Assembly (NCBI GenBank): GCA_003215295.1
Contig: QCKN01000001.1
Location: forward strand, 62,001 to 126,000
Length of the DNA: 64,000 nt
From: Prochlorococcus sp. AG-409-P03
GTDB taxonomy: Bacteria > Cyanobacteriota > Cyanobacteriia > PCC-6307 > Cyanobiaceae
Reading direction: 5' to 3'
A program made the translations under genes and the position numbers. This document shows positions 1-64,000 of this stretch, in pieces (within the stretch, counting starts at the first letter, position 1; the number at the start of each line of letters is the position of its first letter). Under the pieces are notes generated by a model. It did no database searches, was not told the origin of the DNA, and worked only from the letters and a program-made list of their open reading frames with translations.

Positions 1-1790
1 AAAATGGAGTCGCCAGGTTCCTTTAACAAATAACTAACCTTATAAGGACCTTGCTGATCAGAATCTTGTAACACCAAATGACTCTTTAAAGCGCCTAATG
101 CAATTTCAACCCCTTGTCGATCCCATTCAACTCCAATAGAAGATTGCCAAAATAGATCTGCTTGCTTTTCATTACCATAATAAATTTCTGTTCCTGCTCT
201 ACAGATCCATACTCGTGGCTCAGGAAGATGTAACTCCGCGTACCTATAACGAGCAACTTTAATAGAACGTCCTGTAAGTAGTCCTAATCCATTTGATTGT
301 CCAGATGAAAATGAGCTCAAATACTTTCTAAGTAAAGCCAAGCTATCAGAATCAACATCTTCCAAACTGCTATCTAAATCAAGTAATAAAAGGCGATGGC
401 CTATAGGGTTTTGTATTGGTTCTGAATCAGTTGAAAATGCACTTGGAAGCTGAGATTTCAGTCTGGTTTGCATTAGCGCAAGATAATTGCAAACATGTGC
501 ATCCCAACTGAAATGACGACTAACAGCCTCTATCCCATTATCACTCCAACGCATCCATTGATTGTTATCTGATCCAGCCTGTTCAAGAGAATCCTGTAAA
601 GACTCCAGATCTGTTACATCTGCTAATAAGCCATTCTCACAACGGGCCAAAATATCCCTAGGACCACCATCATCAGTAGCAACCATTGGTAATCCACAGG
701 CTGCTGCTTCAAGCAAAGTCAATCCAAAAGGTTCAGTTAAAGCAGGATTAACAAATAAACCTCGTCTGGCTGCTGCCCATCTATAGATGGAAGGAATTTG
801 ATCTCTTCGATGATACTTAGGGTAAGCAACCTGGCCATAAAGATCGTATTTATCTACGAGTTCAAATATCTGCTGAAATACTTCTCTCTGCTGTTTCTCT
901 AATTGTCGGGGATCGTCTCTTGAACCAAGAACGAGAACTAAATTATGTCGTTGACGAAGAACCGAAGAGCGGCCATAAGCCTCAACTAACGCAGGAATAT
1001 TTTTTCGACGAACAGCTCTTGAAATAGTTAAGAGTGGCTGTAAAGAAGGTTTTCTCAAAAAAGAAGCTAATAAGCCATCAACTGTTTGCAGCTCTTCAGG
1101 CAACTGAATTGGATGAAACCTAGTGGAATCAACCCCAGGAGGAACTACTTGAGCCTTAGATGAAACAAAGTTCCCATAACGAGCATATTGATGCTCAATC
1201 TCCTGGCAGGTACTTGTAATTACTAGGTTCGCATGCGCTAACGCCAGCTCTTCAGCATCAATACGACGACTAATTGAATAAGTATTTTCAATTTGTTCAT
1301 GATCAATGCCCGCTGACAATAATCTCCTTTGCTTCTCCCTACCTAAAGAGTGTCCAGTAAAGACTAAAGGAATGCCTAATCGGCGACTGACCAATGAGCC
1401 TACATATCCAGCATCTGCATAATGGGCATGAATCCAATCAGGAAACTCAGTTGATGATGTAATTTGGCTAACCAACTGATCTGCCAAATCATCTAAGTAC
1501 GGCCATAAAAGTTCTTTGCGTAAATAACGTTTTGGGCCAAAAGGAACTCTGATTATTGAAGCTCCTGGAGCAATATTTTCGTGAGTTTGAGAATAATCAG
1601 AAGAAACTCTGCGATCCTGGATTAATCGAGTTATCAAATCAACCTTATCGACCTCTGCACGAGCGGCTAAGCCTTTGACTAATTCCAAGACATACAGAGT
1701 CTGACCGCCAGTATCAGCATCTCTTCCTAATTCCAGATCCTTACCACGAATTAAACCGTGAAGATTTAAATGAAGTAGCTTGAAACCCAT
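1..1790 (-). CDS. spsA: Sucrose-phosphate synthase with C-terminal phosphatase-like domain (3' end outside window)
   Basis: Makes sucrose-6-phosphate from UDP-glucose and fructose-6-phosphate in the cytoplasm; sucrose serves as compatible solute and carbon store, and is a precursor of glucosylglycerate-type osmolyte metabolism in marine picocyanobacteria. The ATG at 1788-1790 opens MGFKLLHLNLHGLIRG, followed by the DTGGQT motif of sucrose-synthesising glycosyltransferases. Further on are the GHSLGREK segment and the TEPFGLTLLEAAACG nucleotide-sugar site of GT4 enzymes. After about residue 455 comes a HAD phosphatase-like domain with the start motif LLLLDLDSSLED. About 596 codons lie in the window and the frame runs off its left edge. 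Identity is confident from the motifs; whether the phosphatase domain is active cannot be judged because its end is missing. Confidence 0.9.
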   Translation of the reverse strand, partial: MGFKLLHLNLHGLIRGKDLELGRDADTGGQTLYVLELVKGLAARAEVDKVDLITRLIQDRRVSSDYSQTHENIAPGASIIRVPFGPKRYLRKELLWPYLDDLADQLVSQITSSTEFPDWIHAHYADAGYVGSLVSRRLGIPLVFTGHSLGREKQRRLLSAGIDHEQIENTYSISRRIDAEELALAHANLVITSTCQEIEHQYARYGNFVSSKAQVVPPGVDSTRFHPIQLPEELQTVDGLLASFLRKPSLQPLLTISRAVRRKNIPALVEAYGRSSVLRQRHNLVLVLGSRDDPRQLEKQQREVFQQIFELVDKYDLYGQVAYPKYHRRDQIPSIYRWAAARRGLFVNPALTEPFGLTLLEAAACGLPMVATDDGGPRDILARCENGLLADVTDLESLQDSLEQAGSDNNQWMRWSDNGIEAVSRHFSWDAHVCNYLALMQTRLKSQLPSAFSTDSEPIQNPIGHRLLLLDLDSSLEDVDSDSLALLRKYLSSFSSGQSNGLGLLTGRSIKVARYRYAELHLPEPRVWICRAGTEIYYGNEKQADLFWQSSIGVEWDRQGVEIALGALKSHLVLQDSDQQGPYKVSYLLKEPGDSI

Positions 1791-1807
1791 CTCACCTCCC
1801 TTGGGAG
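1791..1807 (-). promoter_or_regulatory. Near-perfect Shine-Dalgarno of the sucrose-phosphate synthase gene, within a short inverted repeat
   Basis: Read on the minus strand, the bases directly before the ATG are CTCCCAAGGGAGGTGAG. GGAGGTGA is complementary over eight bases to the usual bacterial 16S rRNA 3' tail, which supports the start choice. CTCCC and GGGAG form a small inverted repeat that could weakly hide this site. Most genes in the window lack such a strong site. Confidence 0.6.
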
Positions 1808-1969
1808 TTACGGAGATTTAATAGATTTTCGAGTTAGCAAACATAAAGAAAGGCTAATAATATTTCGCGAGATCGTGCATTAATCCTTCATATCAGCTGC
1901 ATAGACAAGGTTTCAGCGAATTCATAGAGAAACCAAAAAATGCAAATCATGGAGAAATGCAAAGAAAAT

Positions 1970-4933
1970 TTAAGCCAAATTAAAAGAAATAGGTTCTGCA
2001 TGATGTGCCAAAACCTTTTTCAAGTACCTCCCTGTATGACTTTTAGGATCAGATGCAACCTCTTCAGGAGTTCCAGCGATCATAATCTGACCACCACGAT
2101 GTCCCCCTTCTGGGCCTAAATCAATAATCCAATCTGAACATCTGATTACATCAAGATTATGCTCAATAACAATTATGGAATTACCTTTATCAACCAATCT
2201 TTGAATTACATCCATAAGCTTATGAACATCAAAGAAGCTTAACCCTGTTGTTGGTTCATCTATTAAATAAAGAGTTTTACCTGTGGCTCTTTTGGAAAGC
2301 TCTGTTGCAAGCTTGACACGCTGTGCTTCTCCTCCCGAAAGAGTTGGAGCCGGCTGGCCCAACTTCACATAACCAAGACCTACATCAACAAGGGTGCGCA
2401 AACGGTCAGCAGCTTGTGGAATAGCAGAAAAAACTTCAGCAGCCTGTTCAACGGTCATCTCCAAAACGTCTGAAATAGAATGTCCTTTATACCTAACTTG
2501 CAAAGTCTCTCGATTAAAGCGAGCTCCCTTACACACATCACACTGCACATAAACATCTGGTAGAAAATTCATTTCGATTACATTTACGCCTTGTCCTTTA
2601 CAAGCCTCACATCTACCACCTTTAACGTTAAAGCTAAACTGACCAACTTGATATCCACGTGCTTTTGCCTCTACTGAAGCAGCAAATATCTGTCGAATTG
2701 GATCAAAAGCACCTGTATAAGTTGCTGGGTTAGAGCGTGGTGTTCGCCCTATTGGAGATTGATCTATAACAATTACCTTATCAATTGCTTTAATTCCCCT
2801 TAACTCACCTAAGCCTTTTGGAAAAGGAACTTTTAAGCCCAATTCATGGTTTAAAGCAGGATGGAGCAATTCATTGATAAGTGTACTTTTACCGCTTCCA
2901 CTAACTCCAGTAACCGAAACCAAACAACCCAAAGGGAAATCAACATTAATCTTCTTAAGATTATTAAGTTCGCAATTGAAAAGGCGAAGAAAGCGATTCG
3001 CTGATTTACGCCTTTGTTTAGGAGTAGGAATAGAATTTCTTCCACTTAAATAAGCCCCTGTAAGTGAGTCTTTAGCAGTTAGCAATTCATCAACTGTCCC
3101 TTTAGCAACTATTTTTCCGCCATGAACTCCTGCTCCAGGGCCAATATCAACTAAATAGTCTGCAGCTCTAATGGTTTCCTCATCATGTTCAACTACAACA
3201 AGAGTATTGCCAAGATCACGTAAGCGCTTCAGCGTAGATAACAAACGGTCATTATCTCGTTGATGGAGACCAATACTTGGTTCATCTAAAACATATAAAA
3301 CCCCTGTCAATCCAGCACCAATTTGAGTGGCGAGACGAATACGCTGGGCCTCACCACCAGACAAGGTCATTGCAGGTCTATCTAGACTTAGATAATCAAG
3401 GCCTACATCTAATAAAAAACGAAGACGTAAACGTATTTCACGTAAAACCAAATCTCCTATCTGCATTTGTCTAGAAGTCAGCAGAGGCTTAGATTTTGCG
3501 GAGCTACCTACACCCATTAATTTCTCTACACATTCCAGTGTTTCACTAACACTTATAGACGTTAATTCAGAAATGTTATATGTTCCTATTTTTACAGCTA
3601 AAGCCTCAGGTCTAAGCCTTTTACCAGAGCATGTTTGACATGGAACCATTTCTAAAAACTTTTCAAGTTTTTGTCGAATAGCTTCTCCACTAGCATCTTT
3701 TAATTGTCTCTCTAAAATGGGTAATATTCCTTCAAAAGGTCTTGTATAAGAGCTATCTTGCTTATACCTACTATCAGTCTTAATCAAGATAGGTTCGATA
3801 CTCCCATTAAGCAAAATATCTTGTTGATCAGCAGTTAAATCCTTCCATGGTGTTTGAATCTCGAAACCAAAAGCTTGACCTACAGAATAAAGGAGTGAGA
3901 AATAATAAGAGTTATCTTTATCGCTCCAAGGAGCAACCGCAGCATATACAGGCAAAGAAAGATCAGGAACTACTCTTTCTAATGTGAATTTTTTAAGATG
4001 TCCAATTCCATGACAGTCAGGACATGCACCATAAGGACTATTGAATGAAAACAACCTAGGAGATAATTCTTCAATGACCGAACCATGAACTGGGCAAGCA
4101 AAATTTTCAGAAAATAACCTCTCCCGTTCAAGGTCTATAGGAAGCTCCTCATTCTTTTTCGGAACAACTTCAACTAAGGCCAAACCATCACCACGCTTCA
4201 AAGTAGTTCGTAAAGAATCAGTTAAGCGCTCCTGAATTCCCTCCCTTGCAACCAACCGGTCAACAACAACTTCAATCAAATGGGAATGATTTTTATCTAA
4301 TTCTATATTGTCTGATAAATCACGAACTTCTTTATTAATGCGTACTCTTACAAAGCCTTCAGCAGCAAGGCCTTGCAAGAGCTTCGCATGAGTGCCTTTC
4401 TTCCCTCGAACTACAGGTGCAAGCAATTGATAACGACTACCCTCAGGCAAAGTCAAAATCTGATCAACCATCTCATCAATAGTTTGAGGTCGAATTGGTC
4501 GATCACATTTAGGGCAATGAGGTTCACCTGCCCTACCAAACAAAAGTCTTAAGTAGTCTTGAATTTCAGTAACAGTACCAACAGTAGAACGAGGGTTATG
4601 ACTAGTTGATTTTTGATCAATAGAAATAGCAGGTGACAAACCTTCGATCGCATCAACATCAGGTTTATCAACCTGACCTAAAAACTGCCGAGCATACGCA
4701 GACAAACTTTCTACATACCTGCGTTGCCCCTCAGCAAAAATTGTGTCAAAAGCCAATGAACTCTTTCCACTACCACTGACACCTGTAAAAACGACCAACT
4801 GGTTACGCGGGATGGAGAGGTCAATATTTTTTAAATTGTGCTGTCGGGCTCCTCGTACCCGAATTACATCATCAGATAAAGCGTCGGCTTCTGAGGCGCG
4901 TTTATCAACTCCATTCTCGTTAGCACGCACCAT
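1970..4933 (-). CDS. uvrA: Excinuclease ABC subunit A
   Basis: Damage-recognition ATPase of nucleotide excision repair; works as a dimer with UvrB in the cytoplasm. The 987-residue product has the tandem ABC architecture of UvrA. The first Walker A, GVSGSGKSS, is at about residues 51-59 and a second GVSGSGKST opens the C-terminal half. Two ABC signatures (TLSGGEAQRIRLA and TLSGGEAQRVKLA) are present, as are the zinc-binding cysteine pairs CPKC and CEAC/CDVC. Length is slightly above the 940-970 usual, because of about 20 extra N-terminal residues, so a later start is possible. It lies 48 bp downstream of recN on the same strand, giving a DNA-repair pair that may be co-transcribed. Confidence 0.97.
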   Translation of the reverse strand: MVRANENGVDKRASEADALSDDVIRVRGARQHNLKNIDLSIPRNQLVVFTGVSGSGKSSLAFDTIFAEGQRRYVESLSAYARQFLGQVDKPDVDAIEGLSPAISIDQKSTSHNPRSTVGTVTEIQDYLRLLFGRAGEPHCPKCDRPIRPQTIDEMVDQILTLPEGSRYQLLAPVVRGKKGTHAKLLQGLAAEGFVRVRINKEVRDLSDNIELDKNHSHLIEVVVDRLVAREGIQERLTDSLRTTLKRGDGLALVEVVPKKNEELPIDLERERLFSENFACPVHGSVIEELSPRLFSFNSPYGACPDCHGIGHLKKFTLERVVPDLSLPVYAAVAPWSDKDNSYYFSLLYSVGQAFGFEIQTPWKDLTADQQDILLNGSIEPILIKTDSRYKQDSSYTRPFEGILPILERQLKDASGEAIRQKLEKFLEMVPCQTCSGKRLRPEALAVKIGTYNISELTSISVSETLECVEKLMGVGSSAKSKPLLTSRQMQIGDLVLREIRLRLRFLLDVGLDYLSLDRPAMTLSGGEAQRIRLATQIGAGLTGVLYVLDEPSIGLHQRDNDRLLSTLKRLRDLGNTLVVVEHDEETIRAADYLVDIGPGAGVHGGKIVAKGTVDELLTAKDSLTGAYLSGRNSIPTPKQRRKSANRFLRLFNCELNNLKKINVDFPLGCLVSVTGVSGSGKSTLINELLHPALNHELGLKVPFPKGLGELRGIKAIDKVIVIDQSPIGRTPRSNPATYTGAFDPIRQIFAASVEAKARGYQVGQFSFNVKGGRCEACKGQGVNVIEMNFLPDVYVQCDVCKGARFNRETLQVRYKGHSISDVLEMTVEQAAEVFSAIPQAADRLRTLVDVGLGYVKLGQPAPTLSGGEAQRVKLATELSKRATGKTLYLIDEPTTGLSFFDVHKLMDVIQRLVDKGNSIIVIEHNLDVIRCSDWIIDLGPEGGHRGGQIMIAGTPEEVASDPKSHTGRYLKKVLAHHAEPISFNLA

Positions 4934-4981
4934 ATAGAAAAAAGAGAAGATCTAAGAGTCTACGAAGTTAACCCACTCAGT

Positions 4982-6670
4982 TTATGCAGCACGTTTATCC
5001 AACAAAGACGCAGCATACAAACTAGCTTCTTTAAAATCTCCTCCGGCCAATTGGGCCAGTTCGTTTCTTCTAGATTCAAAATCCGTTAAAGACGTAACAT
5101 GTGACCGAGTTATTCCAGAATCCACAGATTTCGTAACCGAAAAATGATGATCCGCTGCTGCCGCAACTAATGGTTGATGAGTGACGCAGAAAACCTGCTG
5201 ATTGACTGACAATTCTTTTAAAGACTCGGCAATTGCTGTACTCACTCTTCCACTGACACCAGCATCAATTTCATCAAATAACAAAGTTGCAAAATGACCT
5301 TGAGCAGACAATACAGTTTTTAACGCCAATAAAAAACGTGACATCTCCCCTCCAGAAGCCACTTCTGCCAACGGAGCTAAAGGCTGGCCAGGATTAGCAG
5401 AAAACAAAAATCTTACTGAATCAGTACCATTATTTGTAGCTTCGGATCTTAGGATTTCTACTTTAAATCGAACATTTTCCAATCCAAGGGGACGTAAAGA
5501 CTGAAGTAATTGATCCTCTAACTTCTTGGCCGATTTAGAGCGTAGGGAAGATAGAAGCTCATTATTGTGGTCTCTTTCTAAACGTGATTGATGTTCTTTT
5601 TGTCTTAATTCTTCAAGATTAAATGCATTTTCTTCATGATTAAGAGACTCCTTCAACTCTTCTCTTTTCTTCAACAATTCAGCCAAATCAATACCGTGTC
5701 TAAGTTGAAGTCTTTTTAATAAAGACAACCGATCTTGTAGTTCATTAAGCCGTTGAGGATCACTTTTTAATGAAGATACATAATCTTCTAGGCCAAAGAC
5801 TAATTCCTGCAATCCTGCTTGTAATTCTAGAGATAAAGTCAAAGATTTTTGCAAAGAGGAATCAACTTGACTAATGATTTGTAATTCATGAATGATAGGG
5901 ACAAACTGATCAAGAATAGATGGAAACCCTTCTTTCCCAGACTGCAAACTAGAAAGCAAGAGTGACAAACCTTCTTGGAGTCTTACGCCATGAACAAGAC
6001 GATCTTGCTCACCTTGAAGGATTTTATCTTCATTAGGGTCATGTAGGTTAGCAGCCTCAATATCATCTAACAATTCTTGTAAATAATTAGAATTAAGCTT
6101 GGATTCTTTTAATTTCTTCTCTGCAATTTGAAGTGCCTTCTTATTTGCCAACCAAATATGCCAACTTTCATAAACTTGACGTAAAGCCTCCTCTCCCTTA
6201 ACTCCAGAAAAAGAGTCTAGATAAAGTAATTGTTTTCCAGAAGAAGATATATTTTGAATCTGACCTTGTGCTGTTAGATCAATCAAGAGAGATTTTAAAT
6301 TAGCTGCCAGATGACGATTCACAATCACACCATTTATTCTAATCCGACTAGAAACTCGTTGGTCCTTTAGTCGCCATTCTCGAGTAACTAATAATTCTCC
6401 CTCTTCAGCATCTAATGATTCTTGAGTCAACCAGGATTCAACAGGAGCTGTTATCAAAAATGATGCTTCGATTTGAGACTTATTAGAACCTTTACGCATT
6501 AATCGAAAACCTGGGGCAGAAGTCTCCCCTCCAAATAAAGAACTGAGAGCATCTAACAGAAGAGATTTCCCAGCACCTGTTTCTCCTGTCAAAACAGTGA
6601 GACCCGTACCAAAGGTCAACTCCAGACTCTCTATAAGTGCAATATTCTGAAGCCTTAATCCAACCAGCAC
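4982..6670 (-). CDS. recN: DNA repair protein RecN
   Basis: SMC-like ATPase that acts in recombinational repair of double-strand breaks. The 562-residue product begins MLVGLRLQNIALIESLEL, typical of RecN. Walker A GETGAGKS is at residues 29-36, the middle is coiled-coil-rich (leucine/glutamate/lysine-rich, roughly 150-370), and the C-terminal signature EVASGGEMSRFLLALK is followed by Walker B LLFDEIDAGVSG. Length matches the family (about 550-570). It is divergent from the ABC1-family gene at 6741 with 70 bp between the starts, so both promoters must lie there. Confidence 0.96.
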   Translation of the reverse strand: MLVGLRLQNIALIESLELTFGTGLTVLTGETGAGKSLLLDALSSLFGGETSAPGFRLMRKGSNKSQIEASFLITAPVESWLTQESLDAEEGELLVTREWRLKDQRVSSRIRINGVIVNRHLAANLKSLLIDLTAQGQIQNISSSGKQLLYLDSFSGVKGEEALRQVYESWHIWLANKKALQIAEKKLKESKLNSNYLQELLDDIEAANLHDPNEDKILQGEQDRLVHGVRLQEGLSLLLSSLQSGKEGFPSILDQFVPIIHELQIISQVDSSLQKSLTLSLELQAGLQELVFGLEDYVSSLKSDPQRLNELQDRLSLLKRLQLRHGIDLAELLKKREELKESLNHEENAFNLEELRQKEHQSRLERDHNNELLSSLRSKSAKKLEDQLLQSLRPLGLENVRFKVEILRSEATNNGTDSVRFLFSANPGQPLAPLAEVASGGEMSRFLLALKTVLSAQGHFATLLFDEIDAGVSGRVSTAIAESLKELSVNQQVFCVTHQPLVAAAADHHFSVTKSVDSGITRSHVTSLTDFESRRNELAQLAGGDFKEASLYAASLLDKRAA

Positions 6671-6740
6671 ATCAGCTCAGCAACCAAATGGACGCTAGCG
6701 GGATATACGGTGGATTAGAAGGGTCACTCAATGAAAGGCC

Positions 6741-8606
6741 ATGTCTCCAGAAATAAAAGAAGATCTAGGAGATTTCATAGAAGCAGCAGGATTGCTGAAA
6801 TATGACCCTGAAGCAATTAGCAGAATCTACAGAGGCAATCCCAAACGTCTTTTAAACAGACTGTGGGAAACACTCATTCCCATAGGTCTATTTCTGTTAG
6901 GAACAATATCTAGCAAGCTTCTTGGGCTATTAAACAATGCCACAGAAGCCAAGAAAAAAGCCAAGGAATTGGCTGATTTACTGGTGGAGTTAGGCCCAGC
7001 TTTTATCAAAGCTGGACAAGCTTTATCTACTAGACCAGACATTATTCCAGTCGTAGTACTAGAAGAACTATCTCAACTTCAGGATCAATTGCCAGGATTT
7101 AATAGCGATTTAGCAATGGCATGCATAGAAGATGATTTAGAGATACCGATCAAAGATTTATTTGAAACACTAGAGAAAGAACCAATTTCTGCTGCATCAC
7201 TAGGGCAAGTGCATCGAGGGAGACTAAAAACCGGTGAAGATGTTGCCGTAAAAGTACAGCGTCCTGGGCTAAGGGAACAAATAACTCTTGATTTATATAT
7301 CGTTAGAAACATTGCTATTTGGCTAAATAAATACATAAAACTAATTAGGAGTGATTTAGTAGCTCTTATTGACGAACTTGGTACCAGAGTCTTTGAAGAA
7401 ATGGATTATCTAAATGAAGCTAATAATGCAGAAAAATTTAAAACCCTGCATAAAGACAATACAAACATTGCAGTTCCAGAAATATACCGACATGCAACAA
7501 GCAGAAGGGTTCTAACAATGGAATGGATAGATGGAGTCAAACTAACAAATATACAAGCTGTTAAAAATTTAGGGATAAATCCAGACAAAATGATTGAGAT
7601 TGGTGTTAATTGTAGTCTTAAACAATTACTAGAGCATGGTTTTTTTCATGCTGATCCACATCCAGGAAATCTCTTAGCATTAAAAGATGGAAGATTATGT
7701 TATCTAGATTTCGGAATGATGAGTGAAGTCTCAAAGCAATCTAGAACAGGTTTAATTAAAGCTGTCGTCCATCTTGTCAACAGGAGTTTTGGTAAATTAT
7801 CAGAAGATTTTGTGAGTTTAGGGTTCCTATCCGAAGAAGTTGATCTAAAGCCTATAATACCTGCCTTCGAAACTGTTTTTAGTACTGCTTTAAATGTTGG
7901 AGTCAGTAAAATGGATTTTAAAAGTGTGACAGATGACTTATCCGGTGTAATGTATAAATTCCCCTTTAAAGTTCCACCATATTATGCGTTAATAATTAGA
8001 TCTCTTATAACCTTAGAGGGAATTGCCTTAAGCGTAGATCCGAATTTTAAAATACTGGGGGCTGCCTATCCATACTTTGCAAGAAGATTAATGGAAGATG
8101 AAGATCCAGAATTGAGAGAGAGTTTAAAAGAAATGCTTTTCGATGGTGAACTCTTTAGATGGTCTAGGTTAGAAGACCTCATGACAAGTGCAGCTAATCA
8201 AGCAGAATTAGATATAGAAAAACTATTAGACCAAGTGGTTGACTTTTTATTTTCTAAAAATGGCGGAATGCTCCGACAAGAGCTAGTAGAAGCAATGATT
8301 AAAAGAATAGACGCATTAGGTTGGTATACAATGAAAAGAATAAATACAAAACTAACCAAAATTTTCAAATCAAAAGCTCTACAAGACAAGGATAATGAAT
8401 CATTATTCTTACAGTTGGAACCAATCAAAGAGCTAATAAAAATAATTAAAAACCTACCAGGTTTCAAAATAGAATTAATTATAAAAAAAATACCTAGATT
8501 AATCTCAGAGCCAGAAGGAAGAAGAATGGGAATTAATGTTGCAAAAGGGATTACAGAAAGAAGTGTGGTTAGACTTGTCCGAATTGCAGCTGCTGCTCAA
8601 CAATAA
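6741..8606 (+). CDS. ABC1/UbiB/AarF-family atypical kinase
   Basis: Member of the ABC1 (UbiB/ADCK) protein-kinase-like family, whose cyanobacterial and plastid members are linked to prenylquinone metabolism and photo-oxidative stress; no substrate can be assigned. Seen in the 621-residue product: the family-specific KAGQ motif at about residues 90-93, the alanine-rich loop ISAASLGQVHRG, the catalytic loop FFHADPHPGN and the metal-binding DFG in YLDFGMMS. A C-terminal region of about 200 residues after the kinase core is charged and helical. The start ATG at 6741 gives MSPEIKEDLGDF. The next gene begins three bases after its stop, so the two are probably one transcript. Confidence 0.93.
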   Translation: MSPEIKEDLGDFIEAAGLLKYDPEAISRIYRGNPKRLLNRLWETLIPIGLFLLGTISSKLLGLLNNATEAKKKAKELADLLVELGPAFIKAGQALSTRPDIIPVVVLEELSQLQDQLPGFNSDLAMACIEDDLEIPIKDLFETLEKEPISAASLGQVHRGRLKTGEDVAVKVQRPGLREQITLDLYIVRNIAIWLNKYIKLIRSDLVALIDELGTRVFEEMDYLNEANNAEKFKTLHKDNTNIAVPEIYRHATSRRVLTMEWIDGVKLTNIQAVKNLGINPDKMIEIGVNCSLKQLLEHGFFHADPHPGNLLALKDGRLCYLDFGMMSEVSKQSRTGLIKAVVHLVNRSFGKLSEDFVSLGFLSEEVDLKPIIPAFETVFSTALNVGVSKMDFKSVTDDLSGVMYKFPFKVPPYYALIIRSLITLEGIALSVDPNFKILGAAYPYFARRLMEDEDPELRESLKEMLFDGELFRWSRLEDLMTSAANQAELDIEKLLDQVVDFLFSKNGGMLRQELVEAMIKRIDALGWYTMKRINTKLTKIFKSKALQDKDNESLFLQLEPIKELIKIIKNLPGFKIELIIKKIPRLISEPEGRRMGINVAKGITERSVVRLVRIAAAAQQ

Positions 8607-8609
8607 ACC

Positions 8610-9188
8610 ATGCTTAAACCTGAAAACAAACTGAGTTTAGTAATAATTTCTTCATTATTCCTAAGCATATATAGTTCACACTTAACAGCAAAATCAGCAG
8701 AGGAAATAATCTTTATAAGTGGCAATCTTAGCAGAACTATACCTATAAAAGCTTTAGATGAATTCGCAAAAACCCAAGAAGCAAAAGGGGCTTTAAAAAA
8801 CATAATGGATCTTACCAAACTAAACAAAGAAGAAATTTCAGAATTCCTAAATGAAGAGTTTGAACTTCCAATAGTAATTACTAGTAAGTTAATGTATAGT
8901 CAAATAGGTGAAGTTATTCTTAAAAGAGTAGCAAAGATCATTTATCCTCTCAGGGTTCCACAACCATCAGTGAGCATTCCGGCAATCAGGTCAGGAGTAA
9001 TTGTAGGCCTAAAAAATGGAAAAGGTAAAATTAATTTAATTAGGTTTCTAAAAGGATATCCAAATAAAATAATAACTATTGATGTTCCAGAATTATTTAA
9101 AGTAATAAGCAAAGTAGAGTCAATGTCAGATCTAGTAAGATTCTTTTCGGATTCGCCCTTAGAAAGGCTAAAGCAAAGAAAACCCTGA
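8610..9188 (+). CDS. DUF1400-domain exported protein
   Basis: Protein of 192 residues with an N-terminal signal peptide: a hydrophobic stretch around residues 9-27 ending at a likely cleavage site before SAEEIIF. The part after it (EEIIFISGNLSRTIPIKALD, then a helix-rich region and a TSKLMYSQIGEVILKR segment) matches the pattern of the cyanobacterial DUF1400 domain, which is often fused to an alpha/beta hydrolase. Here the hydrolase part is absent; only the DUF1400 part remains. Function unknown. It starts three bases after the ABC1-family gene, suggesting co-expression. Family assignment is from recalled sequence pattern and is moderately sure. Confidence 0.75.
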   Translation: MLKPENKLSLVIISSLFLSIYSSHLTAKSAEEIIFISGNLSRTIPIKALDEFAKTQEAKGALKNIMDLTKLNKEEISEFLNEEFELPIVITSKLMYSQIGEVILKRVAKIIYPLRVPQPSVSIPAIRSGVIVGLKNGKGKINLIRFLKGYPNKIITIDVPELFKVISKVESMSDLVRFFSDSPLERLKQRKP

Positions 9189-9221
9189 GGGTTAGATTGT
9201 TAAAGGTCTTGCCTTCGCAAG
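9181..9221 (+). terminator. Two adjacent short hairpins between the DUF1400 gene and thrC
   Basis: AACCC-TGA-GGGTT (9181-9193) contains the DUF1400 stop codon in its loop. CTTGC-CTTC-GCAAG (9208-9221) follows. Neither is followed by a run of T, so these are weak terminator or RNA-processing candidates rather than a clear intrinsic terminator. Confidence 0.3.
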
Positions 9222-9257
9222 TATCAAACCTCTCAAACGATAGCCAAAAGGATCGAA

Positions 9258-10316
9258 ATGAAAAGATGGCCAGGGCTTATCAAGTCTTATAGAGATTGGC
9301 TTCCTGTCTCCGAATCAACCCCAGTAATTACTCTCAAAGAAGGTGGAACACCTTTAATACCAGTTGCTTCTATTTCAAAGCGAATTGGGGGTAATACCAA
9401 GGTTTACGTCAAATACGACGGTCTGAACCCAACAGGTTCCTTTAAAGACAGAGGTATGACAATGGCAATTAGTAAGGCAAAAGAAGAAGGGTGCAAAGCA
9501 GTTATCTGTGCAAGCACAGGAAATACTTCTGCCTCGGCCGCAGCATATGCCAAAAGGGGTGGAATGAGAGCATTTGTTTTAATTCCAGATGGATATGTTG
9601 CTCAAGGAAAACTAGCGCAAGCATTAGTTTATGGAGCAGAAATTTTAGCTATTAAAGGTAACTTTGACCATGCTTTAGATATTGTTCGTGAAATCTCAGA
9701 TTCATATCCTGTTACTCTAGTGAACTCAGTTAATCCATATAGACTTCAAGGTCAAAAAACAGCTGCTTTTGAAATTATTGATGATCTTGGAGAAGCACCT
9801 GATTGGTTATGCATTCCTATGGGAAATGCAGGAAATATCAGTGCTTATTGGATGGGATTTAAAGAATACTTTAATGCAGGAAAATGTAAGAACAAACCTC
9901 AGATGATGGGTTTTCAAGCGTCAGGTTCAGCACCTTTAGTTTATAATAAAACCATTATTGATCCTGAAACAATTGCTACAGCAATTAGAATTGGAAATCC
10001 TGTAAATAAAGAAAAGGCAATAAAAGCTAAAAATGAAAGTAATGGAGCTTTTTTAGATGTTACTGATAAAGAAATTATTGAAGCATATAAATTATTAGGC
10101 AAAGAAGAAGGAATATTTTGTGAACCAGCCAGTGCTGCATCAATAGCTGGATTACTAAAAAGAAAAGATGAAGTTCCAACTAACTCAACTATTGTTTGTG
10201 TATTAACAGGAAATGGACTTAAGGATCCTGAATGTGCAATAGAAAATAATGATGCTTATTTTCACAAAGGAGTAGAAGCCAATATTAAAAAGGTTGCATC
10301 GATAATGGGATTCTAA
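9258..10316 (+). CDS. thrC: Threonine synthase
   Basis: Pyridoxal-phosphate enzyme converting O-phosphohomoserine to threonine, the last step of threonine synthesis. The 352-residue product has the PLP-lysine motif [11 protein letters not shown] with the lysine at about residue 63, the phosphate-binding [11 protein letters not shown], and the C-terminal [11 protein letters not shown] segment. Length fits the short threonine synthases of cyanobacteria and Gram-positive bacteria. ATG at 9258 follows AAAAGGATCGAA, a reasonable ribosome site. It is the last gene before the putative origin interval. Confidence 0.95.
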
Positions 10317-10647
10317 AAACCAAGAAAAATGGCCAATCAAAGATCTGTCTGGGGAATTCGTAATTTATTGAGCTCTGAAAACTGGGGAAAAGCCGCAAAA
10401 CTGACCAAATAAAAACTTTAGATTTTTTTTATCATTGTAAATTGGTAAAAAAAAGGGACTTTATCCAGATTTACAAAACAGATTTCCCCATATCTGCAGA
10501 ATTAAAAAACAAGTCTATATAAGCTTTTTGACCTGTTTTCCACCATTTCCTCAACCCCTACTACTACGGTTTTATTTTTTTCTTCAATAATTAAACATAG
10601 AAGACAAGACCAAAGTTCGAGATATTCTCTAGGTCACAGCACTTCGT
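10317..10647. other. Putative replication origin region upstream of dnaN
   Basis: Non-coding, AT-rich interval between thrC and dnaN, where Prochlorococcus chromosome numbering normally starts. Words within one mismatch of DnaA boxes are seen: TTTTCCACC at 10536-10544 (cyanobacterial box TTTTCCACA), TTATCCAGA at 10461-10469 (E. coli box TTATCCACA) and TGGGGAAAA at 10383-10391 (reverse strand). ATTTCCCCA at 10482-10490 is a weaker fit. An A/T block at about 10411-10460 could be the unwinding element. In Synechococcus elongatus the origin also lies next to dnaN. No perfect box was found, so the call rests on position plus degenerate boxes. Confidence 0.5.
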
Positions 10648-10652
10648 AGGAG
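10648..10652 (+). promoter_or_regulatory. Shine-Dalgarno AGGAG of the dnaN leader ORF
   Basis: AGGAG lies 10 bases before an ATG at 10663 that opens a 13-codon leader ORF. No comparable site precedes the dnaN ATG itself at 10704, so ribosomes probably load here. Confidence 0.5.
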
Positions 10653-10662
10653 AGTTTGAAAC

Positions 10663-10704
10663 ATGAGATTCCTCACTCAAGCTTTGATGGTTAAGTTAGT
10701 TTGA
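10663..10704 (+). CDS. Putative 13-residue leader peptide translationally coupled to dnaN
   Basis: Encodes MRFLTQALMVKLV and stops with TGA whose last base is the first base of the dnaN ATG (TGATG). A good Shine-Dalgarno precedes it, while dnaN has none. The end of the leader (MVKLV) echoes the start of DnaN (MKLVC) in both protein and DNA, so it could have come from a local duplication. Likely role by inference: delivers ribosomes to dnaN and sets the level of sliding clamp. It could also be chance; only conservation or ribosome profiling would settle it. Confidence 0.4.
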   Translation: MRFLTQALMVKLV

Positions 10705-11870
10705 TGAAATTGGTTTGTTCCCAGGCTGAACTCAACTCTGCACTTCAGCTGGTTACTCGAGCTGTTGCTACAAGACCTACTCACCCTGTGCTTGCAAATG
10801 TCTTGTTGACAGCAGACGCTGGGACAGGTCGGCTTAGTTTGACTGGTTTTGACTTGAATTTAGGTATACAGACTTCTTTGCAAGCTTCGATTGAGACTAG
10901 TGGAGCAATTACGTTACCTGCAAGATTGTTAGGTGAAATAGTTTCCAGATTATCTATTGAGTCGCCTATAACCTTATCCACTGATGATGATTCAGATCAA
11001 ATAGAGTTGACTAGTAAAAGTGGAAGTTATCAAATGAGAGGCATGGCAGCTGATGATTTTCCAGAATTGCCATTAGTTCAAACAGGAACTTCTGTAAAAT
11101 TAAATGCAGAAGATTTGAGTAAAGCTTTACGGGGAACTCTTTTTGCTAGTAGTTCTGATGAAGCAAAGCAATTATTGACTGGTATTCATCTTTCATTCGA
11201 TGGTACAGCTATGAAAGCAGCTGCTACAGATGGTCATAGACTGGCAGTTTTTAATATTGAAGATGCTTTAAAAATTAATTTAGATGAAAGTGATTTAAAT
11301 GAATATGAGAAATTTGAGGTTACATTACCATCTCGTTCCTTAAGAGAAGTAGAAAGACTCATATCTTCTAGAAAATCAGAAGATTTCATCAGTCTTTTTT
11401 GTGATAAAGGACAAGTTGTGTTTTTAGCTTCTGACCAGGTATTAACTAGTCGCACACTTGAAGGAACATATCCAAACTATAATCAATTAATTCCAGATAG
11501 TTTTTCTAACTCTATTCAAATTGATCGTAGATCTTTTATTTCTTCTCTTGAACGCATAGCAGTTTTAGCTGATCAACATAATAACGTCGTCAAACTTACT
11601 ACAGATAGTTCAAATCAGATAATGTTAATAACTGCAGATGCACAAGATGTCGGTAGTGGATCAGAATCTTTACCAGCAACCTTTACTGGTGAAGCCATAC
11701 AAATTGCATTTAATGTAAAGTATCTGTTAGAAGGATTAAAAGTGATTGATACAGAAAGAATTTTATTATCATATAATGCTCCAACAACTCCTGCAATTTT
11801 TTCTCCTATAAATGAAAACGGCAACTTTACATACCTAGTTATGCCTGTACAGATAAGATCAGAAAATTGA
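10704..11870 (+). CDS. dnaN: DNA polymerase III subunit beta (sliding clamp)
   Basis: Ring-shaped processivity clamp of the replicative polymerase. The product (388 residues from the ATG at 10704) starts MKLVCSQAELNSALQLVTRAV and shows the three-domain clamp pattern: ATRPTHPVLANVLL near the N-terminus, the TDGHRLAVF segment at the centre and the typical end YLVMPVQIRSEN. A TTG three bases upstream is also in frame, but the ATG matches the usual family start. Translation is probably coupled to the short leader ORF. The next gene overlaps its stop by four bases. Confidence 0.97.
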   Translation: MKLVCSQAELNSALQLVTRAVATRPTHPVLANVLLTADAGTGRLSLTGFDLNLGIQTSLQASIETSGAITLPARLLGEIVSRLSIESPITLSTDDDSDQIELTSKSGSYQMRGMAADDFPELPLVQTGTSVKLNAEDLSKALRGTLFASSSDEAKQLLTGIHLSFDGTAMKAAATDGHRLAVFNIEDALKINLDESDLNEYEKFEVTLPSRSLREVERLISSRKSEDFISLFCDKGQVVFLASDQVLTSRTLEGTYPNYNQLIPDSFSNSIQIDRRSFISSLERIAVLADQHNNVVKLTTDSSNQIMLITADAQDVGSGSESLPATFTGEAIQIAFNVKYLLEGLKVIDTERILLSYNAPTTPAIFSPINENGNFTYLVMPVQIRSEN

Positions 11871-12643
11871 GCGTACCTGATAAGCTTTTATTAAGCGATT
11901 TACTTCGTCACCGTGTTCGTTGTGATCAAGGAATTGATCATGGATCTGGTATGACAGCTTGGATGCATCCTCCTGTCCATCGATTACTTGGTTGGTCATC
12001 AAAACCATCAGCTATTAATCTTTCTCGACATATTTGGCGTTTAGATCAATTAAGAGGATTAGGGACTCATGAAGCTTTTGTTAAAGGTATTCCAGCTATT
12101 GCAGAACAAATTGATATAGATAGACTTCCTACTTTGTTAGAAGCAGATATATTAAATCAGAATGGTGAACGTTTTGGTTCTATTGCAGATCTCTTATTTG
12201 AATTTAAAACAGGTAAAATATTATATTATTTAGTTTCAAGAAGTGATCCTAGGATTCCTGGAACTAGTAGATGGCGTTTAAGTATCGATCGTATAGAAGA
12301 TCAACAACCTGGTATGGTTTCTACAAATTTGACCTGTTTAGATGATCTACCGCTTTTAAAATCGAGTTTTAGACAGGATCTTGTTAGAAGGTCACGTACG
12401 TTCAGAGATCAATTACAAGAAATGACAGATCGAGCCTCTGATCGTTTAGAAGGATGGTTAGAAGAACCTCCATGGGATAATCTTTATCAGAGAGATTATC
12501 CTTATGATGATTCCATAGTACCTGATATTCTAGATGATTGGGAAGCTACTGAGACTGAAAATCAAAAAGATATTTTTCACAGAAAAGCAACAAGCAATGG
12601 GGATCTAAATAGAATGGATAATGAAGAAGATCCTTGGGTTTAA
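11867..12643 (+). CDS. PRC-barrel domain protein conserved next to dnaN in Prochlorococcus
   Basis: Product of 258 residues with no catalytic motif that I recognise. The segment around residues 88-150 (LLEADILNQNGERFGSIADL, then FKTGKILYYLVSR) has the pattern of a PRC-barrel, a small beta fold that often binds RNA or protein partners. The C-terminal third is acidic and probably disordered. The TTG start at 11867 overlaps the dnaN stop (TTGA), and the stop is three bases before purL, so it belongs to the dnaN-purL transcript. A role in replication or purine synthesis is not supported beyond position. Confidence 0.8.
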   Translation: MSVPDKLLLSDLLRHRVRCDQGIDHGSGMTAWMHPPVHRLLGWSSKPSAINLSRHIWRLDQLRGLGTHEAFVKGIPAIAEQIDIDRLPTLLEADILNQNGERFGSIADLLFEFKTGKILYYLVSRSDPRIPGTSRWRLSIDRIEDQQPGMVSTNLTCLDDLPLLKSSFRQDLVRRSRTFRDQLQEMTDRASDRLEGWLEEPPWDNLYQRDYPYDDSIVPDILDDWEATETENQKDIFHRKATSNGDLNRMDNEEDPWV

Positions 12644-12646
12644 TCA

Positions 12647-15079
12647 ATGTCCAAATATTCCAAGTCAGAAGAATTCGAATTTCTTTTAAAATCTGAAAAA
12701 TTTTTAGTAGATTATGAAGTAGTAGCTTCTCTACAAGAAGAGGGGTTGACCCAAGAAGATTTTGTTGAAATATGTACTCGTCTTAAACGAGCTCCGAATC
12801 GGACAGAGTTAGGGATGTTTGGTGTGATGTGGTCTGAACATTGCTGTTATAGAAATTCTCGCCCATTATTAGCGAATTTTCCTACTCAAGGTAGTCGTGT
12901 ATTAGTAGGCCCTGGAGAGAATGCTGGTGTTGTTGATTTAGGAGAAGGACAAAGATTGGCTTTTAAGATCGAAAGTCATAATCATCCATCTGCATTAGAA
13001 CCATTTCAAGGCGCAGCAACTGGAGTTGGAGGCATTTTGCGTGATATTTTTACGATGGGAGCTCGTCCAATTGCAGTATTAAATGCTTTACGTTTTGGAC
13101 CTTTAGAAGATAATCATAATATCGCTTTATTAGAAGGTGTAGTAGCAGGAATTGCTCATTATGGTAATTGCGTAGGAGTTCCAACAATAGGAGGGGAAGT
13201 TTCTTTTGATGAAAGCTATTCAGGTAATCCCTTGGTTAATGCAATGGCTTTAGGATTAATGGAAACTAGTGAAATAGTTTGTTCAGGTGCACATGGTGTT
13301 GGAAATTCAGTTATTTATGTTGGGAGTACTACTGGTCGTGATGGAATGGGTGGAGCTAGTTTTGCAAGTTCTGAATTAACTAATAGTTCATTAGACGATA
13401 GACCAGCTGTTCAGGTAGGTGATCCTTTTTTGGAGAAAAGTTTAATAGAGGCTTGTTTAGAAGTTTTCAAAAGTGGTGATGTTATAGCAGCTCAGGACAT
13501 GGGAGCTGCTGGTTTAACATGTAGCTGTTCAGAAATGGCAGCAAAAGGTGGAGTGGGAATAGAAATTGATCTTGATTTGGTTCCAGAAAGAGAAGCATCT
13601 ATGACTCCTTATGAATATCTATTATCTGAATCTCAAGAGAGAATGCTTTTTGTAGTTCATCCTGATTCAGAAGAAGCAGTGATCAAAAAATTTACTAGAT
13701 GGGGATTAAGAGTGAAGGTTGTTGGTAAAGTCTTAAAAGAAAATTTGGTTCGTGTTTTACATAAGAATAAAATTGTTGCAGAGTTACCAGCAAGTGCACT
13801 TGCTGATGATACTCCTGTTAACAAACATAGATTACTTACTAATCCACCAGATTATATAAAAAAACATTGGGCTTGGAATGAAAATCAATTACCCGCTATT
13901 AATATTGATGGAATTTCTGTTTTGTCTACAAACTCTTTATTACAAAAATTATCATGGAACGAGGTTACTTTAAAGTTACTTGATAATCCTACTATTGCAT
14001 CTAAACAATGGATTTATAGTCAATATGATTATCAAGTACAAAATAATACAATAATTCCACCTGGCAGTGCTGATGCTTCTGTGATTAGATTACGTCCTCA
14101 AGAATCTTCTGTTGGATGTAATCTAAATAGAGGGATTGCAGCAGTTGTGGATTGTCCAAATAGATGGACTTATCTTGATCCAGAACGTGGGAGCAAGGCA
14201 GCAGTTGTAGAGGCAGCTCGTAATTTATCTTGTGTAGGATCTCAGCCCTTGGCTGTTACCGACAACTTAAATTTTCCATCTCCTGAGACCGAAGTTGGAT
14301 ATTGGCAATTAGCAATGGCTTGTAGAGGTTTATCCGAGGCTTGCCAAATATTTGAAACGCCAGTTACTGGAGGTAATGTTTCACTATACAATGAAACTAA
14401 GTTATCTAATGGAACTGTAAATCCTATTCAGCCTACTCCTGTTGTAGGAATGGTTGGATTAATTGAGAACTTGGATAATGTATGTGGTCTCGGATGGATG
14501 CATGATACTGATTCAATATGGCTCTTGGGCATACCTTTAGAAACATCAAAAAGTTATGATCAAAGAATTACACTTTCAGCAACAAGTTATTTAGAGTTTA
14601 TTCACGGTCAGGTTACTGGTAGACCACCAGAAATTGATTTACAATTAGAGCTCACTGTACAAAAATTTTTACGTAAAGCTATTGCTAAAGGCTTTATTAA
14701 TAGTGCACATGATCTTAGCGATGGTGGATTAGCTATTGCTTTGGCAGAGTGTTGCATTTCTTCAGATTTTGGTGCTAATTGTGAAATACCAAATAGTAAT
14801 CATCGTCTAGATAGATTATTGTTTGGTGAAGGGGGATCTAGAATATTAATTACAGTTTCAAATGATAAACTTAGCGAATGGGAAAAATTTATAGAAGATA
14901 ACTTGAGACAAGTTAATGACTATTTAATTAATAAAATAGGAAGCGTTCAATCCCAACAAGAGCTTGTTATTAAGCAAAATGGTAAAGTCATAGTTAACTT
15001 GCAAGCTGACAAAATGAAATCAACCTTTAATGATTCTATATACAATAAGATTCATAGTAGGCATTCATCTAGTATATGA
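12647..15079 (+). CDS. purL: Phosphoribosylformylglycinamidine synthase subunit PurL
   Basis: ATP-dependent synthetase subunit for the fourth step of purine synthesis; partners are PurS and PurQ, which are not in this window. The 810-residue product has the small-PurL signature [20 protein letters not shown], the substrate loop [20 protein letters not shown], the [12 protein letters not shown] segment, and a second catalytic-like domain with [11 protein letters not shown] and [15 protein letters not shown]. Length is slightly above the usual 720-780, from an N-terminal extension of about 30 residues; the ATG at 12647 fits the tight spacing to the upstream gene. purF follows after 47 bp, giving a purine pair. 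Confidence 0.96.
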
Positions 15080-15126
15080 ATTATTTCTGCATTGATTCCA
15101 CACTTATACATTAGGAGCTTTAATTT

Positions 15127-16584
15127 ATGTGCGGTATTGTAGGATCTGTATCTCAAACTGAAGTAAATCAAAGAATTTACGATAGTTTACTTTTACTTCA
15201 ACATCGCGGTCAAGATTCTACTGGAATAGCAACGATGGATGGAAGTGTTTTCCATATGCACAAATCAAAAGGTCAAGTTCGTGAAGCATATCGAACCAGG
15301 AATATGAGGGCCTTAAAAGGAACTATTGGGATAGGCCATGTTCGATATGCGACTAAAGGAGCAGCTGATAGAGAAGAAGAAGCTCAGCCTTTTTATGTAA
15401 ATGCACCATATGGAATTATTTTTGTACATAATGGAAATCTGATCAACACTAGAGAATTAGAGAGGGAATTATTTACTATTGATAAAAGACATACTAATAC
15501 CTCTAGTGATACTGAAATGTTGCTAAACGTCTTTGCTTCAGAATTAAATCTTGAGTCTAAACACAAGAACTTACAACCAGAAAATATTTTTAGTGCAGTA
15601 ACTAATGTACATCAAAGAGTTAAAGGCTCTTATGCTGTTTTAGCTTTAATTGCTGGTCATGGGCTTTTAGCGTTCAGAGACCCCTATGGAATTAGACCAT
15701 TAGTTATTGGTAAAAGAACACATTCAAGTAATCAATCAGAATGGATGATTGCAAGTGAGTCTTTAGTATTGGAAAATAATGATTTTGAGATATTTAGAGA
15801 TGTTTTGCCAGGTGAAGCAATATTCATCAGTTCTGATGGCCAATTGCTCTCTAAGCAATGTTCAGAAAGATCTATATTATGCCCATGTTCTTTTGAGTAT
15901 GTCTATTTAGCGAGACCAGACTCCGTTATGAATGGAATATCTGTATATGAAGCCAGGTTGAGAATGGGTGATTTATTAGCAGAAACGATCAAAAAACATA
16001 TAAATTCTGGAGATATTGACGTGGTTATGCCTATACCAGATTCCTCTAGACCGGCCGCTATGCAAGTTGCTAGACAACTGTCGATTGAATATCGAGAAGG
16101 GTTTTTTAAAAACCGTTATATAGGAAGAACTTTTATAATGCCTGGTCAATCGCAAAGAAAGAGATCTGTTCGTCAAAAATTAAATGCAATGGGCACAGAA
16201 TTTAAGAATAAAAATGTATTGATAGTTGATGATTCGATTGTTCGAGGTACAACTTCTATGGAAATAGTTGAAATGGCACGAGCAGCAGGTGCTAATAAGG
16301 TAACTTTTACTTCAGCAGCTCCACCGGTAAGATATCCACATGTATATGGAATTAATATGCCAACTAGAAAAGAATTGATAGCCTACGATCGGACTATTCC
16401 TCAAATCGCCAAAGAGTTATCAATAGATGAAATGGTATATCAAGAGGTTGAGGATTTAACCAATGCAATAATAGATAAATCTAATGTTTCTAAACTTGAT
16501 CTATGTTGTTTTACTGGCCAATATATTACTGGTGGGGTTACAGAAGAATATTTAAATTGGCTAGAAACAGAATCTTCTTCTTAG
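15127..16584 (+). CDS. purF: Amidophosphoribosyltransferase
   Basis: First committed enzyme of purine synthesis: transfers the glutamine amide to PRPP. The 485-residue product begins directly MCGIVGSVS, so Cys2 becomes the N-terminal nucleophile after methionine removal and there is no propeptide. [15 protein letters not shown] and [10 protein letters not shown] belong to the glutaminase domain; the PRPP loop is [14 protein letters not shown]. The segment [15 protein letters not shown] has histidine where B. subtilis-type enzymes have an iron-sulfur cysteine, so an Fe-S cluster is unlikely. AGGAGC precedes the ATG. The stop overlaps the 3' end of the convergent topoisomerase gene by four bases. 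Confidence 0.96.
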
Positions 16585-19064
16585 TATTTAATTATATTGC
16601 TTGTCAAAGTTATTACTTTCTCTATAACTTCATTATCTTTTAACTTAATCAATTCTTTTATTTGATTTTCATTTTCAAGAGTTTCCAATTCTGTTAGATT
16701 AATTCTTCCTGTGCGTTGTTTGTTAGTTAATATACTTATTAAAGAGCTACTATCTGCGATTCCCACAATTTTGTCGAATTCATTTTTTTTCTGTAGGGTT
16801 ATTACAATATCTCCTAGATCTCCGCGCCTACAATTTCTGATTCTATCTATTAGGATATTTTTGATTATTCCATTTTTCGTAACTAAAATCAAATTATTTG
16901 CAGCAGATTTATTGGTCGAAATACAATCAATAATTGATTCTCCTGGTAATGTTTTTATAATTATTGGTCCTTGTGCTAATTTACCCATTAAAGGTAATGT
17001 CTGATCTTCAATTTTTAGTTTCAAAACCCGTCCAAAACTAGTGATGATAATTATACTTTGATTTTCACCGCATATTACTGCAGATTTTAAGTCTACATTA
17101 TTTTTTAATTTGACAATTGTTGTTGCTCTTCCTGACAGATCAAGTAAATTGTTAATTGCTAGTCTTTTAAATCTCCCATCAGTACTTAATAGGCCTAAGC
17201 TGATTTTTTTACTGTTTATTAGTGGTATTATATTAATTATCTTTTCTTTATCTAGTCCAGTTGGTAAAAACCTTTCAATGATACCCGGATTTTGTCCAGC
17301 AAACTCCCATCTCAGTAAAGCTATTCTTCCTCTATTACTGATTGCTAGGATTTTTGGACTTTCTGAGATTGGTAATATTAGCCTGGCTGCAATGTTCTCA
17401 TCACTTATGGCAGAACTTTCATTTAAATGAAGTCTGCCAAGAAGCTTAGGATTTACTATTTTCACTTGATTATCACTTTGTATTAATAATTTTGAATCAG
17501 ATGCTAAAGCCTCGAATGCTTGTTTTCTTTGTAATTCTGCATTAGGTCTTTGACTCGCATTTTTTTCTGCTAAAAGCTCGTCACCACCATCTACTAATTG
17601 AGTTCTTCTGGGATTTCCATATCTTTTTTTTAGAGCTCTAAGCTCTTTGCTCATTTCTTCTAGTAATTTCTCTCTACTATTAAGTAATAGTTCTAATTCT
17701 TTTTTTCTAAGTTCTAGTTCATCAACTTCTTTATGTAAGCTAGTTTGCTCTAATGTTGTTAGCCTTCTCAAAGGCATTGCTAGAACGGAATCTGCTTGGC
17801 TTTCGTTTAGTTCTAAATGAACCATAAGTTTTGCTTGCGCTTCCATCGCATCTTTTGCACTTTCTATCATTTCAATTACTATCTTTACATTCTTTAATGC
17901 TTTTATTAGGCCAAGGATTGTCTCTAACCTATTAGATGTCTTTTTTAAATGATATTTTGTTCTTCTTATTAGTGTAGATTCACGGTACTCTAGAAATGTA
18001 TTTAAGAGCTCTCTTAAAGGTAGTTGTTTAGGTTGACCATTAACTAAGGCTAGTAAAATTGCTCCAAAGTTATTTTGAAGTTGTGTTTTTCTATGTAATT
18101 CTTTGATTAGCTTGTCTGGGTCTGCATCTCTTCTTAATTCCACGATTATTCTCATACCATCTCTGTCGCTTTCATCACGTATATCTGATACACCGCCAAT
18201 TTTTCCGTCATTTACTTGTTCAGCTAACTTTTCTATCCAACCAGCTTTACTCACTTGATAAGGCAATTCGGTAATAACTACTGCAGTTCTTCGATGCTTA
18301 CCCTTGCCTGGTTGGGTCTCTTCAATATGACCAACACCTCGCATTGGAATACTTCCTCGACCTTTCAAGTATGTTTCTCGAACACCACTTCCTAAAAGGA
18401 CTTGTCCTCCTGTTGGAAAATCAGGACCAGGAATTAATTTTAATAATTTATCGTCGCTTAAATCTGGTTTTTTCAAAAGATTGATTAAAGCATCAACAAC
18501 TTCATTCAGATTGTGAGGTGGAATGCTGGTAGCCATTCCGACTGCAATTCCTGAACAACCATTTAGGAGTAAAAATGGCAATTGTGCTGGTAAAACACTT
18601 GGTTCTTGATTAGAACCGTCAAAATTAGGTAAAAAGTCAACTGTTTCAGACCCGATTTCATCGAGCATTGCTTCATGGGCTATTTGTGCAAGCCTTGTTT
18701 CTGTATATCTCATTGCTGCTGGTGGATCGTCATCTACTGAGCCAAAGTTTCCATGTCCATCCAATATTGGATATCTACTGGCAAAGTTTTGGACGAGGCG
18801 AACCAATGCGTCATAAACCGCTTGATCCCCATGAGGATGATATTTACCTAAAACATCTCCTACTACACGAGCACATTTTCTATATGGCCTATCAGGAGTT
18901 AGTCCTAATTCATGCATTGCGAACAGAATTCGCCTTTGCACTGGTTTAAGGCCATCACGAGCATCTGGCAGCGCTCTACCTACGATTACGCTCATCGCGT
19001 ATTCGAGGTAAGAGCGCTGCATTTCTTGATGCAGCGAAATTAGTTCCAGGCGCTCCTCGGCCAT
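16581..19064 (-). CDS. Type IIA topoisomerase subunit A (GyrA/ParC homologue)
   Basis: Breakage-reunion subunit of a gyrase or topoisomerase IV. The 827-residue product has the N-terminal [17 protein letters not shown], the quinolone-region [15 protein letters not shown] and the catalytic tyrosine in AMRYTETRL (about Tyr120). The coiled-coil tower follows, then a C-terminal beta-propeller of low-complexity I/L/N/K repeats. I do not see the GyrA box (consensus QRRGGKG) at the start of the propeller; the nearest arginine-rich piece, CRRGDLGDI, is near the end. The subunit may therefore relax or decatenate rather than introduce supercoils. Which name applies needs comparison with the second gyrA-like gene expected elsewhere in the genome. 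Confidence 0.9.
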
Positions 19065-19122
19065 CCAGGTTAGGGATTAGAGGGCGTGTAGCGCACAGCC
19101 TACAGATCTATTGCTTGATTGA

Positions 19123-20019
19123 TCATGATCCACTTGTTTCGTCAGAGTTAGTTAAAGCATTTTCTACCGTATTACGCAAACTAGGATGTTTTAAAAGTTC
19201 CTTAGTCGCCTCTAAGAGTTTTTCCCCCCATAGTTGCTCTTTTTGATGCTTTGATGAAATGTAACTCGGGTTTTGAGTCAAGGCTTCTTTTGCAAGTGCT
19301 ATAGCTTCATTTTTGTTTTGCTGTGTTTTGTGAAGAGCAGCTGCTAGTGCAAGCATAGGTTCAGCATTTTTGTTGATAGTTAGCACTCGTCTCCAGAGGG
19401 TGATTGACTGTTTTGTTTTTCCTAGCTCAAAGAGCACAAGTCCTTGATTGTTTAAAGCTTCCCAAAAGCTTGCTTTTAACTGCGTTGCCTTTTCGAAGGC
19501 CTTTAATGCTAGTGGGAGTTTACGTTGCATGATTTGAGTATTTCCTAATTGAAAGTAAGCATTGGCGTTTTTAGGATCTAGGGATAAGCCTTGTTCAAGG
19601 AGAAGCTGTGCTTTTTTAGGTTTTTTTTGTTGAAGTACTAGAGAAGCTTCTGCAAACCACAACCCTGCTTTTTTGGGATTGATTTGTTTGGCTTTATTAA
19701 GTGATTCAATTGCGATTCCAATATCACCGTTTCTTATCTGAGCTTCTGCGAGAACTAACCAAAGCCGATCATCCTTTGGGTTCAGTCTCACAGCTACTTC
19801 TGCGAGTCGTAATGCTTCTTTGGTTTGGCCAAGATGAATTAACTGTGCGGCTGTTTTACCAATACTGATTCCAGTTTCATTAAGTTCTTTTTTACTGGGT
19901 TCATAGATATATGGAATCAAGCCCCAGGCTGAATTGGGAGTTGCCAGAGTGGTTAAACCAAGTGTTGTTGCTATGAAAACCTTCAGAGGCATACCAATCG
20001 CTTTTTGATTGTGCCTCAT
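19123..20019 (-). CDS. Exported tetratricopeptide-repeat protein
   Basis: Product of 298 residues with a signal peptide (hydrophobic residues around 11-25, cleavage likely near NSAWG) and about six TPR units from residue 50 to 250, for example EALRLAEVAVRLNPKDDRLW and AYFQLGNTQIMQRKLPLALK. TPR arrays are protein-binding scaffolds; the export signal suggests the periplasm or thylakoid lumen. No partner can be named. A second start, nine residues in (MPLKVFIATT), would still leave the signal. Its start abuts the stop of queG with no gap, so the two are co-transcribed. Confidence 0.88.
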   Translation of the reverse strand: MRHNQKAIGMPLKVFIATTLGLTTLATPNSAWGLIPYIYEPSKKELNETGISIGKTAAQLIHLGQTKEALRLAEVAVRLNPKDDRLWLVLAEAQIRNGDIGIAIESLNKAKQINPKKAGLWFAEASLVLQQKKPKKAQLLLEQGLSLDPKNANAYFQLGNTQIMQRKLPLALKAFEKATQLKASFWEALNNQGLVLFELGKTKQSITLWRRVLTINKNAEPMLALAAALHKTQQNKNEAIALAKEALTQNPSYISSKHQKEQLWGEKLLEATKELLKHPSLRNTVENALTNSDETSGS

Positions 20020-20988
20020 TTAGTGCTTATGCAGGGTAGGAGTTTGCTGATCTTGTATAGCAGATGCATTGCGGCGCCACATCCAAGGCTTAATTCTTTT
20101 TAGGGCAGAATTTCCTAGTTTTGTGGCCCATTCTTCATCTGTGAGAGAAAGTGCTTGGACTTTTGTTAATTCCAGCAACCAATTGTTGGGTTGCATTTCT
20201 GGATCATCACTGCTGGGGATTGTTTTCAGATTCCAAGGACAGATTTCCTGACAGATGTCGCATCCTGCAATCCAAGAGCCAATTGCAGAGGTTATTTCTT
20301 GTGGTAACTCAGGATTACGATTTTCGATAGTGTGATACGCCAGGCAACGCTTTGAGTTCACGACGAATGGTTCTGTAATTGCTTGTGTAGGACAGGCTTT
20401 TATACACTCTTGACATCGTCCACATAGTGGCTTGGCAGGTGTGTCTGGTATCAGCGGCTCCGTACAAAGTAGATGACCTATTGCCATCCATGAGCCTTGA
20501 TGTTGATTGATTAAGTTGCTGTGTTTTCCAATCCATCCTAGGCCTGCTTCTTCCGCCCAAGCTTTATCCATTAGTGGAGTTGAGTCCACGCAGATTTTCC
20601 AGCGACATCCTGGCCTCTTTTCCTCTAACCAATTTCCAACATGTTTTAAACGCTGTTTAATTACTTTGTGATAGTCCTTTCCCCAGGCATAACGTGCGAC
20701 AGATAGAGTCCCCGGGTTTTTCGGTTTATTTATGTAGTAGTTCAGTCCTACCGCTAAAACACTATTAACTCCTTCAAGAAGTTCTGTTGTCATTTGTCGC
20801 CTTGGTGCTGCCATCCACTTCATTTCTGCTTGGTAGCCAACCTCGAGCCATCTTTGAAGAGCAGCCGTTCTTAATTGGAGACGGTGACTACCGGGTACTC
20901 TTGCAATCCCTACAGGATTAAAACCTTGCTCCTGAGCGACTTTTTTGAGTTCTTGGCTGAGTTTTTGGTTGTTATCGATGGCTCTCAC
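20020..20988 (-). CDS. queG: Epoxyqueuosine reductase
   Basis: Cobalamin and iron-sulfur enzyme that reduces epoxyqueuosine to queuosine in the tRNA wobble position, the last step of queuosine synthesis. The 322-residue product has the two ferredoxin-like cysteine clusters CGRCQECIKACP and CDICQEICPWN, and the conserved RYAWGKDYH and WIGKHSNLI segments of QueG. The start is a GTG at 20988. The dependence on cobalamin links it to cbiD later in the window, since Prochlorococcus makes its own pseudocobalamin. It is the first gene of a two-gene unit with the TPR protein. Confidence 0.94.
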   Translation of the reverse strand: MRAIDNNQKLSQELKKVAQEQGFNPVGIARVPGSHRLQLRTAALQRWLEVGYQAEMKWMAAPRRQMTTELLEGVNSVLAVGLNYYINKPKNPGTLSVARYAWGKDYHKVIKQRLKHVGNWLEEKRPGCRWKICVDSTPLMDKAWAEEAGLGWIGKHSNLINQHQGSWMAIGHLLCTEPLIPDTPAKPLCGRCQECIKACPTQAITEPFVVNSKRCLAYHTIENRNPELPQEITSAIGSWIAGCDICQEICPWNLKTIPSSDDPEMQPNNWLLELTKVQALSLTDEEWATKLGNSALKRIKPWMWRRNASAIQDQQTPTLHKH

Positions 20989-21172
20989 TAGAACGGCTAG
21001 AAAAAGAAAGATTTTTTGAGCTCAACCCTCTATGCCATAGAGAGTTCTATGGTGATTGAGTTTGTTTGTTTGGTTTTTGTTTCTTGCTTTCACAGTTTTG
21101 CTATGAAACTTCTCTTGGAAATAAAATTCGTTAACTTAGTAAATAAACTAGCTAAAAGGTAGACGAAGTCCA

Positions 21173-21916
21173 TTGGTGCAGTCCACTCCTAGACCTGATC
21201 TTCCTTTAGCCTCAAGGCTTCAGCAAGATCTCAAGAATGACCTTATAGCCGGTTTGTTGGTGGTTATTCCATTGGCTACAACAATTTGGTTGTCCACGGT
21301 TGTCAGTCGCTTTGTTTTGGCATTTCTCACTTCCGTACCTAAGCAGTTAAATCCTTTTATTACCCTTAATCCGTTGCTGCAAGATTTGATTAACCTTGCT
21401 TTGGGATTAACTGTCCCTTTGCTGGGAATTCTTTTAATTGGTTTGATGGCAAGAAATATTGTTGGGCGCTGGTTGTTGGAATTTGGTGAAGGCACCCTTT
21501 CTAAGATTCCGCTTGCTGGCTCAGTTTACAAAACATTAAAACAACTTTTAGAGACTTTTCTTAGAGATAATTCCACCAGGTTTAGAAGAGTTGTTTTGGT
21601 TGAATATCCTCGTGAGGGATTATTTAGTGTTGGATTTGTTACTGGTTTGGTCGGTCCTTCTTTGCAGCCTGAATTAAATGAGCCTTTGCTCAGTGTCTTT
21701 ATTCCTACTGCACCTAATCCGACCACAGGATGGTATACCCTTGTTCCCGAGTCCTCTGTGAAGGACTTGAATATTTCTGTTGAGGATGCTTTCAGAACTA
21801 TTATTTCTGCAGGGATTGTTAATCCAGATGACCGAGAGGTTCCTGTTAATCGGAGTTTTTCTAGTTTATTTGCTCAGTTGAGAGCAACCACTGCCTCCAC
21901 TTCCAGCTCTTCATAG
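21173..21916 (+). CDS. DUF502-family membrane protein
   Basis: Product of 247 residues. Two strongly hydrophobic segments at about residues 24-50 and 66-92 are inner-membrane helices, followed by the conserved GRWLLEFGEGTLSKIPLAGSVY, KQLLETF and FVTG(L)-rich core of the DUF502 family, with IPTAPNPTTGWYTLVPE near residues 180-197. The C-terminal tail is serine/threonine-rich. The molecular function of DUF502 proteins is not established. Start codon is TTG 21173 or GTG 21176; no clear ribosome site separates them. nusB follows 37 bp after the stop. Confidence 0.9.
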   Translation: MVQSTPRPDLPLASRLQQDLKNDLIAGLLVVIPLATTIWLSTVVSRFVLAFLTSVPKQLNPFITLNPLLQDLINLALGLTVPLLGILLIGLMARNIVGRWLLEFGEGTLSKIPLAGSVYKTLKQLLETFLRDNSTRFRRVVLVEYPREGLFSVGFVTGLVGPSLQPELNEPLLSVFIPTAPNPTTGWYTLVPESSVKDLNISVEDAFRTIISAGIVNPDDREVPVNRSFSSLFAQLRATTASTSSSS

Positions 21917-21953
21917 GGATAATTAAAAGACTTTACGCTCTCTCGTGCACATT

Positions 21954-22592
21954 ATGCAGTCTCGCTCAATTGCCCGAGAATTGGCACTTTTGGTGCTTTC
22001 CCAAGTTTCAGAGCAGGAGACTATAAGTGCTTTGGAGGCAACATCTATTGAGGTTATTCTACAAAAGGCTTTAGATAGTCTTCTTGATCATTGGAGAGAG
22101 GTTTTAGATGATTCGGCTAGTGAGCTTGAAATAGCACAGCAACATTTGCTTGAAAGTGAATTAGAAAACTCTGATAAAAACTCTAAGAGTTTAGTCAGAG
22201 ATCATTTAACTAGTTGTTTATCAACAACTGAGTCTTTATTGAATAGCTTATCCTCTAGCTTAGAGTTGCCACAGTTATTATTTTTAAGCGATCAAAAGTT
22301 GGTTCGTCAAGGTGTAATGAAGCGAGTCTCTTTGGTTTTAGAGCAAAGGAAAACTATTGATGAGAAATTAGATTCGGTTATGGAAGGTTGGAGGTTAAAG
22401 AGATTGCCGAGAATTGATCGAGATATATTGAGATTAGCTGTTATAGACTTGATTAATCTAGATACACCTCCTGCGGTTGCATGTAATGAAGCAGTTTCTC
22501 TTGCTAATCGATATAGTGATGAACAAGGTCGACGTATGATCAACGGCATTTTACGTAGATTACAAAACTCTTCAACAACAACTACTATTTAA
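21954..22592 (+). CDS. nusB: Transcription antitermination protein NusB
   Basis: RNA-binding partner of NusE (S10) in rRNA antitermination. The product has 212 residues from the ATG at 21954 (MQSRSIARELALLVLSQVSE); an upstream in-frame GTG at 21945 is less likely. The N-terminal RELAL helix and the C-terminal KRLPRIDRDILRLAVIDL, AVACNEAVSLANRYSDEQ and FINGILRR-like MINGILRRL are NusB landmarks. It is longer than typical NusB (about 140) because of a central insert of about 60 helical residues, a common feature of marine picocyanobacterial NusB. ftsY begins on the base after its stop. Confidence 0.93.
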   Translation: MQSRSIARELALLVLSQVSEQETISALEATSIEVILQKALDSLLDHWREVLDDSASELEIAQQHLLESELENSDKNSKSLVRDHLTSCLSTTESLLNSLSSSLELPQLLFLSDQKLVRQGVMKRVSLVLEQRKTIDEKLDSVMEGWRLKRLPRIDRDILRLAVIDLINLDTPPAVACNEAVSLANRYSDEQGRRMINGILRRLQNSSTTTTI

Positions 22593-23960
22593 ATGACTTA
22601 CGACGAATTCAAACGAAAGATAGTGGATGATCAGGATTTGAAGGTGGAAAGTTCAGATTCTAAAAAAAGCGAAGGATTAGATTCTGGCTCTTCTAGCACT
22701 TCGTCAAAGTTGACTGAGAGTGAATCTTTAGAATGGGCTAAGCAAGCCTTTGAAAGTCTTAAGAAGAAGCAGGAGGAATTAAGAAGTGAGCGTAATCAAA
22801 ATGAAGTAAAACCAATTGATGGTATTGATGTATCAAATATAAATGTTTCAAATCAGGAATTAAACTTAGTAGGCATAGATCATCAAGAATCTAGAAATAC
22901 AATTCATATTAATTCTTTAGATTCAGATTCCTCAGAACCAAAATTGGGTGAGTTTGATGAAACCTTTGCTTGGTCAGCGGAAGTTCTCGCCGCACAAGGC
23001 AAGAAAGTTGAAGAAGTTTCTGTTGAGGAAATAGATTGGTTGGGTAGATTGAGACGAGGTTTGGAGAAGTCTCGTCAAGGATTTGTTACTGAGTTACTTG
23101 AAAGACTTGGCGATGACCCTTTAACTCCAGAAGTTGTTGATGACCTTGAAACATTGTTATTACGTGCAGATGCAGGTGTTGAGGCAACTGATCAGATTTT
23201 AGAGGCGTTACGAAGACGCTTAAATGAGGAAGTACTTGATTCTCGTGAAGGATTACGTTTCTTAAAAGAGCAACTTTCCAAGATTCTTGACTCTCCTATT
23301 GAAGCAAGTCAAAAAGAGCAATTAGCACCTAGGAGAGGCTCTTTAAATATTTGGCTTTTAGTTGGTGTGAATGGCGTCGGTAAAACTACGACGCTTGGTA
23401 AGTTGGCTAATTTAGCGGTTAGAAGTGGTTATTCATGTTTAATAGCAGCTGCCGATACTTTTAGAGCTGCTGCTGTAGAACAAGTGAAAATCTGGGGTGA
23501 GAGAAGTAATGTTTCTGTTATATCAAACCCAAGTGCAAATGCTGACCCTGCTGCTGTTGTTTTTGATGCAATAGGTGCAGCGAAATCTAAGGGTATTGAT
23601 TTATTATTAGTTGATACCGCTGGACGCTTGCAGACAAAGAATAACTTAATGGAAGAACTGGCAAAAGTTAGGCGGATTATTGACAAGCTTGCACCAGAAG
23701 CAAGCGTTGAGTCCTTGTTAGTTCTTGATGCGAGTCAAGGACAAAATGGTTTACGACAGGCTATGGCTTTTGCTAAATCAGCTAGTTTGACTGGGGTTGT
23801 TATTACTAAACTTGATGGTACCTCTAGAGGAGGGGTTGCTATGGCTGTTTCATCAGAAGCGAATTTACCGATTCGCTTTATAGGGGCTGGAGAAGGCATT
23901 CGCGATTTAAGACCTTTTAATAGTTTTGAGTTTGTAGAAGCTCTTTTGGCAAATCGTTGA
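22593..23960 (+). CDS. ftsY: Signal recognition particle receptor FtsY
   Basis: SRP-family GTPase at the membrane that accepts ribosome-nascent chain complexes from Ffh and passes them to SecYEG. The 455-residue product has an acidic, low-complexity N-terminal A domain (about 1-145) and then the NG domain. Seen motifs are G1 GVNGVGKTTT at about 258-267, DTFRAAAVEQ, the DTAGRLQ G3 element and TKLDGTSRGG for G4. Length is in the usual range. It directly follows nusB with no spacer, so the pair is one transcriptional unit. Confidence 0.96.
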   Translation: MTYDEFKRKIVDDQDLKVESSDSKKSEGLDSGSSSTSSKLTESESLEWAKQAFESLKKKQEELRSERNQNEVKPIDGIDVSNINVSNQELNLVGIDHQESRNTIHINSLDSDSSEPKLGEFDETFAWSAEVLAAQGKKVEEVSVEEIDWLGRLRRGLEKSRQGFVTELLERLGDDPLTPEVVDDLETLLLRADAGVEATDQILEALRRRLNEEVLDSREGLRFLKEQLSKILDSPIEASQKEQLAPRRGSLNIWLLVGVNGVGKTTTLGKLANLAVRSGYSCLIAAADTFRAAAVEQVKIWGERSNVSVISNPSANADPAAVVFDAIGAAKSKGIDLLLVDTAGRLQTKNNLMEELAKVRRIIDKLAPEASVESLLVLDASQGQNGLRQAMAFAKSASLTGVVITKLDGTSRGGVAMAVSSEANLPIRFIGAGEGIRDLRPFNSFEFVEALLANR

Positions 23961-24017
23961 GACTGCTGTTTGATGTCAAATATCTTGCTACCTTTTTAAA
24001 TCTGTAGTGGTGATGCG

Positions 24018-25427
24018 GTGAGTAATAAACCACCAAGAAGACATCACAAGACCTCAGTGCATTCGTCGTCTCCATCTCCTGCGGCGGCAGCTTCATTACG
24101 AGAATTATTAGATAGCCTTTCCAGCGAACAACGTCGCAATCAGGATTTGCTGATTGCTTTGGCATTTGCTCTTAGAAGCTTTACGAACCTCCATCGCTTT
24201 CTTGAATTGGTTCCAGTTGTAGCGTCTCGGTTGGTTCAGATGGATGGAGCTTTATTAGTTCCTTTTCAGGCGGATGGGCGGGTTTGGCGTGAGCAACTGC
24301 AAGCAGCTCCTTTTGATGATTGTCAGGAGTTGTTGCGCCAATTGGCTTCCTTTGAAATGGGACACAGTGTTGGTTTTGCAAGTGATCAGGATCAATTGTT
24401 GGCAATGGATCAAATTGTGCAACGTCAAATGGCTAGTAAGGGGATTTTTGCTACCTCAGTAGTTGCGCGGGGTCAGCAACGTGCTCGTTTATATGTTTTT
24501 AATCCTAAGGCTTCTTTCGTTTGGACTGATATTCATCTTCGTCATTTGCAATTAGTGGCAGATTTGACAGCTGTAGCAATAGAAAATGATTTGACCCTTA
24601 AAGAAGTAAGACGGCACGAGAGAGTGGATCGCCAGTTAAGTATTGGAGCTGAAATTCAGGCACAATTATTACCAGATCATTGTCCAATTATTGAAGGAGT
24701 TGAATTAGCTGCATGTTGTCGCCCAGCCTTTCAAGTTGGGGGAGATTATTATGATTTTATGCCCACTAGACCTGAGCTATTTGGCAAACGTAGAGAAAAG
24801 GGTCGATGGGCACTTGTTATTGGTGATGTGATGGGCAAAGGTGTCCCTGCGAGTTTGTTAATGACCATGCTTCGTGGCATGTTGCGGGCTGAAGTCTTAA
24901 GTGGTTTACCTCCAGACCGAATACTTCATGATTTAAACCAATTGGCGCAAGAAGATCTTGCACATTCGCATAGGTTTGTAACTCTTTTTTATTCAGATTA
25001 TGACCCAAAAACACGTCGATTACGGTTTGCAAATGCTGCACATAATCCACCTTTGTTGTGGAGAGCGGCAGAAAGGTCAGTTTCTCGATTAGATGCCCCT
25101 GGTCTTTTAATAGGCTTACAAGCAGAGGCAGAGTATGGCTGTGTTTCTATGGTTTTAGAGCCTGGGGATGTTCTTCTTTATTACACTGATGGAGTAACTG
25201 AAGCGCCAGGGATAGCTGGTGAGCGCTTTGGTGAAACTCGGTTGATTAAATTGCTTGAAGAATTTTGTCGTAAAGGTCTTGATGCACAAAAAAGTTTAAA
25301 CCAGCTTTTTGCACGCTTAGATGGTTTTGTAGGTAGGGATCATCAGCTAGAAGATGACGCTTCAATGGTTTTACTAAAGGTCAATGAAGAGTTGATGTTG
25401 CCTTCAATGAGTTCATCAATGACCTGA
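24018..25427 (+). CDS. GAF-PP2C (RsbU/SpoIIE-type) serine phosphatase
   Basis: Predicted manganese-dependent serine/threonine phosphatase of the RsbU type, usually the output of partner-switching signalling that frees an anti-sigma antagonist. The 469-residue product has a GAF-like sensor segment (about 45-195) and a PP2C domain (about 215-455) marked by IGAEIQAQLLPDH, FQVGGDYYDF, VIGDVMGKGVPASLLM, ANAAHNPPLLW and LYYTDGVTEA. No anti-sigma or STAS gene lies next to it, so its target is unknown. Start is GTG 24018. Neighbours ftsY and argH are unrelated in function. Confidence 0.92.
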   Translation: MSNKPPRRHHKTSVHSSSPSPAAAASLRELLDSLSSEQRRNQDLLIALAFALRSFTNLHRFLELVPVVASRLVQMDGALLVPFQADGRVWREQLQAAPFDDCQELLRQLASFEMGHSVGFASDQDQLLAMDQIVQRQMASKGIFATSVVARGQQRARLYVFNPKASFVWTDIHLRHLQLVADLTAVAIENDLTLKEVRRHERVDRQLSIGAEIQAQLLPDHCPIIEGVELAACCRPAFQVGGDYYDFMPTRPELFGKRREKGRWALVIGDVMGKGVPASLLMTMLRGMLRAEVLSGLPPDRILHDLNQLAQEDLAHSHRFVTLFYSDYDPKTRRLRFANAAHNPPLLWRAAERSVSRLDAPGLLIGLQAEAEYGCVSMVLEPGDVLLYYTDGVTEAPGIAGERFGETRLIKLLEEFCRKGLDAQKSLNQLFARLDGFVGRDHQLEDDASMVLLKVNEELMLPSMSSSMT

Positions 25428-25477
25428 CAAGAAGTCCACTACCTGTTTAATTTAGAGGAGAAGTTCGATAAATAACA

Positions 25478-26863
25478 TTGTCAAGCGCTTGGAGTAATCG
25501 TTTTGAGCAGGGCCTGAATCCTGCTATTGAGTGCTTTAATGCCTCGATTGGGTTTGATATAACTCTTTTACAAGAAGATTTAGATGGTTCCATAGCCCAT
25601 TCCAAGATGCTTAGAGACTGTGGATTGCTTACGGCCCAAGAAGCTGCTCAGATTGAGATTGGTCTTGAACAAATTCGTACAGAGTCGGCTGAAGGTACTT
25701 TTCAACCAGATGTAAAAGACGAAGATATTCATTTTGCTGTTGAGAAACGTTTAATAGCTATTATTGGCTCCCTTGGTAAGAAGTTACATACCGGACGTAG
25801 TAGAAATGATCAAGTGGGGACTGATTTGCGTTTATGGCTACGTCGTCGTATTGATGAATTAGACGACTTTTTAGAACGTTTTCAGAGGGCTTTGTTGACT
25901 CATTCTCAAGCCAATGTTTATACACTTATTCCTGGGTATACGCATCTTCAAAGGGCGCAGCCTGTTTCACTCGCCCATCACCTTCTTGCCTATGTTGAAA
26001 TGATTCAAAGGGATAGAGAGCGTTTAATAGATGTACGCAGCCGTGTAAATATTTCTCCATTGGGAGCTGCTGCTCTTGCAGGAACGTCAGTGCCTATTAA
26101 TCGTCGTCAAACTGCACAGGCGTTGGCTTTTGATGATATTTATGCAAACAGCATAGATGCAGTCAGTGATCGTGATTTTGCTGTGGAATTTGTCGGAGCA
26201 GCTTCTTTGATAATGGTGCATTTAAGCCGCTTATCTGAAGAAGTAATTTTTTGGGCTTCTGAAGAATTTTCTTTCGTGCGGCTTACTGATAGATGCGCTA
26301 CTGGGAGCAGTTTGATGCCGCAGAAGAAGAATCCTGATGTGCCGGAGTTGGTGCGGGGAAAATGTGGTCGTGTTTTTGGGCACCTTCAAGGACTTTTGAC
26401 AATGGTGAAGGGGCTCCCTTTGGCTTATAACAAGGATTTGCAAGAGGATAAAGAAGCCCTCTTTGACACTGTTTCCACAGTTCAAGCGTCTTTAGAAGCA
26501 ATGTCCATTCTTTTGGAAGAGGGCTTGGAGTTTTGTCCAGAGAGGTTGGCTTCTGCAGTCGAATCAGATTTTTCCAATGCTACTGATGTCGCTGATTATT
26601 TGGTTGCGAAAGGCATTCCTTTTCGAGAGGCGTATCAAATGGTTGGAGGCGTTGTTAAACGTTGTATCCAAGATGGGATTTTATTGAGGGATTTAAACCT
26701 TGCCCAATGGAGAGAAGTATCGCCTTCAATTGATGCAGATCTCCATGAAAAACTAGTTCCAAAGCAGGTTGTGGCGTCTCGGTTGAGTGAAGGAGGAACA
26801 GCCTTTGAGTTGGTAAAAGAGCAATTGTCTTATTGGCACAGTCGTCTTGGTGCACCTAACTAG
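25478..26863 (+). CDS. argH: Argininosuccinate lyase
   Basis: Splits argininosuccinate to arginine and fumarate, the last step of arginine synthesis; a homotetramer of the fumarase/aspartase superfamily. The 461-residue product carries the family signature [11 protein letters not shown] at residues 276-286, with the catalytic serine in its loop, [17 protein letters not shown] at about 104-120 and TAAHLQRAQ-like [16 protein letters not shown] at about 153-168. Length is standard. Start is a TTG at 25478; GAGGAG lies about 17 bases upstream, which is far, so the start is not certain. Confidence 0.96.
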
Positions 26864-26989
26864 TGATTTAAATTCTTCTTTGGGTTTAATCTGGCAATGT
26901 CAGACGTAGGAATGATTCTTTTTAGGGTCATAAGCTAATTTCTACTTCTGAACTACAAAGGTTCATTTATTTTTCGGTCCAAAAGTCAA

Positions 26990-27466
26990 GTGAGTATTTT
27001 TGTTGGCAATTTGCCCTTCCGCGCTGAGCAGGAAGATGTCGTTGAGTTGTTTGCATCCTTTGGAGAGGTGGCAAACTGTTCTCTCCCCTTAGAACGCGAT
27101 ACAGGCCGTAAAAGGGGCTTTGCTTTTGTTGAAATGGCTGATGAGGCTGCTGAGTCTGCCGCCATTGAGGCATTGCAAGGTGCTGAGCTGATGGGTCGAC
27201 CATTAAGGATTAATAAAGCCGAGCCTCGTGGCAGCGCTCCTCGTAGAGGTGGCGGCGGCTATGGCGGCGGCGGCGCTGGCGGTAGTGGTAGTGGTGAACG
27301 AAGCTCTGGCGCTAAAGGATGGGAGGATCGCAGTTATGGCGGAGCTTCTTCGGAACCTTCAGCTCATGATGACGGTCGTAGTCGTAGGAGAAGGGGGACT
27401 GCACCTGACGGAGGTGGAGAATTTTCAACAGATGAAAACACTGATTACGGCGGTGCAGAGGGTTAA
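26990..27466 (+). CDS. Glycine-rich RRM RNA-binding protein
   Basis: Cyanobacterial Rbp-type protein of 158 residues. One RRM occupies about residues 1-80, with RNP2 IFVGNLPF at 3-10 and RNP1 RGFAFVEM at 42-49. The tail is glycine/arginine/serine-rich (GGGGYGGGGAGG). Such proteins bind single-stranded RNA, and several are cold- or light-responsive; they are also implicated in mRNA localisation at thylakoids. Start is GTG at 26990, which makes RNP2 begin at residue 3, as in the family. The upstream region, 126 bp, is long for this compact stretch and may hold a regulated leader. Confidence 0.93.
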   Translation: MSIFVGNLPFRAEQEDVVELFASFGEVANCSLPLERDTGRKRGFAFVEMADEAAESAAIEALQGAELMGRPLRINKAEPRGSAPRRGGGGYGGGGAGGSGSGERSSGAKGWEDRSYGGASSEPSAHDDGRSRRRRGTAPDGGGEFSTDENTDYGGAEG

Positions 27467-27481
27467 GACTGACCTGACTTT

Positions 27482-28486
27482 TTAGAGTCCTGCTTCTTTG
27501 AGTGCTTGGGCAGCGTTCTCAAGCACTTTTATTTCGGCATTGGATTTTTGTGCTTGCAAAGTTAGCTGTTTTCTCCATGCTTTAGCGCCAGGTACTCCTT
27601 CTACTAAGTTTAATAAATGTCTTCCGATATCCCAAATTTTTCCTCCCTGATTTAAGTGTTTTTCAGCGTAAGGAATTAGTCTATTTATTATAGAAGATGC
27701 ACAGATTGATCTTGGATTGTCTCCGTAAATTAATTCATCTATAGCTTGCCAACGTAGAGGGTGTGAGTAAGCAGCTCTTCCAACCATTACTCCATCAAAA
27801 ATTGTTAGAGCTTCTAGGCAATCTTGAGGAGTATTTAGACCTCCATTTAATTCAATAATTAAATTCGGCAGTTCTTCTTTGATATAAGCAACCTTTTCAT
27901 ATTCTAATGGAGGGATTGTTCTATTTTGCTTTGGATTGAGACCTTCTAAAATTGCTTTCCTGGCATGCACTATAAATCGTTTTGCACCAGCTTTTGCTAC
28001 TTGATCAATAAAGGCTTTTAGGAACTCTTTGCTATCGAGATTATCTATTCCTATTCGATGTTTTATGGTTATTGGAAGCGTACTTGCTTCCCTCATCGCT
28101 TCAATGCAACGTGCAACTTGATCAGGGTTTGCCATCAGGCATGCACCAAAGTTTCCCGATTGAACTCTGGGGCTGGGACAGCCAATATTGAGGTTGACTT
28201 CGTCGTAACCCCAACTTTCTGCCAATCGAGTTGCCTCGGCCAACAGTTTTGGATCATCGCCGCCAATTTGAAGGGCGAGAGGATGTTCTACTGGATCAAA
28301 ATCTAGGATTTTTTTACGAGAGACAGTGTGATGTAGTGCATTTGCTACAACCATTTCGGTATATAGCAGCGACCTTCGAGTAATTTGTCGCATTAGTACT
28401 CTGAAGTGTCGATCAGTACAGTCCATCATTGGAGCGATACTGAATCGATAAGATCCTTCAATATGAGGTGAGGGTTTCCCAATCAT
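27482..28486 (-). CDS. dusA: tRNA-dihydrouridine synthase (DusA type)
   Basis: FMN enzyme that reduces uridines in the tRNA D-loop. The 334-residue product starts near RFSIAPMMDCTDRHFR, the flavin-binding start of DusA, and has the catalytic cysteine in GNFGACLM (about Cys116), NLNIGCPSPRVQ, KHRIGID and the ELNGGLNT and GVMVGRAAY motifs of the TIM barrel. Length fits DusA rather than the shorter DusB/C. It converges on the RNA-binding protein gene with 15 bp between the stops. Confidence 0.93.
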   Translation of the reverse strand: MIGKPSPHIEGSYRFSIAPMMDCTDRHFRVLMRQITRRSLLYTEMVVANALHHTVSRKKILDFDPVEHPLALQIGGDDPKLLAEATRLAESWGYDEVNLNIGCPSPRVQSGNFGACLMANPDQVARCIEAMREASTLPITIKHRIGIDNLDSKEFLKAFIDQVAKAGAKRFIVHARKAILEGLNPKQNRTIPPLEYEKVAYIKEELPNLIIELNGGLNTPQDCLEALTIFDGVMVGRAAYSHPLRWQAIDELIYGDNPRSICASSIINRLIPYAEKHLNQGGKIWDIGRHLLNLVEGVPGAKAWRKQLTLQAQKSNAEIKVLENAAQALKEAGL

Positions 28487-28553
28487 TCATTCATCATGCA
28501 TCTATGTGATGAAATGCTCTTTGACATAGAGCTTCAACAGAATTTATCTTCCA

Positions 28554-29060
28554 ATGAAACGCCCTTTTTTGTTTCCTTCGCGTCGTACATTTTTAATGGG
28601 ATTAATTAGCGCTGTAGTTGGTTTTTTTTCTCGTTCCACGGATGTCTTCGCAGCTGTAACTAGTCTGGATCCTAAATGGAGATTGACGAAGGAAGAGTGG
28701 CGTAGCCGACTTTCTTTAGAGGCTTATAAGGTTTTAAGAGAAGAGGCTACTGAGAGGCCCTTTTCTAGTGCTATTAACAACGAAAAACGTGAAGGAACCT
28801 TTTGTTGTGCTGGTTGTGACCACCCTTTATTTTCTTCTTCTACAAAATTTGATAGTGGTACTGGATGGCCTAGTTTTTGGCAGCCTTTAGAAGAGGCAGT
28901 TAATACTAAAGTTGACTATCAGTTGATCATCCCTAGAACCGAGTATCACTGCAGTTCATGTGGGGGGCATCAAGGTCATGTTTTTAATGATGGCCCTCAA
29001 CCTACTGGGAAGCGTTATTGCAACAACGGAGTTGCCCTTACATTTAAGACAAATAGCTGA
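28554..29060 (+). CDS. msrB: Peptide-methionine (R)-S-oxide reductase with a Tat-like signal
   Basis: Reduces methionine-R-sulfoxide in oxidised proteins. The 168-residue product has zinc cysteines at 85 and 88 (CAGC) and 133 and 136 (CSSC), DSGTGWPSFW at about 100-109 and the catalytic cysteine in RYCNNG (Cys156). The N-terminus carries a twin-arginine signal: SRRTFLMG at residues 9-16, a hydrophobic stretch and an AxA-like cleavage site DVFA-A around 30-34. This predicts export of the folded enzyme to the lumen or periplasm, where photosynthetic oxidants arise. The 3' end overlaps the start of the next gene. Confidence 0.93.
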   Translation: MKRPFLFPSRRTFLMGLISAVVGFFSRSTDVFAAVTSLDPKWRLTKEEWRSRLSLEAYKVLREEATERPFSSAINNEKREGTFCCAGCDHPLFSSSTKFDSGTGWPSFWQPLEEAVNTKVDYQLIIPRTEYHCSSCGGHQGHVFNDGPQPTGKRYCNNGVALTFKTNS

Positions 29061-30282
29061 CTTAATAGTTATTGGTGGTGGTGCTGCAGGCTTTATGTCA
29101 GCAATTGTTGCTGCAGAGCAAGGTGTTCGATCAGTTGTTTTGTTGGAGGCTACTTCCAAGCCTCTAGAGAAAGTACGTATTAGTGGTGGAGGACGATGTA
29201 ATGTTACTAATGCCTGTTGGAACCCAAGAGATTTAGTTATTAATTATCCAAGAGGGAAGAATACTTTACTTGGATCTTTTAGTCGTTTTGCGGCTGGTGA
29301 TGCAGTTTCTTGGTTTGCAGAGAACGGCTTGGATTTAGTTGTTGAGGCAGACGGAAGAATGTTTCCTAAGTCGAATTCATCCTCTGAAGTTATTCAATGC
29401 TTGAGAACAACTGCAAATAAGCTTGGAGTTCATGTTCATAAGAGTCATATGGTTGATAAGATTGATATTTTAGAGCCTAAAAAAATTTTCCAAGTGAATT
29501 GTCGCGGTGGTTATAAATTGTCTGCTAAAAAAATTGTACTAGCCACTGGAGCTAACCCTAGTGGTAGAAAAATTGCTTCTTCCTTAGGACATAAAATTGT
29601 TCCTCCTGTTCCATCTCTTTTCTCGTTTTCATTGGATGCTCCTTCTCTTAAATCTTGTGCTGGGATAGCTTTAGAAAACATACACTTGAAGTTATTTATT
29701 AATGGAAAATGTTTTGAGGAAAAGGGTTCAATATTGCTGACTCATTGGGGATTGAGTGGACCTGCTGTACTTAAAGTGTCTGCTTTTTCTGCAAGAGTTC
29801 TGAACCATAACAAATATAAAGGATCTTTAATTGTAAATTGGATAGGAAGTGATACTGAAGAACTGAAGAATCTTTTTAGAGACTTTCGATATATTGCTGC
29901 TCGCAGCTCTATAGCCTCGACAAAGCCTTTTAAAGATTTACCTAAACGTTTATGGTTAGCTCTTCTTCATCAGGCAAAAATTAATCCTCGTATTAGATGG
30001 GCTGAATTCAATTCTCAATATGAAAGAAATTTAATTCAATCATTAATTTCTAGTGACTATCCTGTTTTGGCTCGTGGTCCTTTTGGTGAAGAGTTTGTCA
30101 CAGCAGGAGGGATTACATTAGAGGAGGTTAATTTGTTGACTATGGAGAGTCGACTGGTTCCAGGATTATATTTTGCAGGTGAAGTATTAGATGTTGATGG
30201 TGTGACAGGAGGGTTTAATTTTCAGCATTGTTGGACTAGCGGTTGGCTTGCAGGTACTGCAATTGCCAAATCTTTTTTGTGA
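29032..30282 (+). CDS. BaiN/HI0933-family FAD-dependent oxidoreductase
   Basis: Flavoprotein of the HI0933/YhiN/BaiN group; the reaction is not known for cyanobacteria. Seen: N-terminal dinucleotide motif VIGGGAAGFMSAIVAAEQG, the family motif KVRISGGGRCNVTNA, KIVLATGANPSGRKI, and the C-terminal VTAGGITLEEV and GLYFAGEVLDVDGVTGGFNFQ segments. The product has about 416 residues from the TTG at 29032. Upstream in-frame ATGs (28960-28990) would overlap msrB by more than 70 bases and add non-family residues, so I prefer the TTG. Overlap with msrB implies co-translation, perhaps of two redox-repair proteins. Confidence 0.88.
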   Translation: MPLHLRQIADLIVIGGGAAGFMSAIVAAEQGVRSVVLLEATSKPLEKVRISGGGRCNVTNACWNPRDLVINYPRGKNTLLGSFSRFAAGDAVSWFAENGLDLVVEADGRMFPKSNSSSEVIQCLRTTANKLGVHVHKSHMVDKIDILEPKKIFQVNCRGGYKLSAKKIVLATGANPSGRKIASSLGHKIVPPVPSLFSFSLDAPSLKSCAGIALENIHLKLFINGKCFEEKGSILLTHWGLSGPAVLKVSAFSARVLNHNKYKGSLIVNWIGSDTEELKNLFRDFRYIAARSSIASTKPFKDLPKRLWLALLHQAKINPRIRWAEFNSQYERNLIQSLISSDYPVLARGPFGEEFVTAGGITLEEVNLLTMESRLVPGLYFAGEVLDVDGVTGGFNFQHCWTSGWLAGTAIAKSFL

Positions 30283-30457
30283 CTTTCCTGCTTTCTCGTT
30301 GATTCCGTTTGGATTCCTCAAGTCAGGCCAAGATGTTTTTGGCAGTCAAATCTTGCCTTTCAATCAACTACGTTTTAAGAAGGTGCGGGCTTCCGCAGCT
30401 TGTGTAATTAACGCTTTGCCATTCAACATAGAACAATTGCACGGTTAACTTGCTCAG

Positions 30458-31195
30458 ATGAGTGAAGAAGTTCCTGTCACATCAACCGATCCGGCTAATG
30501 ATGGTTTAGCGAGCTCTGTATCAAAGAATCAAGACCTTCCTGTCAATGAAGACAGTGTGGAAGGGGAGGAGCTTTCTTCAGAAAGAAATTATGATCAGGA
30601 AGAGGAAATTCATCCACCTGAGTCAAAGCAACCTGTAGACAATGAAGCTCGCTTAGAGCAGCTCGAAAAAGAACACGAGACATTGCGGACTCAGTATATG
30701 AGAATTGCTGCTGATTTTGATAACTTTCGCAAGCGTCAAACCCGTGATCAAGATGATTTACGGTTGCAATTAACTTGTAATACCCTTAGTGAAATACTCC
30801 CAGTTGTTGATAATTTTGAGAGAGCTCGTCAACAATTAGACCCGCAGGGAGAAGAGGCTCAAGCTCTTCATCGAAGCTATCAAGGTCTTTATAAGCAACT
30901 TGTGGATGTTTTAAAACAGTTAGGAGTGGCTCCTATGAGGGTCGTAGGACAAAGTTTTGATCCCACTCTTCATGAGGCAGTTTTACGAGAGCCTAGTAAT
31001 GACCAGCCTGAAGACATAGTTGTAGAGGAATTACAACGTGGTTATCACCTGAATGGTCGCGTTTTACGCCATGCTCTAGTGAAAGTTTCTATGGGGCCAG
31101 GTCCTCAGAAAGATGTACTGGATCACCCAGATCAACCAATCTCTGATTCTGATTCACCTGAGGAAACTTCTCAAACTTCTAACCATGAAAGCTGA
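30458..31195 (+). CDS. grpE: Nucleotide exchange factor GrpE
   Basis: Releases ADP from DnaK in the Hsp70 cycle. The 245-residue product has an acidic disordered N-terminus (about 1-65), a coiled-coil and the GrpE core: [25 protein letters not shown] and the C-terminal beta-domain [13 protein letters not shown], then [18 protein letters not shown]. The stop overlaps the dnaJ start (TGATG), so the two co-chaperones are translationally coupled. The 175 bp upstream show no CIRCE-like inverted repeat, so HrcA control at this point is not supported. Confidence 0.96.
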
Positions 31196-32322
31196 TGTCT
31201 GACTATTACGACTTGTTAGGGGTCAGTAGAGATGCTGATGGCGACACTCTGAAAAGAGCCTATCGGCGTTTAGCACGTCAATACCATCCTGATATCAATA
31301 AAGATCCAGGCGCTGAAGATCGATTTAAGGAAATAGGACGTGCTTATGAAGTCCTTGGAGATCCACAGCAACGTGCGCGTTACGACCAATTTGGTGAGGC
31401 TGGTTTAGGTGGCAGTGGAATGCCTGATATGGGAGATATGGGTGGTTTTGCTGATCTTTTCGAGACTTTCTTTAGTGGTTTTGGAGGCAGCCCTTCGTCC
31501 GCTGGTCGTTCTCAGCGTAGTGGACCTCAGCAAGGAGATGATCTTCGCTATGACCTCACAGTTGATTTTCAGCAGGCAGTCTTTGGACAGGAACGAGAGA
31601 TAAAAATTCCTCATTTAGAGAGTTGTGATACTTGTAGAGGAAGTGGAGCAAGGGCCGGGAGTGGCCCGACCAGTTGCTCTACTTGTGGAGGCGCTGGTCA
31701 AGTGAGACGTGCTACTAGAACTCCTTTTGGAAGCTTTACGCAGGTTGCCGAATGCCCTTCATGCAGTGGATCAGGACAAGTGATTTCTGATCCTTGTTCT
31801 ACGTGTGGGGGGCAAGGAGTTAGGCAAGTTCGAAAAAAATTACGGATAAATATTCCAGCTGGTGTTGATACTGGGACTCGTTTACGTGTTTCTGGTGAGG
31901 GGAATGCAGGCCTTCGCGGAGGGGCTGCAGGTGATTTATATGTCTTTCTAAAGGTTAAAGCTCACCCTAAGTTACATCGTGATGGTTTGACTGTACATTC
32001 TGAGATTAATGTAAGTTACTTACAGGCGATTCTAGGAGATACTATTGAGGTGGAAACAGTTGATGGAGTTTCCAGTTTGGAAATTCCAGTTGGCACTCAA
32101 CCCAACGCTACTTTGACTTTGGAGAATAAAGGTATTCCCAAGCTGGGAAATCCTGTAGCTAGAGGTAATCATTGTGTTTCAGTTAATATAAAATTACCTA
32201 CTCGTCTGTCAGATAAAGAACGTTCTTTACTTGAAGAATTAGCTAGTCACCACTCCGCCAAAGGTCCTCAACACCATCATCATAATAGCGGACTATTTTC
32301 TCGGTTATTTGGCCAACAATGA
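31195..32322 (+). CDS. dnaJ: Chaperone protein DnaJ
   Basis: Hsp40 co-chaperone that stimulates DnaK ATPase. The 375-residue product is a type A DnaJ: J domain with HPD at residues 31-33, glycine/serine-rich linker (about 70-115), and a zinc domain with four CxxCxGxG-type repeats ([32 protein letters not shown]). Two C-terminal substrate domains follow, and the end is histidine-rich. dnaK itself is not in the window. Start overlaps grpE and the stop overlaps the tusA-like gene (ATGATG), a tightly coupled run. Confidence 0.96.
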
Positions 32323-32567
32323 TGGAAAATACTCCATCTGGTTCGCAACATATTGATTTGAGAGGTACTCCCTGCCCACTTAACTTTATTCGGTGTAAGT
32401 TAGCACTTGAACATTTGCAGCCCAATGAATATTTGGAGATAGAAATAGATAAAGGTGAGCCAGAGAATATGGTTTTACCTGGTTTAAAAGAAGCAGGCCA
32501 TCATGTGCAAATTATACATGAAGATTCGACATGGATAAAGTTTTTGGTGGTGTGTGGTGCCAGGTAA
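32319..32567 (+). CDS. TusA-family sulfurtransferase-like protein
   Basis: Small protein of 82 residues with the SirA/TusA fold pattern. The [19 protein letters not shown] segment carries the active-site cysteine of the CPxP motif, here CPLN, and the end is [14 protein letters not shown]. TusA relays sulfur for tRNA 2-thiouridine and other cofactors; partners here are unknown. The fourth residue of the motif is asparagine rather than proline. Start overlaps the dnaJ stop and its end overlaps the rsgA start by 14 bp, so it is embedded in the chaperone-ribosome maturation run. Confidence 0.9.
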
Positions 32568-33483
32568 AGCTTCTGGACTTGAAGGAATAGTTGTAGCTAT
32601 AAAAGCCAATTATATTCTTGTGAATATTCATGGTCAGCAAGTAGAAAAGAGCAGTCAGTTTATTCACCAAGATAAAGAAGTAAAGTTATTGCTATGTACT
32701 CGACGTAATCGACTAGTTCATCATGGAATTACAATAAATGTAGGAGATAAGGTTTCTCTTGAATCAGTGGACTGGATAAATAGAAAAGCCGTTGTTAGTG
32801 ACGTACTACCTCGGGAAACTTTGCTCTTACGTCCTCCAGTGGCAAACGTAACAGATGTAATTATTTTGCTATCGGTTGTGGAGCCAGAATTTAACTTTGA
32901 TCAGGCTAATAGATTTTTATTGACCGCGGAACAGAGCACATTGAATGTAAGTTTGGTTTTAACTAAAAGAGATTTGATTAAATCTATAGAGCTTAAGAAT
33001 CAGCTAGACCGGCTTCAAAATTGGGGTTATCAACCACATAGTGTATCCATAAAAAACGGATATGGGATACCTGCTTTTTTGGAACATCTTAGGAGTTGTA
33101 AGATAGCAGTATTTTGTGGGCCGTCTGGCGTCGGAAAAAGTAGCTTATTAAATTATTTACTCCCTAACAATTCTTTAGCAGTCGGTGAGCTATCTGGCCG
33201 TTTAAAAAGAGGAAGACATACCACTAGGCATGTTGAATTGTTTTCATTAGGTAATGGCACTCTTGTAGCAGATTCTCCAGGTTTTAATAGGCCTGAGTTA
33301 AATATTAAGCCAAGTGGTCTTGCAACATTATTCCCTGAAATGAGAAATCAGATTAAGGGTAATTCCTGTAAGTTTCGCAATTGTTTACACCGTGATGAAC
33401 CAGGGTGTGTAGTTAGTAAGGATTGGGAAAGGTATTTATATTATAGACAATGCTTGGATGAAATAATTAGCTCTCCTCATTAA
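32554..33483 (+). CDS. rsgA: Small ribosomal subunit biogenesis GTPase RsgA
   Basis: Circularly permuted GTPase that aids late maturation of the 30S subunit. The 309-residue product has an OB-fold N-terminus, then G4 TKRD (about 137-140) before G1 GPSGVGKSS (189-197) and G3 ADSPGF, the order that defines the permuted family. A zinc finger near the end has C-x5-C-x-H-x5-C ([14 protein letters not shown]). Start is a GTG at 32554 (or 32557), overlapping the tusA-like gene. The 3' end overlaps the convergent ybaB gene by 17 bp. Confidence 0.95.
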
Positions 33484-33814
33484 TACCTGGAAGATTAAAA
33501 TTAAGCCCTCCGGTAAGTTCTTCCATTCGCTCTTTCATCGTTTCTGTGGATTGATTATAAGCAGCTTTAAGTGCATCTATTATGGCTTTTTCAGTTACAG
33601 TTTGACCTTCTACGAATAAAGAAGGGTCAAGACTGACTTTTAACGGTTCTTGATTTCCAGATAGCCAGATGTTTGCTCTCCCATCTTCATTACTACCTTT
33701 GATCTCCATTGCTTCCAGCTCTTCTTGTAATTTTTGTGCATCTTGTTGAATTTGCTGAGCTTTCCGAAAGGCATCGGTTAGTTGTCCGAAATTTGGGAGT
33801 CCGAATGCTGCCAT
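33467..33814 (-). CDS. YbaB/EbfC-family nucleoid-associated protein
   Basis: DNA-binding dimer of the YbaB/EbfC family. The 115-residue product has the [21 protein letters not shown] helix (about 8-28), the [19 protein letters not shown] strand region, and the C-terminal [20 protein letters not shown] helix, in the family order. Usually encoded near recR or dnaX; here it heads the murB-murC strand block, 35 bp downstream of murB. The last 17 bp of the gene overlap the end of rsgA on the opposite strand. Confidence 0.93.
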
Positions 33815-33849
33815 GAATTTGGGGTGCAGGTAACCAGGATAAAGTTGTG

Positions 33850-34731
33850 TTAGAAGCCAAGTTTTTTGACTTCAGGGTGCAGTACTACACCATAAGCTTT
33901 ATGTACCTCTGTCTGTACTAATTCTATTAACTCTTTTATATGTGATGCCTTCGCTGCTTTTTGGTTAACAATAAAGTTTGCATGAATTTTGGAGATCTCT
34001 GCTCCACCGATTTTGTAACCTTTTAGACCTACATTTTCTATTAATTTCCCTGCTTTTAGAGGCTCTGGGTTGCGAAAAATACTTCCACAACTAGGCAAAT
34101 GATAGGGCTGAGTGCTGATGCGGTGGTGAAGGTTTTCGTTAGTTAATTTTATTACTTGAATAGGATCGTGTCCTGGCTCTAGTTGAAATTGAGCTGATAA
34201 AACAACTAACTCTTCATCCTGAAGTTTACTATATCTATATGCAAAGTGAAGATCTTTGTTGGTTAGTTCGAAAGATTTACCACCCCTTATTGGAATGACT
34301 TTTATTGCTTTTAGGCAATTTGCTATGCATCCCCCTTGAGCTCCTGCATTCATTACGATTGCTCCTCCAACCGTACCTGGGATGCCTACTGCCCACTCTA
34401 GTCCATGCAATCCTTCCTTTGCGGCTCTTCTGGCTAAGGTTGGTATCGATTCACCAGCTAAGGCTTGAATTATTCCAGTTTTGGTATTGATAGAACTCCC
34501 TTGTAATCTTCTTAGGCAAACACTTAAGCCTTCAAGTCCAGAGTCATTGATTAAAAGATTTGACCCTGCCCCTAAAATTTGACATTGAACGTTGTTGCTT
34601 TGACTCCATCTAATTAATTCTTTGACTTCACTTTCATTTTTTGGTTCTGATAGTAACTCAGCAAGTCCACCAACTCTTAATGTTGTAAAGTTTGAAAGTG
34701 TTAATGATTTACTTAATCTGATATTCTTCAA
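33850..34731 (-). CDS. murB: UDP-N-acetylenolpyruvoylglucosamine reductase
   Basis: FAD enzyme giving UDP-N-acetylmuramate for peptidoglycan. The 293-residue product shows [13 protein letters not shown], the FAD-binding [15 protein letters not shown], the [19 protein letters not shown] segment, the YRYSKLQ motif, and the catalytic serine in [11 protein letters not shown]. The missing third domain insertion makes it the shorter type II MurB. It starts three bases after the murC stop, so murC and murB form an operon. Confidence 0.96.
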
Positions 34732-34733
34732 TT

Positions 34734-36179
34734 TTATCTATCCATGCTTTTTTGCATCTTGAATGCACTAGCTTTCTCTCTAAGTTTATCCCAGATGCGA
34801 TTTATATTTCCTGCACCCATTGTTATAATCAGATCATCTATATTGGTATTAGTCTCTATCAGAGCTGTCAATTCATCTAGTGATGATGTTGTGTAGATAG
34901 GGATTTTTGAGTTGTATTTACGGATGCTCGAGGCAAGGGTTTTGTTGTTAATTCCTTTTATAGGTTCTTCTTGAGCACTGTAAATTGGTGCAATCAGAAC
35001 ACAGTCTGCTTTAGATAGCTCAATAGCAAACTCTTCTATAAATTGGGCTGTTCGACTGTAGCGATGTGGTTGGAATGCAACTACAAGTCGTTTTGGATGA
35101 CTCGGGAGTAGAGTTTCACCAGTAGCAACAATTAGCCTTGCCATACTAATTGTTGCATTAACTTCGGTTGGATGATGTGCATAATCATCAACTATGTGAC
35201 GTCCTTTCCATGTCCCTCTGAAGTCGAATCTCCTTTCAGGTGATTTGAGCAAAGAGACAGCTTGCTGTAGCTTCTTAAAAGGCATCCCGGAAACTCGACA
35301 GACAGATATTGCAGCAATAGTGTTGTTCAGGTTATGTATGCCCGGCATTGGTAGTTTTATTGAACCAGTAAGGTGTCCATTTTCGTAGACCTTGGCAATA
35401 GTTTTGCTTCCGCTAACACTAATTGGTAAAGCAGCAAAATCTACACCTTCAGAGGTTTTGGTGGACCAGGAGATTGAAGCCTTTATGTGTTTTTTGATAA
35501 CCGAAGAATCGTAATTTGCTAGTAACACCTCACAGTTTTTGGCAAAGATTTGCATTGTTTCTATTAATGCCTCAAGGTTTGGATAGTGATCTGTGTGATC
35601 TAGCTCTATGTTTGTAATTAATCCCAGCTTTGCTTTGAATTTGATAAGACTTCCGTCCGATTCATCAGCTTCTGCTACTAGAAATCTTCCTTGGCCTGCG
35701 TGCGCATTTGAGTTGAAGTAAGGAATTACTCCTCCAACCACTGCTGTCGGGTCTTGATTAGTCAGAGCTAATAAGGTTGAGATAAAGGTGCTTGTTGTGG
35801 TTTTCCCATGACTGCCTGCGACAACAATGCTTGGTTGTTCTTGAATAAGGGTCGATAGAAGATCTGAACGATGCCATATTTTTATTTGTGCTTTTTTTGC
35901 CGCTTGTAGCTCTGGATTGCTACTTCCAATAGCTGAGCTAGTCACTATCAGAGGTTTCTTAGTGCTGCGTTGGAGGATGGTCTGTAAATTTCCTGCTGTT
36001 TGCTTTGTAAAGACTTCTATCCCTTCATCCATTAACGAGTGCAGGTTTGTACTTGCTCTGTGGTCTGATCCAGATACGGAGAAGCCGCGCTTAGCCATTA
36101 TCCGGGCTAATGCTGACATTCCAATGCCCCCAACCCCTATGAAGTGAATGTGATCCTGACTGGCTATCAAACTTGGCAA
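34734..36179 (-). CDS. murC: UDP-N-acetylmuramate--L-alanine ligase
   Basis: ATP-dependent ligase adding the first L-alanine of the peptidoglycan stem. The 481-residue product has the N-terminal HFIGVGGIGMSALA, ATP loop GSHGKTTTS at 122-130, EADESDGS, ITNIELDHTDHY, and the C-terminal DDYAHHPTE and FQPHRYSRT motifs. Start is a TTG at 36179, 198 bp from the divergent gap2 gene. Together with murB it is the only peptidoglycan precursor pair in the window; PBP2 at 57022 acts later in the same pathway. Confidence 0.97.
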   Translation of the reverse strand: MPSLIASQDHIHFIGVGGIGMSALARIMAKRGFSVSGSDHRASTNLHSLMDEGIEVFTKQTAGNLQTILQRSTKKPLIVTSSAIGSSNPELQAAKKAQIKIWHRSDLLSTLIQEQPSIVVAGSHGKTTTSTFISTLLALTNQDPTAVVGGVIPYFNSNAHAGQGRFLVAEADESDGSLIKFKAKLGLITNIELDHTDHYPNLEALIETMQIFAKNCEVLLANYDSSVIKKHIKASISWSTKTSEGVDFAALPISVSGSKTIAKVYENGHLTGSIKLPMPGIHNLNNTIAAISVCRVSGMPFKKLQQAVSLLKSPERRFDFRGTWKGRHIVDDYAHHPTEVNATISMARLIVATGETLLPSHPKRLVVAFQPHRYSRTAQFIEEFAIELSKADCVLIAPIYSAQEEPIKGINNKTLASSIRKYNSKIPIYTTSSLDELTALIETNTNIDDLIITMGAGNINRIWDKLREKASAFKMQKSMDR

Positions 36180-36229
36180 TTAACGTTCTTCTAGAAGAGT
36201 GAAAGATAGGTCAGTCTTCATGTATCGGC

Positions 36230-36258
36230 TTGACAGCTTAATTTTTTTTCAGTCAAAT
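36230..36258 (+). promoter_or_regulatory. Sigma70-type promoter candidate for gap2
   Basis: TTGACA (36230-36235) is a perfect -35 element; 17 bases later TCAAAT (36253-36258) matches four of six -10 positions. It points to gap2, about 120 bp downstream. A second well-formed -10-like word, TATGAT (36336-36341), lies closer to the gene without a matching -35. Confidence 0.45.
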
Positions 36259-36377
36259 TCATGTGGTGAAAAGCTTTTTGCACTGGCGAGTCACTTTTGT
36301 TGCTTTGCAAAATGGGGAAATGAACCGCATTTCTGTATGATCAGCGCCCAATGAGTTTGCGGTAAGCCGCTTTTGAA

Positions 36378-37400
36378 ATGACCCTGCGTGTTGCGATCAA
36401 TGGATTCGGCCGGATTGGTCGCAACTTCATGCGTTGTTGGTTGAGTAGAGGCTCAAACACTGGGATTGAAGTTGTCGGCATCAATGTGACGTCTGACCCC
36501 AAGACCTGTGCACACCTTTTGAAATATGACTCGATTCTTGGGCAGATCAAAGATGCTGAGATTAGTCATACCGATGACACTTTCATTATCAATGGCAAGA
36601 AGATTAAGTGTTTTTCTGATCGGAATCCTTTGAATCTACCTTGGAAAGAGTGGGGAATAGATTTGGTGATTGAGTCGACGGGTGTCTTTAATACTGATGT
36701 AGGAGCCAGTAAGCATCTTGAAGCAGGTGCGAGGAAAGTAATTTTGACTGCACCTGGTAAAGGAGATGGTGTTGGTACATACGTAGTTGGTGTAAATGCG
36801 GATCAATATCGACATGATGATTTCAACATTCTTAGTAATGCAAGTTGTACAACAAATTGCTTGGCTCCAATAGTCAAAGTTCTTGATCAGACTTTTGGAA
36901 TTAATAAAGGTCTAATGACAACTATTCATAGTTATACGGGAGATCAAAGGATTTTAGATAATAGTCATCGAGATTTGCGACGCGCTCGTGCCGCAGCAAT
37001 GAACATTGTTCCCACTTCTACTGGTGCAGCAAAGGCTGTTGCTCTTGTATATCCACAGATGAAGGGCAAACTGACTGGTATTGCTATGCGTGTTCCAACT
37101 CCAAATGTTTCAGCAGTCGATTTAGTTTTTGAGTCCGGTCGTAGTACAACAGCGGAAGAGGTAAATGGAGCCCTCAAGAAAGCCTCTGAAGGCTCAATGA
37201 AGGGGATTATTAAATACGGGGATTTACCCTTGGTTTCTACTGATTATGCAGGGACTAATGAATCTACGATTGTTGATGAAGCATTAACGATGGCTATTGG
37301 GGATAACATGATTAAAGTCCTTGCTTGGTATGACAACGAATGGGGTTATAGCCAAAGAGTAGTTGATCTTGCAGAGATTGTTTCTAAGCAGTGGAGATAG
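36378..37400 (+). CDS. gap2: Glyceraldehyde-3-phosphate dehydrogenase, Calvin-cycle type
   Basis: Reduces 1,3-bisphosphoglycerate in the Calvin cycle, with NADPH or NADH. The 340-residue product has the nucleotide fold start [17 protein letters not shown], the catalytic cysteine 157 in [34 protein letters not shown] with the catalytic histidine nearby, and the end [16 protein letters not shown]. The long insert-free form and the THSYTGDQR segment fit the cyanobacterial Gap2 group, not glycolytic Gap1. Upstream are a TTGACA-type promoter and a long leader. CP12-type regulation cannot be read from the gene itself. Confidence 0.95.
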
Positions 37401-37456
37401 CGGTTATTCAATCATTTTAAAGTGATGGATTAATTCATATTTTTCTTTTCATAAGA
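37401..37456. terminator. Possible bidirectional terminator between gap2 and thiL
   Basis: The 56 bp between the two convergent genes contain ATCATTTTAAAGTGAT, an imperfect inverted repeat with G-U pairs, followed by a T-rich stretch (ATATTTTTCTTTTC). It is weak in G/C, so this is a tentative call based mostly on the convergent position. Confidence 0.35.
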
Positions 37457-38440
37457 TTAGCTTGAAAAGTGATGAAATTCATTGTCTTCTTTTATTTCAT
37501 TTTTGTTACCCCAAAGGACTTTTGATGATCCGTTTTCCATTTTCCCAATGCATTTGCTTGAAGGCCAGCATCTGAGAAATGCTTTTGCCCAACTTGCAGG
37601 AAGACTTACAACGAGTTCGAAGTCTTCTCCACCATTGAGGCACCACGAGTTCCATTGAGAACCTGAAGGCCAATCCTTATGTCTAGGGAGCTGGGTTTCT
37701 TCGATAACAGCTTGGCAATTGCTGCTATCGCAAATGCTTTCGATGGCTCGTAAGAGGCCATCACTACTGTCAGTTCCTGCTGCTCTGGATGAGATGTTGC
37801 TAGGTTTGCAGTTTTTGAGAGCTTTGATTGCTTCAAGTGGAGGCTCAGGTCTTTGATGAGCTTTGATTGCTAGGGATTTCAATTCGCTTGGAATGAGTCG
37901 GTTATCAATCATGGTCTCTGATTGCAGGAGAGCTAGTCCTAGTCGACTCAGCCCATGAGATCCCGTAGCTATGAGCCAGTCACCTGGTAAAGCATTGCCT
38001 CGATGAAGTCTTATTTTCCCTTGACTTCCGATTGCTGTAATTGCTAACACTTTTTCTTTTCCTTGAGAACAGTCTCCTCCAATTAGCTGGCCACCATAGA
38101 AATCAAGAGCCTCTTTCATCCCAGAATAGACACCTTCTACCCAACTCCATTCGGTTGAAGCTGGCGCGACCAGTCCCACTGTGATGCCTAAGATTTCATC
38201 TACTCCACTAGAGGCAAGATCTGAGAGGTTGGTTGCGATTGCTTTCCAGCCAACATCTTCAGGTGATGTTGTGATTTGGCTGAAGTGGGTGCCATCTACG
38301 AGTAGATCTGTATTGACGATTAGCTCTTTATTTTTTTCACGTATTAATGCAGTGTCATCATCAATCTGTCCAGGCGGCATAAATTTTCGAAGGCGATCAA
38401 GAACTTCTCTTTCACCAAGCTGAGATAGGGTTTCTTCCAC
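37457..38440 (-). CDS. thiL: Thiamine-monophosphate kinase
   Basis: Last step of thiamine diphosphate synthesis: phosphorylates thiamine monophosphate. The 327-residue product has the PurM/SelD-like fold motifs DDTALI near residue 28, LLVDGTHF, AIATNLSDLASSGV and GGDCSQG, plus the C-terminal AGTDSSDGLLRAIE and LNGGEDFELVVSLP. Length is usual. It starts eight bases after the upstream cyclophilin gene stop on the same strand, so both are probably read together. No TPP riboswitch is visible at the head of that unit. Confidence 0.95.
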   Translation of the reverse strand: MEETLSQLGEREVLDRLRKFMPPGQIDDDTALIREKNKELIVNTDLLVDGTHFSQITTSPEDVGWKAIATNLSDLASSGVDEILGITVGLVAPASTEWSWVEGVYSGMKEALDFYGGQLIGGDCSQGKEKVLAITAIGSQGKIRLHRGNALPGDWLIATGSHGLSRLGLALLQSETMIDNRLIPSELKSLAIKAHQRPEPPLEAIKALKNCKPSNISSRAAGTDSSDGLLRAIESICDSSNCQAVIEETQLPRHKDWPSGSQWNSWCLNGGEDFELVVSLPASWAKAFLRCWPSSKCIGKMENGSSKVLWGNKNEIKEDNEFHHFSS

Positions 38441-38448
38441 TCTAGAAA

Positions 38449-39537
38449 CTACGCGTGTGGAAGTAATCGGTCTGCACCGTCTATGACTTTGATTGCCTTA
38501 ATTTGGTCATCAACGCCTAGTTCTTGCAGAATTTCATTGCCTTCAACTACATAGCCAAAAGCTGCATTCCTTCCATCGATTAGGTTTCTTCCCGCTGGAT
38601 TGAGTTCTGCTTCATATAGGAAGAAGAAGAACTGTGATGATCCGTCATCTACTGCTTGGCTCGAATGAGCCCATCCCATGGTTCCAACTGTGGCGAAAGG
38701 AAGGATAGAAGTTTCAGTATATAAACCAAGCTCTTCGAAGGTTTGATTATAAATAGTTTCTCCTTTCCCTGGAAGGCGGATTTCTAATGGTACATGGCGC
38801 TCTTGTTTTGTTTCTGGATCTATATATCCAACTTCTGGCCCTTTCGGGTCTCCTGTTTCTAGTACATAAAATTCTTCAGCTCTAGAGATTGGAAGGCCAT
38901 CATAAAAACCTTTCAGAGCTAAATCTATAAATGCACCTGCTGTTAATGGTGCATTATATCCATCTATAATTGCATTCAGATTGCCTTGAGTTGTTTCTAT
39001 TAAGACAGTTGCTCTTCCTAGCAATCTAGGGAGAGAGTTGAATTCTTCAGGAATTAGATAAGGGAATTCATCCGATAAGAGTAATGCTTCTAGTTCACCA
39101 ACTTGCTTTAAACATTCACGACGCTTCTCAATGAAGCTAAGTTTGTCTTTTTTTGTGGCTAGCTCGCTCAGTATTTCAAGATCTATTTTTAACGTGCCCA
39201 AGATTGTCTCAGCTTCATTCCTTCGTGCCTCAGGTAAAGATTCGAGTATTTGATTCTTCCTATTGCTGACAAGAAACTCACTCGATGATGCTGCTTTATT
39301 GACTGCCGGCCATCGATTACTTCGCACTAGGTCACTTGTGTCTTCTAGTTTATGTTGTATCTCTCGAAGATCTTTTTGTTCTATAGGGAGTGCATTTCGG
39401 AGGATTGCATAGGGATCCTTCACTGCATTTCCAGGAGGTAGGGCTGCGATTGCAGGGTTCCCAAGGGGTAGGAAGAAGACGGTAAAGGCTGTTGTAAGAA
39501 GGAATTTTAGGAATTGGGAATATGTCATAGGGATCAA
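38449..39537 (-). CDS. Lumenal cyclophilin-type peptidyl-prolyl isomerase, TLP40/CYP38-like
   Basis: Exported 362-residue protein. A signal peptide (hydrophobic residues about 9-33, cleavage near AIAALP) is followed by a helical bundle (about 45-175) and a cyclophilin domain (about 180-355) with [35 protein letters not shown] and [12 protein letters not shown]. This two-part layout is that of plant CYP38 and spinach TLP40, lumen proteins needed for photosystem II assembly. Several isomerase catalytic residues differ from classic cyclophilins, so it may act as a chaperone. Function in this organism is inferred from architecture. Divergent from efp with 55 bp between the starts. Confidence 0.88.
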
Positions 39538-39592
39538 TGGTGGATGCAGGACTTTCGCACAGACTTATGATCGCGTGATATGTGTCATAGGA

Positions 39593-40153
39593 ATGATCTC
39601 CAGTAACGACTTCCGGACTGGCACGACCATTGAGCTGGATGGTGCAGTATGGCGAGTGATTGAGTTTTTGCATGTCAAGCCAGGCAAAGGCTCAGCCTTT
39701 GTACGTACAAAGTTGAAATCGGTACAGGGAGGGAATGTGGTTGAAAAAACCTTCCGTGCTGGTGAAATGGTGCCTCAGGCATTGCTTGAGAAATCCACTT
39801 TGCAGCACACTTACATGGAAGCAGGAGATTATGTATTTATGGATATGTCTACCTATGAGGAAACGAGGCTTACGGCGCAACAAATTGGTATAAGTCGTAA
39901 GTATCTCAAAGAGGGTATGGAGGTCAATGTGGTTTCCTGGAATGGGACTCCTCTTGAAGTGGAGCTTCCTAATTCTGTTGTTCTCGCAATTAAGGAGACT
40001 GATCCTGGTGTGAAAGGAGATACAGCTACTGGTGGGACAAAACCTGCCATCCTTGAAACTGGTGCTCAGGTAATGGTGCCGTTATTCATTTCTGTAGGTG
40101 AGAAAATCAAAGTTGATACCCGTAATGACAGTTACCTTGGCCGAGAGAACTAA
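39593..40153 (+). CDS. efp: Translation elongation factor P
   Basis: Relieves ribosome stalling at proline runs. The 186-residue product from the ATG at 39593 begins [10 protein letters not shown], the standard EF-P start. An in-frame GTG at 39575 would add six residues not seen in the family. The loop VKPGKGSAF puts Lys32 at the tip that reaches the peptidyl-transferase centre; the modification enzyme is not visible nearby. The stop overlaps the accB start (TAATG), so the two genes are coupled, a pairing seen in cyanobacteria. Confidence 0.97.
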
Positions 40154-40650
40154 TGACTATTCAGCTTGATCACGATGAACTTCATCGCTTGTTAGCTGCT
40201 TTGGCTGACAGTGATATTCAAGAGTTTCGCCTAGAAGGAGAGGATTTCCGTTTGGAGGTCAGGCGGAATCTGCATTCTCCTGGAGTTATTGCTTCTAGTT
40301 CTTCCCAGCCATTGGAAGAGACTGTTGCGAGCAATCCGCCTCAGTTAATTGTTGACACCCCTCCGACGCCTGGAAACCCTCCTCCAGCTGTCCCCGCGAC
40401 CCGTGCAGATGTTGTTGATATAACAGCTCCTATGGTAGGAACCTTTTATAGAGCTCCAGCGCCTGGTGAACCTTCTTTTGTGGAAGTTGGGACTCGAATT
40501 GGGGTTGGTCAGACTGTCTGCATTTTGGAAGCTATGAAGTTAATGAATGAGTTGGAATCAGAAGTAAGTGGGGAGATTCTTGAAATTCTTATAGAAAATG
40601 GAACTCCTGTTGAGTTTGGTCAGGTATTGATGCGTGTTAAGCCGTCTTGA
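40153..40650 (+). CDS. accB: Biotin carboxyl carrier protein of acetyl-CoA carboxylase
   Basis: Carries biotin between biotin carboxylase and carboxyltransferase in fatty acid synthesis. The 165-residue product has an N-terminal helical region, a proline/alanine-rich flexible linker (about 45-85, several PP pairs) and the lipoyl-like domain with the biotinylation motif EAMKLM, lysine 129. The start ATG overlaps the efp stop. The last 31 bases overlap the 3' end of the convergent pdxA gene, so the two transcripts share antisense sequence. Confidence 0.96.
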   Translation: MTIQLDHDELHRLLAALADSDIQEFRLEGEDFRLEVRRNLHSPGVIASSSSQPLEETVASNPPQLIVDTPPTPGNPPPAVPATRADVVDITAPMVGTFYRAPAPGEPSFVEVGTRIGVGQTVCILEAMKLMNELESEVSGEILEILIENGTPVEFGQVLMRVKPS

Positions 40651-41684
40651 GTATTTGATTTGCTTAAGTCCCAAGCTGTTTGAATGGCTGCAAGCATGCT
40701 TGTTGGTCGCGCTAGGCCTTTGCCTGCTATATCAAAAGCCGTTCCATGATCAGGTGATGTTCGAATAAACGGTAGGCCTAATGTTGTATTTACAGCCTCT
40801 TCAAATGCAATCAATTTGACTGGTGTTAGACCTTGATCGTGATACATGGCAAGGATTCCATCTGGGCTGTCAACTTGTTTGCTAGCTCTCCAAGCCTTTG
40901 CGCTAGATAACCAGCATGTGTCTGGGGGTAAGGGGCCTATTAATTTGATTTGTGGATGAATCTTTTGCCATTGCTTTATAAGTGGGATCAGCCATTCGAT
41001 CTCTTCAGAACCGATATGGCCGGCCTCTCCGGCATGGGGATTAATGCCTGCAATTGCAATAGTTGGTAGATCTTTGAAACGATTACAAAATTCGAAAAGC
41101 GAGTTGAGTTTTGTATAAATAAGCTCAGGCGTTAGTGCTTTATTTAATTCATACAAAGGGATGTGAGTTGTTGCTAGCAATGTGTTTAGGCGCCATCCAT
41201 TATGAGGAGAAACAGCGGTGAACAGCATTCCGGGATTTTTAGCTCCTGCCAGCTCTGCCAGCCTTTCTGTTTGCCCTGGATAAATATGACCAGCTTGAGC
41301 CCAAGCTTTTTTGGCTATTGGAGCAGTTACCAGTGCTTTTCTATGGTTGTTCATTACTAATTTTGTTGCCGTTGTTAGCGAACGAAAACTTGCGTCACCA
41401 GATATTGAATTAGGTTGTCCAGGATTTATTTTGCCTAAGGTTGGAATATCTACAATTTCATAGTTACTTGGATTGGCTATTTGGGATGCCGTAGTTTTTT
41501 CTATTAGTTTTATATATGTCTGTTTAAGAGTCTTTTCGCATCCTACCAACACTGGTTTTATTCCATATGGTAGTGATTTGTTAGTAAGGGCTTTCAGTGT
41601 GATTTCAATTCCTATTCCGGCTGGATCCCCTAACGCAATTACAACAGTGTGATTATCTTCGGAGTATCTATTTAAGTTAGTCAT
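40620..41684 (-). CDS. pdxA: 4-hydroxythreonine-4-phosphate dehydrogenase
   Basis: NAD-dependent enzyme of pyridoxal 5'-phosphate synthesis by the DXP-dependent route, coupled to PdxJ. The 354-residue product has VIALGDPAGIGIEI at the start, the GHIYPGQTERLAELAG segment, AIAGINPHAGEAGHIG, MYHDQGLTPVKLIAF and TSPDHGTAFDIAGKGLA, with histidines expected to bind the metal. Its ATG overlaps, on the opposite strand, the ATG of the small gene at 41683, so the two genes are divergent with shared start-codon bases. Confidence 0.95.
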   Translation of the reverse strand: MTNLNRYSEDNHTVVIALGDPAGIGIEITLKALTNKSLPYGIKPVLVGCEKTLKQTYIKLIEKTTASQIANPSNYEIVDIPTLGKINPGQPNSISGDASFRSLTTATKLVMNNHRKALVTAPIAKKAWAQAGHIYPGQTERLAELAGAKNPGMLFTAVSPHNGWRLNTLLATTHIPLYELNKALTPELIYTKLNSLFEFCNRFKDLPTIAIAGINPHAGEAGHIGSEEIEWLIPLIKQWQKIHPQIKLIGPLPPDTCWLSSAKAWRASKQVDSPDGILAMYHDQGLTPVKLIAFEEAVNTTLGLPFIRTSPDHGTAFDIAGKGLARPTSMLAAIQTAWDLSKSNTQDGLTRINT

Positions 41685-41880
41685 GCTTCGTTGGTTGCTC
41701 TTGGCTGTTTTGATTTATGGCATTGGAACTGGACTGCGTTCTGGATGGTTGGTTATCAAGTGGAGTCAGTTCTTGCATGAAGTGGGATTTACTTCTGTTG
41801 ATCCGCACAAACCTATGGATTGGTCAAAGTTTATTCAGGATTGGATCAAGCTAGACGAGGCAAAGCCTTTGCAGGAATAG
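41683..41880 (+). CDS. Small single-span membrane protein, conserved type
   Basis: Product of 65 residues with one hydrophobic N-terminal segment (MLRWLLLAVLIYGIGTGL) and a charged, tryptophan-rich tail (DWSKFIQDWIKLDE). No function recognised. The reading frame fills the gap between pdxA and the epimerase gene exactly, with four bases to the next stop, which supports its reality. Its ATG shares bases with the pdxA ATG on the other strand (CATG), so initiation of the two transcripts must overlap. A related protein in other Prochlorococcus seems likely but was not checked. Confidence 0.7.
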   Translation: MLRWLLLAVLIYGIGTGLRSGWLVIKWSQFLHEVGFTSVDPHKPMDWSKFIQDWIKLDEAKPLQE

Positions 41881-41884
41881 GTTT

Positions 41885-42781
41885 CTAGTTACCCATTGCT
41901 TGTAGGCAATCTTGTAGACCTGAATGATAGTCGGGATGGAGTAATGAATAGCCCATTTCCTCGCAGAGCATTTTATTACTTACTTTTCTATTCTCTTGCC
42001 AAAAAGAGAGCGCCATTGGACTCATCCTTTTTTCAGCTACTGCAAATGCTTCGACAGGTGGCAAGGTGACACCTAGAAGCGAGGCTGCATAATACAGAAC
42101 TTCTATATTTGTACTCGGATAGTTATCAGCAACGTTCACAATGCGAGGTTTTTTGCCTTTCGCTGCTAAATGAATTAAGTGAAACGTCGCTCCAGCAATA
42201 TCATCAATATGGATTCTGGAAAATATTTGTCCTGGCTTATGTATTGGTGTGCATTTTCCAGATGTAATACTTTCAAGAGCTGATCTGCCAGGCCCATATA
42301 TGCCTGGAAGTCTGATTATTTGAACAGGTAGGCCCGAGGAAAGCCATGCTGACTCGCAAGCAAAACGTCTTTGGCTGCGAGGTTGTTGAGGGTTTGGCGA
42401 CGAGACCTCTGAGACCCATTCCCCTTGACAATCACCATATACACCAGTTGTTGATAGATATCCTGCCCATTGCAATGGCATTTCTTTGAGCTGAGGTAAC
42501 AACGCTGTAAGAACTGGGTCTGTACCTGTTTCGCTAGGCGGTATACAGCTCAGCAGATGAGTAACGTTTTCAAGAGCTTCGAGCGGAGGAAGAATTTCTG
42601 GATTGGTGTTAAAGATTACATCTGCTCCAACTTTTGTGAGATCCCTTCTGCTGCAAATTACTTGAACTCCCAGCTTTCGAGCTAGCGCAGCTACTCGCTG
42701 CCCGCTAAACCCGCCTCCCAAAATCAACATCTTTGAGCTCGCAGGCAGAGGCACTGATTGCTTGACAAGAGCTTCTAGCAT
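41885..42781 (-). CDS. NAD(P)-dependent epimerase/dehydratase-like protein
   Basis: Short-chain extended Rossmann protein of 298 residues. The N-terminal nucleotide motif is KMLILGGGFSGQRVAALAR. The central segment has LSTTGVYGDCQGEWVSE, resembling the catalytic region of YeeZ-type epimerases, and then IRLPGIYGPGRSALE and FSRIHIDDIAGA. The motif tyrosine lies in TGVYGD, and the usual lysine of YxxxK is not clear. Substrate unknown. It converges nearly end to end with the 65-residue gene and is divergent from a small gene eight bases from its start. Confidence 0.85.
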   Translation of the reverse strand: MLEALVKQSVPLPASSKMLILGGGFSGQRVAALARKLGVQVICSRRDLTKVGADVIFNTNPEILPPLEALENVTHLLSCIPPSETGTDPVLTALLPQLKEMPLQWAGYLSTTGVYGDCQGEWVSEVSSPNPQQPRSQRRFACESAWLSSGLPVQIIRLPGIYGPGRSALESITSGKCTPIHKPGQIFSRIHIDDIAGATFHLIHLAAKGKKPRIVNVADNYPSTNIEVLYYAASLLGVTLPPVEAFAVAEKRMSPMALSFWQENRKVSNKMLCEEMGYSLLHPDYHSGLQDCLQAMGN

Positions 42782-42789
42782 GAGTACAA

Positions 42790-43035
42790 ATGTATTACAG
42801 AGTGCTTTTTGTCATGGCTGCTGATTCTTTGTACATCTCTAGTGCTTCTCGTATCATCTTGCCTCGTGCAACTTTCCGTTGCTTAATTTCTGAACTTCAA
42901 CGTATTAGAGCTATAAAATTTGGGATATTTTTGGGACTGGTTACTTTTGCAATTGCAGTAGCTCCGGAAAGACCTGAGCAGTTGGCGTCAATATGCGAAA
43001 AACATCATTCTGTTGATGCATGCAGAGTGTGGTGA
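42790..43035 (+). CDS. Small hypothetical protein with conserved-looking cysteine tail
   Basis: Reading frame of up to 81 residues ending in ICEKHHSVDACRVW, a tail with two cysteines that I associate with small picocyanobacterial proteins; a hydrophobic stretch (IFLGLVTFAIAVA) precedes it, consistent with a signal peptide or membrane anchor. The most upstream ATG is only eight bases from the divergent epimerase start, so a later ATG at 42814 or another internal start may be the real one. Five bases separate its stop from the HNH gene. Function unknown. Confidence 0.55.
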   Translation: MYYRVLFVMAADSLYISSASRIILPRATFRCLISELQRIRAIKFGIFLGLVTFAIAVAPERPEQLASICEKHHSVDACRVW

Positions 43036-43040
43036 ACTTT

Positions 43041-43451
43041 TTACGCAGCTTGTAAAAATAAGTCTTTCCCAAAGGATTTTGTATCCTCTTGGTTTGGAGT
43101 TATTTGGTTGGGTTGGGCCCATTGAAGTAAACGAAGTGCTAGACGAAGATCGCCATCTACCCAGGCTCGGAGTGCCATTGCACGACGTGGATCATAAAAA
43201 CGTTGACGTCTATACCAATCAAAAGCTTCAGCATCGGATTTGTGTCCATTGCAAGAAAGACATGCTGGAACACAATTCTCGGTAACACTTAATCCGCCTA
43301 GACTTCGCGGGTGAATATGATCAATCGACTCAGAAGGCTTTCCACAATATATACAACTTTGGCCGGTAAATGTATGGATTGATTTGCGCCATCTTTTTAT
43401 ACGTGATTTAGGGCATAGATCTTCGAGGAAAACCGCATCCCGATTTTGCAT
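43041..43451 (-). CDS. HNH endonuclease
   Basis: Single-domain nuclease of 136 residues. The core is CIYCGKPSESIDHIHPRSLG followed by an asparagine (LSVTENCVPACLSCN), so both zinc-binding CxxC pairs and the H-N-H catalytic residues are present, and the gene looks intact. The C-terminus is basic and helical. It lies 179 bp from, and divergent to, the HARP-SNF2 helicase gene. A nuclease acting with that helicase is an inference based on the eukaryotic protein ZRANB3, where the same domains are fused. It could equally be a remnant homing-type HNH protein. Confidence 0.88.
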   Translation of the reverse strand: MQNRDAVFLEDLCPKSRIKRWRKSIHTFTGQSCIYCGKPSESIDHIHPRSLGGLSVTENCVPACLSCNGHKSDAEAFDWYRRQRFYDPRRAMALRAWVDGDLRLALRLLQWAQPNQITPNQEDTKSFGKDLFLQAA

Positions 43452-43630
43452 CCGAGTTCATCGGTTACGGGCAGTGTGCCGTGATAGTTGAGCTCGTCAA
43501 TATCTCATTCAGCTTATCTTTTGACTTTTTAAAAGCTTTTGTTGCTAGATAGAGCTATTGCAATTTTTTTTGTTTTAAGTTCGGTTTACTTTCAAGATTA
43601 CGTACGTTCTCCACGTCCCACTCATTACCA

Positions 43631-45232
43631 TTGTGCTTACTTGGCTTGAGTCCTGCTGGGCTAGTAACAGTTTCGTTCCCGTTTGACGCTGTGACTCAAG
43701 CTCAGCTCCGCAAGGTTAGGCCTCGCGGTTCTTGGGATGTAGCTAGTAAAACTTGGTATTTCCCCTTTTCAGCATTTGAAATATTGCAGAAACAATTAGG
43801 TAAGCGTTTTGCAATTCACGAGGAACTTTCTCAATGGGTGACTTGGTTTAGAGACCCACTGCCTTCTTTGCCTTCTTATAAAGAAATAATTGCTTCTAGT
43901 GACTTTGATCAAGTTGATGATATCCGCAAGCCTTTGCCTCATCAAAAGGTAGGAGCTTGTTGGTTGCTGCAACGTCGAGGAGCAATTCTTGCTGATGAGA
44001 TGGGTTTAGGGAAAACACTGACTGCTCTTTTGGCTGCGAGAGCAATGGTTGGTGCGAGATTTATGAAAGTCATAGTTGTTGCTCCAGTTTCTTTACATTC
44101 CCATTGGTATCGAGAAGCTAGTTCTCTTCGATTACAGATTGATCTTCAAAGCTGGTCAAGACTTCCTAAGGAACTGCCTTCATGTGGAGCCTTGTTAATT
44201 GTTGATGAGGCACATTTTGCACAGTCTTTGAAGGCAAAAAGAACGCAATCTTTATTGCGCTTGGCTCGTCATCCACGATTGCGGGCCATTTGGATGATTT
44301 CAGGAACTCCTATGAAGAATGGCCGACCTAAAGAGTTATATCCACTCTTGGCTGCTATTGGCCATCCTTTAGGAATTGATAAAGGACGATTTGAGGCTGA
44401 TTTCTGTAGATGTCATTTTACAGATTTGAATAAGAAACTTAGTTTGAGATCTTCGGAAACTAATACTTTATATAAACTGCATCGCTTAATTAAGCCTGTG
44501 ATGTTGCACCGCTCTAAACAAGAATTATTAGATTTACCATTAAATTCTCGTAAGGAACATTTGGTTCATTTAACAGATCTAGAGCAGCGTGGTTTTGATC
44601 ATAGATTGTCATTAGTGCTTGAAGACTATAGAGAACGTGTTCAACAGGGACTAGTTAGCTCACAAGCTGAATCTCTTGTGACATTAAATTATTTGCGCCA
44701 AATTTCAACAGAGTTTAAGTTGCAGGCTGCTAGTAAACTCCTTAATCATTTTATCAATAAGCAACAAGGAATAGTTGTTTTCAGCAGCTTTATCAACCCA
44801 CTTTGCTTAATCAAAAAATATGTAGGTGGTGATTTGTTAACTGGATTACAGTCACCTAAGGAAAGAGATAAAGCGGTGCTTAGATTCCAACAAAGACAGT
44901 CTGATTTGTTATTAGCTACTTATGGATCTGGTGGCCTTGGTTTTACTTTGCATCGAGCCCGTCATGTTTTTCTCCTTGACCGCCCTTGGACTCCTGGAGA
45001 TGTTGCACAGGCAGAGGGGAGATGCCATCGAATTGGGATGCAGGACTCGATGACAAGCCATTGGTTCAAATTGGGCTTTGTAGATCAACTGGTAGATGGA
45101 ATTTTAACAAGTAAATCTGGCAATATTGAAGTACTTTTTGGATCTCGTAAAATCTTATTGAAGTGTGGAAATTTAAGTCTGATGCTAGATAAATGTGTGG
45201 AAGCTTTTGAGGATACGATTTCTAAAAGTTAA
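43631..45232 (+). CDS. HARP-like SNF2-family DNA-dependent ATPase
   Basis: Product of 533 residues. Residues about 12-70 (VSFPFDAVTQAQLRKVRPRG, then SWDVASKTWYFPF) resemble the HARP domain of SMARCAL1, which binds forked DNA. Next come SNF2 motifs: LADEMGLGKTLTALL (GKT 127-129), VVAPVSLHSHW, IVDEAHFAQ (192-195), SGTPMKNGRPKELYPLL, FSSFI, TYGSGGLGFTLH and the arginine-finger QAEGRCHRIGM. This combination marks an annealing helicase or fork-remodelling ATPase in eukaryotes; the bacterial function is not established. Start is a TTG at 43631, upstream of which the frame is not extended. No frameshift seen. Confidence 0.88.
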   Translation: MCLLGLSPAGLVTVSFPFDAVTQAQLRKVRPRGSWDVASKTWYFPFSAFEILQKQLGKRFAIHEELSQWVTWFRDPLPSLPSYKEIIASSDFDQVDDIRKPLPHQKVGACWLLQRRGAILADEMGLGKTLTALLAARAMVGARFMKVIVVAPVSLHSHWYREASSLRLQIDLQSWSRLPKELPSCGALLIVDEAHFAQSLKAKRTQSLLRLARHPRLRAIWMISGTPMKNGRPKELYPLLAAIGHPLGIDKGRFEADFCRCHFTDLNKKLSLRSSETNTLYKLHRLIKPVMLHRSKQELLDLPLNSRKEHLVHLTDLEQRGFDHRLSLVLEDYRERVQQGLVSSQAESLVTLNYLRQISTEFKLQAASKLLNHFINKQQGIVVFSSFINPLCLIKKYVGGDLLTGLQSPKERDKAVLRFQQRQSDLLLATYGSGGLGFTLHRARHVFLLDRPWTPGDVAQAEGRCHRIGMQDSMTSHWFKLGFVDQLVDGILTSKSGNIEVLFGSRKILLKCGNLSLMLDKCVEAFEDTISKS

Positions 45233-45264
45233 TTTTATGAGATCCCTAAAGAATTAATTGTGAA

Positions 45265-45669
45265 TCAATAAACATAGCGATCATTATTGATTTCTTTAGG
45301 GGATGACTTCGTTGTTGAACCTTTGTTGATCTCTATTGGCTCAAGTCTTCTTGTTCCAAATAAATCTCCAAGGTAGCCTCCGCAATTTTCATATTCAGTT
45401 GGATTTTCAACCACTGCTTCAATTATCATGACAGCAGCATGTTTGGGTGAAGTCTTAAATATGCTGCTTTTTTGGCGTTTTATCACTTCATAGGAAGCAT
45501 TAAAACTGACTTCATGATCATTTCCCGTTATTCGCATAAAGCAATATATTTGTGCTCCTTTGGCTTGGCTCTCATTCATACCTGCATGACCAGTGCTCCC
45601 TAGTAGGTGCGCGCCAAGCAAGATTAGTCCGGTTATAGGGAGTAAAACCTTTTGGTATTTTTTCGCCAT
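45265..45669 (-). CDS. Exported hypothetical protein, cyanobacterial
   Basis: Product of 134 residues with a signal peptide (hydrophobic residues about 9-29, likely cleavage near GHAG). The mature part has three features: YCFMRITGNDHEVSFNASYE, a lysine-rich EVIKRQKSSIF segment, and VENPTEYENCGGYLGDLF with a second cysteine, so a disulfide is possible. This pattern recalls small conserved proteins of marine picocyanobacteria. Function unknown. It converges on the helicase gene with 32 bp between the stops. Confidence 0.72.
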   Translation of the reverse strand: MAKKYQKVLLPITGLILLGAHLLGSTGHAGMNESQAKGAQIYCFMRITGNDHEVSFNASYEVIKRQKSSIFKTSPKHAAVMIIEAVVENPTEYENCGGYLGDLFGTRRLEPIEINKGSTTKSSPKEINNDRYVY

Positions 45670-45728
45670 GGTTTCAGCATAAGTACCCTTAGTAAAGTAT
45701 CTATTGATAGCTATCTGTCCAGGTTTTA

Positions 45729-46244
45729 TTAGGAATTAATTAGGCCTAGGGGTGCTAATAATTTAACCAAGATGGGAAGTATTAAGAGCACTGTGATTAG
45801 TCTGACTGCATGCAAGGCCGCGACGGCAGCTCCTACCCCAAATTCAGCTCCAACTAAGCTCATGCCACTGATGCCACCAGGTGCTGCGCCTAGCAGGGCA
45901 ATTAATGGATCAATTCCTAGTAATCGACTGCTCCATAAGCCGATCACGATGCCTGTTAATACGAGTGTGGTTGTGATTAGGATTGCTGGTTGCCAAAGGT
46001 TTTGTAATTGCACCAATGATTCTTTTGTTAACCCAGTTCCTATAACTGTGCCAATTCCTATTTGGAGAACAGTCTTTGTACCAGGTGGCCATTGCACAGG
46101 TTCGAAGTGACCGCTCATGCTGAGTAGGCCCGCCCCAAGAAGAGCCCCGGCGATGGGAGCAGCTGGTATCCCAGTAAGGAGCATCAGTAGTCCTATTGCA
46201 GTCCCTCCTATGAGGTATATCAACAAAGTTGCAAGTGAATGCAT
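45729..46244 (-). CDS. AbrB/YdbN-type membrane protein, half length
   Basis: Highly hydrophobic 171-residue protein with about five membrane segments. GGTAIGLLMLLTGIPAAPIAGA and LIALLGAAPGGISGMSLVGAEFG are typical of the family once annotated as putative ammonia monooxygenase. Full-length members have two such repeats (about 350 residues); here only one is present. A complete partner half could be encoded elsewhere, as in genomes where two half-proteins pair. The transported compound is unknown. The gene is intact, with no sign of frame decay. Confidence 0.82.
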   Translation of the reverse strand: MHSLATLLIYLIGGTAIGLLMLLTGIPAAPIAGALLGAGLLSMSGHFEPVQWPPGTKTVLQIGIGTVIGTGLTKESLVQLQNLWQPAILITTTLVLTGIVIGLWSSRLLGIDPLIALLGAAPGGISGMSLVGAEFGVGAAVAALHAVRLITVLLILPILVKLLAPLGLINS

Positions 46245-46362
46245 TCGAGGTTTTGTGTAGTTGTTGATTAGTCTGATACGAGATTTGGTTGAATGAGATT
46301 TCTTTAGCTACTTGAGTCTTTCTGATCTATGTGCTGTTATCAGAGAAAGTTTTAATTTTTGA

Positions 46363-46662
46363 ATGACTCCCTCCTCTTCTGCGTCCTCTTGTTCTTTCAG
46401 AATTACTAGGACGGCAGAAGACCTTGCTCAGACTATTACTGCTATTTCGCAAAGGTTGGTGAAACTAGAACAGCGTCAGCAATCTATTGAGATGCAGTTA
46501 ATTCAGTCTCAATCCGAACCAGCTGAAGAGGAGTTTGTAATGCTTGATGGAATTGATGAACTTTTAAAGGAATGTCAAGAGCTTCTGGGCATTTCCCTTC
46601 CAGTTGATAATGGTAACGACTTTTGTTCGCAGGATGATAAGCAAGATGAGCTAGCTGCTTAA
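46363..46662 (+). CDS. Small hypothetical protein with a coiled-coil segment
   Basis: Product of 99 residues. Residues about 18-48 (TAEDLAQTITAISQRLVKLE) are heptad-like and should form a coiled coil, after which the sequence is acidic, with EEFVMLDGIDELLKECQELL as a second helix. No domain recognised. The reading frame begins with ATG 46363 and has few rare codons, so it is probably real. Its role is unknown and the neighbours give no hint. Confidence 0.62.
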   Translation: MTPSSSASSCSFRITRTAEDLAQTITAISQRLVKLEQRQQSIEMQLIQSQSEPAEEEFVMLDGIDELLKECQELLGISLPVDNGNDFCSQDDKQDELAA

Positions 46663-46856
46663 GAAGCTATTTGGCTATGGAGTACTACAAATATCTGCTA
46701 ACAAGCCTTTACATCATTACTAATTCCTGCACCCATCATTAGCTTTTCATATTGCCGATCTGATGTGAAGAACTGAGGATTCAGGTGCTTAACATGGTTT
46801 ACTAAATCTAAGGCGTTAAGTTCTTCTTAGCAGAATGATCAGTATTGATGATGCTT

Positions 46857-46903
46857 TATAATTTGCTAGTGAATCACTATTTACGTTAACCTTTAATTAA
46901 AGG
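46857..46903 (+). promoter_or_regulatory. Consensus -10 element and 14-bp palindrome before the 75-residue gene
   Basis: A perfect TATAAT stands at 46857-46862 without an obvious -35 partner. Thirty bases later CCTTTAATTAAAGG (46890-46903) is a perfect palindrome that ends 17 bp before the start codon of the next gene. It would sit in the transcribed leader or operator position, so control of that gene by a dimeric regulator is possible. Confidence 0.4.
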
Positions 46904-46920
46904 GCTTTTCACAGTTAGTT

Positions 46921-47148
46921 TTGACATCTTCTACCCTTGTGAGATCACCATCGGTAATTAGTGCGTCTCAAAGTAAACGTGATGCATGCTTAAAAGCAGC
47001 GGTTAACTTTTTTGATTCAGCCTCTGCACATGCTGAGGCTGGAAATTTGCAAGCCGCTGGAACTTTAATTCTTCAAGCTTTGGATCAAGAGAGGCGTGCA
47101 GGTGCAGTTGGGCCCCAGGTTTTGCAACTAATAAAACCTAGAAAATAG
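46921..47148 (+). CDS. Small hypothetical protein (75 residues)
   Basis: The frame opens with TTG at 46921 and encodes a helical protein: KRDACLKAAVNFFDSASAHA, then AGNLQAAGTLILQALDQER. The two helices resemble a helical hairpin such as a single TPR-like unit, with conserved-looking alanines. No function is known to me. A perfect palindrome and a TATAAT lie just upstream. I expect relatives in other marine picocyanobacteria, but this was not tested. Confidence 0.68.
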   Translation: MTSSTLVRSPSVISASQSKRDACLKAAVNFFDSASAHAEAGNLQAAGTLILQALDQERRAGAVGPQVLQLIKPRK

Positions 47149-47252
47149 TACTTCCTTATCTCACATCAATTAAGCATGAGTGATTTCTCTGTTATATGTA
47201 AATATTCCTCGAACAGACTGTCTATCTCAACTATGAGTTTTGTTTTTGTTTA

Positions 47253-47324
47253 AGCGGGTGACCGGACTCGAACCGGCGACGTTCAGCTTGGGAAGCTGAC
47301 ATTCTACCGCTGAATTACACCCGC
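47253..47324 (-). tRNA. tRNA-Gly (anticodon CCC)
   Basis: On the minus strand the sequence folds as a cloverleaf. The acceptor stem GCGGGTG pairs with CACCCGC over seven bases, and the D arm ATTC/GAAT is present. The anticodon stem TCAGC/GCTGA holds the loop TTCCCAA, giving anticodon CCC, and the T arm CCGG-TTCGAGT-CCGG is complete. The CCA end is not encoded. The anticodon reads GGG glycine codons. Confidence 0.95.
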
Positions 47325-47371
47325 ATTTGGCTAAATCCAGTTTAGTGATAATAACTGGTGAATTCATTATT

Positions 47372-48520
47372 TCATCTCAACGCTAAGGAAGCTGCTGCAA
47401 CCCCTTTGCCCATTTCCGTTTTTAAGAATCCTAGATGCTGGAGGCTAGCTTCTATGGATGCGACGACTGTCAGAACATCTCGATCATTAACGAATCCAAG
47501 ATGTCCAATCCTGAAGATCTTGCCCTTTAGGTGATCTTGCCCGCCAGCCAGAAGAATATCGAATTTCTCTTTCACAACTTTTCTAAGTTGTTCAGCATCG
47601 ATATTCTCTGGTGCCACTGCGGTAATTGCGGGACTGCCATGTTCAGCTTCTGCAAAAAGATTTAGTCCTATTGCTTGCATTCCTGCCTGAGTTGCTGCTT
47701 TATGTCGAGCATGCCGATTAAAAATATTTTCCAGACCTTCTGCTTGCATCATTTGCAATGCTGCTTCAAGAGCAAAATAAAGATTGACAGCTGGAGTAAA
47801 AGGGTTGCTGTCTTTATAGGAGGTCTTACGGTATTGAGCGAGGTCAAGATAAAACTTTGGCAGGTCGGATCTTTGTTGGGCTATCCATGCCTTTTCACTC
47901 AGTGCAATAAAGCTCAATCCAGGTGGAATCATGTAACCCTTTTGTGACCCTGAGGCGATTACATCGATACCCCATTCATCCATTGGAACGTTCGTTGCTC
48001 CTAGACTCGTGACGCAATCCGCAATTGTTATTGCTTGTCCATGAGCACGAACATATTCACTTATAGATTGAAGGTCATTAATTACACCTGTAGAGGTTTC
48101 TGAGTGAGTAAGGATTACTGCTCGGATCTGTTTATTTGAATCAGCTTCTAGCGCCTTGCGAAAGGCTTCTGGATCTAGAGGGGAGCCCCAGCTTGCTTGT
48201 ATCGTTTTGACTTCTAATCCGAATGCTTTTGCAAGTTTGACCCAACGTTGTCCAAACTTGCCGTTTTCTCCACAGAGAACTTGGTCGCCACGACTCAAAG
48301 TATTAATTATTCCTGCTTCCATTGCAGCAGTTCCGCTGCCCGTTATTGCGAGGACATCTCCTGTTGTTTGATGGAGCCATTTGAGTTGAGCTGTAGTTCG
48401 CTTTACTATTCCTTGAAATTCAGGACTGCGATGGCCAATGGGATGCTTCCCTAAGGCTTTGAGTACTTTTTCGGGTACAGGAGTAGGCCCTGGAATCATC
48501 AGGGTGAGTTTTTCCTGCAT
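47372..48520 (-). CDS. Class V PLP aminotransferase, alanine/serine-glyoxylate type
   Basis: Predicted alanine-glyoxylate or serine-glyoxylate aminotransferase acting in photorespiratory glyoxylate removal; old annotations call relatives soluble hydrogenase subunit. The 382-residue product has MIPGPTPVPEKVLKALG at the start, TGSGTAAMEAGI for cofactor phosphate binding, the aspartate in ADCVTSLGA and the PLP lysine in SGSQKGYM (Lys194), with RIGHLGFV near the end. Length is usual. It is divergent from cbiD. The amino donor cannot be decided from the sequence. Confidence 0.92.
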   Translation of the reverse strand: MQEKLTLMIPGPTPVPEKVLKALGKHPIGHRSPEFQGIVKRTTAQLKWLHQTTGDVLAITGSGTAAMEAGIINTLSRGDQVLCGENGKFGQRWVKLAKAFGLEVKTIQASWGSPLDPEAFRKALEADSNKQIRAVILTHSETSTGVINDLQSISEYVRAHGQAITIADCVTSLGATNVPMDEWGIDVIASGSQKGYMIPPGLSFIALSEKAWIAQQRSDLPKFYLDLAQYRKTSYKDSNPFTPAVNLYFALEAALQMMQAEGLENIFNRHARHKAATQAGMQAIGLNLFAEAEHGSPAITAVAPENIDAEQLRKVVKEKFDILLAGGQDHLKGKIFRIGHLGFVNDRDVLTVVASIEASLQHLGFLKTEMGKGVAAASLALR

Positions 48521-48656
48521 GGTCAGCAGATCAACAATTGGCCATCCTAAAAAATAAACGAGACAGGTTTCATTTATCGCTAATTCTGCTCCTACTTCTC
48601 ATGGCTTAACTCTTCCAGTATGGGTTGTTGCTTCTGCTAGGGCTGCCCTGACAGTC

Positions 48657-49742
48657 TTGCTTGGTAGGCCGTTTCTGTCTGAGCAATTGATTTGCTGCTC
48701 TGATCGAGATGAGCCATTTGTGGTTCCAGTAACGTCTGCTTCATTATTTGGGGATGGTCAGAAGGCTTTAGGAATTACACATTGCCAACCTGGTGTAGGG
48801 CTTGATTTAACGAGAGACTTGGAAATATGGACTTTTGTTGAGTTTTTAAAGAAGCCTTTAACTAGTAATAAACCTAACGATGTCAATTTAAATTTATGGA
48901 TAGATGTTGTAGCAGGAAATGGAGTAGGTAAGTTTGCTTCTACTGGGGAGATTTGTATTTCTTCTTTTGCTAATGACTTACTTTGGCTTAATCTCGGAAA
49001 GTTAGTTCCACCTGCACATTACTTAAGGCTTGAGATCGTTTTCCCTTTCGGTACAGAATTAGCGAAGCGAACTAGTAATGAAGCATTTGGAGTTGTTGAC
49101 GGCCTAGCATTAATTGGAACTCAACCTGAAACTCAATCTAGTGCTTCTCCTGACCAACTCCAACAGACTCTTGAGAGATTACGCAGCATAACTAAGGATA
49201 ATGATTCTAATCGACATTTGACTTTAGTTATAGGTGAAAATGGCTTGGAATTTGCATTAAGGTTAGGACTAAAAGATCAATCTATTATAAAGGCTGGCAA
49301 TTGGTTAGGACCGGTAATAGTTGAGGCAGCAAAGTGTGGTGTCGAAAGACTTTTATTGTTTGGTTATCATGGAAAACTAGTTAAGCTTGCGGGAAGCATA
49401 TTTCATACTCACCATCATTTAGCTGACGCTAGATTAGAGGTATTGACGGCTTTGGCTGTAAGAGAAGGCTTACCTCTGTCAGTTATTCAAGCCCTCAGTC
49501 AATCCACTTCAATGGAGGCAGCTTTAAATACGTTAGAAGAGATAGATTCTAGTTTGGCGACGAAACTTTGGTTTAGTCTCGCTAATGCAGTTGAGCATCG
49601 AACTAATTCGTATCTCAGTCGTTACGGAACTTGGTCGATGCAAATAGGTGCAACTTTGTTTGATCGTCAGCGTCGACTGCGTTGGGCAGGATCGTCAGCT
49701 CTACAACATTTGAGATTACTAGGGGTGACGCTGGATCCTTAA
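48657..49742 (+). CDS. cbiD: Cobalt-precorrin-5B C(1)-methyltransferase
   Basis: SAM-dependent methyltransferase of the anaerobic (early cobalt insertion) cobalamin pathway. From TTG 48657 the product has 361 residues with LTRDLEIWTFVEF, WIDVVAGNGVGKF, NLGKLVPPAHYLRLEIVFPFG, GLALIGTQPETQS and RLLLFGYHGKLVKLAGSIFHTH. However, the family start (here GLTLPVWVVASARAALTVLL) is encoded in the same frame just upstream, at 48603-48662. The frame is open to a TAA at 48555 without ATG, GTG or TTG. True initiation is therefore probably upstream at a rare codon such as ATC 48576. The given start is only the first conventional one. Confidence 0.85.
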   Translation: MLGRPFLSEQLICCSDRDEPFVVPVTSASLFGDGQKALGITHCQPGVGLDLTRDLEIWTFVEFLKKPLTSNKPNDVNLNLWIDVVAGNGVGKFASTGEICISSFANDLLWLNLGKLVPPAHYLRLEIVFPFGTELAKRTSNEAFGVVDGLALIGTQPETQSSASPDQLQQTLERLRSITKDNDSNRHLTLVIGENGLEFALRLGLKDQSIIKAGNWLGPVIVEAAKCGVERLLLFGYHGKLVKLAGSIFHTHHHLADARLEVLTALAVREGLPLSVIQALSQSTSMEAALNTLEEIDSSLATKLWFSLANAVEHRTNSYLSRYGTWSMQIGATLFDRQRRLRWAGSSALQHLRLLGVTLDP

Positions 49743-49800
49743 ATAAGTAGGGATATCTAGCCTCAGTACTAGCAGTTTGCTTTAACTGTATTTTCGACAT

Positions 49801-51387
49801 ATGCCTGCTTCTCAATCCGATGGTCAACGAAAGCCAGCCATTGTCATTCTTGACTTTGGATCACAGTATTCTGAGTTAATAGCGCGAAGGGTTCGAGAAA
49901 CTGAGGTTTACTCACTAGTTCAGAGTTTCCGCACTTCGGCCAGAGAGCTACGCGAGCTATCTCCAAAAGGAATCATTCTTAGTGGGGGCCCCAATTCCGT
50001 ATATGCAGATGGAGCTCCTCTTTGTGATCCGGAAATTTGGAATTTAGGTATACCTGTTCTGGGGGTTTGTTATGGCATGCAATTGATGGTTCATCAGTTG
50101 GGTGGTCAAGTGGAGTTGGCGACTGGAAAGGCTGAATATGGGAAGGCACCGCTACACGTAGATGACCCCACTGCATTGCTGACTAATGTTGCGAATGAAT
50201 CCACGATGTGGATGAGTCATGGAGATTCCGTTAATCGGTTGCCTGAGCACTTTGTGCGATTAGCACATACATCCAATTCTCCAGAAGCTGCTATTGCTGA
50301 TCATTCTAGGAAACTTTATGGGGTTCAGTTTCATCCAGAAGTTATCCATTCAACTCATGGGATGGTTATGATTAGAAATTTTGTTTATCACATTTGTGGT
50401 TGTGAAGCCAATTGGACGACAACAGCATTTATTGATGAAGCTATCGCACAAGTAAGAGATCAGGTTGGTGATAAGAGAGTTTTGCTTGCATTGTCTGGTG
50501 GGGTTGATTCATCAACACTTGCATTCTTGCTGCATAGAGCCATTGGAGATCAGTTGACATGTATGTTTATAGATCAGGGATTTATGAGAAAAGGTGAACC
50601 GGAATTTTTGATGGACTTTTTCGACAAAGAATTTCATATTAACGTTGTATATATTAATGCCCGTGAACGCTTTATAGAAAAGCTTTGTGCTATTACAGAC
50701 CCAGAAGAAAAAAGAAAGATTATTGGTAATGAATTTATTCGTGTTTTTGAGGAAGAGAGTATTCGATTAGGACCGTTTGATTACCTTGCACAAGGCACTC
50801 TTTATCCCGACGTGATTGAAAGTGCTGCAACTAATGTGGATCCGAAAAAAGGAGAGCGGGTAGCGGTGAAAATCAAAAGTCATCATAATGTTGGAGGCTT
50901 ACCAAAAGATCTACAATTTAAATTAGTTGAGCCTCTAAGACGACTTTTCAAAGACGAAGTTCGTAAGTTGGGAAGGTCTCTAGGATTACCTGAGGAAATT
51001 GTTAGGAGACACCCTTTCCCTGGACCTGGTTTGGCAATTCGTATTTTGGGGGAGGTTACTAATCAAAAACTTAATTGCTTGAGGGATGCAGATTTAATAG
51101 TTCGTGAGGAAATTCGTAATGCGGGTTTATATCATGATGTGTGGCAGGCTTTTGCTGTTTTACTTCCCGTTTGCTCGGTAGGTGTGATGGGCGATCAGCG
51201 CACATATGCCTGGCCAATTGTTTTGCGCTGTGTTTCTAGTGAGGATGGGATGACTGCTGATTGGTCACGCTTGCCTCATGAGGTTTTAGAATGTATTTCT
51301 AATCGAATAGTCAATGAGGTTAAAGAAGTTAATCGAGTGGTTTTTGATATAACTAGTAAGCCACCTGGAACCATTGAGTGGGAGTAA
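49801..51387 (+). CDS. guaA: GMP synthase (glutamine-hydrolysing)
   Basis: Converts XMP to GMP with glutamine and ATP. The 528-residue product has a class I glutamine amidotransferase domain with the nucleophile Cys90 in GVCYGMQ and the partner FHPEV, then the ATP-pyrophosphatase loop [10 protein letters not shown], and a C-terminal dimerisation domain ending in [12 protein letters not shown]. Length is standard. Last conserved gene before the putative island; the next 292 bp hold no gene but several repeats. Confidence 0.97.
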
Positions 51388-51425
51388 TCAAGAGAGAAGA
51401 AACCTAGTTATATCTTAAAAAAACT

Positions 51426-51507
51426 ACATCTCACGTTAATCTCACGTCAGTTTTTGATTACCTGTTTGTAAGGATTTTCACGCAAACATCTCACGTACAT
51501 CTCACGT
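51426..51507 (+). repeat. Four copies of ATCTCACGT in two pairs 60 bp apart
   Basis: ATCTCACGT occurs at 51428-51436, 51439-51447, 51488-51496 and 51499-51507. Within each pair the copies are 11 bp apart, about one helical turn, and the pairs are exactly 60 bp apart. The sequence lies between guaA and the restriction endonuclease gene. Such phased sites are typical of DNA-binding proteins that bind side by side, or of recombinase arm sites. No binding protein is known. Confidence 0.75.
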
Positions 51508-51531
51508 TGGACTATTCTGCGTCTCTACGTA

Positions 51532-51567
51532 GACATCGTATTGTATGTCGTGTCCCATATTATGGGA
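51532..51567. promoter_or_regulatory. Operator-like inverted repeats upstream of the restriction-modification genes
   Basis: GACAT (51532-51536) and ATGTC (51545-51549) form an 8-bp-spaced inverted repeat. TCCCATATTATGGGA (51553-51567) is a perfect 15-bp palindrome around one central T. Both sit 110-150 bp before the endonuclease ATG. A controller protein, or the methyltransferase itself, could bind here to delay endonuclease expression. This is inference. Confidence 0.45.
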
Positions 51568-51679
51568 TAAATAATTAAGAGAGGCGTAATTCTTGTTTTG
51601 GTTTTTATATTTTAAAAACAAATAATTTTCAGGATCTTTTAAAAATGCAAGCTAGTATCAATTTAATTGACATACTGTT

Positions 51680-52315
51680 ATGTCTCAAAAATTTGACAAT
51701 TCAGATATTAATTATGTTATTAAGACGTTAGAAAATTTTTCTGCTAAATATCCAGAGTTGATTAATCATAATTCGGATGATTTAGAAACTAGAGTCAAAA
51801 TTTCTTTCAATAAGGATATTATTCCATCAATTCCATTAACAGTTTCAGATCCTTTGGTTTCTGTAATTTTAGAGGGCTATTACAAAATAGAAAAGAAAAA
51901 TCTAGAAAAAGTTGCTTATCAGCATAAATTATCTATGGCATCTGAAAATATTGTTGGTGAGTATTTAGAGTTATATATTTCAAGTAAAACGCATAAAAAT
52001 AGAAGTTGGGTGCATTGTGTAGATAGCCTTGTAAAAGGAACAGATTTTGTCAAATATGATAATGAAGAGTGGCAATTCCTACAAATAAAAAATAGATATA
52101 ACTCTGAAAATTCTTCATCGGCACGAATAAGAAAAACTTTTAAAAAAGAGTATGGAATTGAAATCAAAAAATGGTTTAGGACTAATAGGGACGGAACAGA
52201 TAATTGGTCTGTGTTCCCAGATAAAAATTTACCTGATAAACAAGAATCTAAACTTTTCAGTGAAAAAGATTTTAGAAATTTTATTTTTTCTTACTTAAAT
52301 CATTTAAATACTTAA
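51680..52315 (+). CDS. Type II restriction endonuclease, SinI-like
   Basis: Product of 211 residues resembling the SinI family (SinI cuts G^GWCC). Shared features recalled from the family: LSMASENIVGEYLELYI, CVDSLVKGTDFV, WQFLQIKNRYNSENSSSARI and IEIKKWFRTN. The likely metal site is a PD-(D/E)XK variant with Asp122 and Gln135-Ile-Lys137. The gene lacks a Shine-Dalgarno and is AT-rich. It lies 13 bp before a cytosine-5 methyltransferase on the same strand, the expected partner. Specificity for GGWCC is a family-based inference; the window contains GGWCC sites (for example at 46 and 661), which would need methylation. Confidence 0.8.
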   Translation: MSQKFDNSDINYVIKTLENFSAKYPELINHNSDDLETRVKISFNKDIIPSIPLTVSDPLVSVILEGYYKIEKKNLEKVAYQHKLSMASENIVGEYLELYISSKTHKNRSWVHCVDSLVKGTDFVKYDNEEWQFLQIKNRYNSENSSSARIRKTFKKEYGIEIKKWFRTNRDGTDNWSVFPDKNLPDKQESKLFSEKDFRNFIFSYLNHLNT

Positions 52316-52328
52316 CTAGGATATGTAA

Positions 52329-53501
52329 ATGAATTGTTTATCCTTTTTTAGTGGATGTTTGGGGTTAGATACCGGATTAAAGCTTGCCGGCATTGATCAT
52401 TTATTATTTTGTGAAATAGATAAATTTGCTAGTAGTACTATCAAGTTAAATAATCCAGACGTCCCATTAATTCAAAATATTTTAGATTTCGATGCAGTAG
52501 AAATTAGAAAGATTGCAGGTCTTACTTCTGAAGAGAATATTGATTTAATTGTTGGTGGCCCTCCTTGTCAAGCATTTTCAACAGCAGGGAAAAGAGCAAG
52601 CTTTCAAGATCCTAGAGGTAATGTGTTTTTACATTTTATTGATATTATCTCTCAACTCAAACCAAGATATTTTGTAATTGAGAATGTAAGGGGACTATTG
52701 TCTGCTGCTCTAAGGCATAGACCTCATTCTGAAAGAGGCATTGATAAACCTCCATTAACATCAGATGAGATGCCAGGAGGTGCATTAGCAGAAATCTTAA
52801 AGGTCTTATCAAATGAGGGTTATCAAATTTCTTTTAATTTGTACAATACTGCAAATTTTGGAGTTCCTCAAAAAAGAGAAAGAGTAATAATTATTGGAAC
52901 TTTAAATAGTAGGAAAGTGCCATATCTTATACCTACTAATTCAGATAAAGAGGTTTATGGATTGCCACCATGGAAAACTTTCAGAGAAGTTGTAAGGGGT
53001 TTAAAAGAATCAGAAGCGGAATTTATCAATTTTTCAAAAAACCGAATTAAATTTTATGAGTTTTTGAAAGAAGGTCAATATTGGCGAAATTTACCTGATG
53101 AAATCAAACAAAAAGCCATGGGCAAAAGCTTATACTCTGGTGGAGGTAAAACAGGTTTTTATAGAAGAATATCTTGGGATAAACCTACTCCTACATTAGT
53201 TACTCATCCTGCAATGCCTGCTACTGATTTATGTCATCCAGATATTATTCGTCCTTTGTCAGTTCAGGAATACAAAAGGGTTCAAGAATTTCCTGATGAT
53301 TTTCTTTTATTCGGTAATACTTTGCAAAAATATAAACAATTGGGTAACGCTGTGCCAGTTGGGTTTGGAAGGTTAATTGGTAAACATATAATCCAACATT
53401 CAAAAGGTGAAGAGTTTAATCTGAACAAGTTTAAAAATTTTCCATATTCAAGGTATAAAAATACTTCAGATGAGAATTGGTATCAACTTAACAGTTCTTA
53501 G
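52329..53501 (+). CDS. DNA (cytosine-5) methyltransferase
   Basis: Modifies cytosine in the recognition site shared with the endonuclease next to it. The 390-residue product has the ordered m5C motifs: I FFSGCLGLDTGLKLAG, IV GGPPCQAFSTAGKR with catalytic Cys80, VI ENVRGLL, VIII QKRERVIIIG, IX RPLSVQEYKRVQEFPDDF and X YKQLGNAVPVGFGR. The target recognition region lies between VIII and IX (about 200-290). The start ATG at 52329 has AGGA upstream. The order is endonuclease first and methyltransferase second, which requires delayed endonuclease activity when the pair enters a new cell. Confidence 0.94.
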   Translation: MNCLSFFSGCLGLDTGLKLAGIDHLLFCEIDKFASSTIKLNNPDVPLIQNILDFDAVEIRKIAGLTSEENIDLIVGGPPCQAFSTAGKRASFQDPRGNVFLHFIDIISQLKPRYFVIENVRGLLSAALRHRPHSERGIDKPPLTSDEMPGGALAEILKVLSNEGYQISFNLYNTANFGVPQKRERVIIIGTLNSRKVPYLIPTNSDKEVYGLPPWKTFREVVRGLKESEAEFINFSKNRIKFYEFLKEGQYWRNLPDEIKQKAMGKSLYSGGGKTGFYRRISWDKPTPTLVTHPAMPATDLCHPDIIRPLSVQEYKRVQEFPDDFLLFGNTLQKYKQLGNAVPVGFGRLIGKHIIQHSKGEEFNLNKFKNFPYSRYKNTSDENWYQLNSS

Positions 53502-53683
53502 CTACCTTGAAAGCTTTTGACTGAATAACTATTCACAAAACCAACTGATCGCTAACTACACTAAACTTCATAAGAGTGCATGATGCATATTCACTGCTCT
53601 GTGAATTCTTTAACTAGGATTAATAATTGGGTCATCCACTGATTGTTCTAATATCGTATAATCATAGATTATACATTCGAGGT

Positions 53684-54508
53684 ATGCAAAATATAGATTC
53701 TTCTGTTGTTAATGACTTTGGTAATGAATGGAGTGAATATAATCAAAGTAAATCTGATTTAAATCTAGAGAAAGCATTTGAACAATATTTTTCAATTTTC
53801 CCCAAACATGTATTACATGATCAGTCTGTGGGTTTTGATGCAGGCTGTGGTAGTGGAAGATGGGCAAAATATATAGCTCCAAAAGTGAAGTACTTATATT
53901 GTTTTGACCCAAGTTCTAAAGCATTAGACATTGCCAAGCAGAACCTTTCTCAATATAAAAATTGCTTTTTTGAATGTTCATCTATTAATCAGGTTTCAAT
54001 TACTGAAAACTCCATGGATTTTGGCTATTGCTTAGGAGTTTTACATCACATTCCAGATACTAAAAGGGCCCTTTCTGCTTGTGTTTCTAAACTCAAGAAA
54101 GGCTCTCCACTGTTAGTTTATCTTTATTATAGATTTGACAATAAGCCAATTTGGTTTAAGTTTATTTGGAGATTATCAGATTCATTAAGAAAAGTTATAT
54201 CAATTCTACCTTTTTCAATTAAATTATTCATTACTAAATGCATTGCTTTAGTAGTTTATTTTCCTTTAGCAAGATTATCTTATCTTCTTGCCATCTTTGG
54301 ACTTGATGTATCCAATATCCCTTTATCGGACTATAGAAATAAGGCTTTTTATTATATGGCTACTGACTCTTTAGATAGGTTCGGAACTAGACTTGAAAAA
54401 AGGTTTACTAAAAAAGAAATTTTTTCAATGATGACTGATGCTGGATTAACTTCCATCACCTTCAGTAATCGAACTCCATTCTGGGTTGCAATAGGCTATA
54501 AAGAGTAA
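53684..54508 (+). CDS. Class I SAM-dependent methyltransferase (type 11/12)
   Basis: Small-molecule or glycan methyltransferase; the target is unknown. From ATG 53684 the product has 274 residues. The SAM motif I is GFDAGCGSGRWAKYIAPK, followed by CFDPSSKALDIAK and the motif FGYCLGVLHHIPDTKRAL with conserved histidines. The C-terminal half contains two hydrophobic stretches (about 165-210), suggesting a membrane-associated position. This type often sits in surface polysaccharide clusters, but here it stands alone after a restriction-modification pair. An in-frame TTG at 53627 gives 19 extra residues without family character. Confidence 0.82.
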   Translation: MQNIDSSVVNDFGNEWSEYNQSKSDLNLEKAFEQYFSIFPKHVLHDQSVGFDAGCGSGRWAKYIAPKVKYLYCFDPSSKALDIAKQNLSQYKNCFFECSSINQVSITENSMDFGYCLGVLHHIPDTKRALSACVSKLKKGSPLLVYLYYRFDNKPIWFKFIWRLSDSLRKVISILPFSIKLFITKCIALVVYFPLARLSYLLAIFGLDVSNIPLSDYRNKAFYYMATDSLDRFGTRLEKRFTKKEIFSMMTDAGLTSITFSNRTPFWVAIGYKE

Positions 54509-54671
54509 TCCTTCACTCATTACATGTTACTTTTGTGTAGATAGATGGCTGATTAGACCTCCAATTTTAACAATTCAGCCTAGATAATTAGAAATAGACT
54601 GCTTCTGAACTTTCTTTTACTATAATATTAGTCAATAGATTCTTTCGTTTTCGTTTTCAATCCCTTGCTTC

Positions 54672-55808
54672 TTGTTCTTGAGCGTTAGATTCCTAAGATC
54701 CCTGATACCCTTGAATCTCTTTTCTCAAAGCTATTTTCGATTCCTATCGACCGTTCAATTTAAACGGTTAATTTTTTCGTTCGCGCTTGCTTGTTCTTCT
54801 ATATTACCTTTCCCCGTTAGGGCGGAAACTTATAGATACCACTTAGATCGTGGCATCTCAATGGCAGAGAACGGAGATTTTCAACCAGCAATTTCAGAAT
54901 TTAACCAGGCTTTGCAATTAAGTCCTGATAATCCTTTGATTTACTTTAATCGAGGCACAATTAAGGGACAGGCATTAAATGATATCAATGGAGCAATCTC
55001 TGATTTTACAAAAGCTATTCAGTTGAATCCATCCTATGCAATTGCGTATAATAATCGTGGTAACGCAAGAAAACAGATTGGAGATTATTTAGGAGCTTTA
55101 TCTGATTACAAAAAAGCCTTATTTTATCAACCAAACTATGCTAGAGCACATTATAATTCAGGCGCTACAAATAATATTTTAGGTAATTATAAATTAGCTA
55201 TTAAAAGCCTTAATAAGGCAATCGAACTTAATCCCAAAAGCGTTTATTCATATCAAGATAGAGGAAATGCGTATTATCTGACCGGTAAGTATCGATTTGC
55301 TATACTTGACTATCAGAAAGTGATTGCATTAAATCCTCAAATACTCGATATTTACCATAATATCGGTAGTGCAAAGAATCAATTGGAAGACTATTCTGGT
55401 GCTATCGCTGCATTTAATAAGATAATAGAAGTATCACCAAAGGATTCAGTTGCTTATTATAATCGTGGCAGTGTGAGGAATTTTGCGTTTAATGATTGGA
55501 AGGGAGCATTAGCGGATTTTAATATGGCAATTAGTCTTGATCCTAATTATTCTCGAGCGTACAACAATCGTGGCAATATTAAAAAACAATTAGGCGATTT
55601 GACTGGAGCAATAGCAGATTTTGATCGAGCAATTAGTTTGGATCCTAATTATGCTTTAGCTTATTATAATAGAGGTATTGTACGCGAAGAATTGGGTCAG
55701 AAAGCACTAGCTTGTAGTGATTATGAAAAGGCAGCTGAGTTTGGCTCTCGCACTATTGCTATAGAAGTTATGGAAGAAAGCTCTGTATGGTGTCAACAGC
55801 AATTATAA
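54672..55808 (+). CDS. Exported TPR-repeat protein (about eight to nine repeats)
   Basis: Product of up to 378 residues. The N-terminus is long (about 50 residues) with a signal-like stretch LIFSFALACSSILPFPVRA. From residue 53 a regular array of 34-residue TPR units follows, many with NRGN or NRGT at the turn (AYNNRGNARKQIGDYLGAL, AYNNRGNIKKQLGDLTGAI). Two adjacent units, near 55540-55680, are almost identical at DNA level, so repeat expansion is recent. The start is uncertain, as the upstream codons are TTG. Such proteins are scaffolds; the partner is unknown. It closes the island. Confidence 0.82.
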   Translation: MFLSVRFLRSLIPLNLFSQSYFRFLSTVQFKRLIFSFALACSSILPFPVRAETYRYHLDRGISMAENGDFQPAISEFNQALQLSPDNPLIYFNRGTIKGQALNDINGAISDFTKAIQLNPSYAIAYNNRGNARKQIGDYLGALSDYKKALFYQPNYARAHYNSGATNNILGNYKLAIKSLNKAIELNPKSVYSYQDRGNAYYLTGKYRFAILDYQKVIALNPQILDIYHNIGSAKNQLEDYSGAIAAFNKIIEVSPKDSVAYYNRGSVRNFAFNDWKGALADFNMAISLDPNYSRAYNNRGNIKKQLGDLTGAIADFDRAISLDPNYALAYYNRGIVREELGQKALACSDYEKAAEFGSRTIAIEVMEESSVWCQQQL

Positions 55809-55993
55809 GATTACAAGCATTGAGATTCGAAGAATTCTTTAGTTCTTTTTAGAGTTAACAATTGTGTTGTTTTGGTATTTCAGGATTTCAAGAGTTGAGT
55901 AATAACTTTTTGCGCTGAAGTCTATATACTTGTCTACTAGGGCTGGTTTAAAGTAGTAATACTCGATATCCTGGGTCACTAGCATTCACTGCA

Positions 55994-56605
55994 TTGACCA
56001 TCGTCCAACAGCCTGATTCACCGCTGCATCGTCGGCTTCAGCAGGACAGTATCCAGCTTGCAGGAAAAATCATATATATCAACCCTTTTCTCTATTGGAG
56101 ACGTTTCGATAGCAATACTGATCGATGGCTTAGAGAGCCAGGACAATTGGGAGAGGAGCAAATTTGTATGAATAGAAAGAGGTTTTATCCTGAATTAGAC
56201 TGGGATGAGTTAGATCAAGAAGAAAGCCTGATAAAGGATGCCGCAGTAGAAATGTTTTTGAAGAGCCTTGAGTTGATTGGCACATTTCATCCGGAATTGA
56301 ATTCGGCTCACCTTCTTGAAGTTGAGAGAAAGATGGCAGTCACGAAAAAGCGTTCGTTTGAACGTTGGGTTGAGAAGTCATTTCGCAGACGCTTTAAACA
56401 AGAAGCCAGAGAGCGTCAGCGATTTGCGAGAGAGCGTTTTTGTAGATCTTGGATAGAGTGGCTAAGTAATGAAACGACTCATCAGGCAGTTGTTCCTTTG
56501 TTTACAGTCGTAGTGTTAGCAGGTTTTGGCGGGTGGTCATTGGGTATTGCTAATAACAGTTGCACTCCATTTGTGATGCCTGCCGAGCAAACTGGAGTGA
56601 TGTAG
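55994..56605 (+). CDS. Conserved membrane-anchored hypothetical protein of picocyanobacteria
   Basis: Product of 203 residues, starting from TTG 55994. The N-terminal half is soluble and acidic (LGEEQICMNRKRFYPELDWD), the middle is rich in arginine and lysine (about 110-150, SFERWVEKSFRRRFKQEA), and there is one hydrophobic segment at about 170-190 (AVVPLFTVVVLAGFGGWSLG). Such a layout suggests a single-pass membrane protein with a positively charged cytoplasmic face. No family name recognised. It precedes a small protein and PBP2 on the same strand, so a link to cell wall synthesis is possible but unproven. Confidence 0.8.
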   Translation: MTIVQQPDSPLHRRLQQDSIQLAGKIIYINPFLYWRRFDSNTDRWLREPGQLGEEQICMNRKRFYPELDWDELDQEESLIKDAAVEMFLKSLELIGTFHPELNSAHLLEVERKMAVTKKRSFERWVEKSFRRRFKQEARERQRFARERFCRSWIEWLSNETTHQAVVPLFTVVVLAGFGGWSLGIANNSCTPFVMPAEQTGVM

Positions 56606-56621
56606 TACATTTGCATTGGCT

Positions 56622-57014
56622 ATGGCTCAGGATCCACTGGAAAATCTTCGTCTTTCACTAATGCAGGACTTACTTCCGGTTGGGATAGCTATGTTTGAGC
56701 GTGCAAGGCGAGGCGGAGCGAGTAAAGTAGCTGAGGTTTTTACGTCATCTTCTGACCCCCTTAAAGAATTACGGCTAGAAGGGGAATCTGCTGCTAGTTC
56801 CTTACGTGAACAGCTTGATAAAGTGAGTCCTGGTTTGGGGAATCCTATTGTCTCTGTAGAGGTAGATGTTGATGAGAAAACTGATGATGATGAGATGGTT
56901 GACAAGGAAATCTTATTAAAGTTTTTAAGCAGTGTGGAAGCTCGGTTTGATGCACTAGAGAATGAGCTGGCAGATCTCAGTGATAGGACTTCATCGTCAA
57001 CAGTAGATAGCTAA
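56622..57014 (+). CDS. Conserved hypothetical protein before PBP2
   Basis: Product of 130 residues from ATG 56622 (a TTG at 56616 is also in frame). It is helical and acidic: DPLENLRLSLMQDLLPVGIA near the start and VEARFDALENELADLSDRTS, a coiled-coil, at the end, with a strongly acidic linker between (DVDEKTDDDEMVDKE). No catalytic motif. It follows the 203-residue gene by 16 bp and precedes PBP2 by 7 bp, so the three form one unit. A role as a partner of PBP2 is only suggested by this arrangement. Confidence 0.78.
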   Translation: MAQDPLENLRLSLMQDLLPVGIAMFERARRGGASKVAEVFTSSSDPLKELRLEGESAASSLREQLDKVSPGLGNPIVSVEVDVDEKTDDDEMVDKEILLKFLSSVEARFDALENELADLSDRTSSSTVDS

Positions 57015-57021
57015 TAAATTG

Positions 57022-58854
57022 ATGACGGCTCGTAAATCTCAGTTTTCAGCCAACAAACAAGGTCAAATTGGCTTACTGAATCAGCCGTTAGTCTTACTGC
57101 TTCTTGTTTTATGTTTCTTTAGTGCAATGGGAGTGCGGCTTTTTTGGCTGCAGGTACTACAAGGTACTTTCTATCGCAAACTATCAGATGAAAATCGTAT
57201 TCGCTTGGTATCCCGTCCACCAATTCGTGGCCGTTTATTAGATCGAACTGGGAAGATCCTTGCAGATAATCGGCTTACCTATGCATTGTCAATACAGCCA
57301 CGATTGGTTAGTAAGGAACAATGGCCTTTGTTGCGAGAGAAACTATCCCAACTACTGGATATTTCTGAGGAGTCGCTAAATGACCGCTTTACAAAAGGTA
57401 TAAATAGAGACCCATTTCGAATAACTCTGGCTAGAGATCTCACTCCAGAACAGGTATTGCGCTTTAAGGAACGTGATCGCACTTTAAAAGGAGCACAAAT
57501 TGATATTGAGTTAGTTCGCTTTTATCCTTATGGAACCCTTGCCTCTCATGTGTTGGGGTATACCCAGGCAATTACGCAAGATGAATATAAGGTTTTAGAT
57601 GAGAAAGGTTATCAAATTAGAGATCGTATTGGCAGAACAGGAGTCGAAGCAGCATATGAGCCTTATTTACGAGGTCAATGGGGGGGCGAGATGCTTGAGG
57701 TGGATGCTGCTGGCACAGTGCAACGAAGTTTGGGTGTTAAGCCTGAGGAAGCTGGCAGGGATTTGGTTTTGACACTGGATTGGAATTTACAGGTCGCAGC
57801 GGAAAAAGCCCTCTTGGGTAAAAAAGCAGGAGCGATTGTTGTTCTTGATCCGCGTAATGGTGCCATTAAGGCGATGGCGAGCAGACCAACGTTTGATCCT
57901 AATTTCTTTTCTAAAACCTTTACACGGCAAAAGGAGTACGACGACTTATTTCTGTCGCCACGTATGCCGTTATTTAGTAGAGCTGTAAATGCTTACGACC
58001 CTGGTAGTACTTGGAAACCAGTGACGGCTATGGCTGGGATGGAGACTGGCATGTTTCCAGCTGATGTCAGGCTTAAAACTACTTCTTGTTTGAAGTATGG
58101 GGGGCATTGTTTTCGCGAACATAATGGAGAAGGTTTTGGCACGATTGGTTATGAGGATGCTCTTCGTGTTTCCAGTAATACTTTTTTCTATCAGGTTGGA
58201 GTAGGGGTGGGAGCTAAGGCTTTATATTCTGCCGCTACTGCATTAGGTTTTGATTCGCTTACTGGAATTGAAATTAGTTATGAGGAAAGTAAAGGAATTG
58301 TAGGCAATGAAGCATGGGCAGCAAAGGGACGTGGATGGGGCAAGCCTGGGACAACTCCATGGATACCGGAGGATATAGCTAGTGCCTCTATTGGACAGGC
58401 TGTTGTTCAGATTACTCCCCTCCAATTGGCTAGGGCTTATGCAGTTTTTGCAAATGGTGGTTATTTAGTGACTCCTCATTTGGCTGATATGAATATTGAT
58501 TGGACTGCATCGAATTATCGACAAAAAGTAGACATTCAACCATCTACCTTGGCTACTATTAGAAGAGGTTTAAGAAAGGTTGTTCAATCTGGCACTGGAT
58601 CAAGAGTCAATTTAAATTTGCCTAACCTCCCACCAGTTGCTGGAAAAACCGGTACTGCTGAGGATAGTTCTGGAGGCTCAGATCATGCTTGGTTTGTTTG
58701 TTTTGCTCCTTATGAGCAGCCTGAAATAGTAGTAGTAGCATTTGCTCAAAATACTCCTGGTGGAGGCTCAGTTCATGCTTTACCTATGGCACGACAAATT
58801 CTAAAAGAATGGAATCATCTACAAGTCAAGGTAGGTGACAATTCAAATTCATAA
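57022..58854 (+). CDS. mrdA: Penicillin-binding protein 2 (cell elongation transpeptidase)
   Basis: Class B transpeptidase cross-linking peptidoglycan during elongation, normally with RodA. The 610-residue product has one N-terminal membrane span (QPLVLLLLVLCFFSAMGVRL, about 21-40), the dimerisation-domain motif RPPIRGRLLDRTG, and the catalytic serine of STWK at 329-332. SSN (VSSNTFF) and KTGT (GKTGTAED) complete the transpeptidase set. Length and motifs fit MrdA/PBP2 rather than FtsI. Start is the ATG 57022, one codon after a TTG. The two small genes before it are probably co-transcribed. Confidence 0.93.
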   Translation: MTARKSQFSANKQGQIGLLNQPLVLLLLVLCFFSAMGVRLFWLQVLQGTFYRKLSDENRIRLVSRPPIRGRLLDRTGKILADNRLTYALSIQPRLVSKEQWPLLREKLSQLLDISEESLNDRFTKGINRDPFRITLARDLTPEQVLRFKERDRTLKGAQIDIELVRFYPYGTLASHVLGYTQAITQDEYKVLDEKGYQIRDRIGRTGVEAAYEPYLRGQWGGEMLEVDAAGTVQRSLGVKPEEAGRDLVLTLDWNLQVAAEKALLGKKAGAIVVLDPRNGAIKAMASRPTFDPNFFSKTFTRQKEYDDLFLSPRMPLFSRAVNAYDPGSTWKPVTAMAGMETGMFPADVRLKTTSCLKYGGHCFREHNGEGFGTIGYEDALRVSSNTFFYQVGVGVGAKALYSAATALGFDSLTGIEISYEESKGIVGNEAWAAKGRGWGKPGTTPWIPEDIASASIGQAVVQITPLQLARAYAVFANGGYLVTPHLADMNIDWTASNYRQKVDIQPSTLATIRRGLRKVVQSGTGSRVNLNLPNLPPVAGKTGTAEDSSGGSDHAWFVCFAPYEQPEIVVVAFAQNTPGGGSVHALPMARQILKEWNHLQVKVGDNSNS

Positions 58855-58869
58855 GCTCCCTTTCAAAAA

Positions 58870-59076
58870 TCATGCTGCTTGATCAATTATGTTTTCTTCA
58901 GACAGCTTTCTATCTAAGAGAATTTTCACTTCTAAAAGCGAGCACATTCCAGTTCTAAACGGTAGTAAAACCATTGGACTTCTTTCTGGTCTGACTAACC
59001 AAGTCCGATTCGGTTGTTTGAGCAGTAAAAAACCTCTATATCGAAAAACCGTATTTTGATCTTGATGAAATCCCAT
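58870..59076 (-). CDS. Small conserved-looking protein (68 residues)
   Basis: Encodes VFRYRGFLLLKQPNRTWLVR and PERSPMVLLPFRT, with CSLLEVKILLDRKL at the end. This arrangement of RYRG, NRTWLVRPERSP and LPFRT resembles short beta-rich proteins seen widely in marine picocyanobacteria. Function unknown. Start codon is ATG at 59076 and it is convergent with PBP2, 15 bp between stops. Two overlapping frames (58995-59216 minus and 59056-59265 plus) lack such patterns. Confidence 0.6.
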   Translation of the reverse strand: MGFHQDQNTVFRYRGFLLLKQPNRTWLVRPERSPMVLLPFRTGMCSLLEVKILLDRKLSEENIIDQAA

Positions 59077-59404
59077 TTAGGAGGGAAGAACAACCAGAAA
59101 TTTATTTTCCTTGTCACCACTATATATGGTGTGTGGGCTAATTTCTTGGATTTTTTAGAATTTGGACAATGTTCTTGGCTTTTTCGAGTGAATTGTTTCA
59201 GAATGATGATATGCAAATGGCATTTCCCCGCAGCTAGTGTTGATGCTCTCGCTCTCCTAGGTTGAAAGGGTGAAAATTTTGCCTATATATGGTGCTTCAC
59301 CTGCTACGTATTTATGTATGTGATTATTCCATTGCGGTTGGGGTGTTGATTTTTGCAGAGTATGGATTAAGGAGTAATTAGCTATTTATACAGATAATGC
59401 TTGT
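59077..59404. other. Non-coding interval with a 12-bp direct repeat
   Basis: No convincing gene is seen here. CTATATATGGTG occurs exactly twice, at 59120-59131 and 59283-59294. The first copy is part of an inverted repeat, CACCA-N7-TGGTG (59115-59131). The second is followed by CTTCACC, giving a small GGTG/CACC stem. The TATATA cores could act as -10 elements for the 68-residue gene. A small RNA is possible but not supported by any recognised motif. Confidence 0.4.
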
Positions 59405-59929
59405 TTAGAACCGTAGGGGTTGCATTTGCATTAAACGATGTAAAAGATCGACAATTGATTCATCTTTGGCTGGTTTAGTTGAGTTACTTAGTAGCTGACG
59501 ACCTACTACCTGTGCTCCGAGATGGGTCAGTTGTATTCGTAATGAAAGCAGCAATTCCATGCCTCCTCCTCCAGAAAAACTTGCGATAGCGATAGGCCTG
59601 CCATTAAACAAGTTTCGGAAGTCTTCATTTTCTACTGATAACCAAGCAATTGCACTAGTTAGTACAGGAGGTATGGATCCGTTATATTCTGGTGCGCAGA
59701 TTACCCAGCGGGGTATTGATGCCAGCTGTTGATTTAAGGGCTTGATATCTTTTGGTATTCCTTTGCTTGCATGTGTTCTTGGATTATAAAGTGGCAGCTC
59801 AAGAGTTGTGAGATCTAATAACTCTGATTTGGCAGATAGAGGCTTTGCTAGTTGTACAAATCTTTTTGCCAGCTTTAGGTTTTCCCCATTGCTTGCAGTG
59901 ATGACAAGTAGATCTTTGGATGAGCTCAT
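59405..59929 (-). CDS. NADPH-dependent FMN reductase-like protein
   Basis: Flavodoxin-like NAD(P)H-quinone or FMN reductase of 174 residues. The N-terminal LVITASNGENLKLAKRF binds the FMN phosphate, in the place of the family SxRxxS loop, and WVICAPEYNGSIPPVLTSAI is the second conserved segment. Then comes IAIASFSGGGGMELL. Located 43 bp downstream of the flavodiiron pair on the same strand, it could supply reduced flavin to that system, but it may equally act in quinone or azo reduction. Confidence 0.87.
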   Translation of the reverse strand: MSSSKDLLVITASNGENLKLAKRFVQLAKPLSAKSELLDLTTLELPLYNPRTHASKGIPKDIKPLNQQLASIPRWVICAPEYNGSIPPVLTSAIAWLSVENEDFRNLFNGRPIAIASFSGGGGMELLLSLRIQLTHLGAQVVGRQLLSNSTKPAKDESIVDLLHRLMQMQPLRF

Positions 59930-59972
59930 GGTTTTTTGAGTGATGCTTGGCTATTCCTATCAGAGCATGTTG

Positions 59973-61823
59973 TTAATAGGTAGCTCCAGTACGGCGATAG
60001 TGGACAGCTGTCGTTCCTTCCTGATCTAGAACTTTACCGTGGTGGATTTCTGCATATATCAGCCAGTGATCACCACACTCCATGCGCTGCTTCACACATC
60101 CTTCTATCCATGCCAAAGCATCTGGAAGGATTGGTTGGTTAGATGGACTGGCATTTAACTGAAGATTTGCAAATCTGTTTGCACCTGCTGGAAAAGGTTG
60201 TAGGAATTGCCTCATGAGTTCATGCTGTCTCCCCGCAGCTAGTACATTGAGTGTGAAGTGGTCTCCTTTATGTAGGAGTGCTTCTACAGCTCTATCTTTG
60301 GCAACGGCAATAGTTATTCCAGGTGGAGAAAAGCTTGCTTGACTTACCCAACTTGCAACCATTGCCCCACTAAGCTCTTCTGATTCGTTACCTTTTCGAG
60401 CTGTTAAGACACAGAGTGAACCTACAATTCTTCCAAGAGCTAGAATTTTTGGGTCACTTTTACTTGTACTTAACCCACCAGTTGTACGACGAAGATTGCG
60501 TTTTTGTACTGCGAAGAGATTTCTTCCAAAGAGTGTTCCTGTTTCTTCTAGCATTTTTATCATTGCGGCATTGGGACTGAATTTCACTTTGATTGGTTCA
60601 AATCCAAACTTGAACCCTCCATCGCGTAGTTTGTTTTCTAGAAGCTCGAGAGCTTCTCCACTCCAGCCATAACTTCCAAAAACCCCTACAGGTTTCTCTC
60701 GATCGCCTTCGGCAAGGAGTGTGCCTAGAGCGGAAACAATAGGTGTTGGGGCATGCCCACCGAGGGTTGGTGAACCGATTAGATAGGCATCTGCATTCCG
60801 TATAGTGCTTATTAACTCATCAGCAGGGGTGAATTCACAATTGTGGCTTTGTACTTGCACACCTGTGCGACTAATACCTTTAGCTAGTGCATCAGCAATT
60901 GCTGCAGTATTCCCATACGCACTGGCAAATAATAAAATTACTTTTAAAGCCGATTTTTGTTGTCCTTCGCCCCATCTTTGATAGTCATTCATGAGGCTAC
61001 GCCAACTTGCTTCAATCGCCGGACCATGTCCGGGTGCAATGGTGCGGATATCAAGCTCTTGAAGTCGGTCGACTAAAGCATCTACTTGATTCGACATTGA
61101 TGCCATTAAGCAGTCAAAATAATGACGACGTTCTTCTTCTGTACTGCTTCGATTTGCTTCTGCCCATTCAGTTGTGCATAGGTGAGCAGCAAAAAATTTA
61201 TTACTCATTAGAAGACCTAAATTCTTTTCAAAAACCAAGAGCCCACCTGGCCACCTTGCGGTTGGAGCAGGAATTAATTGCAACTCATATTTATTTTCAA
61301 TACTGATAACTTCTTGATCTTTGACAGTATGGATCTTGGGTAATTTAGGAAGATTTTTGTTTACTTCTTGATTGCCTGTCGTTTTACTTGGCTTTTTCTG
61401 GTGCCATAGCTCTCGGAGTAGTTTAGTGCCTGGGTTGGAACAAATCAGTGTTACTTCGCTATAGGCATCAACTAGCTTATGTAAGAAAGAAACTCTATTT
61501 GGGTTGACATGACCAATAACGACTATCAGTTTCTTTGCATTTGGATCTAGAGACTTCTTGAGTTCAGTTAAGAAAGCGTTTGCGTAGTTGTCACCAGGGG
61601 GATGAATTAGTATTGCAGCCTTAGTTTCCCCAACCAATTGATCACGCTGTGAAAAGAGAAAGGAGTTTGCTGTGCTCCCTCTTTCCAAGGCATATTCGAT
61701 TTCAAATCGGAGCCTTTTAGGACTTAGGCCTCTAAGGCTAATTAAGCCGTCCTCAATTGGAATAGAAATTATTTGTCGTTTCTCATTTGAAAGTTGTGTC
61801 ATTGATTGAAATGATTTTGACAT
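59973..61823 (-). CDS. Flavodiiron protein with degenerate diiron ligands (Flv1-like)
   Basis: Multidomain oxygen-reducing protein of 616 residues: a metallo-beta-lactamase-like domain (about 40-290), a flavodoxin domain (from ILLFASAYGNTAAIADALAK) and a C-terminal flavin reductase-like domain (about 460-616). In the first domain the usual metal motif HxExDH is HVNPNR at about 105-110, so the first-shell Glu, Asp and second His are lost. This pattern is that of cyanobacterial Flv1 or Flv2, which work with a canonical partner (Flv3 or Flv4). The canonical partner lies directly upstream, 132 bp away. Confidence 0.9.
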   Translation of the reverse strand: MSKSFQSMTQLSNEKRQIISIPIEDGLISLRGLSPKRLRFEIEYALERGSTANSFLFSQRDQLVGETKAAILIHPPGDNYANAFLTELKKSLDPNAKKLIVVIGHVNPNRVSFLHKLVDAYSEVTLICSNPGTKLLRELWHQKKPSKTTGNQEVNKNLPKLPKIHTVKDQEVISIENKYELQLIPAPTARWPGGLLVFEKNLGLLMSNKFFAAHLCTTEWAEANRSSTEEERRHYFDCLMASMSNQVDALVDRLQELDIRTIAPGHGPAIEASWRSLMNDYQRWGEGQQKSALKVILLFASAYGNTAAIADALAKGISRTGVQVQSHNCEFTPADELISTIRNADAYLIGSPTLGGHAPTPIVSALGTLLAEGDREKPVGVFGSYGWSGEALELLENKLRDGGFKFGFEPIKVKFSPNAAMIKMLEETGTLFGRNLFAVQKRNLRRTTGGLSTSKSDPKILALGRIVGSLCVLTARKGNESEELSGAMVASWVSQASFSPPGITIAVAKDRAVEALLHKGDHFTLNVLAAGRQHELMRQFLQPFPAGANRFANLQLNASPSNQPILPDALAWIEGCVKQRMECGDHWLIYAEIHHGKVLDQEGTTAVHYRRTGATY

Positions 61824-61955
61824 TCGGAGTTAACTCCTAGGATGGAAGAAAATTTTTATCGACTTTGTTTGATCGGTTTAGATGAAACATAAGATGCAGG
61901 TTGAGCTTTCAGAGCTTGAATGTGACCTTAATGAGTATTTGGAGTCATTTGTGGC

Positions 61956-63731
61956 TTAGTAATTACTGCCTACTTTGCGGTGATGTATTGCTGTTTTTAC
62001 TTCCGTATCGGCTACATTTCCTTGCTCGACGATTGCGTAAATGACCCAGTGATCTGGAGTCTCTAGTCTTTGTTTAACGGTACAACTTAAAAATGCTAAG
62101 GCATCTATTAGCACAGGCCCTCCTGTAGCAACATCTTCCAACAACCCTACGCCTGCAAAACGATCGGCTCCAGGTGGAAATCGTTTTAGAAATTGACGAA
62201 ATAAACCCTTATAGTTATCCTCTCGGAGGATATTGATAATAAATTTATCGCCTACTTGTAGGAAGGCTTCTATAGCTCGATCTTTGGCGACAGCCACTGT
62301 TAAACCAGGTGGTTGGAAACTGGCTTGACTAATCCAGCTTGCAATCATTGCACTTCTGCGTCTTCCATTACCTTCTCCCTGGCTTGCTGTAACTACATAA
62401 AGGCCCCCACTTAGCCTCCCTAATGCTTTCATGAGATCTCCATCCAAGCTTTTTATGCTCGCTATATTTTTTTTCCGATTAAGTAATTGACCAAGATCAG
62501 TGCCGGCTTCTTCGAATTGCTGGTATGTATTCCCATCAGGTTCACACTTGACTCTTAGGGGAGCAAAGGCCTCTTTTTGTCCAAGACTTTGCAATTGGCT
62601 TACTACAACATCAATTGGCTCATCATTACCGCCATATGCATCATAAACGGCTATCCATTGCTTTTGGTTTAATGCAGCCATGAGAGTTCCAATTGAGCTT
62701 TGCAGTTCAATATTTAAATTACTAGGCCATGTAGGTACTACGACGGCATTTGCTTCTCCAATGATTGCACTGAGTTCTTGAGCATCTGTTGATTGGAGAT
62801 CGATTAACTGGACTTGGGTTTCAGCTTTGCTGACACCATGAGCAATAGCCTGACTTAATTGATCACAATATCCATATTGACTGAGGTAGCATACAACTGC
62901 ATACTTATCTCCTTGGCTTCGCTTACTGCTCCATTCACGATAATTATTTAGCCACAGGCTTAGATGTTCTCGAAGTATTGGGCCGTGACCTACTGCAATT
63001 GTTTTGATTGAAGGTAGACTATCGATTCGCTTGAGGGCTTGAAGTACGCTACGTGCATTAGGTCCCATTAGACAGTCATAATAAAAACGGAAATCTGCTG
63101 CTATTGCCCTGCTATCTCTATCGAAAACATCATTAGAGCAATAGTGAAGTCCAAAGGCATCACATGTGTACAGAATAGATGTTCCATGGTCGAAGGAGAA
63201 AATAGTGTCCGGCCAATGTAGATTTGGTGCACTGATAAATTCCAAACGATGCGCAGTTTGACTAACTGGGTTAGTACCTAGATCTAGTTCCTCGCCACTT
63301 TTTACTGCCTTACTGCGAAAGGGACGATGTATTTGGTTTTCTAGAAATTTGATTGCTACTTTGGAAGCTATTATCTCAATTTCGGGATTTAGCTCTATTA
63401 GTGCACCAATTAAGCCTGAGTGATCTGGCTCTGTATGACTCACAATTAGATAATCAATTGCCTTGGGTTCAATTTCTTTATGCAAGATACTGAACCAGTC
63501 GCTGTGAAACTTGCTATGACTGGTATCAACTAGTGCTGTTTTAGCCCCTCTTATCAGAAAGCTATTGTAAGTAGTTCCATTTCGGAGACCAAATTCAATA
63601 TCAAAACGACTGCGATCCCAGTCTAATGAGCGGATAGTAGTTGTATCACGATCAATTTGCTCGCATTGCAGGGATAGTCTTTGTGTCTTAGTGCTTGACG
63701 AGCAATTTGATGGTGTGTTTATCGTTGTCAT
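61956..63731 (-). CDS. Flavodiiron protein with canonical diiron ligands (Flv3-like)
   Basis: Product of 591 residues with the same three domains as its neighbour. The first domain keeps the canonical site: SHTEPDHSG with His99, Glu101, Asp103 and His104, then YTCDAFGLHYC and AVGHGP further on. The flavodoxin domain (AVVCYLSQYGYCDQLSQAI) and the flavin reductase domain (SWISQASFQPPGLTVAVAKD) follow. In cyanobacteria Flv1/Flv3 heterodimers pass photosystem I electrons to oxygen, protecting the chain in fluctuating light. This gene is transcribed first. The upstream interval contains the word GATATGGGGAAATC, shared with the origin region. Confidence 0.92.
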   Translation of the reverse strand: MTTINTPSNCSSSTKTQRLSLQCEQIDRDTTTIRSLDWDRSRFDIEFGLRNGTTYNSFLIRGAKTALVDTSHSKFHSDWFSILHKEIEPKAIDYLIVSHTEPDHSGLIGALIELNPEIEIIASKVAIKFLENQIHRPFRSKAVKSGEELDLGTNPVSQTAHRLEFISAPNLHWPDTIFSFDHGTSILYTCDAFGLHYCSNDVFDRDSRAIAADFRFYYDCLMGPNARSVLQALKRIDSLPSIKTIAVGHGPILREHLSLWLNNYREWSSKRSQGDKYAVVCYLSQYGYCDQLSQAIAHGVSKAETQVQLIDLQSTDAQELSAIIGEANAVVVPTWPSNLNIELQSSIGTLMAALNQKQWIAVYDAYGGNDEPIDVVVSQLQSLGQKEAFAPLRVKCEPDGNTYQQFEEAGTDLGQLLNRKKNIASIKSLDGDLMKALGRLSGGLYVVTASQGEGNGRRRSAMIASWISQASFQPPGLTVAVAKDRAIEAFLQVGDKFIINILREDNYKGLFRQFLKRFPPGADRFAGVGLLEDVATGGPVLIDALAFLSCTVKQRLETPDHWVIYAIVEQGNVADTEVKTAIHHRKVGSNY

Positions 63732-63837
63732 GGAACCTTCATGTGAGCCATGCTAAGACTCTACGAAGAATTGCTATGAAGTGGGGATATGGGGAAATCG
63801 CTTTCTCTTTTGATATAAAGATGAACCGTTGATTTTT

Positions 63838-64000
63838 TCATCCCCAAGACACTCTTGGTAACCAATTTACTAGTTCAGGCACCATGATAATTAGTAACAA
63901 GACACTAATTTGTAGAATTACAAACGGCAAAGCACCCCAATAGATTTCTTTGGTTGAAATTGTGTTTGGAGCAACGCCACGTAGATAAAACAGTGCGAAT
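63838..64000 (-). CDS. TRAP transporter large permease, C-terminal end only
   Basis: The last 53 codons of a gene that starts beyond the right edge. The translation contains YLRGVAPNTISTKEIYWGAL and a hydrophobic helix (FVILQISVLLLIIMVPELVN) ending in WLPRVSWG. YLRGVAP followed by an I-x-x-G segment is typical of the DctM large permease of tripartite ATP-independent periplasmic transporters, where substrates are organic acids. The substrate cannot be inferred from this part. It ends 107 bp downstream of the start of the Flv3-like gene on the same strand. Confidence 0.8.
   Translation of the reverse strand, partial: FALFYLRGVAPNTISTKEIYWGALPFVILQISVLLLIIMVPELVNWLPRVSWG

Follow-up and report, generated by a model that had tools for sequence, protein, structure and literature searches.

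We asked whether two divergent genes of a Prochlorococcus genome, one encoding an SNF2-family ATPase and the other an HNH endonuclease, work together as a split form of eukaryotic ZRANB3, as an earlier note on this DNA had proposed. The window, that is, the whole stretch of 64,000 nucleotides that was analyzed, comes from a Prochlorococcus-like assembly of 1.36 Mb in 47 contigs. We found no report of this SNF2-HNH gene pair in the open-access literature.

The HNH gene lies on the reverse strand (43041–43451), starts with ATG, and encodes 136 amino acids. The SNF2 gene lies on the forward strand (43631–45232) and encodes 533 amino acids when read from a TTG start, its frame being open from position 43553. 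Both open reading frames, their strands, and the 179-bp intergenic region between them (43452–43630) agree with the earlier description of an intact HNH gene divergent from the ATPase gene. Between the HNH gene and the SDR gene is a further ORF on the forward strand (42790–43035, 81 aa), probably a small protein; its C-terminal part (∼30–80 residues) is kept in all SNF2-less loci checked (L144–L150) and in L151.

The SNF2 protein matches the Pfam profiles PF00176 (SNF2-rel_dom; E 7.9e-26) and PF00271 (Helicase_C; E 4.9e-13), both above cut-off. Walker A (motif I, DEMGLGKT, residues 122–129; 43994–44017, forward strand) is conserved in the SNF2 alignment, Walker B (motif II, DEAH, residues 192–195; 44204–44215, forward strand) is invariant, and the protein also carries SGTPMKN and motif VI, QAEGRCHRIGM (residues 460–470; 45008–45040, forward strand), with Arg-464 and Arg-467 intact. 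All helicase motifs are kept across a 32-sequence alignment, and motifs I–VI place the protein in the SNF2 family. The full set of motifs described previously therefore stands; the length of 533 residues assumes initiation at a TTG that relatives do not conserve. Residue 463 within motif VI (45017–45019) is Gly here and Asp (QAEDRCHRIG) in >90% of relatives. A single-sequence search of the PDB returned generic SNF2 remodellers. The same genome contains another SNF2 gene, a large one with an open frame of ∼1106 aa (G000:C1:130963-131823), ∼5 kb beyond the window end.

SMARCAL1 owes its annealing helicase activity to a HARP domain placed ahead of an SNF2 motor (PMC4035279). The earlier note placed a HARP-like segment at residues ∼12–70 and staked its proposal on a match to the HARP profile, and no such match was obtained: a PF07443 search at E ≤ 10 came back empty for the full-length SNF2 protein, for its first 80 residues, and for the genome, as it did at E ≤ 1 for each of 58 family N-termini. 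Likewise, a sequence search of the PDB with a profile of 58 N-terminal sequences and 104 positions retrieved no HARP chain. The fold gave a different picture from the Pfam profile. AlphaFold2, run on the first 105 residues with the 58-sequence alignment (pLDDT 89, pTM 0.70), predicts a β-β-α-β-β-α domain at residues ∼3–59 (43637–43807, forward strand). In a Foldseek search of 350,542 PDB chains with this model, two chains of 4O66 (SMARCAL1 HARP) ranked first and second, with probabilities of 0.72 and 0.69, E values of 0.39 and 0.47, and TM scores normalized to the target of 0.54 and 0.52; Mfd and XPB came behind 4O66 but within the top five. As these scores from one predicted structure are modest, we call the domain HARP-like and keep it out of the Pfam family; its likeness to HARP appears at the level of the predicted fold, and at ∼3–59 instead of the residues first proposed.

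The HNH protein belongs to the HNH endonuclease superfamily by its PF01844 match (E 5e-10), its conserved His and Asn, and its CxxC dyads. The core spans residues 33–71 (43239–43355, reverse strand), in which Cys-33/Cys-36, Asp-44/His-45, Asn-59, Cys-64/Cys-67, and Asn-68 are invariant in 58 aligned members. The best PDB match of the family profile was 4H9D (E 9.3e-9), accompanied by Cas9-like and IscB HNH domains, and none of the 38 matches at E ≤ 10 was a chain named ZRANB3. The predicted structure has a moderate pLDDT of 69, with a better core; its top Foldseek matches were Cas9 HNH domains, and the ZRANB3 HNH domain was absent from the top 50. The HNH domain of ZRANB3 contains a specific helical insert that is essential for nuclease activity (PMC5481773); judged against that description, there is no sign of such an insert in the picocyanobacterial protein, in which only 13 residues separate His-45 from Asn-59. 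A remote kinship may nevertheless hold, because 4H9D belongs to the pair of structures nearest to the ZRANB3 HNH domain (PMC5481773). One Prochlorococcus genus group, g18 (L152, L153; G017:C3, G094:C1), has a second HNH paralog, ∼60% identical and at another locus, with in-frame TAA codons in two genomes.

We then compared the two genes across 201 Cyanobiaceae genomes. SNF2 is present in 134 and HNH in 173, and 41 have HNH without SNF2. In all 110 mapped pairs, meaning genomes with listed positions for both genes, the two are adjacent and divergent, 83–295 bp apart. They sit within a conserved block (efp-accB-pdxA-SDR-HNH-SNF2-hyp-AbrB-AGT-cbiD-guaA), and their adjacency is conserved no better than adjacency with SDR and pdxA. 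SNF2-less Prochlorococcus keep the same block, with SNF2 missing. The only genomes found to have SNF2 but no HNH at the locus are G119 and G183, both partial: in the former, an SNF2 fragment lies at a contig start, and in the latter (L074, ∼55% complete), HNH and the intergenic region are missing and SNF2, with an altered N-terminus, abuts the SDR gene. This junction in G183 reflects either a genuine deletion or a chimera produced during assembly.

A tree of 85 loci, built from HNH, SDR, and pdxA, requires three changes of SNF2 state, at least two of them forced by well-supported branches. SNF2 is present in every basal Cyanobiaceae sampled, which together with the tree indicates that the changes are losses and not gains. 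SNF2 was thus lost two to three times in Prochlorococcus, with HNH staying in place. The gene would have been present in the Cyanobiaceae ancestor and passed on vertically at one fixed locus. The HNH catalytic residues are invariant in 58 SNF2-containing genomes and in 25 of 25 SNF2-less ones, and HNH divergence, expressed as a ratio to that of SDR and pdxA, is 0.566 with SNF2 and 0.582 without it. Because HNH is kept with its catalytic residues and under equal constraint after the loss of SNF2, we conclude that it is independent of SNF2. Co-occurrence of the two genes in related genomes, as expected by the earlier note, therefore holds in one direction within Cyanobiaceae, and a dependence of HNH on SNF2 does not; similarly, the argument that a streamlined genome keeps both genes is true of HNH, but several derived Prochlorococcus clades have dropped SNF2.

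Outside the family, we surveyed 242 genomes of the class with a completeness of 90% or more. SNF2 orthologs were confined to Cyanobiaceae, with the addition of a copy on a 63-kb plasmid of Synechococcus PCC 7502, and HNH gave only weak generic matches elsewhere; among these genomes, both families are essentially restricted to Cyanobiaceae. Plasmid relatives of SNF2 in Synechococcus PCC 7502, Nostoc PCC 7524, and Microcystis, annotated as DEAD/DEAH box helicases, share 34–37% identity over most of the protein, and in the Nostoc and Microcystis copies, the likeness covers most of the N-terminal domain. They differ in being plasmid-borne and in having a longer N-terminus and an ATG start (L143). 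No HNH neighbor was found beside the plasmid copies of Nostoc PCC 7524, Microcystis NIES-88, and Synechococcus PCC 7502. A cyanophage origin of SNF2 was considered and set aside, with a single distant phage match at 25.6% identity.

These data bear on three other readings of the locus. If the two proteins formed a complex at stalled forks, in which the motor hands branched DNA over to the nuclease, then the close and divergent arrangement of all mapped pairs, the HARP-like fold, and the rank of 4H9D among the HNH matches would all fit. However, HNH is retained just as strictly once SNF2 is gone, SDR and pdxA are equally faithful neighbors, the ZRANB3 nuclease is missing from both the profile and Foldseek matches, the helical insert is not apparent, and the plasmid relatives have no HNH gene. 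Motor and nuclease are neither one polypeptide nor an obligate pair here, given the genomes with HNH only. We consequently regard a split ZRANB3 as quite unlikely: its adjacency reduces to block synteny, and the proposed fork-remodelling pair is not supported, given the independent losses and the HNH-less plasmid copies. The near absence of SNF2 without HNH at the locus, limited to the two partial genomes, leaves room for a one-way partnership in which SNF2 needs HNH, for example by acting on HNH-made nicks, and HNH has a job of its own. The same asymmetry would arise if HNH were simply the more important gene, and block synteny already accounts for the adjacency, making this dependence unlikely.

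Iyer et al. (PMC2292703) described restriction-modification operons that combine SNF2 and HNH, and the locus could also be the remnant of a similar defense or restriction cassette. SNF2 matches the ZorD, DpdE, and DrmD profiles, HNH weakly matches PtuB and PDC-M01B, and one of the plasmid relatives of SNF2 lies beside type I restriction-like genes. These NCBIfam matches all fall far under their cut-offs (e.g. 85.5 versus 1200 bits), and the equivalog cut-off was not reached for any of the known systems Zorya, DISARM, and Dpd. Moreover, the two genes are divergent and do not form an operon, and they reside in a core housekeeping block with vertical inheritance and low turnover. A defense origin is thus very unlikely.

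The reading that we favor, with a probability of roughly 60%, is that SNF2 is a translocase whose HARP-like domain engages branched DNA, an ancestral and vertically inherited protein with the losses described above, and that the HNH endonuclease is independent of it. We infer the biochemical functions of both proteins, including branched-DNA binding and any annealing or fork-remodelling activity, from their sequences and models. The SNF2 protein would be a small ATP-driven double-stranded-DNA translocase, and its single N-terminal HARP-like domain may engage branched or junction DNA; such a protein would probably remodel stalled forks or other branched intermediates by annealing or branch migration, in the manner of SMARCAL1. 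Fork remodelling of the SMARCAL1 type would become accessible in a small and tractable model, a HARP-like bacterial SNF2 motor that goes back to the ancestor of the most abundant marine phototrophs, and the disposal of this motor in derived Prochlorococcus clades would offer a natural loss experiment. The persistence of HNH without SNF2 removes the attractive but poorly supported account of a split ZRANB3.

The SNF2 gene is odd in another respect: a recognizable start codon is missing from many of its relatives. Its conserved coding block starts at a Cys that is residue 2 of the 533-aa ORF. The window has a usable TTG at 43631 and, at codon −7 from the conserved Cys, an ACG (43613–43615, forward strand) that is a candidate non-canonical start. 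ATG, GTG, and TTG are absent up to codon +2 in 40 of 120 distinct SNF2 sequences (about a third; leaders L005–L237), a count that is not diagnostic alone, as some control families show the same, probably owing to an early-starting reference ORF. Up to codon +10, canonical starts are absent in 17 of the 120. The controls were the neighboring gene families of the locus. SDR, HNH, efp, accB, pdxA, AbrB, AGT, cbiD, and guaA have no sequence without a canonical start up to codon +10, and such a start is missing in 0 of 146 distinct HNH sequences. The exceptions among controls were one sequence of the 42790 ORF and 8 of 49 sequences of hyp46921 (window 46921–47148); over-extension of the reference ORF in the window may explain the hyp46921 cases.

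In 22 of 45 marine clusters, there is no ATG, GTG, or TTG between the upstream in-frame stop and the conserved Cys. Fourteen SNF2 sequences without canonical starts also lack CTG, ATT, ATC, and ATA, and 10 of these have ACG; four sequences (L065, L069, L074, and L159) have no candidate start at all. Among 121 distinct sequences, 28 have ACG at codon −7, and in marine SNF2, ACG occupies this codon in 25 of 65 cases versus 16 of 731 other leader codons, although the sequences are related and a p value would not be literal. ACG at −7 was not significantly commoner where canonical starts are missing than where they are present (14/31 versus 11/34, p = 0.32). At the same codon, the RCC307-like clade has ATG GCT AAG or TTG TCC AAG, and Prochlorococcus has ACG TCC AAA. 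The codon-position periodicity of column entropy sets in at codon −8/−7, with second positions constrained onward. Of 65 marine relatives, 22 carry a promoter-like element, TTGNNN-(15–18)-TAAAWT, upstream of SNF2 (against a mean of 0.6 and a maximum of 3 in shuffled sequences), and TAAAWT usually begins 28–33 nt before codon −7; no consensus promoter was found in the window's own HNH-SNF2 intergenic copy.

Together, the missing canonical starts, the ACG at −7, the periodicity, and the promoter-like element point to initiation near codon −7. We tentatively propose that the start is non-canonical, possibly ACG at −7 in many lineages and ATT, ATC, or CTG nearby in others, while rating this somewhat short of probable. 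Several other explanations were rejected. Internal starts at codons +2, +4, and +9 are absent in 17 sequences and would cut the first strand (residues 3–6) of the codon-constrained block. A programmed frameshift from the out-of-frame NTG over the Cys codon has no conserved shift site, and the NTG follows automatically from TGY. Sequencing error is contradicted by the finished genome of Synechococcus WH7803 (L167), whose SNF2 also lacks a canonical start and has ACG at codon −7 and ATT at codon −10, and all Rfam matches to an RNA element in the leader region were under gathering scores. We found no report of ACG initiation in cyanobacteria in the open-access literature. If correct, the proposal would mean conserved non-AUG/GUG/UUG initiation in free-living bacteria, and annotation pipelines that allow only the standard start codons would misplace the start of the SNF2 gene.

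Among known systems, ZRANB3 (AH2) resembles the locus in its SNF2 motor, HARP-like domain, and, encoded nearby in picocyanobacteria, an HNH protein with a C-x-x-C zinc dyad, but the picocyanobacterial SNF2 and HNH are separate genes that are lost independently. To our knowledge, the eukaryotic partners of the ZRANB3 PIP/APIM (PCNA) and NZF (ubiquitin) elements are absent in bacteria. The closest known relatives of the nuclease are the Geobacter HNH nicking endonuclease (4H9D) and the HNH domains of IscB/Cas9 and McrA. Unlike IscB and Cas9, it is a free-standing protein of 136 aa without RNA-guided architecture, and it differs from all of these in its strictly conserved C-terminal helical tail (FYDPRRAM...). 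SMARCAL1 differs from the picocyanobacterial SNF2, which is bacterial, 533 aa long, and without a PF07443 match, and is known here from sequence and model; because its HARP-like domain begins at about residue 3, it has no space for an N-terminal RPA-binding extension. What the two proteins would share, going by the predicted fold, is a single HARP-like domain directly before the SNF2 motor, the arrangement also found in invertebrate HARP (PMC4035279).

What the first reader, a model, noticed from the sequence alone, without database searches (positions are those of the whole stretch)
51388..55993. Island inserted between guaA and the PBP2 unit, carrying a SinI-like restriction-modification system
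Seen: endonuclease and m5C methyltransferase genes 13 bp apart, then a lone methyltransferase and an exported TPR protein, all AT-rich and flanked by core genes. Known: SinI-type pairs recognise GGWCC. Complete type II systems are uncommon in Prochlorococcus, and phage defence is a strong reason to gain one. Inferred: acquired defence island with GGWCC specificity; GGWCC sites exist in the window itself.
Basis: partly seen in the sequence, partly recalled or inferred. Interest (0 to 1): 0.6.

Follow-up and report, generated by a model that had tools for sequence, protein, structure and literature searches.

The report
Old GGWCC restriction system beside guaA
A Prochlorococcus genome carries an AvaII/SinI-like restriction-modification pair that appears to have left a genome-wide shortage of its target GGWCC, and the pair sits behind the recognisable end of a family of mobile DNA segments that insert one after another at the end of the guaA gene.

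Summary
Between guaA and a conserved 203-aa gene lie an intact RE_SinI endonuclease (Pfam E 3.2e-40), an m5C methyltransferase 13 bp behind it, a small-molecule-type methyltransferase and a TPR protein. The endonuclease keeps every side chain that AvaII uses for catalysis and for reading GGWCC. GGWCC is the most depleted of 123 palindromic words tested in 464 kb of the host (160 seen, 359 expected); in 341,569 bases of relatives the ratio is 0.88. At aligned sites, relatives' GGWCC mostly became GGSCC rather than deamination products. So the pair looks active, GGWCC-specific and long resident, not recent. The endonuclease occurs in 1 of 400 family genomes.

The insertion also has a recognisable cause. 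Directly behind guaA the window carries four ATCTCACGT repeats at +41, +52, +101 and +112. They match the left end of guaA-targeted elements found in 25 of 149 family genomes. Those elements form tandem arrays bounded by copies of the guaA tail; one has a tyrosine integrase beside its repeats. The window's right end and integrase are missing. TPR genes are ordinary tenants of this site. The restriction pair is a new member of a known family; the guaA arrays look like a new variant of additive integrative islands.

The parts
49801..51387 (+). guaA (GMP synthase); its 3' end is the target of the element family
   Evidence: Pfam GMP_synt_C and GATase; guaA tail copies bound the elements in relatives
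51393..51494 (+). left end of a guaA-directed integrative element
   Evidence: model R1, built from 14 left ends of other genomes without the window: 19.4 bits, E 3.9e-5, next best in the window 7.5 bits; only match in the host genome
51428..51507 (+). four ATCTCACGT repeats at +41, +52, +101 and +112 from the guaA stop (arm-type sites, inferred)
   Evidence: only such cluster of a 9-mer in the window; the paired pattern has no exact match in 59 relatives, only scattered 3-mismatch ones
51553..51567 (+). perfect palindrome TCCCATATTATGGGA upstream of the endonuclease gene, possible operator
   Evidence: only match in the window; 19 of 100 shuffles have one at up to 2 mismatches
51680..52315 (+). 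SinI/AvaII-type endonuclease, predicted G^GWCC
   Evidence: Pfam RE_SinI 3.2e-40; AvaII 6g3b E 6.5e-32; key residues; Foldseek top 8 hits all AvaII
52329..53501 (+). cognate m5C methyltransferase, without the N-terminal HTH domain of most relatives
   Evidence: Pfam DNA_methylase 1.9e-64; 52-59% identical to 15 cyanobacterial partner enzymes; HTH_17 in two relatives, one below cut-off
53627..54508 (+). Methyltransf_11-type methyltransferase, probably a surface-sugar or small-molecule enzyme; likely start 53684
   Evidence: Pfam 2.2e-16; homologues in 4 other genomes of 300 searched; neighbourhoods
54672..55808 (+). TPR-repeat protein; common tenant of this site
   Evidence: Pfam TPR_11 2.1e-58; TPR genes at the same place in L005, L025, L033
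55994..56605 (+). conserved 203-aa gene marking the right border of the hot spot
   Evidence: 48 named loci found with it

Best explanation
This is a working, long-resident type II restriction-modification system of the SinI/AvaII family. Predicted mechanism (inferred from AvaII): the endonuclease dimer cuts unmethylated GGWCC after the first G, reading the central W through a bound metal ion; the methyltransferase puts m5C on the host's own GGWCC sites, so incoming phage DNA is cut. Selection against occasional cuts has removed more than half of the host's GGWCC sites. The pair reached its place in, or next to, an integrative element aimed at the 3' end of guaA. In relatives such elements carry arm-like repeats at fixed distances behind guaA and stack in tandem arrays bounded by copies of the guaA tail, with TPR, methyltransferase and sometimes restriction-like cargo. 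In the window only the left end survives, so the element is probably immobile. Shown: the genes, their residues, the depletion, the left end. Inferred: enzyme activity, the methylated base, which recombinase moves the elements, and that the pair travelled on the element.
For: RE_SinI E 3.2e-40; AvaII E 6.5e-32; all AvaII catalytic (E123, D147, Q161, K163) and readout side chains (H108, M112, E115, N116, N170, S171) present (residues from PMC7337904). GGWCC O/E 0.45, z -10.5, lowest of 123 words, relatives 0.88; 21 of 21 host stretches below expectation; none of 62 relative loci as low. At aligned sites GGWCC became GGSCC in 25 of 42 cases against 3-33% for 11 control flanks. Endonuclease in 1 of 400 family genomes. 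Left end: E 3.9e-5 in the window; repeats at +41/+52/+101/+112 against +40/+51/+101/+112 (L031), +39/+50/+100/+111 (L270), +40/+101/+112 (L204).
Against: No right end and no second guaA tail in the window (best 14 of 21 letters, as in shuffles). No integrase in the window; the host's only serine-recombinase hit is 26% identical and on another contig. The methyltransferase lacks the HTH domain, and the R-first tandem order is seen in 0 of 24 other complete loci, so regulation is unclear. The endonuclease N-terminus is shorter than AvaII's, and the model is only moderate (pLDDT 73.7). The nhmmer version of the left-end model was weak in the window (E 0.032). The GGWCC counts cover 464 kb of a 1.36-Mb, 71%-complete assembly.
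Confidence: 0.85

Rival explanations
1. The GGWCC shortage was caused by another or earlier system, now lost, and this pair is a recent or inactive copy.
For: Site avoidance can be a trace of lost systems (PMC4687349, abstract). The pair's genes are still AT-rich, and no relative of the endonuclease was found in 399 other family genomes.
Against: Both genes are intact with conserved active sites; the host genome has only one match each for the endonuclease and the methyltransferase; the depleted word is exactly the one predicted from the endonuclease.
Confidence: 0.1
2. The shortage is mutational: deamination of m5C at GGWCC rather than selection against cutting.
For: m5C is prone to C-to-T change (established knowledge).
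Against: GGWTC/GAWCC, the product if the inner C is methylated, is 813 against about 783 expected at the relatives' ratio, while about 262 GGWCC are missing; GGWCT is not raised either. The commonest single change at aligned sites is W to S at the centre, 28 of 55 single changes, against 10 that are C4>T or G2>A.
Confidence: 0.04
3. The repeats behind guaA are a regulatory site of the R-M operon, and the genes came by ordinary homologous recombination, without a guaA element.
For: They lie 170-250 bp upstream of the endonuclease gene, next to a palindrome; no right end or integrase in the window.
Against: The same spacing occurs directly behind guaA in loci with no R-M pair and with different repeat words; an independent model finds this one place in the host genome; all 21 named guaA loci without a left end lack such repeats.
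Confidence: 0.1

Closest known systems
AvaII (Anabaena variabilis) / SinI restriction endonuclease, Pfam RE_SinI
   Same: Fold, catalytic residues, GGWCC readout residues
   Different: About 46% identity over the shared core; shorter N-terminal part; gene order R then M in tandem
SinI/AvaII-family pairs in cyanobacteria and on plasmids (Psychrobacter pA42P5, Vibrio p09022A, Klebsiella LR890250, Treponema pTS1)
   Same: Endonuclease and methyltransferase adjacent; methyltransferase 48-59% identical
   Different: 21 of 24 complete loci convergent, 2 divergent, 1 tandem with M first; most methyltransferases have an N-terminal extension of about 70-136 codons, absent here and in pA42P5 and p09022A
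Additive flexible islands with repeated tRNA 3' ends (Methylophilaceae fGI-2, PMC10872708)
   Same: Insertions marked by repeats of the last ~20 bp of the target gene (passages read)
   Different: Target is the protein gene guaA, with conserved arm-like repeats at each end
Tycheposons of Prochlorococcus
   Same: Cargo-carrying integrative elements with tyrosine recombinases (passages in PMC10872708; the original paper is not held)
   Different: Described there with tRNA targets; these elements use guaA
guaA-targeted genomic islands of other bacteria (GIsul2, ICERspD18B)
   Same: guaA is named with these islands (search listing only; integration at guaA recalled)
   Different: Not compared by sequence here

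Membership tests
SinI/AvaII type II endonuclease | Match to RE_SinI above the curated cut-off | tested here: met
   138.2 bits against 22
SinI/AvaII type II endonuclease | AvaII active site E123, D147, Q161, K163 | tested here: met
   all four identical (residues from PMC7337904 section 21)
SinI/AvaII type II endonuclease | GGWCC readout residues H108, M112, E115, N116, N167, N170, S171 | tested here: met
   all identical; T168 (main-chain contact) is S
SinI/AvaII type II endonuclease | AvaII fold | tested here: met
   Foldseek best 8 hits all AvaII, E 1.3e-12 to 1.9e-10, TM by query 0.44-0.55
SinI/AvaII type II endonuclease | Cleaves GGWCC | not testable with these tools
   indirect only: genomic depletion
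SinI/AvaII m5C methyltransferase | m5C methyltransferase domain and similarity to partners over the whole catalytic domain | tested here: met
SinI/AvaII m5C methyltransferase | N-terminal HTH domain (common, not universal) | tested here: not met
   absent; HTH_17 in L081 and, below cut-off, L084; extension also absent in two plasmid relatives
guaA-directed integrative element | Left-end sequence and repeat spacing behind guaA | tested here: met
guaA-directed integrative element | Right end with second copy of the guaA tail | tested here: not met
guaA-directed integrative element | Own integrase | tested here: not met
   none among the interval ORFs; many relatives' cassettes also show none, one relative (L270) has a tyrosine integrase there
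Tycheposon | tRNA as target site | tested here: not met
   only tRNA in the window is at 47253-47324, about 4 kb away

The most novel reading that the evidence does not exclude
Prochlorococcus has an integron-like site at the 3' end of guaA. Small cassettes, many with a single gene and no recombinase of their own, enter one after another; their ends keep a fixed repeat spacing while the repeat words change ('dialects': CTTCACCGTG, GTTCCCCGTG, AGTTTCACACG, ATCTCACGT), presumably in step with different tyrosine integrases. The window is a new dialect whose cassette brought, and then locked in, a GGWCC restriction system that reshaped the whole genome's word usage.
Probability: 0.6. Interest if true: 0.72.

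Novelty: new variant of a known kind. Interest (0 to 1): 0.58.

Why it matters
Genetic transformation of Prochlorococcus has not succeeded, and host defences such as restriction are named among the hurdles (PMC7523629, passages). A restriction specificity that can be read both from the enzyme and from the host's word usage gives a directly usable prediction. A guaA array of cassettes would be a non-tRNA route by which this abundant phototroph trades surface, TPR and defence genes, with the exchange site, the repeats and a candidate integrase now named and testable.

Tried and rejected
Endonuclease relatives in viral contigs: none. The integrase of L270 in viral contigs: none. The repeat pattern hit two viral contigs without guaA or a guaA tail nearby, so no phage carrier was found. 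The guaA tail pattern in viral contigs gave 16 stretches; six that encode a guaA-like gene are only 52-61% identical to this guaA and were not followed.

Small serine recombinase as the mover: relatives 98-100% identical lie inside guaA elements (L205, L211), but the 37-83% identical relatives checked (L220-L225, L227-L229) have no guaA tail nearby (identities), and L270 has a tyrosine integrase beside the repeats. I therefore prefer the tyrosine integrase and treat the serine enzyme as possible cargo.

Promoter scan: 11 found against 16.8 in shuffles, uninformative. Cyanophage check: P-SSP7, P-SSM2 and P-SSM4 stretches do not avoid GGWCC (34, 211 and 32 sites), but they infect other hosts. 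The first substitution tally counted the same host place several times; the deduplicated one search replaces it.

Full report
What is there. The coordinates and genes are as described. Pfam gives RE_SinI for 51680-52315 (E 3.2e-40), DNA_methylase for 52329-53501 (1.9e-64), Methyltransf_11 for 53627-54508 (2.2e-16) and TPR for 54672-55808. PADLOC agrees on REase_II and MTase_II. The host is the only genome of its genus in the collection; a tree of two flanking proteins puts it within the Prochlorococcus clade (100/99), nearest to four AG-363 single-cell genomes with weak support (89/43).

Specificity from the enzyme. The best solved relative is AvaII, E 6.5e-32. I read sections 20, 22 and 23 and passages of PMC7337904. 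The active-site residues E123, D147, Q161 and K163, the side chains that hold the W-reading metal ion (H108, M112, E115), the minor-groove reader N116 and the major-groove loop N167, N170, S171 are all identical in the window; T168, a main-chain contact, is serine. A model from 17 sequences has pLDDT 73.7 and pTM 0.63; its eight best PDB matches are all AvaII chains, with a high overall rmsd (about 18-19 A), which I read as different placing of parts in a moderate model.

Specificity from the genome. In 464 kb of host DNA (window plus 20 stretches, about a third of the assembly) GGWCC has O/E 0.45 and z -10.5, the lowest of all 32 five-letter W/S palindromes; GGSCC is 1.05. Of 123 palindromic words with expectation above 15 it ranks first both by z and by ratio to relatives. 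Relatives of similar G+C (17 stretches, 341,569 bases) give 0.88. None of 62 single relative loci is as low; the lowest are 0.64-0.67, on small counts. All 21 host stretches are below expectation.

Selection or mutation? About 262 sites are missing (0.91 x 464 minus 160), yet GGWTC exceeds its expectation by only about 30, and GGWCT not at all. In deduplicated alignments to 68 relative loci (398 alignments), of 42 places where both have GGNCC and the relative has W, the host has S in 25 (0.60); 11 other flanks give 0.03-0.33. W-to-S changes destroy the site without touching the C that would be methylated. This is the pattern expected of restriction avoidance. The abstract of PMC4687349 reports that avoidance correlates with the time a system has been resident, so I read this pair as old in its lineage.

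Rarity and relatives. The endonuclease is found in 1 of 400 family genomes, and RE_SinI in 19 of 386 phylum genomes including this one. The methyltransferase at E 1e-20 or better occurs in 6 of 300 family genomes, the five others at most 40% identical. Seventeen of 18 cyanobacterial loci fetched with the endonuclease also have the methyltransferase; one lies on a short contig without it. In 26 loci examined for order, 24 were complete: 21 convergent, 2 divergent, 1 tandem with M first, none R first. Most partners carry an N-terminal extension; the two scanned match HTH_17, one below the cut-off. The window lacks it, as do two plasmid relatives. How the window pair delays restriction until the host is methylated is open.

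The hot spot. The guaA to 203-aa-gene interval in 25 named loci runs from 67 bp to 8,871 bp. In L005 and L033 a TPR gene follows guaA almost directly, so the extra DNA in the window lies between guaA and the TPR gene. L025 has an FkbM methyltransferase, a polysaccharide deacetylase and another methyltransferase in the same gap. The window's third gene has homologues in 4 other family genomes of 300; their neighbours look like polysaccharide genes by eye, without a family search.

The element. Behind guaA the window has ATCTCACGT four times at +41, +52, +101, +112. The same spacing with other words occurs in L031 (GTTCCCCGT, +40, +51, +101, +112), L204 (CTTCACCGT, +40, +101, +112) and L270 (AGTTTCAC, +39, +50, +100, +111). 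All 21 named guaA loci without a left end have no such repeats. In 12 loci used for training there were 31 matches to the guaA tail (up to 4 mismatches): 14 followed by a left end, 15 preceded by a right end. Cassettes stack: L269 has four left ends in a row from guaA onward with short ORFs between them (one scanned: TPR), and L207 has three tails with a TPR gene behind each. Model R1, built from 14 left ends without the window, finds the window end at E 3.9e-5 with the next match at 7.5 bits, and finds 25 of 149 family genomes, in the host only this place. The nhmmer version of the model was weaker (E 0.032), but its best hit in 64 kb was the same place. L270 has a 462-aa tyrosine integrase (Pfam 7.7e-11; PDB Int chain 6en0, E 3.6e-4, which I recall as Tn1549 Int) starting about 200 bp behind guaA, right after its repeats. 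L263 and L035 hold partial relatives.

Other defence-like cargo. Between guaA and a tail copy L260 carries an HsdM/AlbA protein of 818 aa (N6_Mtase 1.3e-92) and a 1272-aa ResIII helicase. L209 carries, between a tail copy and the 203-aa gene, an HNH protein with PADLOC REase_II 1.3e-15. So this site seems to take up restriction-like genes more than once.

What is not shown. Activity, methylation and cut position were not tested. The window has no right end and no second tail, so that the pair travelled on the element is inferred from position. Which recombinase acts is inferred from one element. That I found no report of these guaA arrays rests on searches of an open-access library that lacks the original tycheposon paper.

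Noticed in passing
L269 335-4275; L207 3604-5721: Tandem arrays behind guaA of small cassettes, most with one short ORF (MKKR... start; TPR where scanned), bounded by copies of the guaA tail.
   Followed up: partly
L270 2218-11171: Apparently complete guaA element with a tyrosine integrase, a 665-aa protein with a helicase-like motif by eye (no Pfam match) and a serine resolvase.
   Followed up: partly
L260 4912-11902: HsdM/AlbA protein and large ResIII helicase between two guaA tails: a second restriction-like cargo at the same site.
   Followed up: partly
L204 4184-4975: Cassette of about 770 bp with both ends and no ORF of 90 aa or more, like a minimal non-autonomous element.
   Followed up: no
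window 51553-51567: Perfect palindrome TCCCATATTATGGGA upstream of the endonuclease gene, possible operator.
   Followed up: partly
L163 1-50000 (P-SSM2): GGWCC is over-represented in this Prochlorococcus phage stretch: 211 sites against 144 expected.
   Followed up: no
L160 1873-5218 (Streptococcus phage YS162): A phage carries a SinI-family pair and a TdeIII-type endonuclease side by side, as annotated.
   Followed up: no
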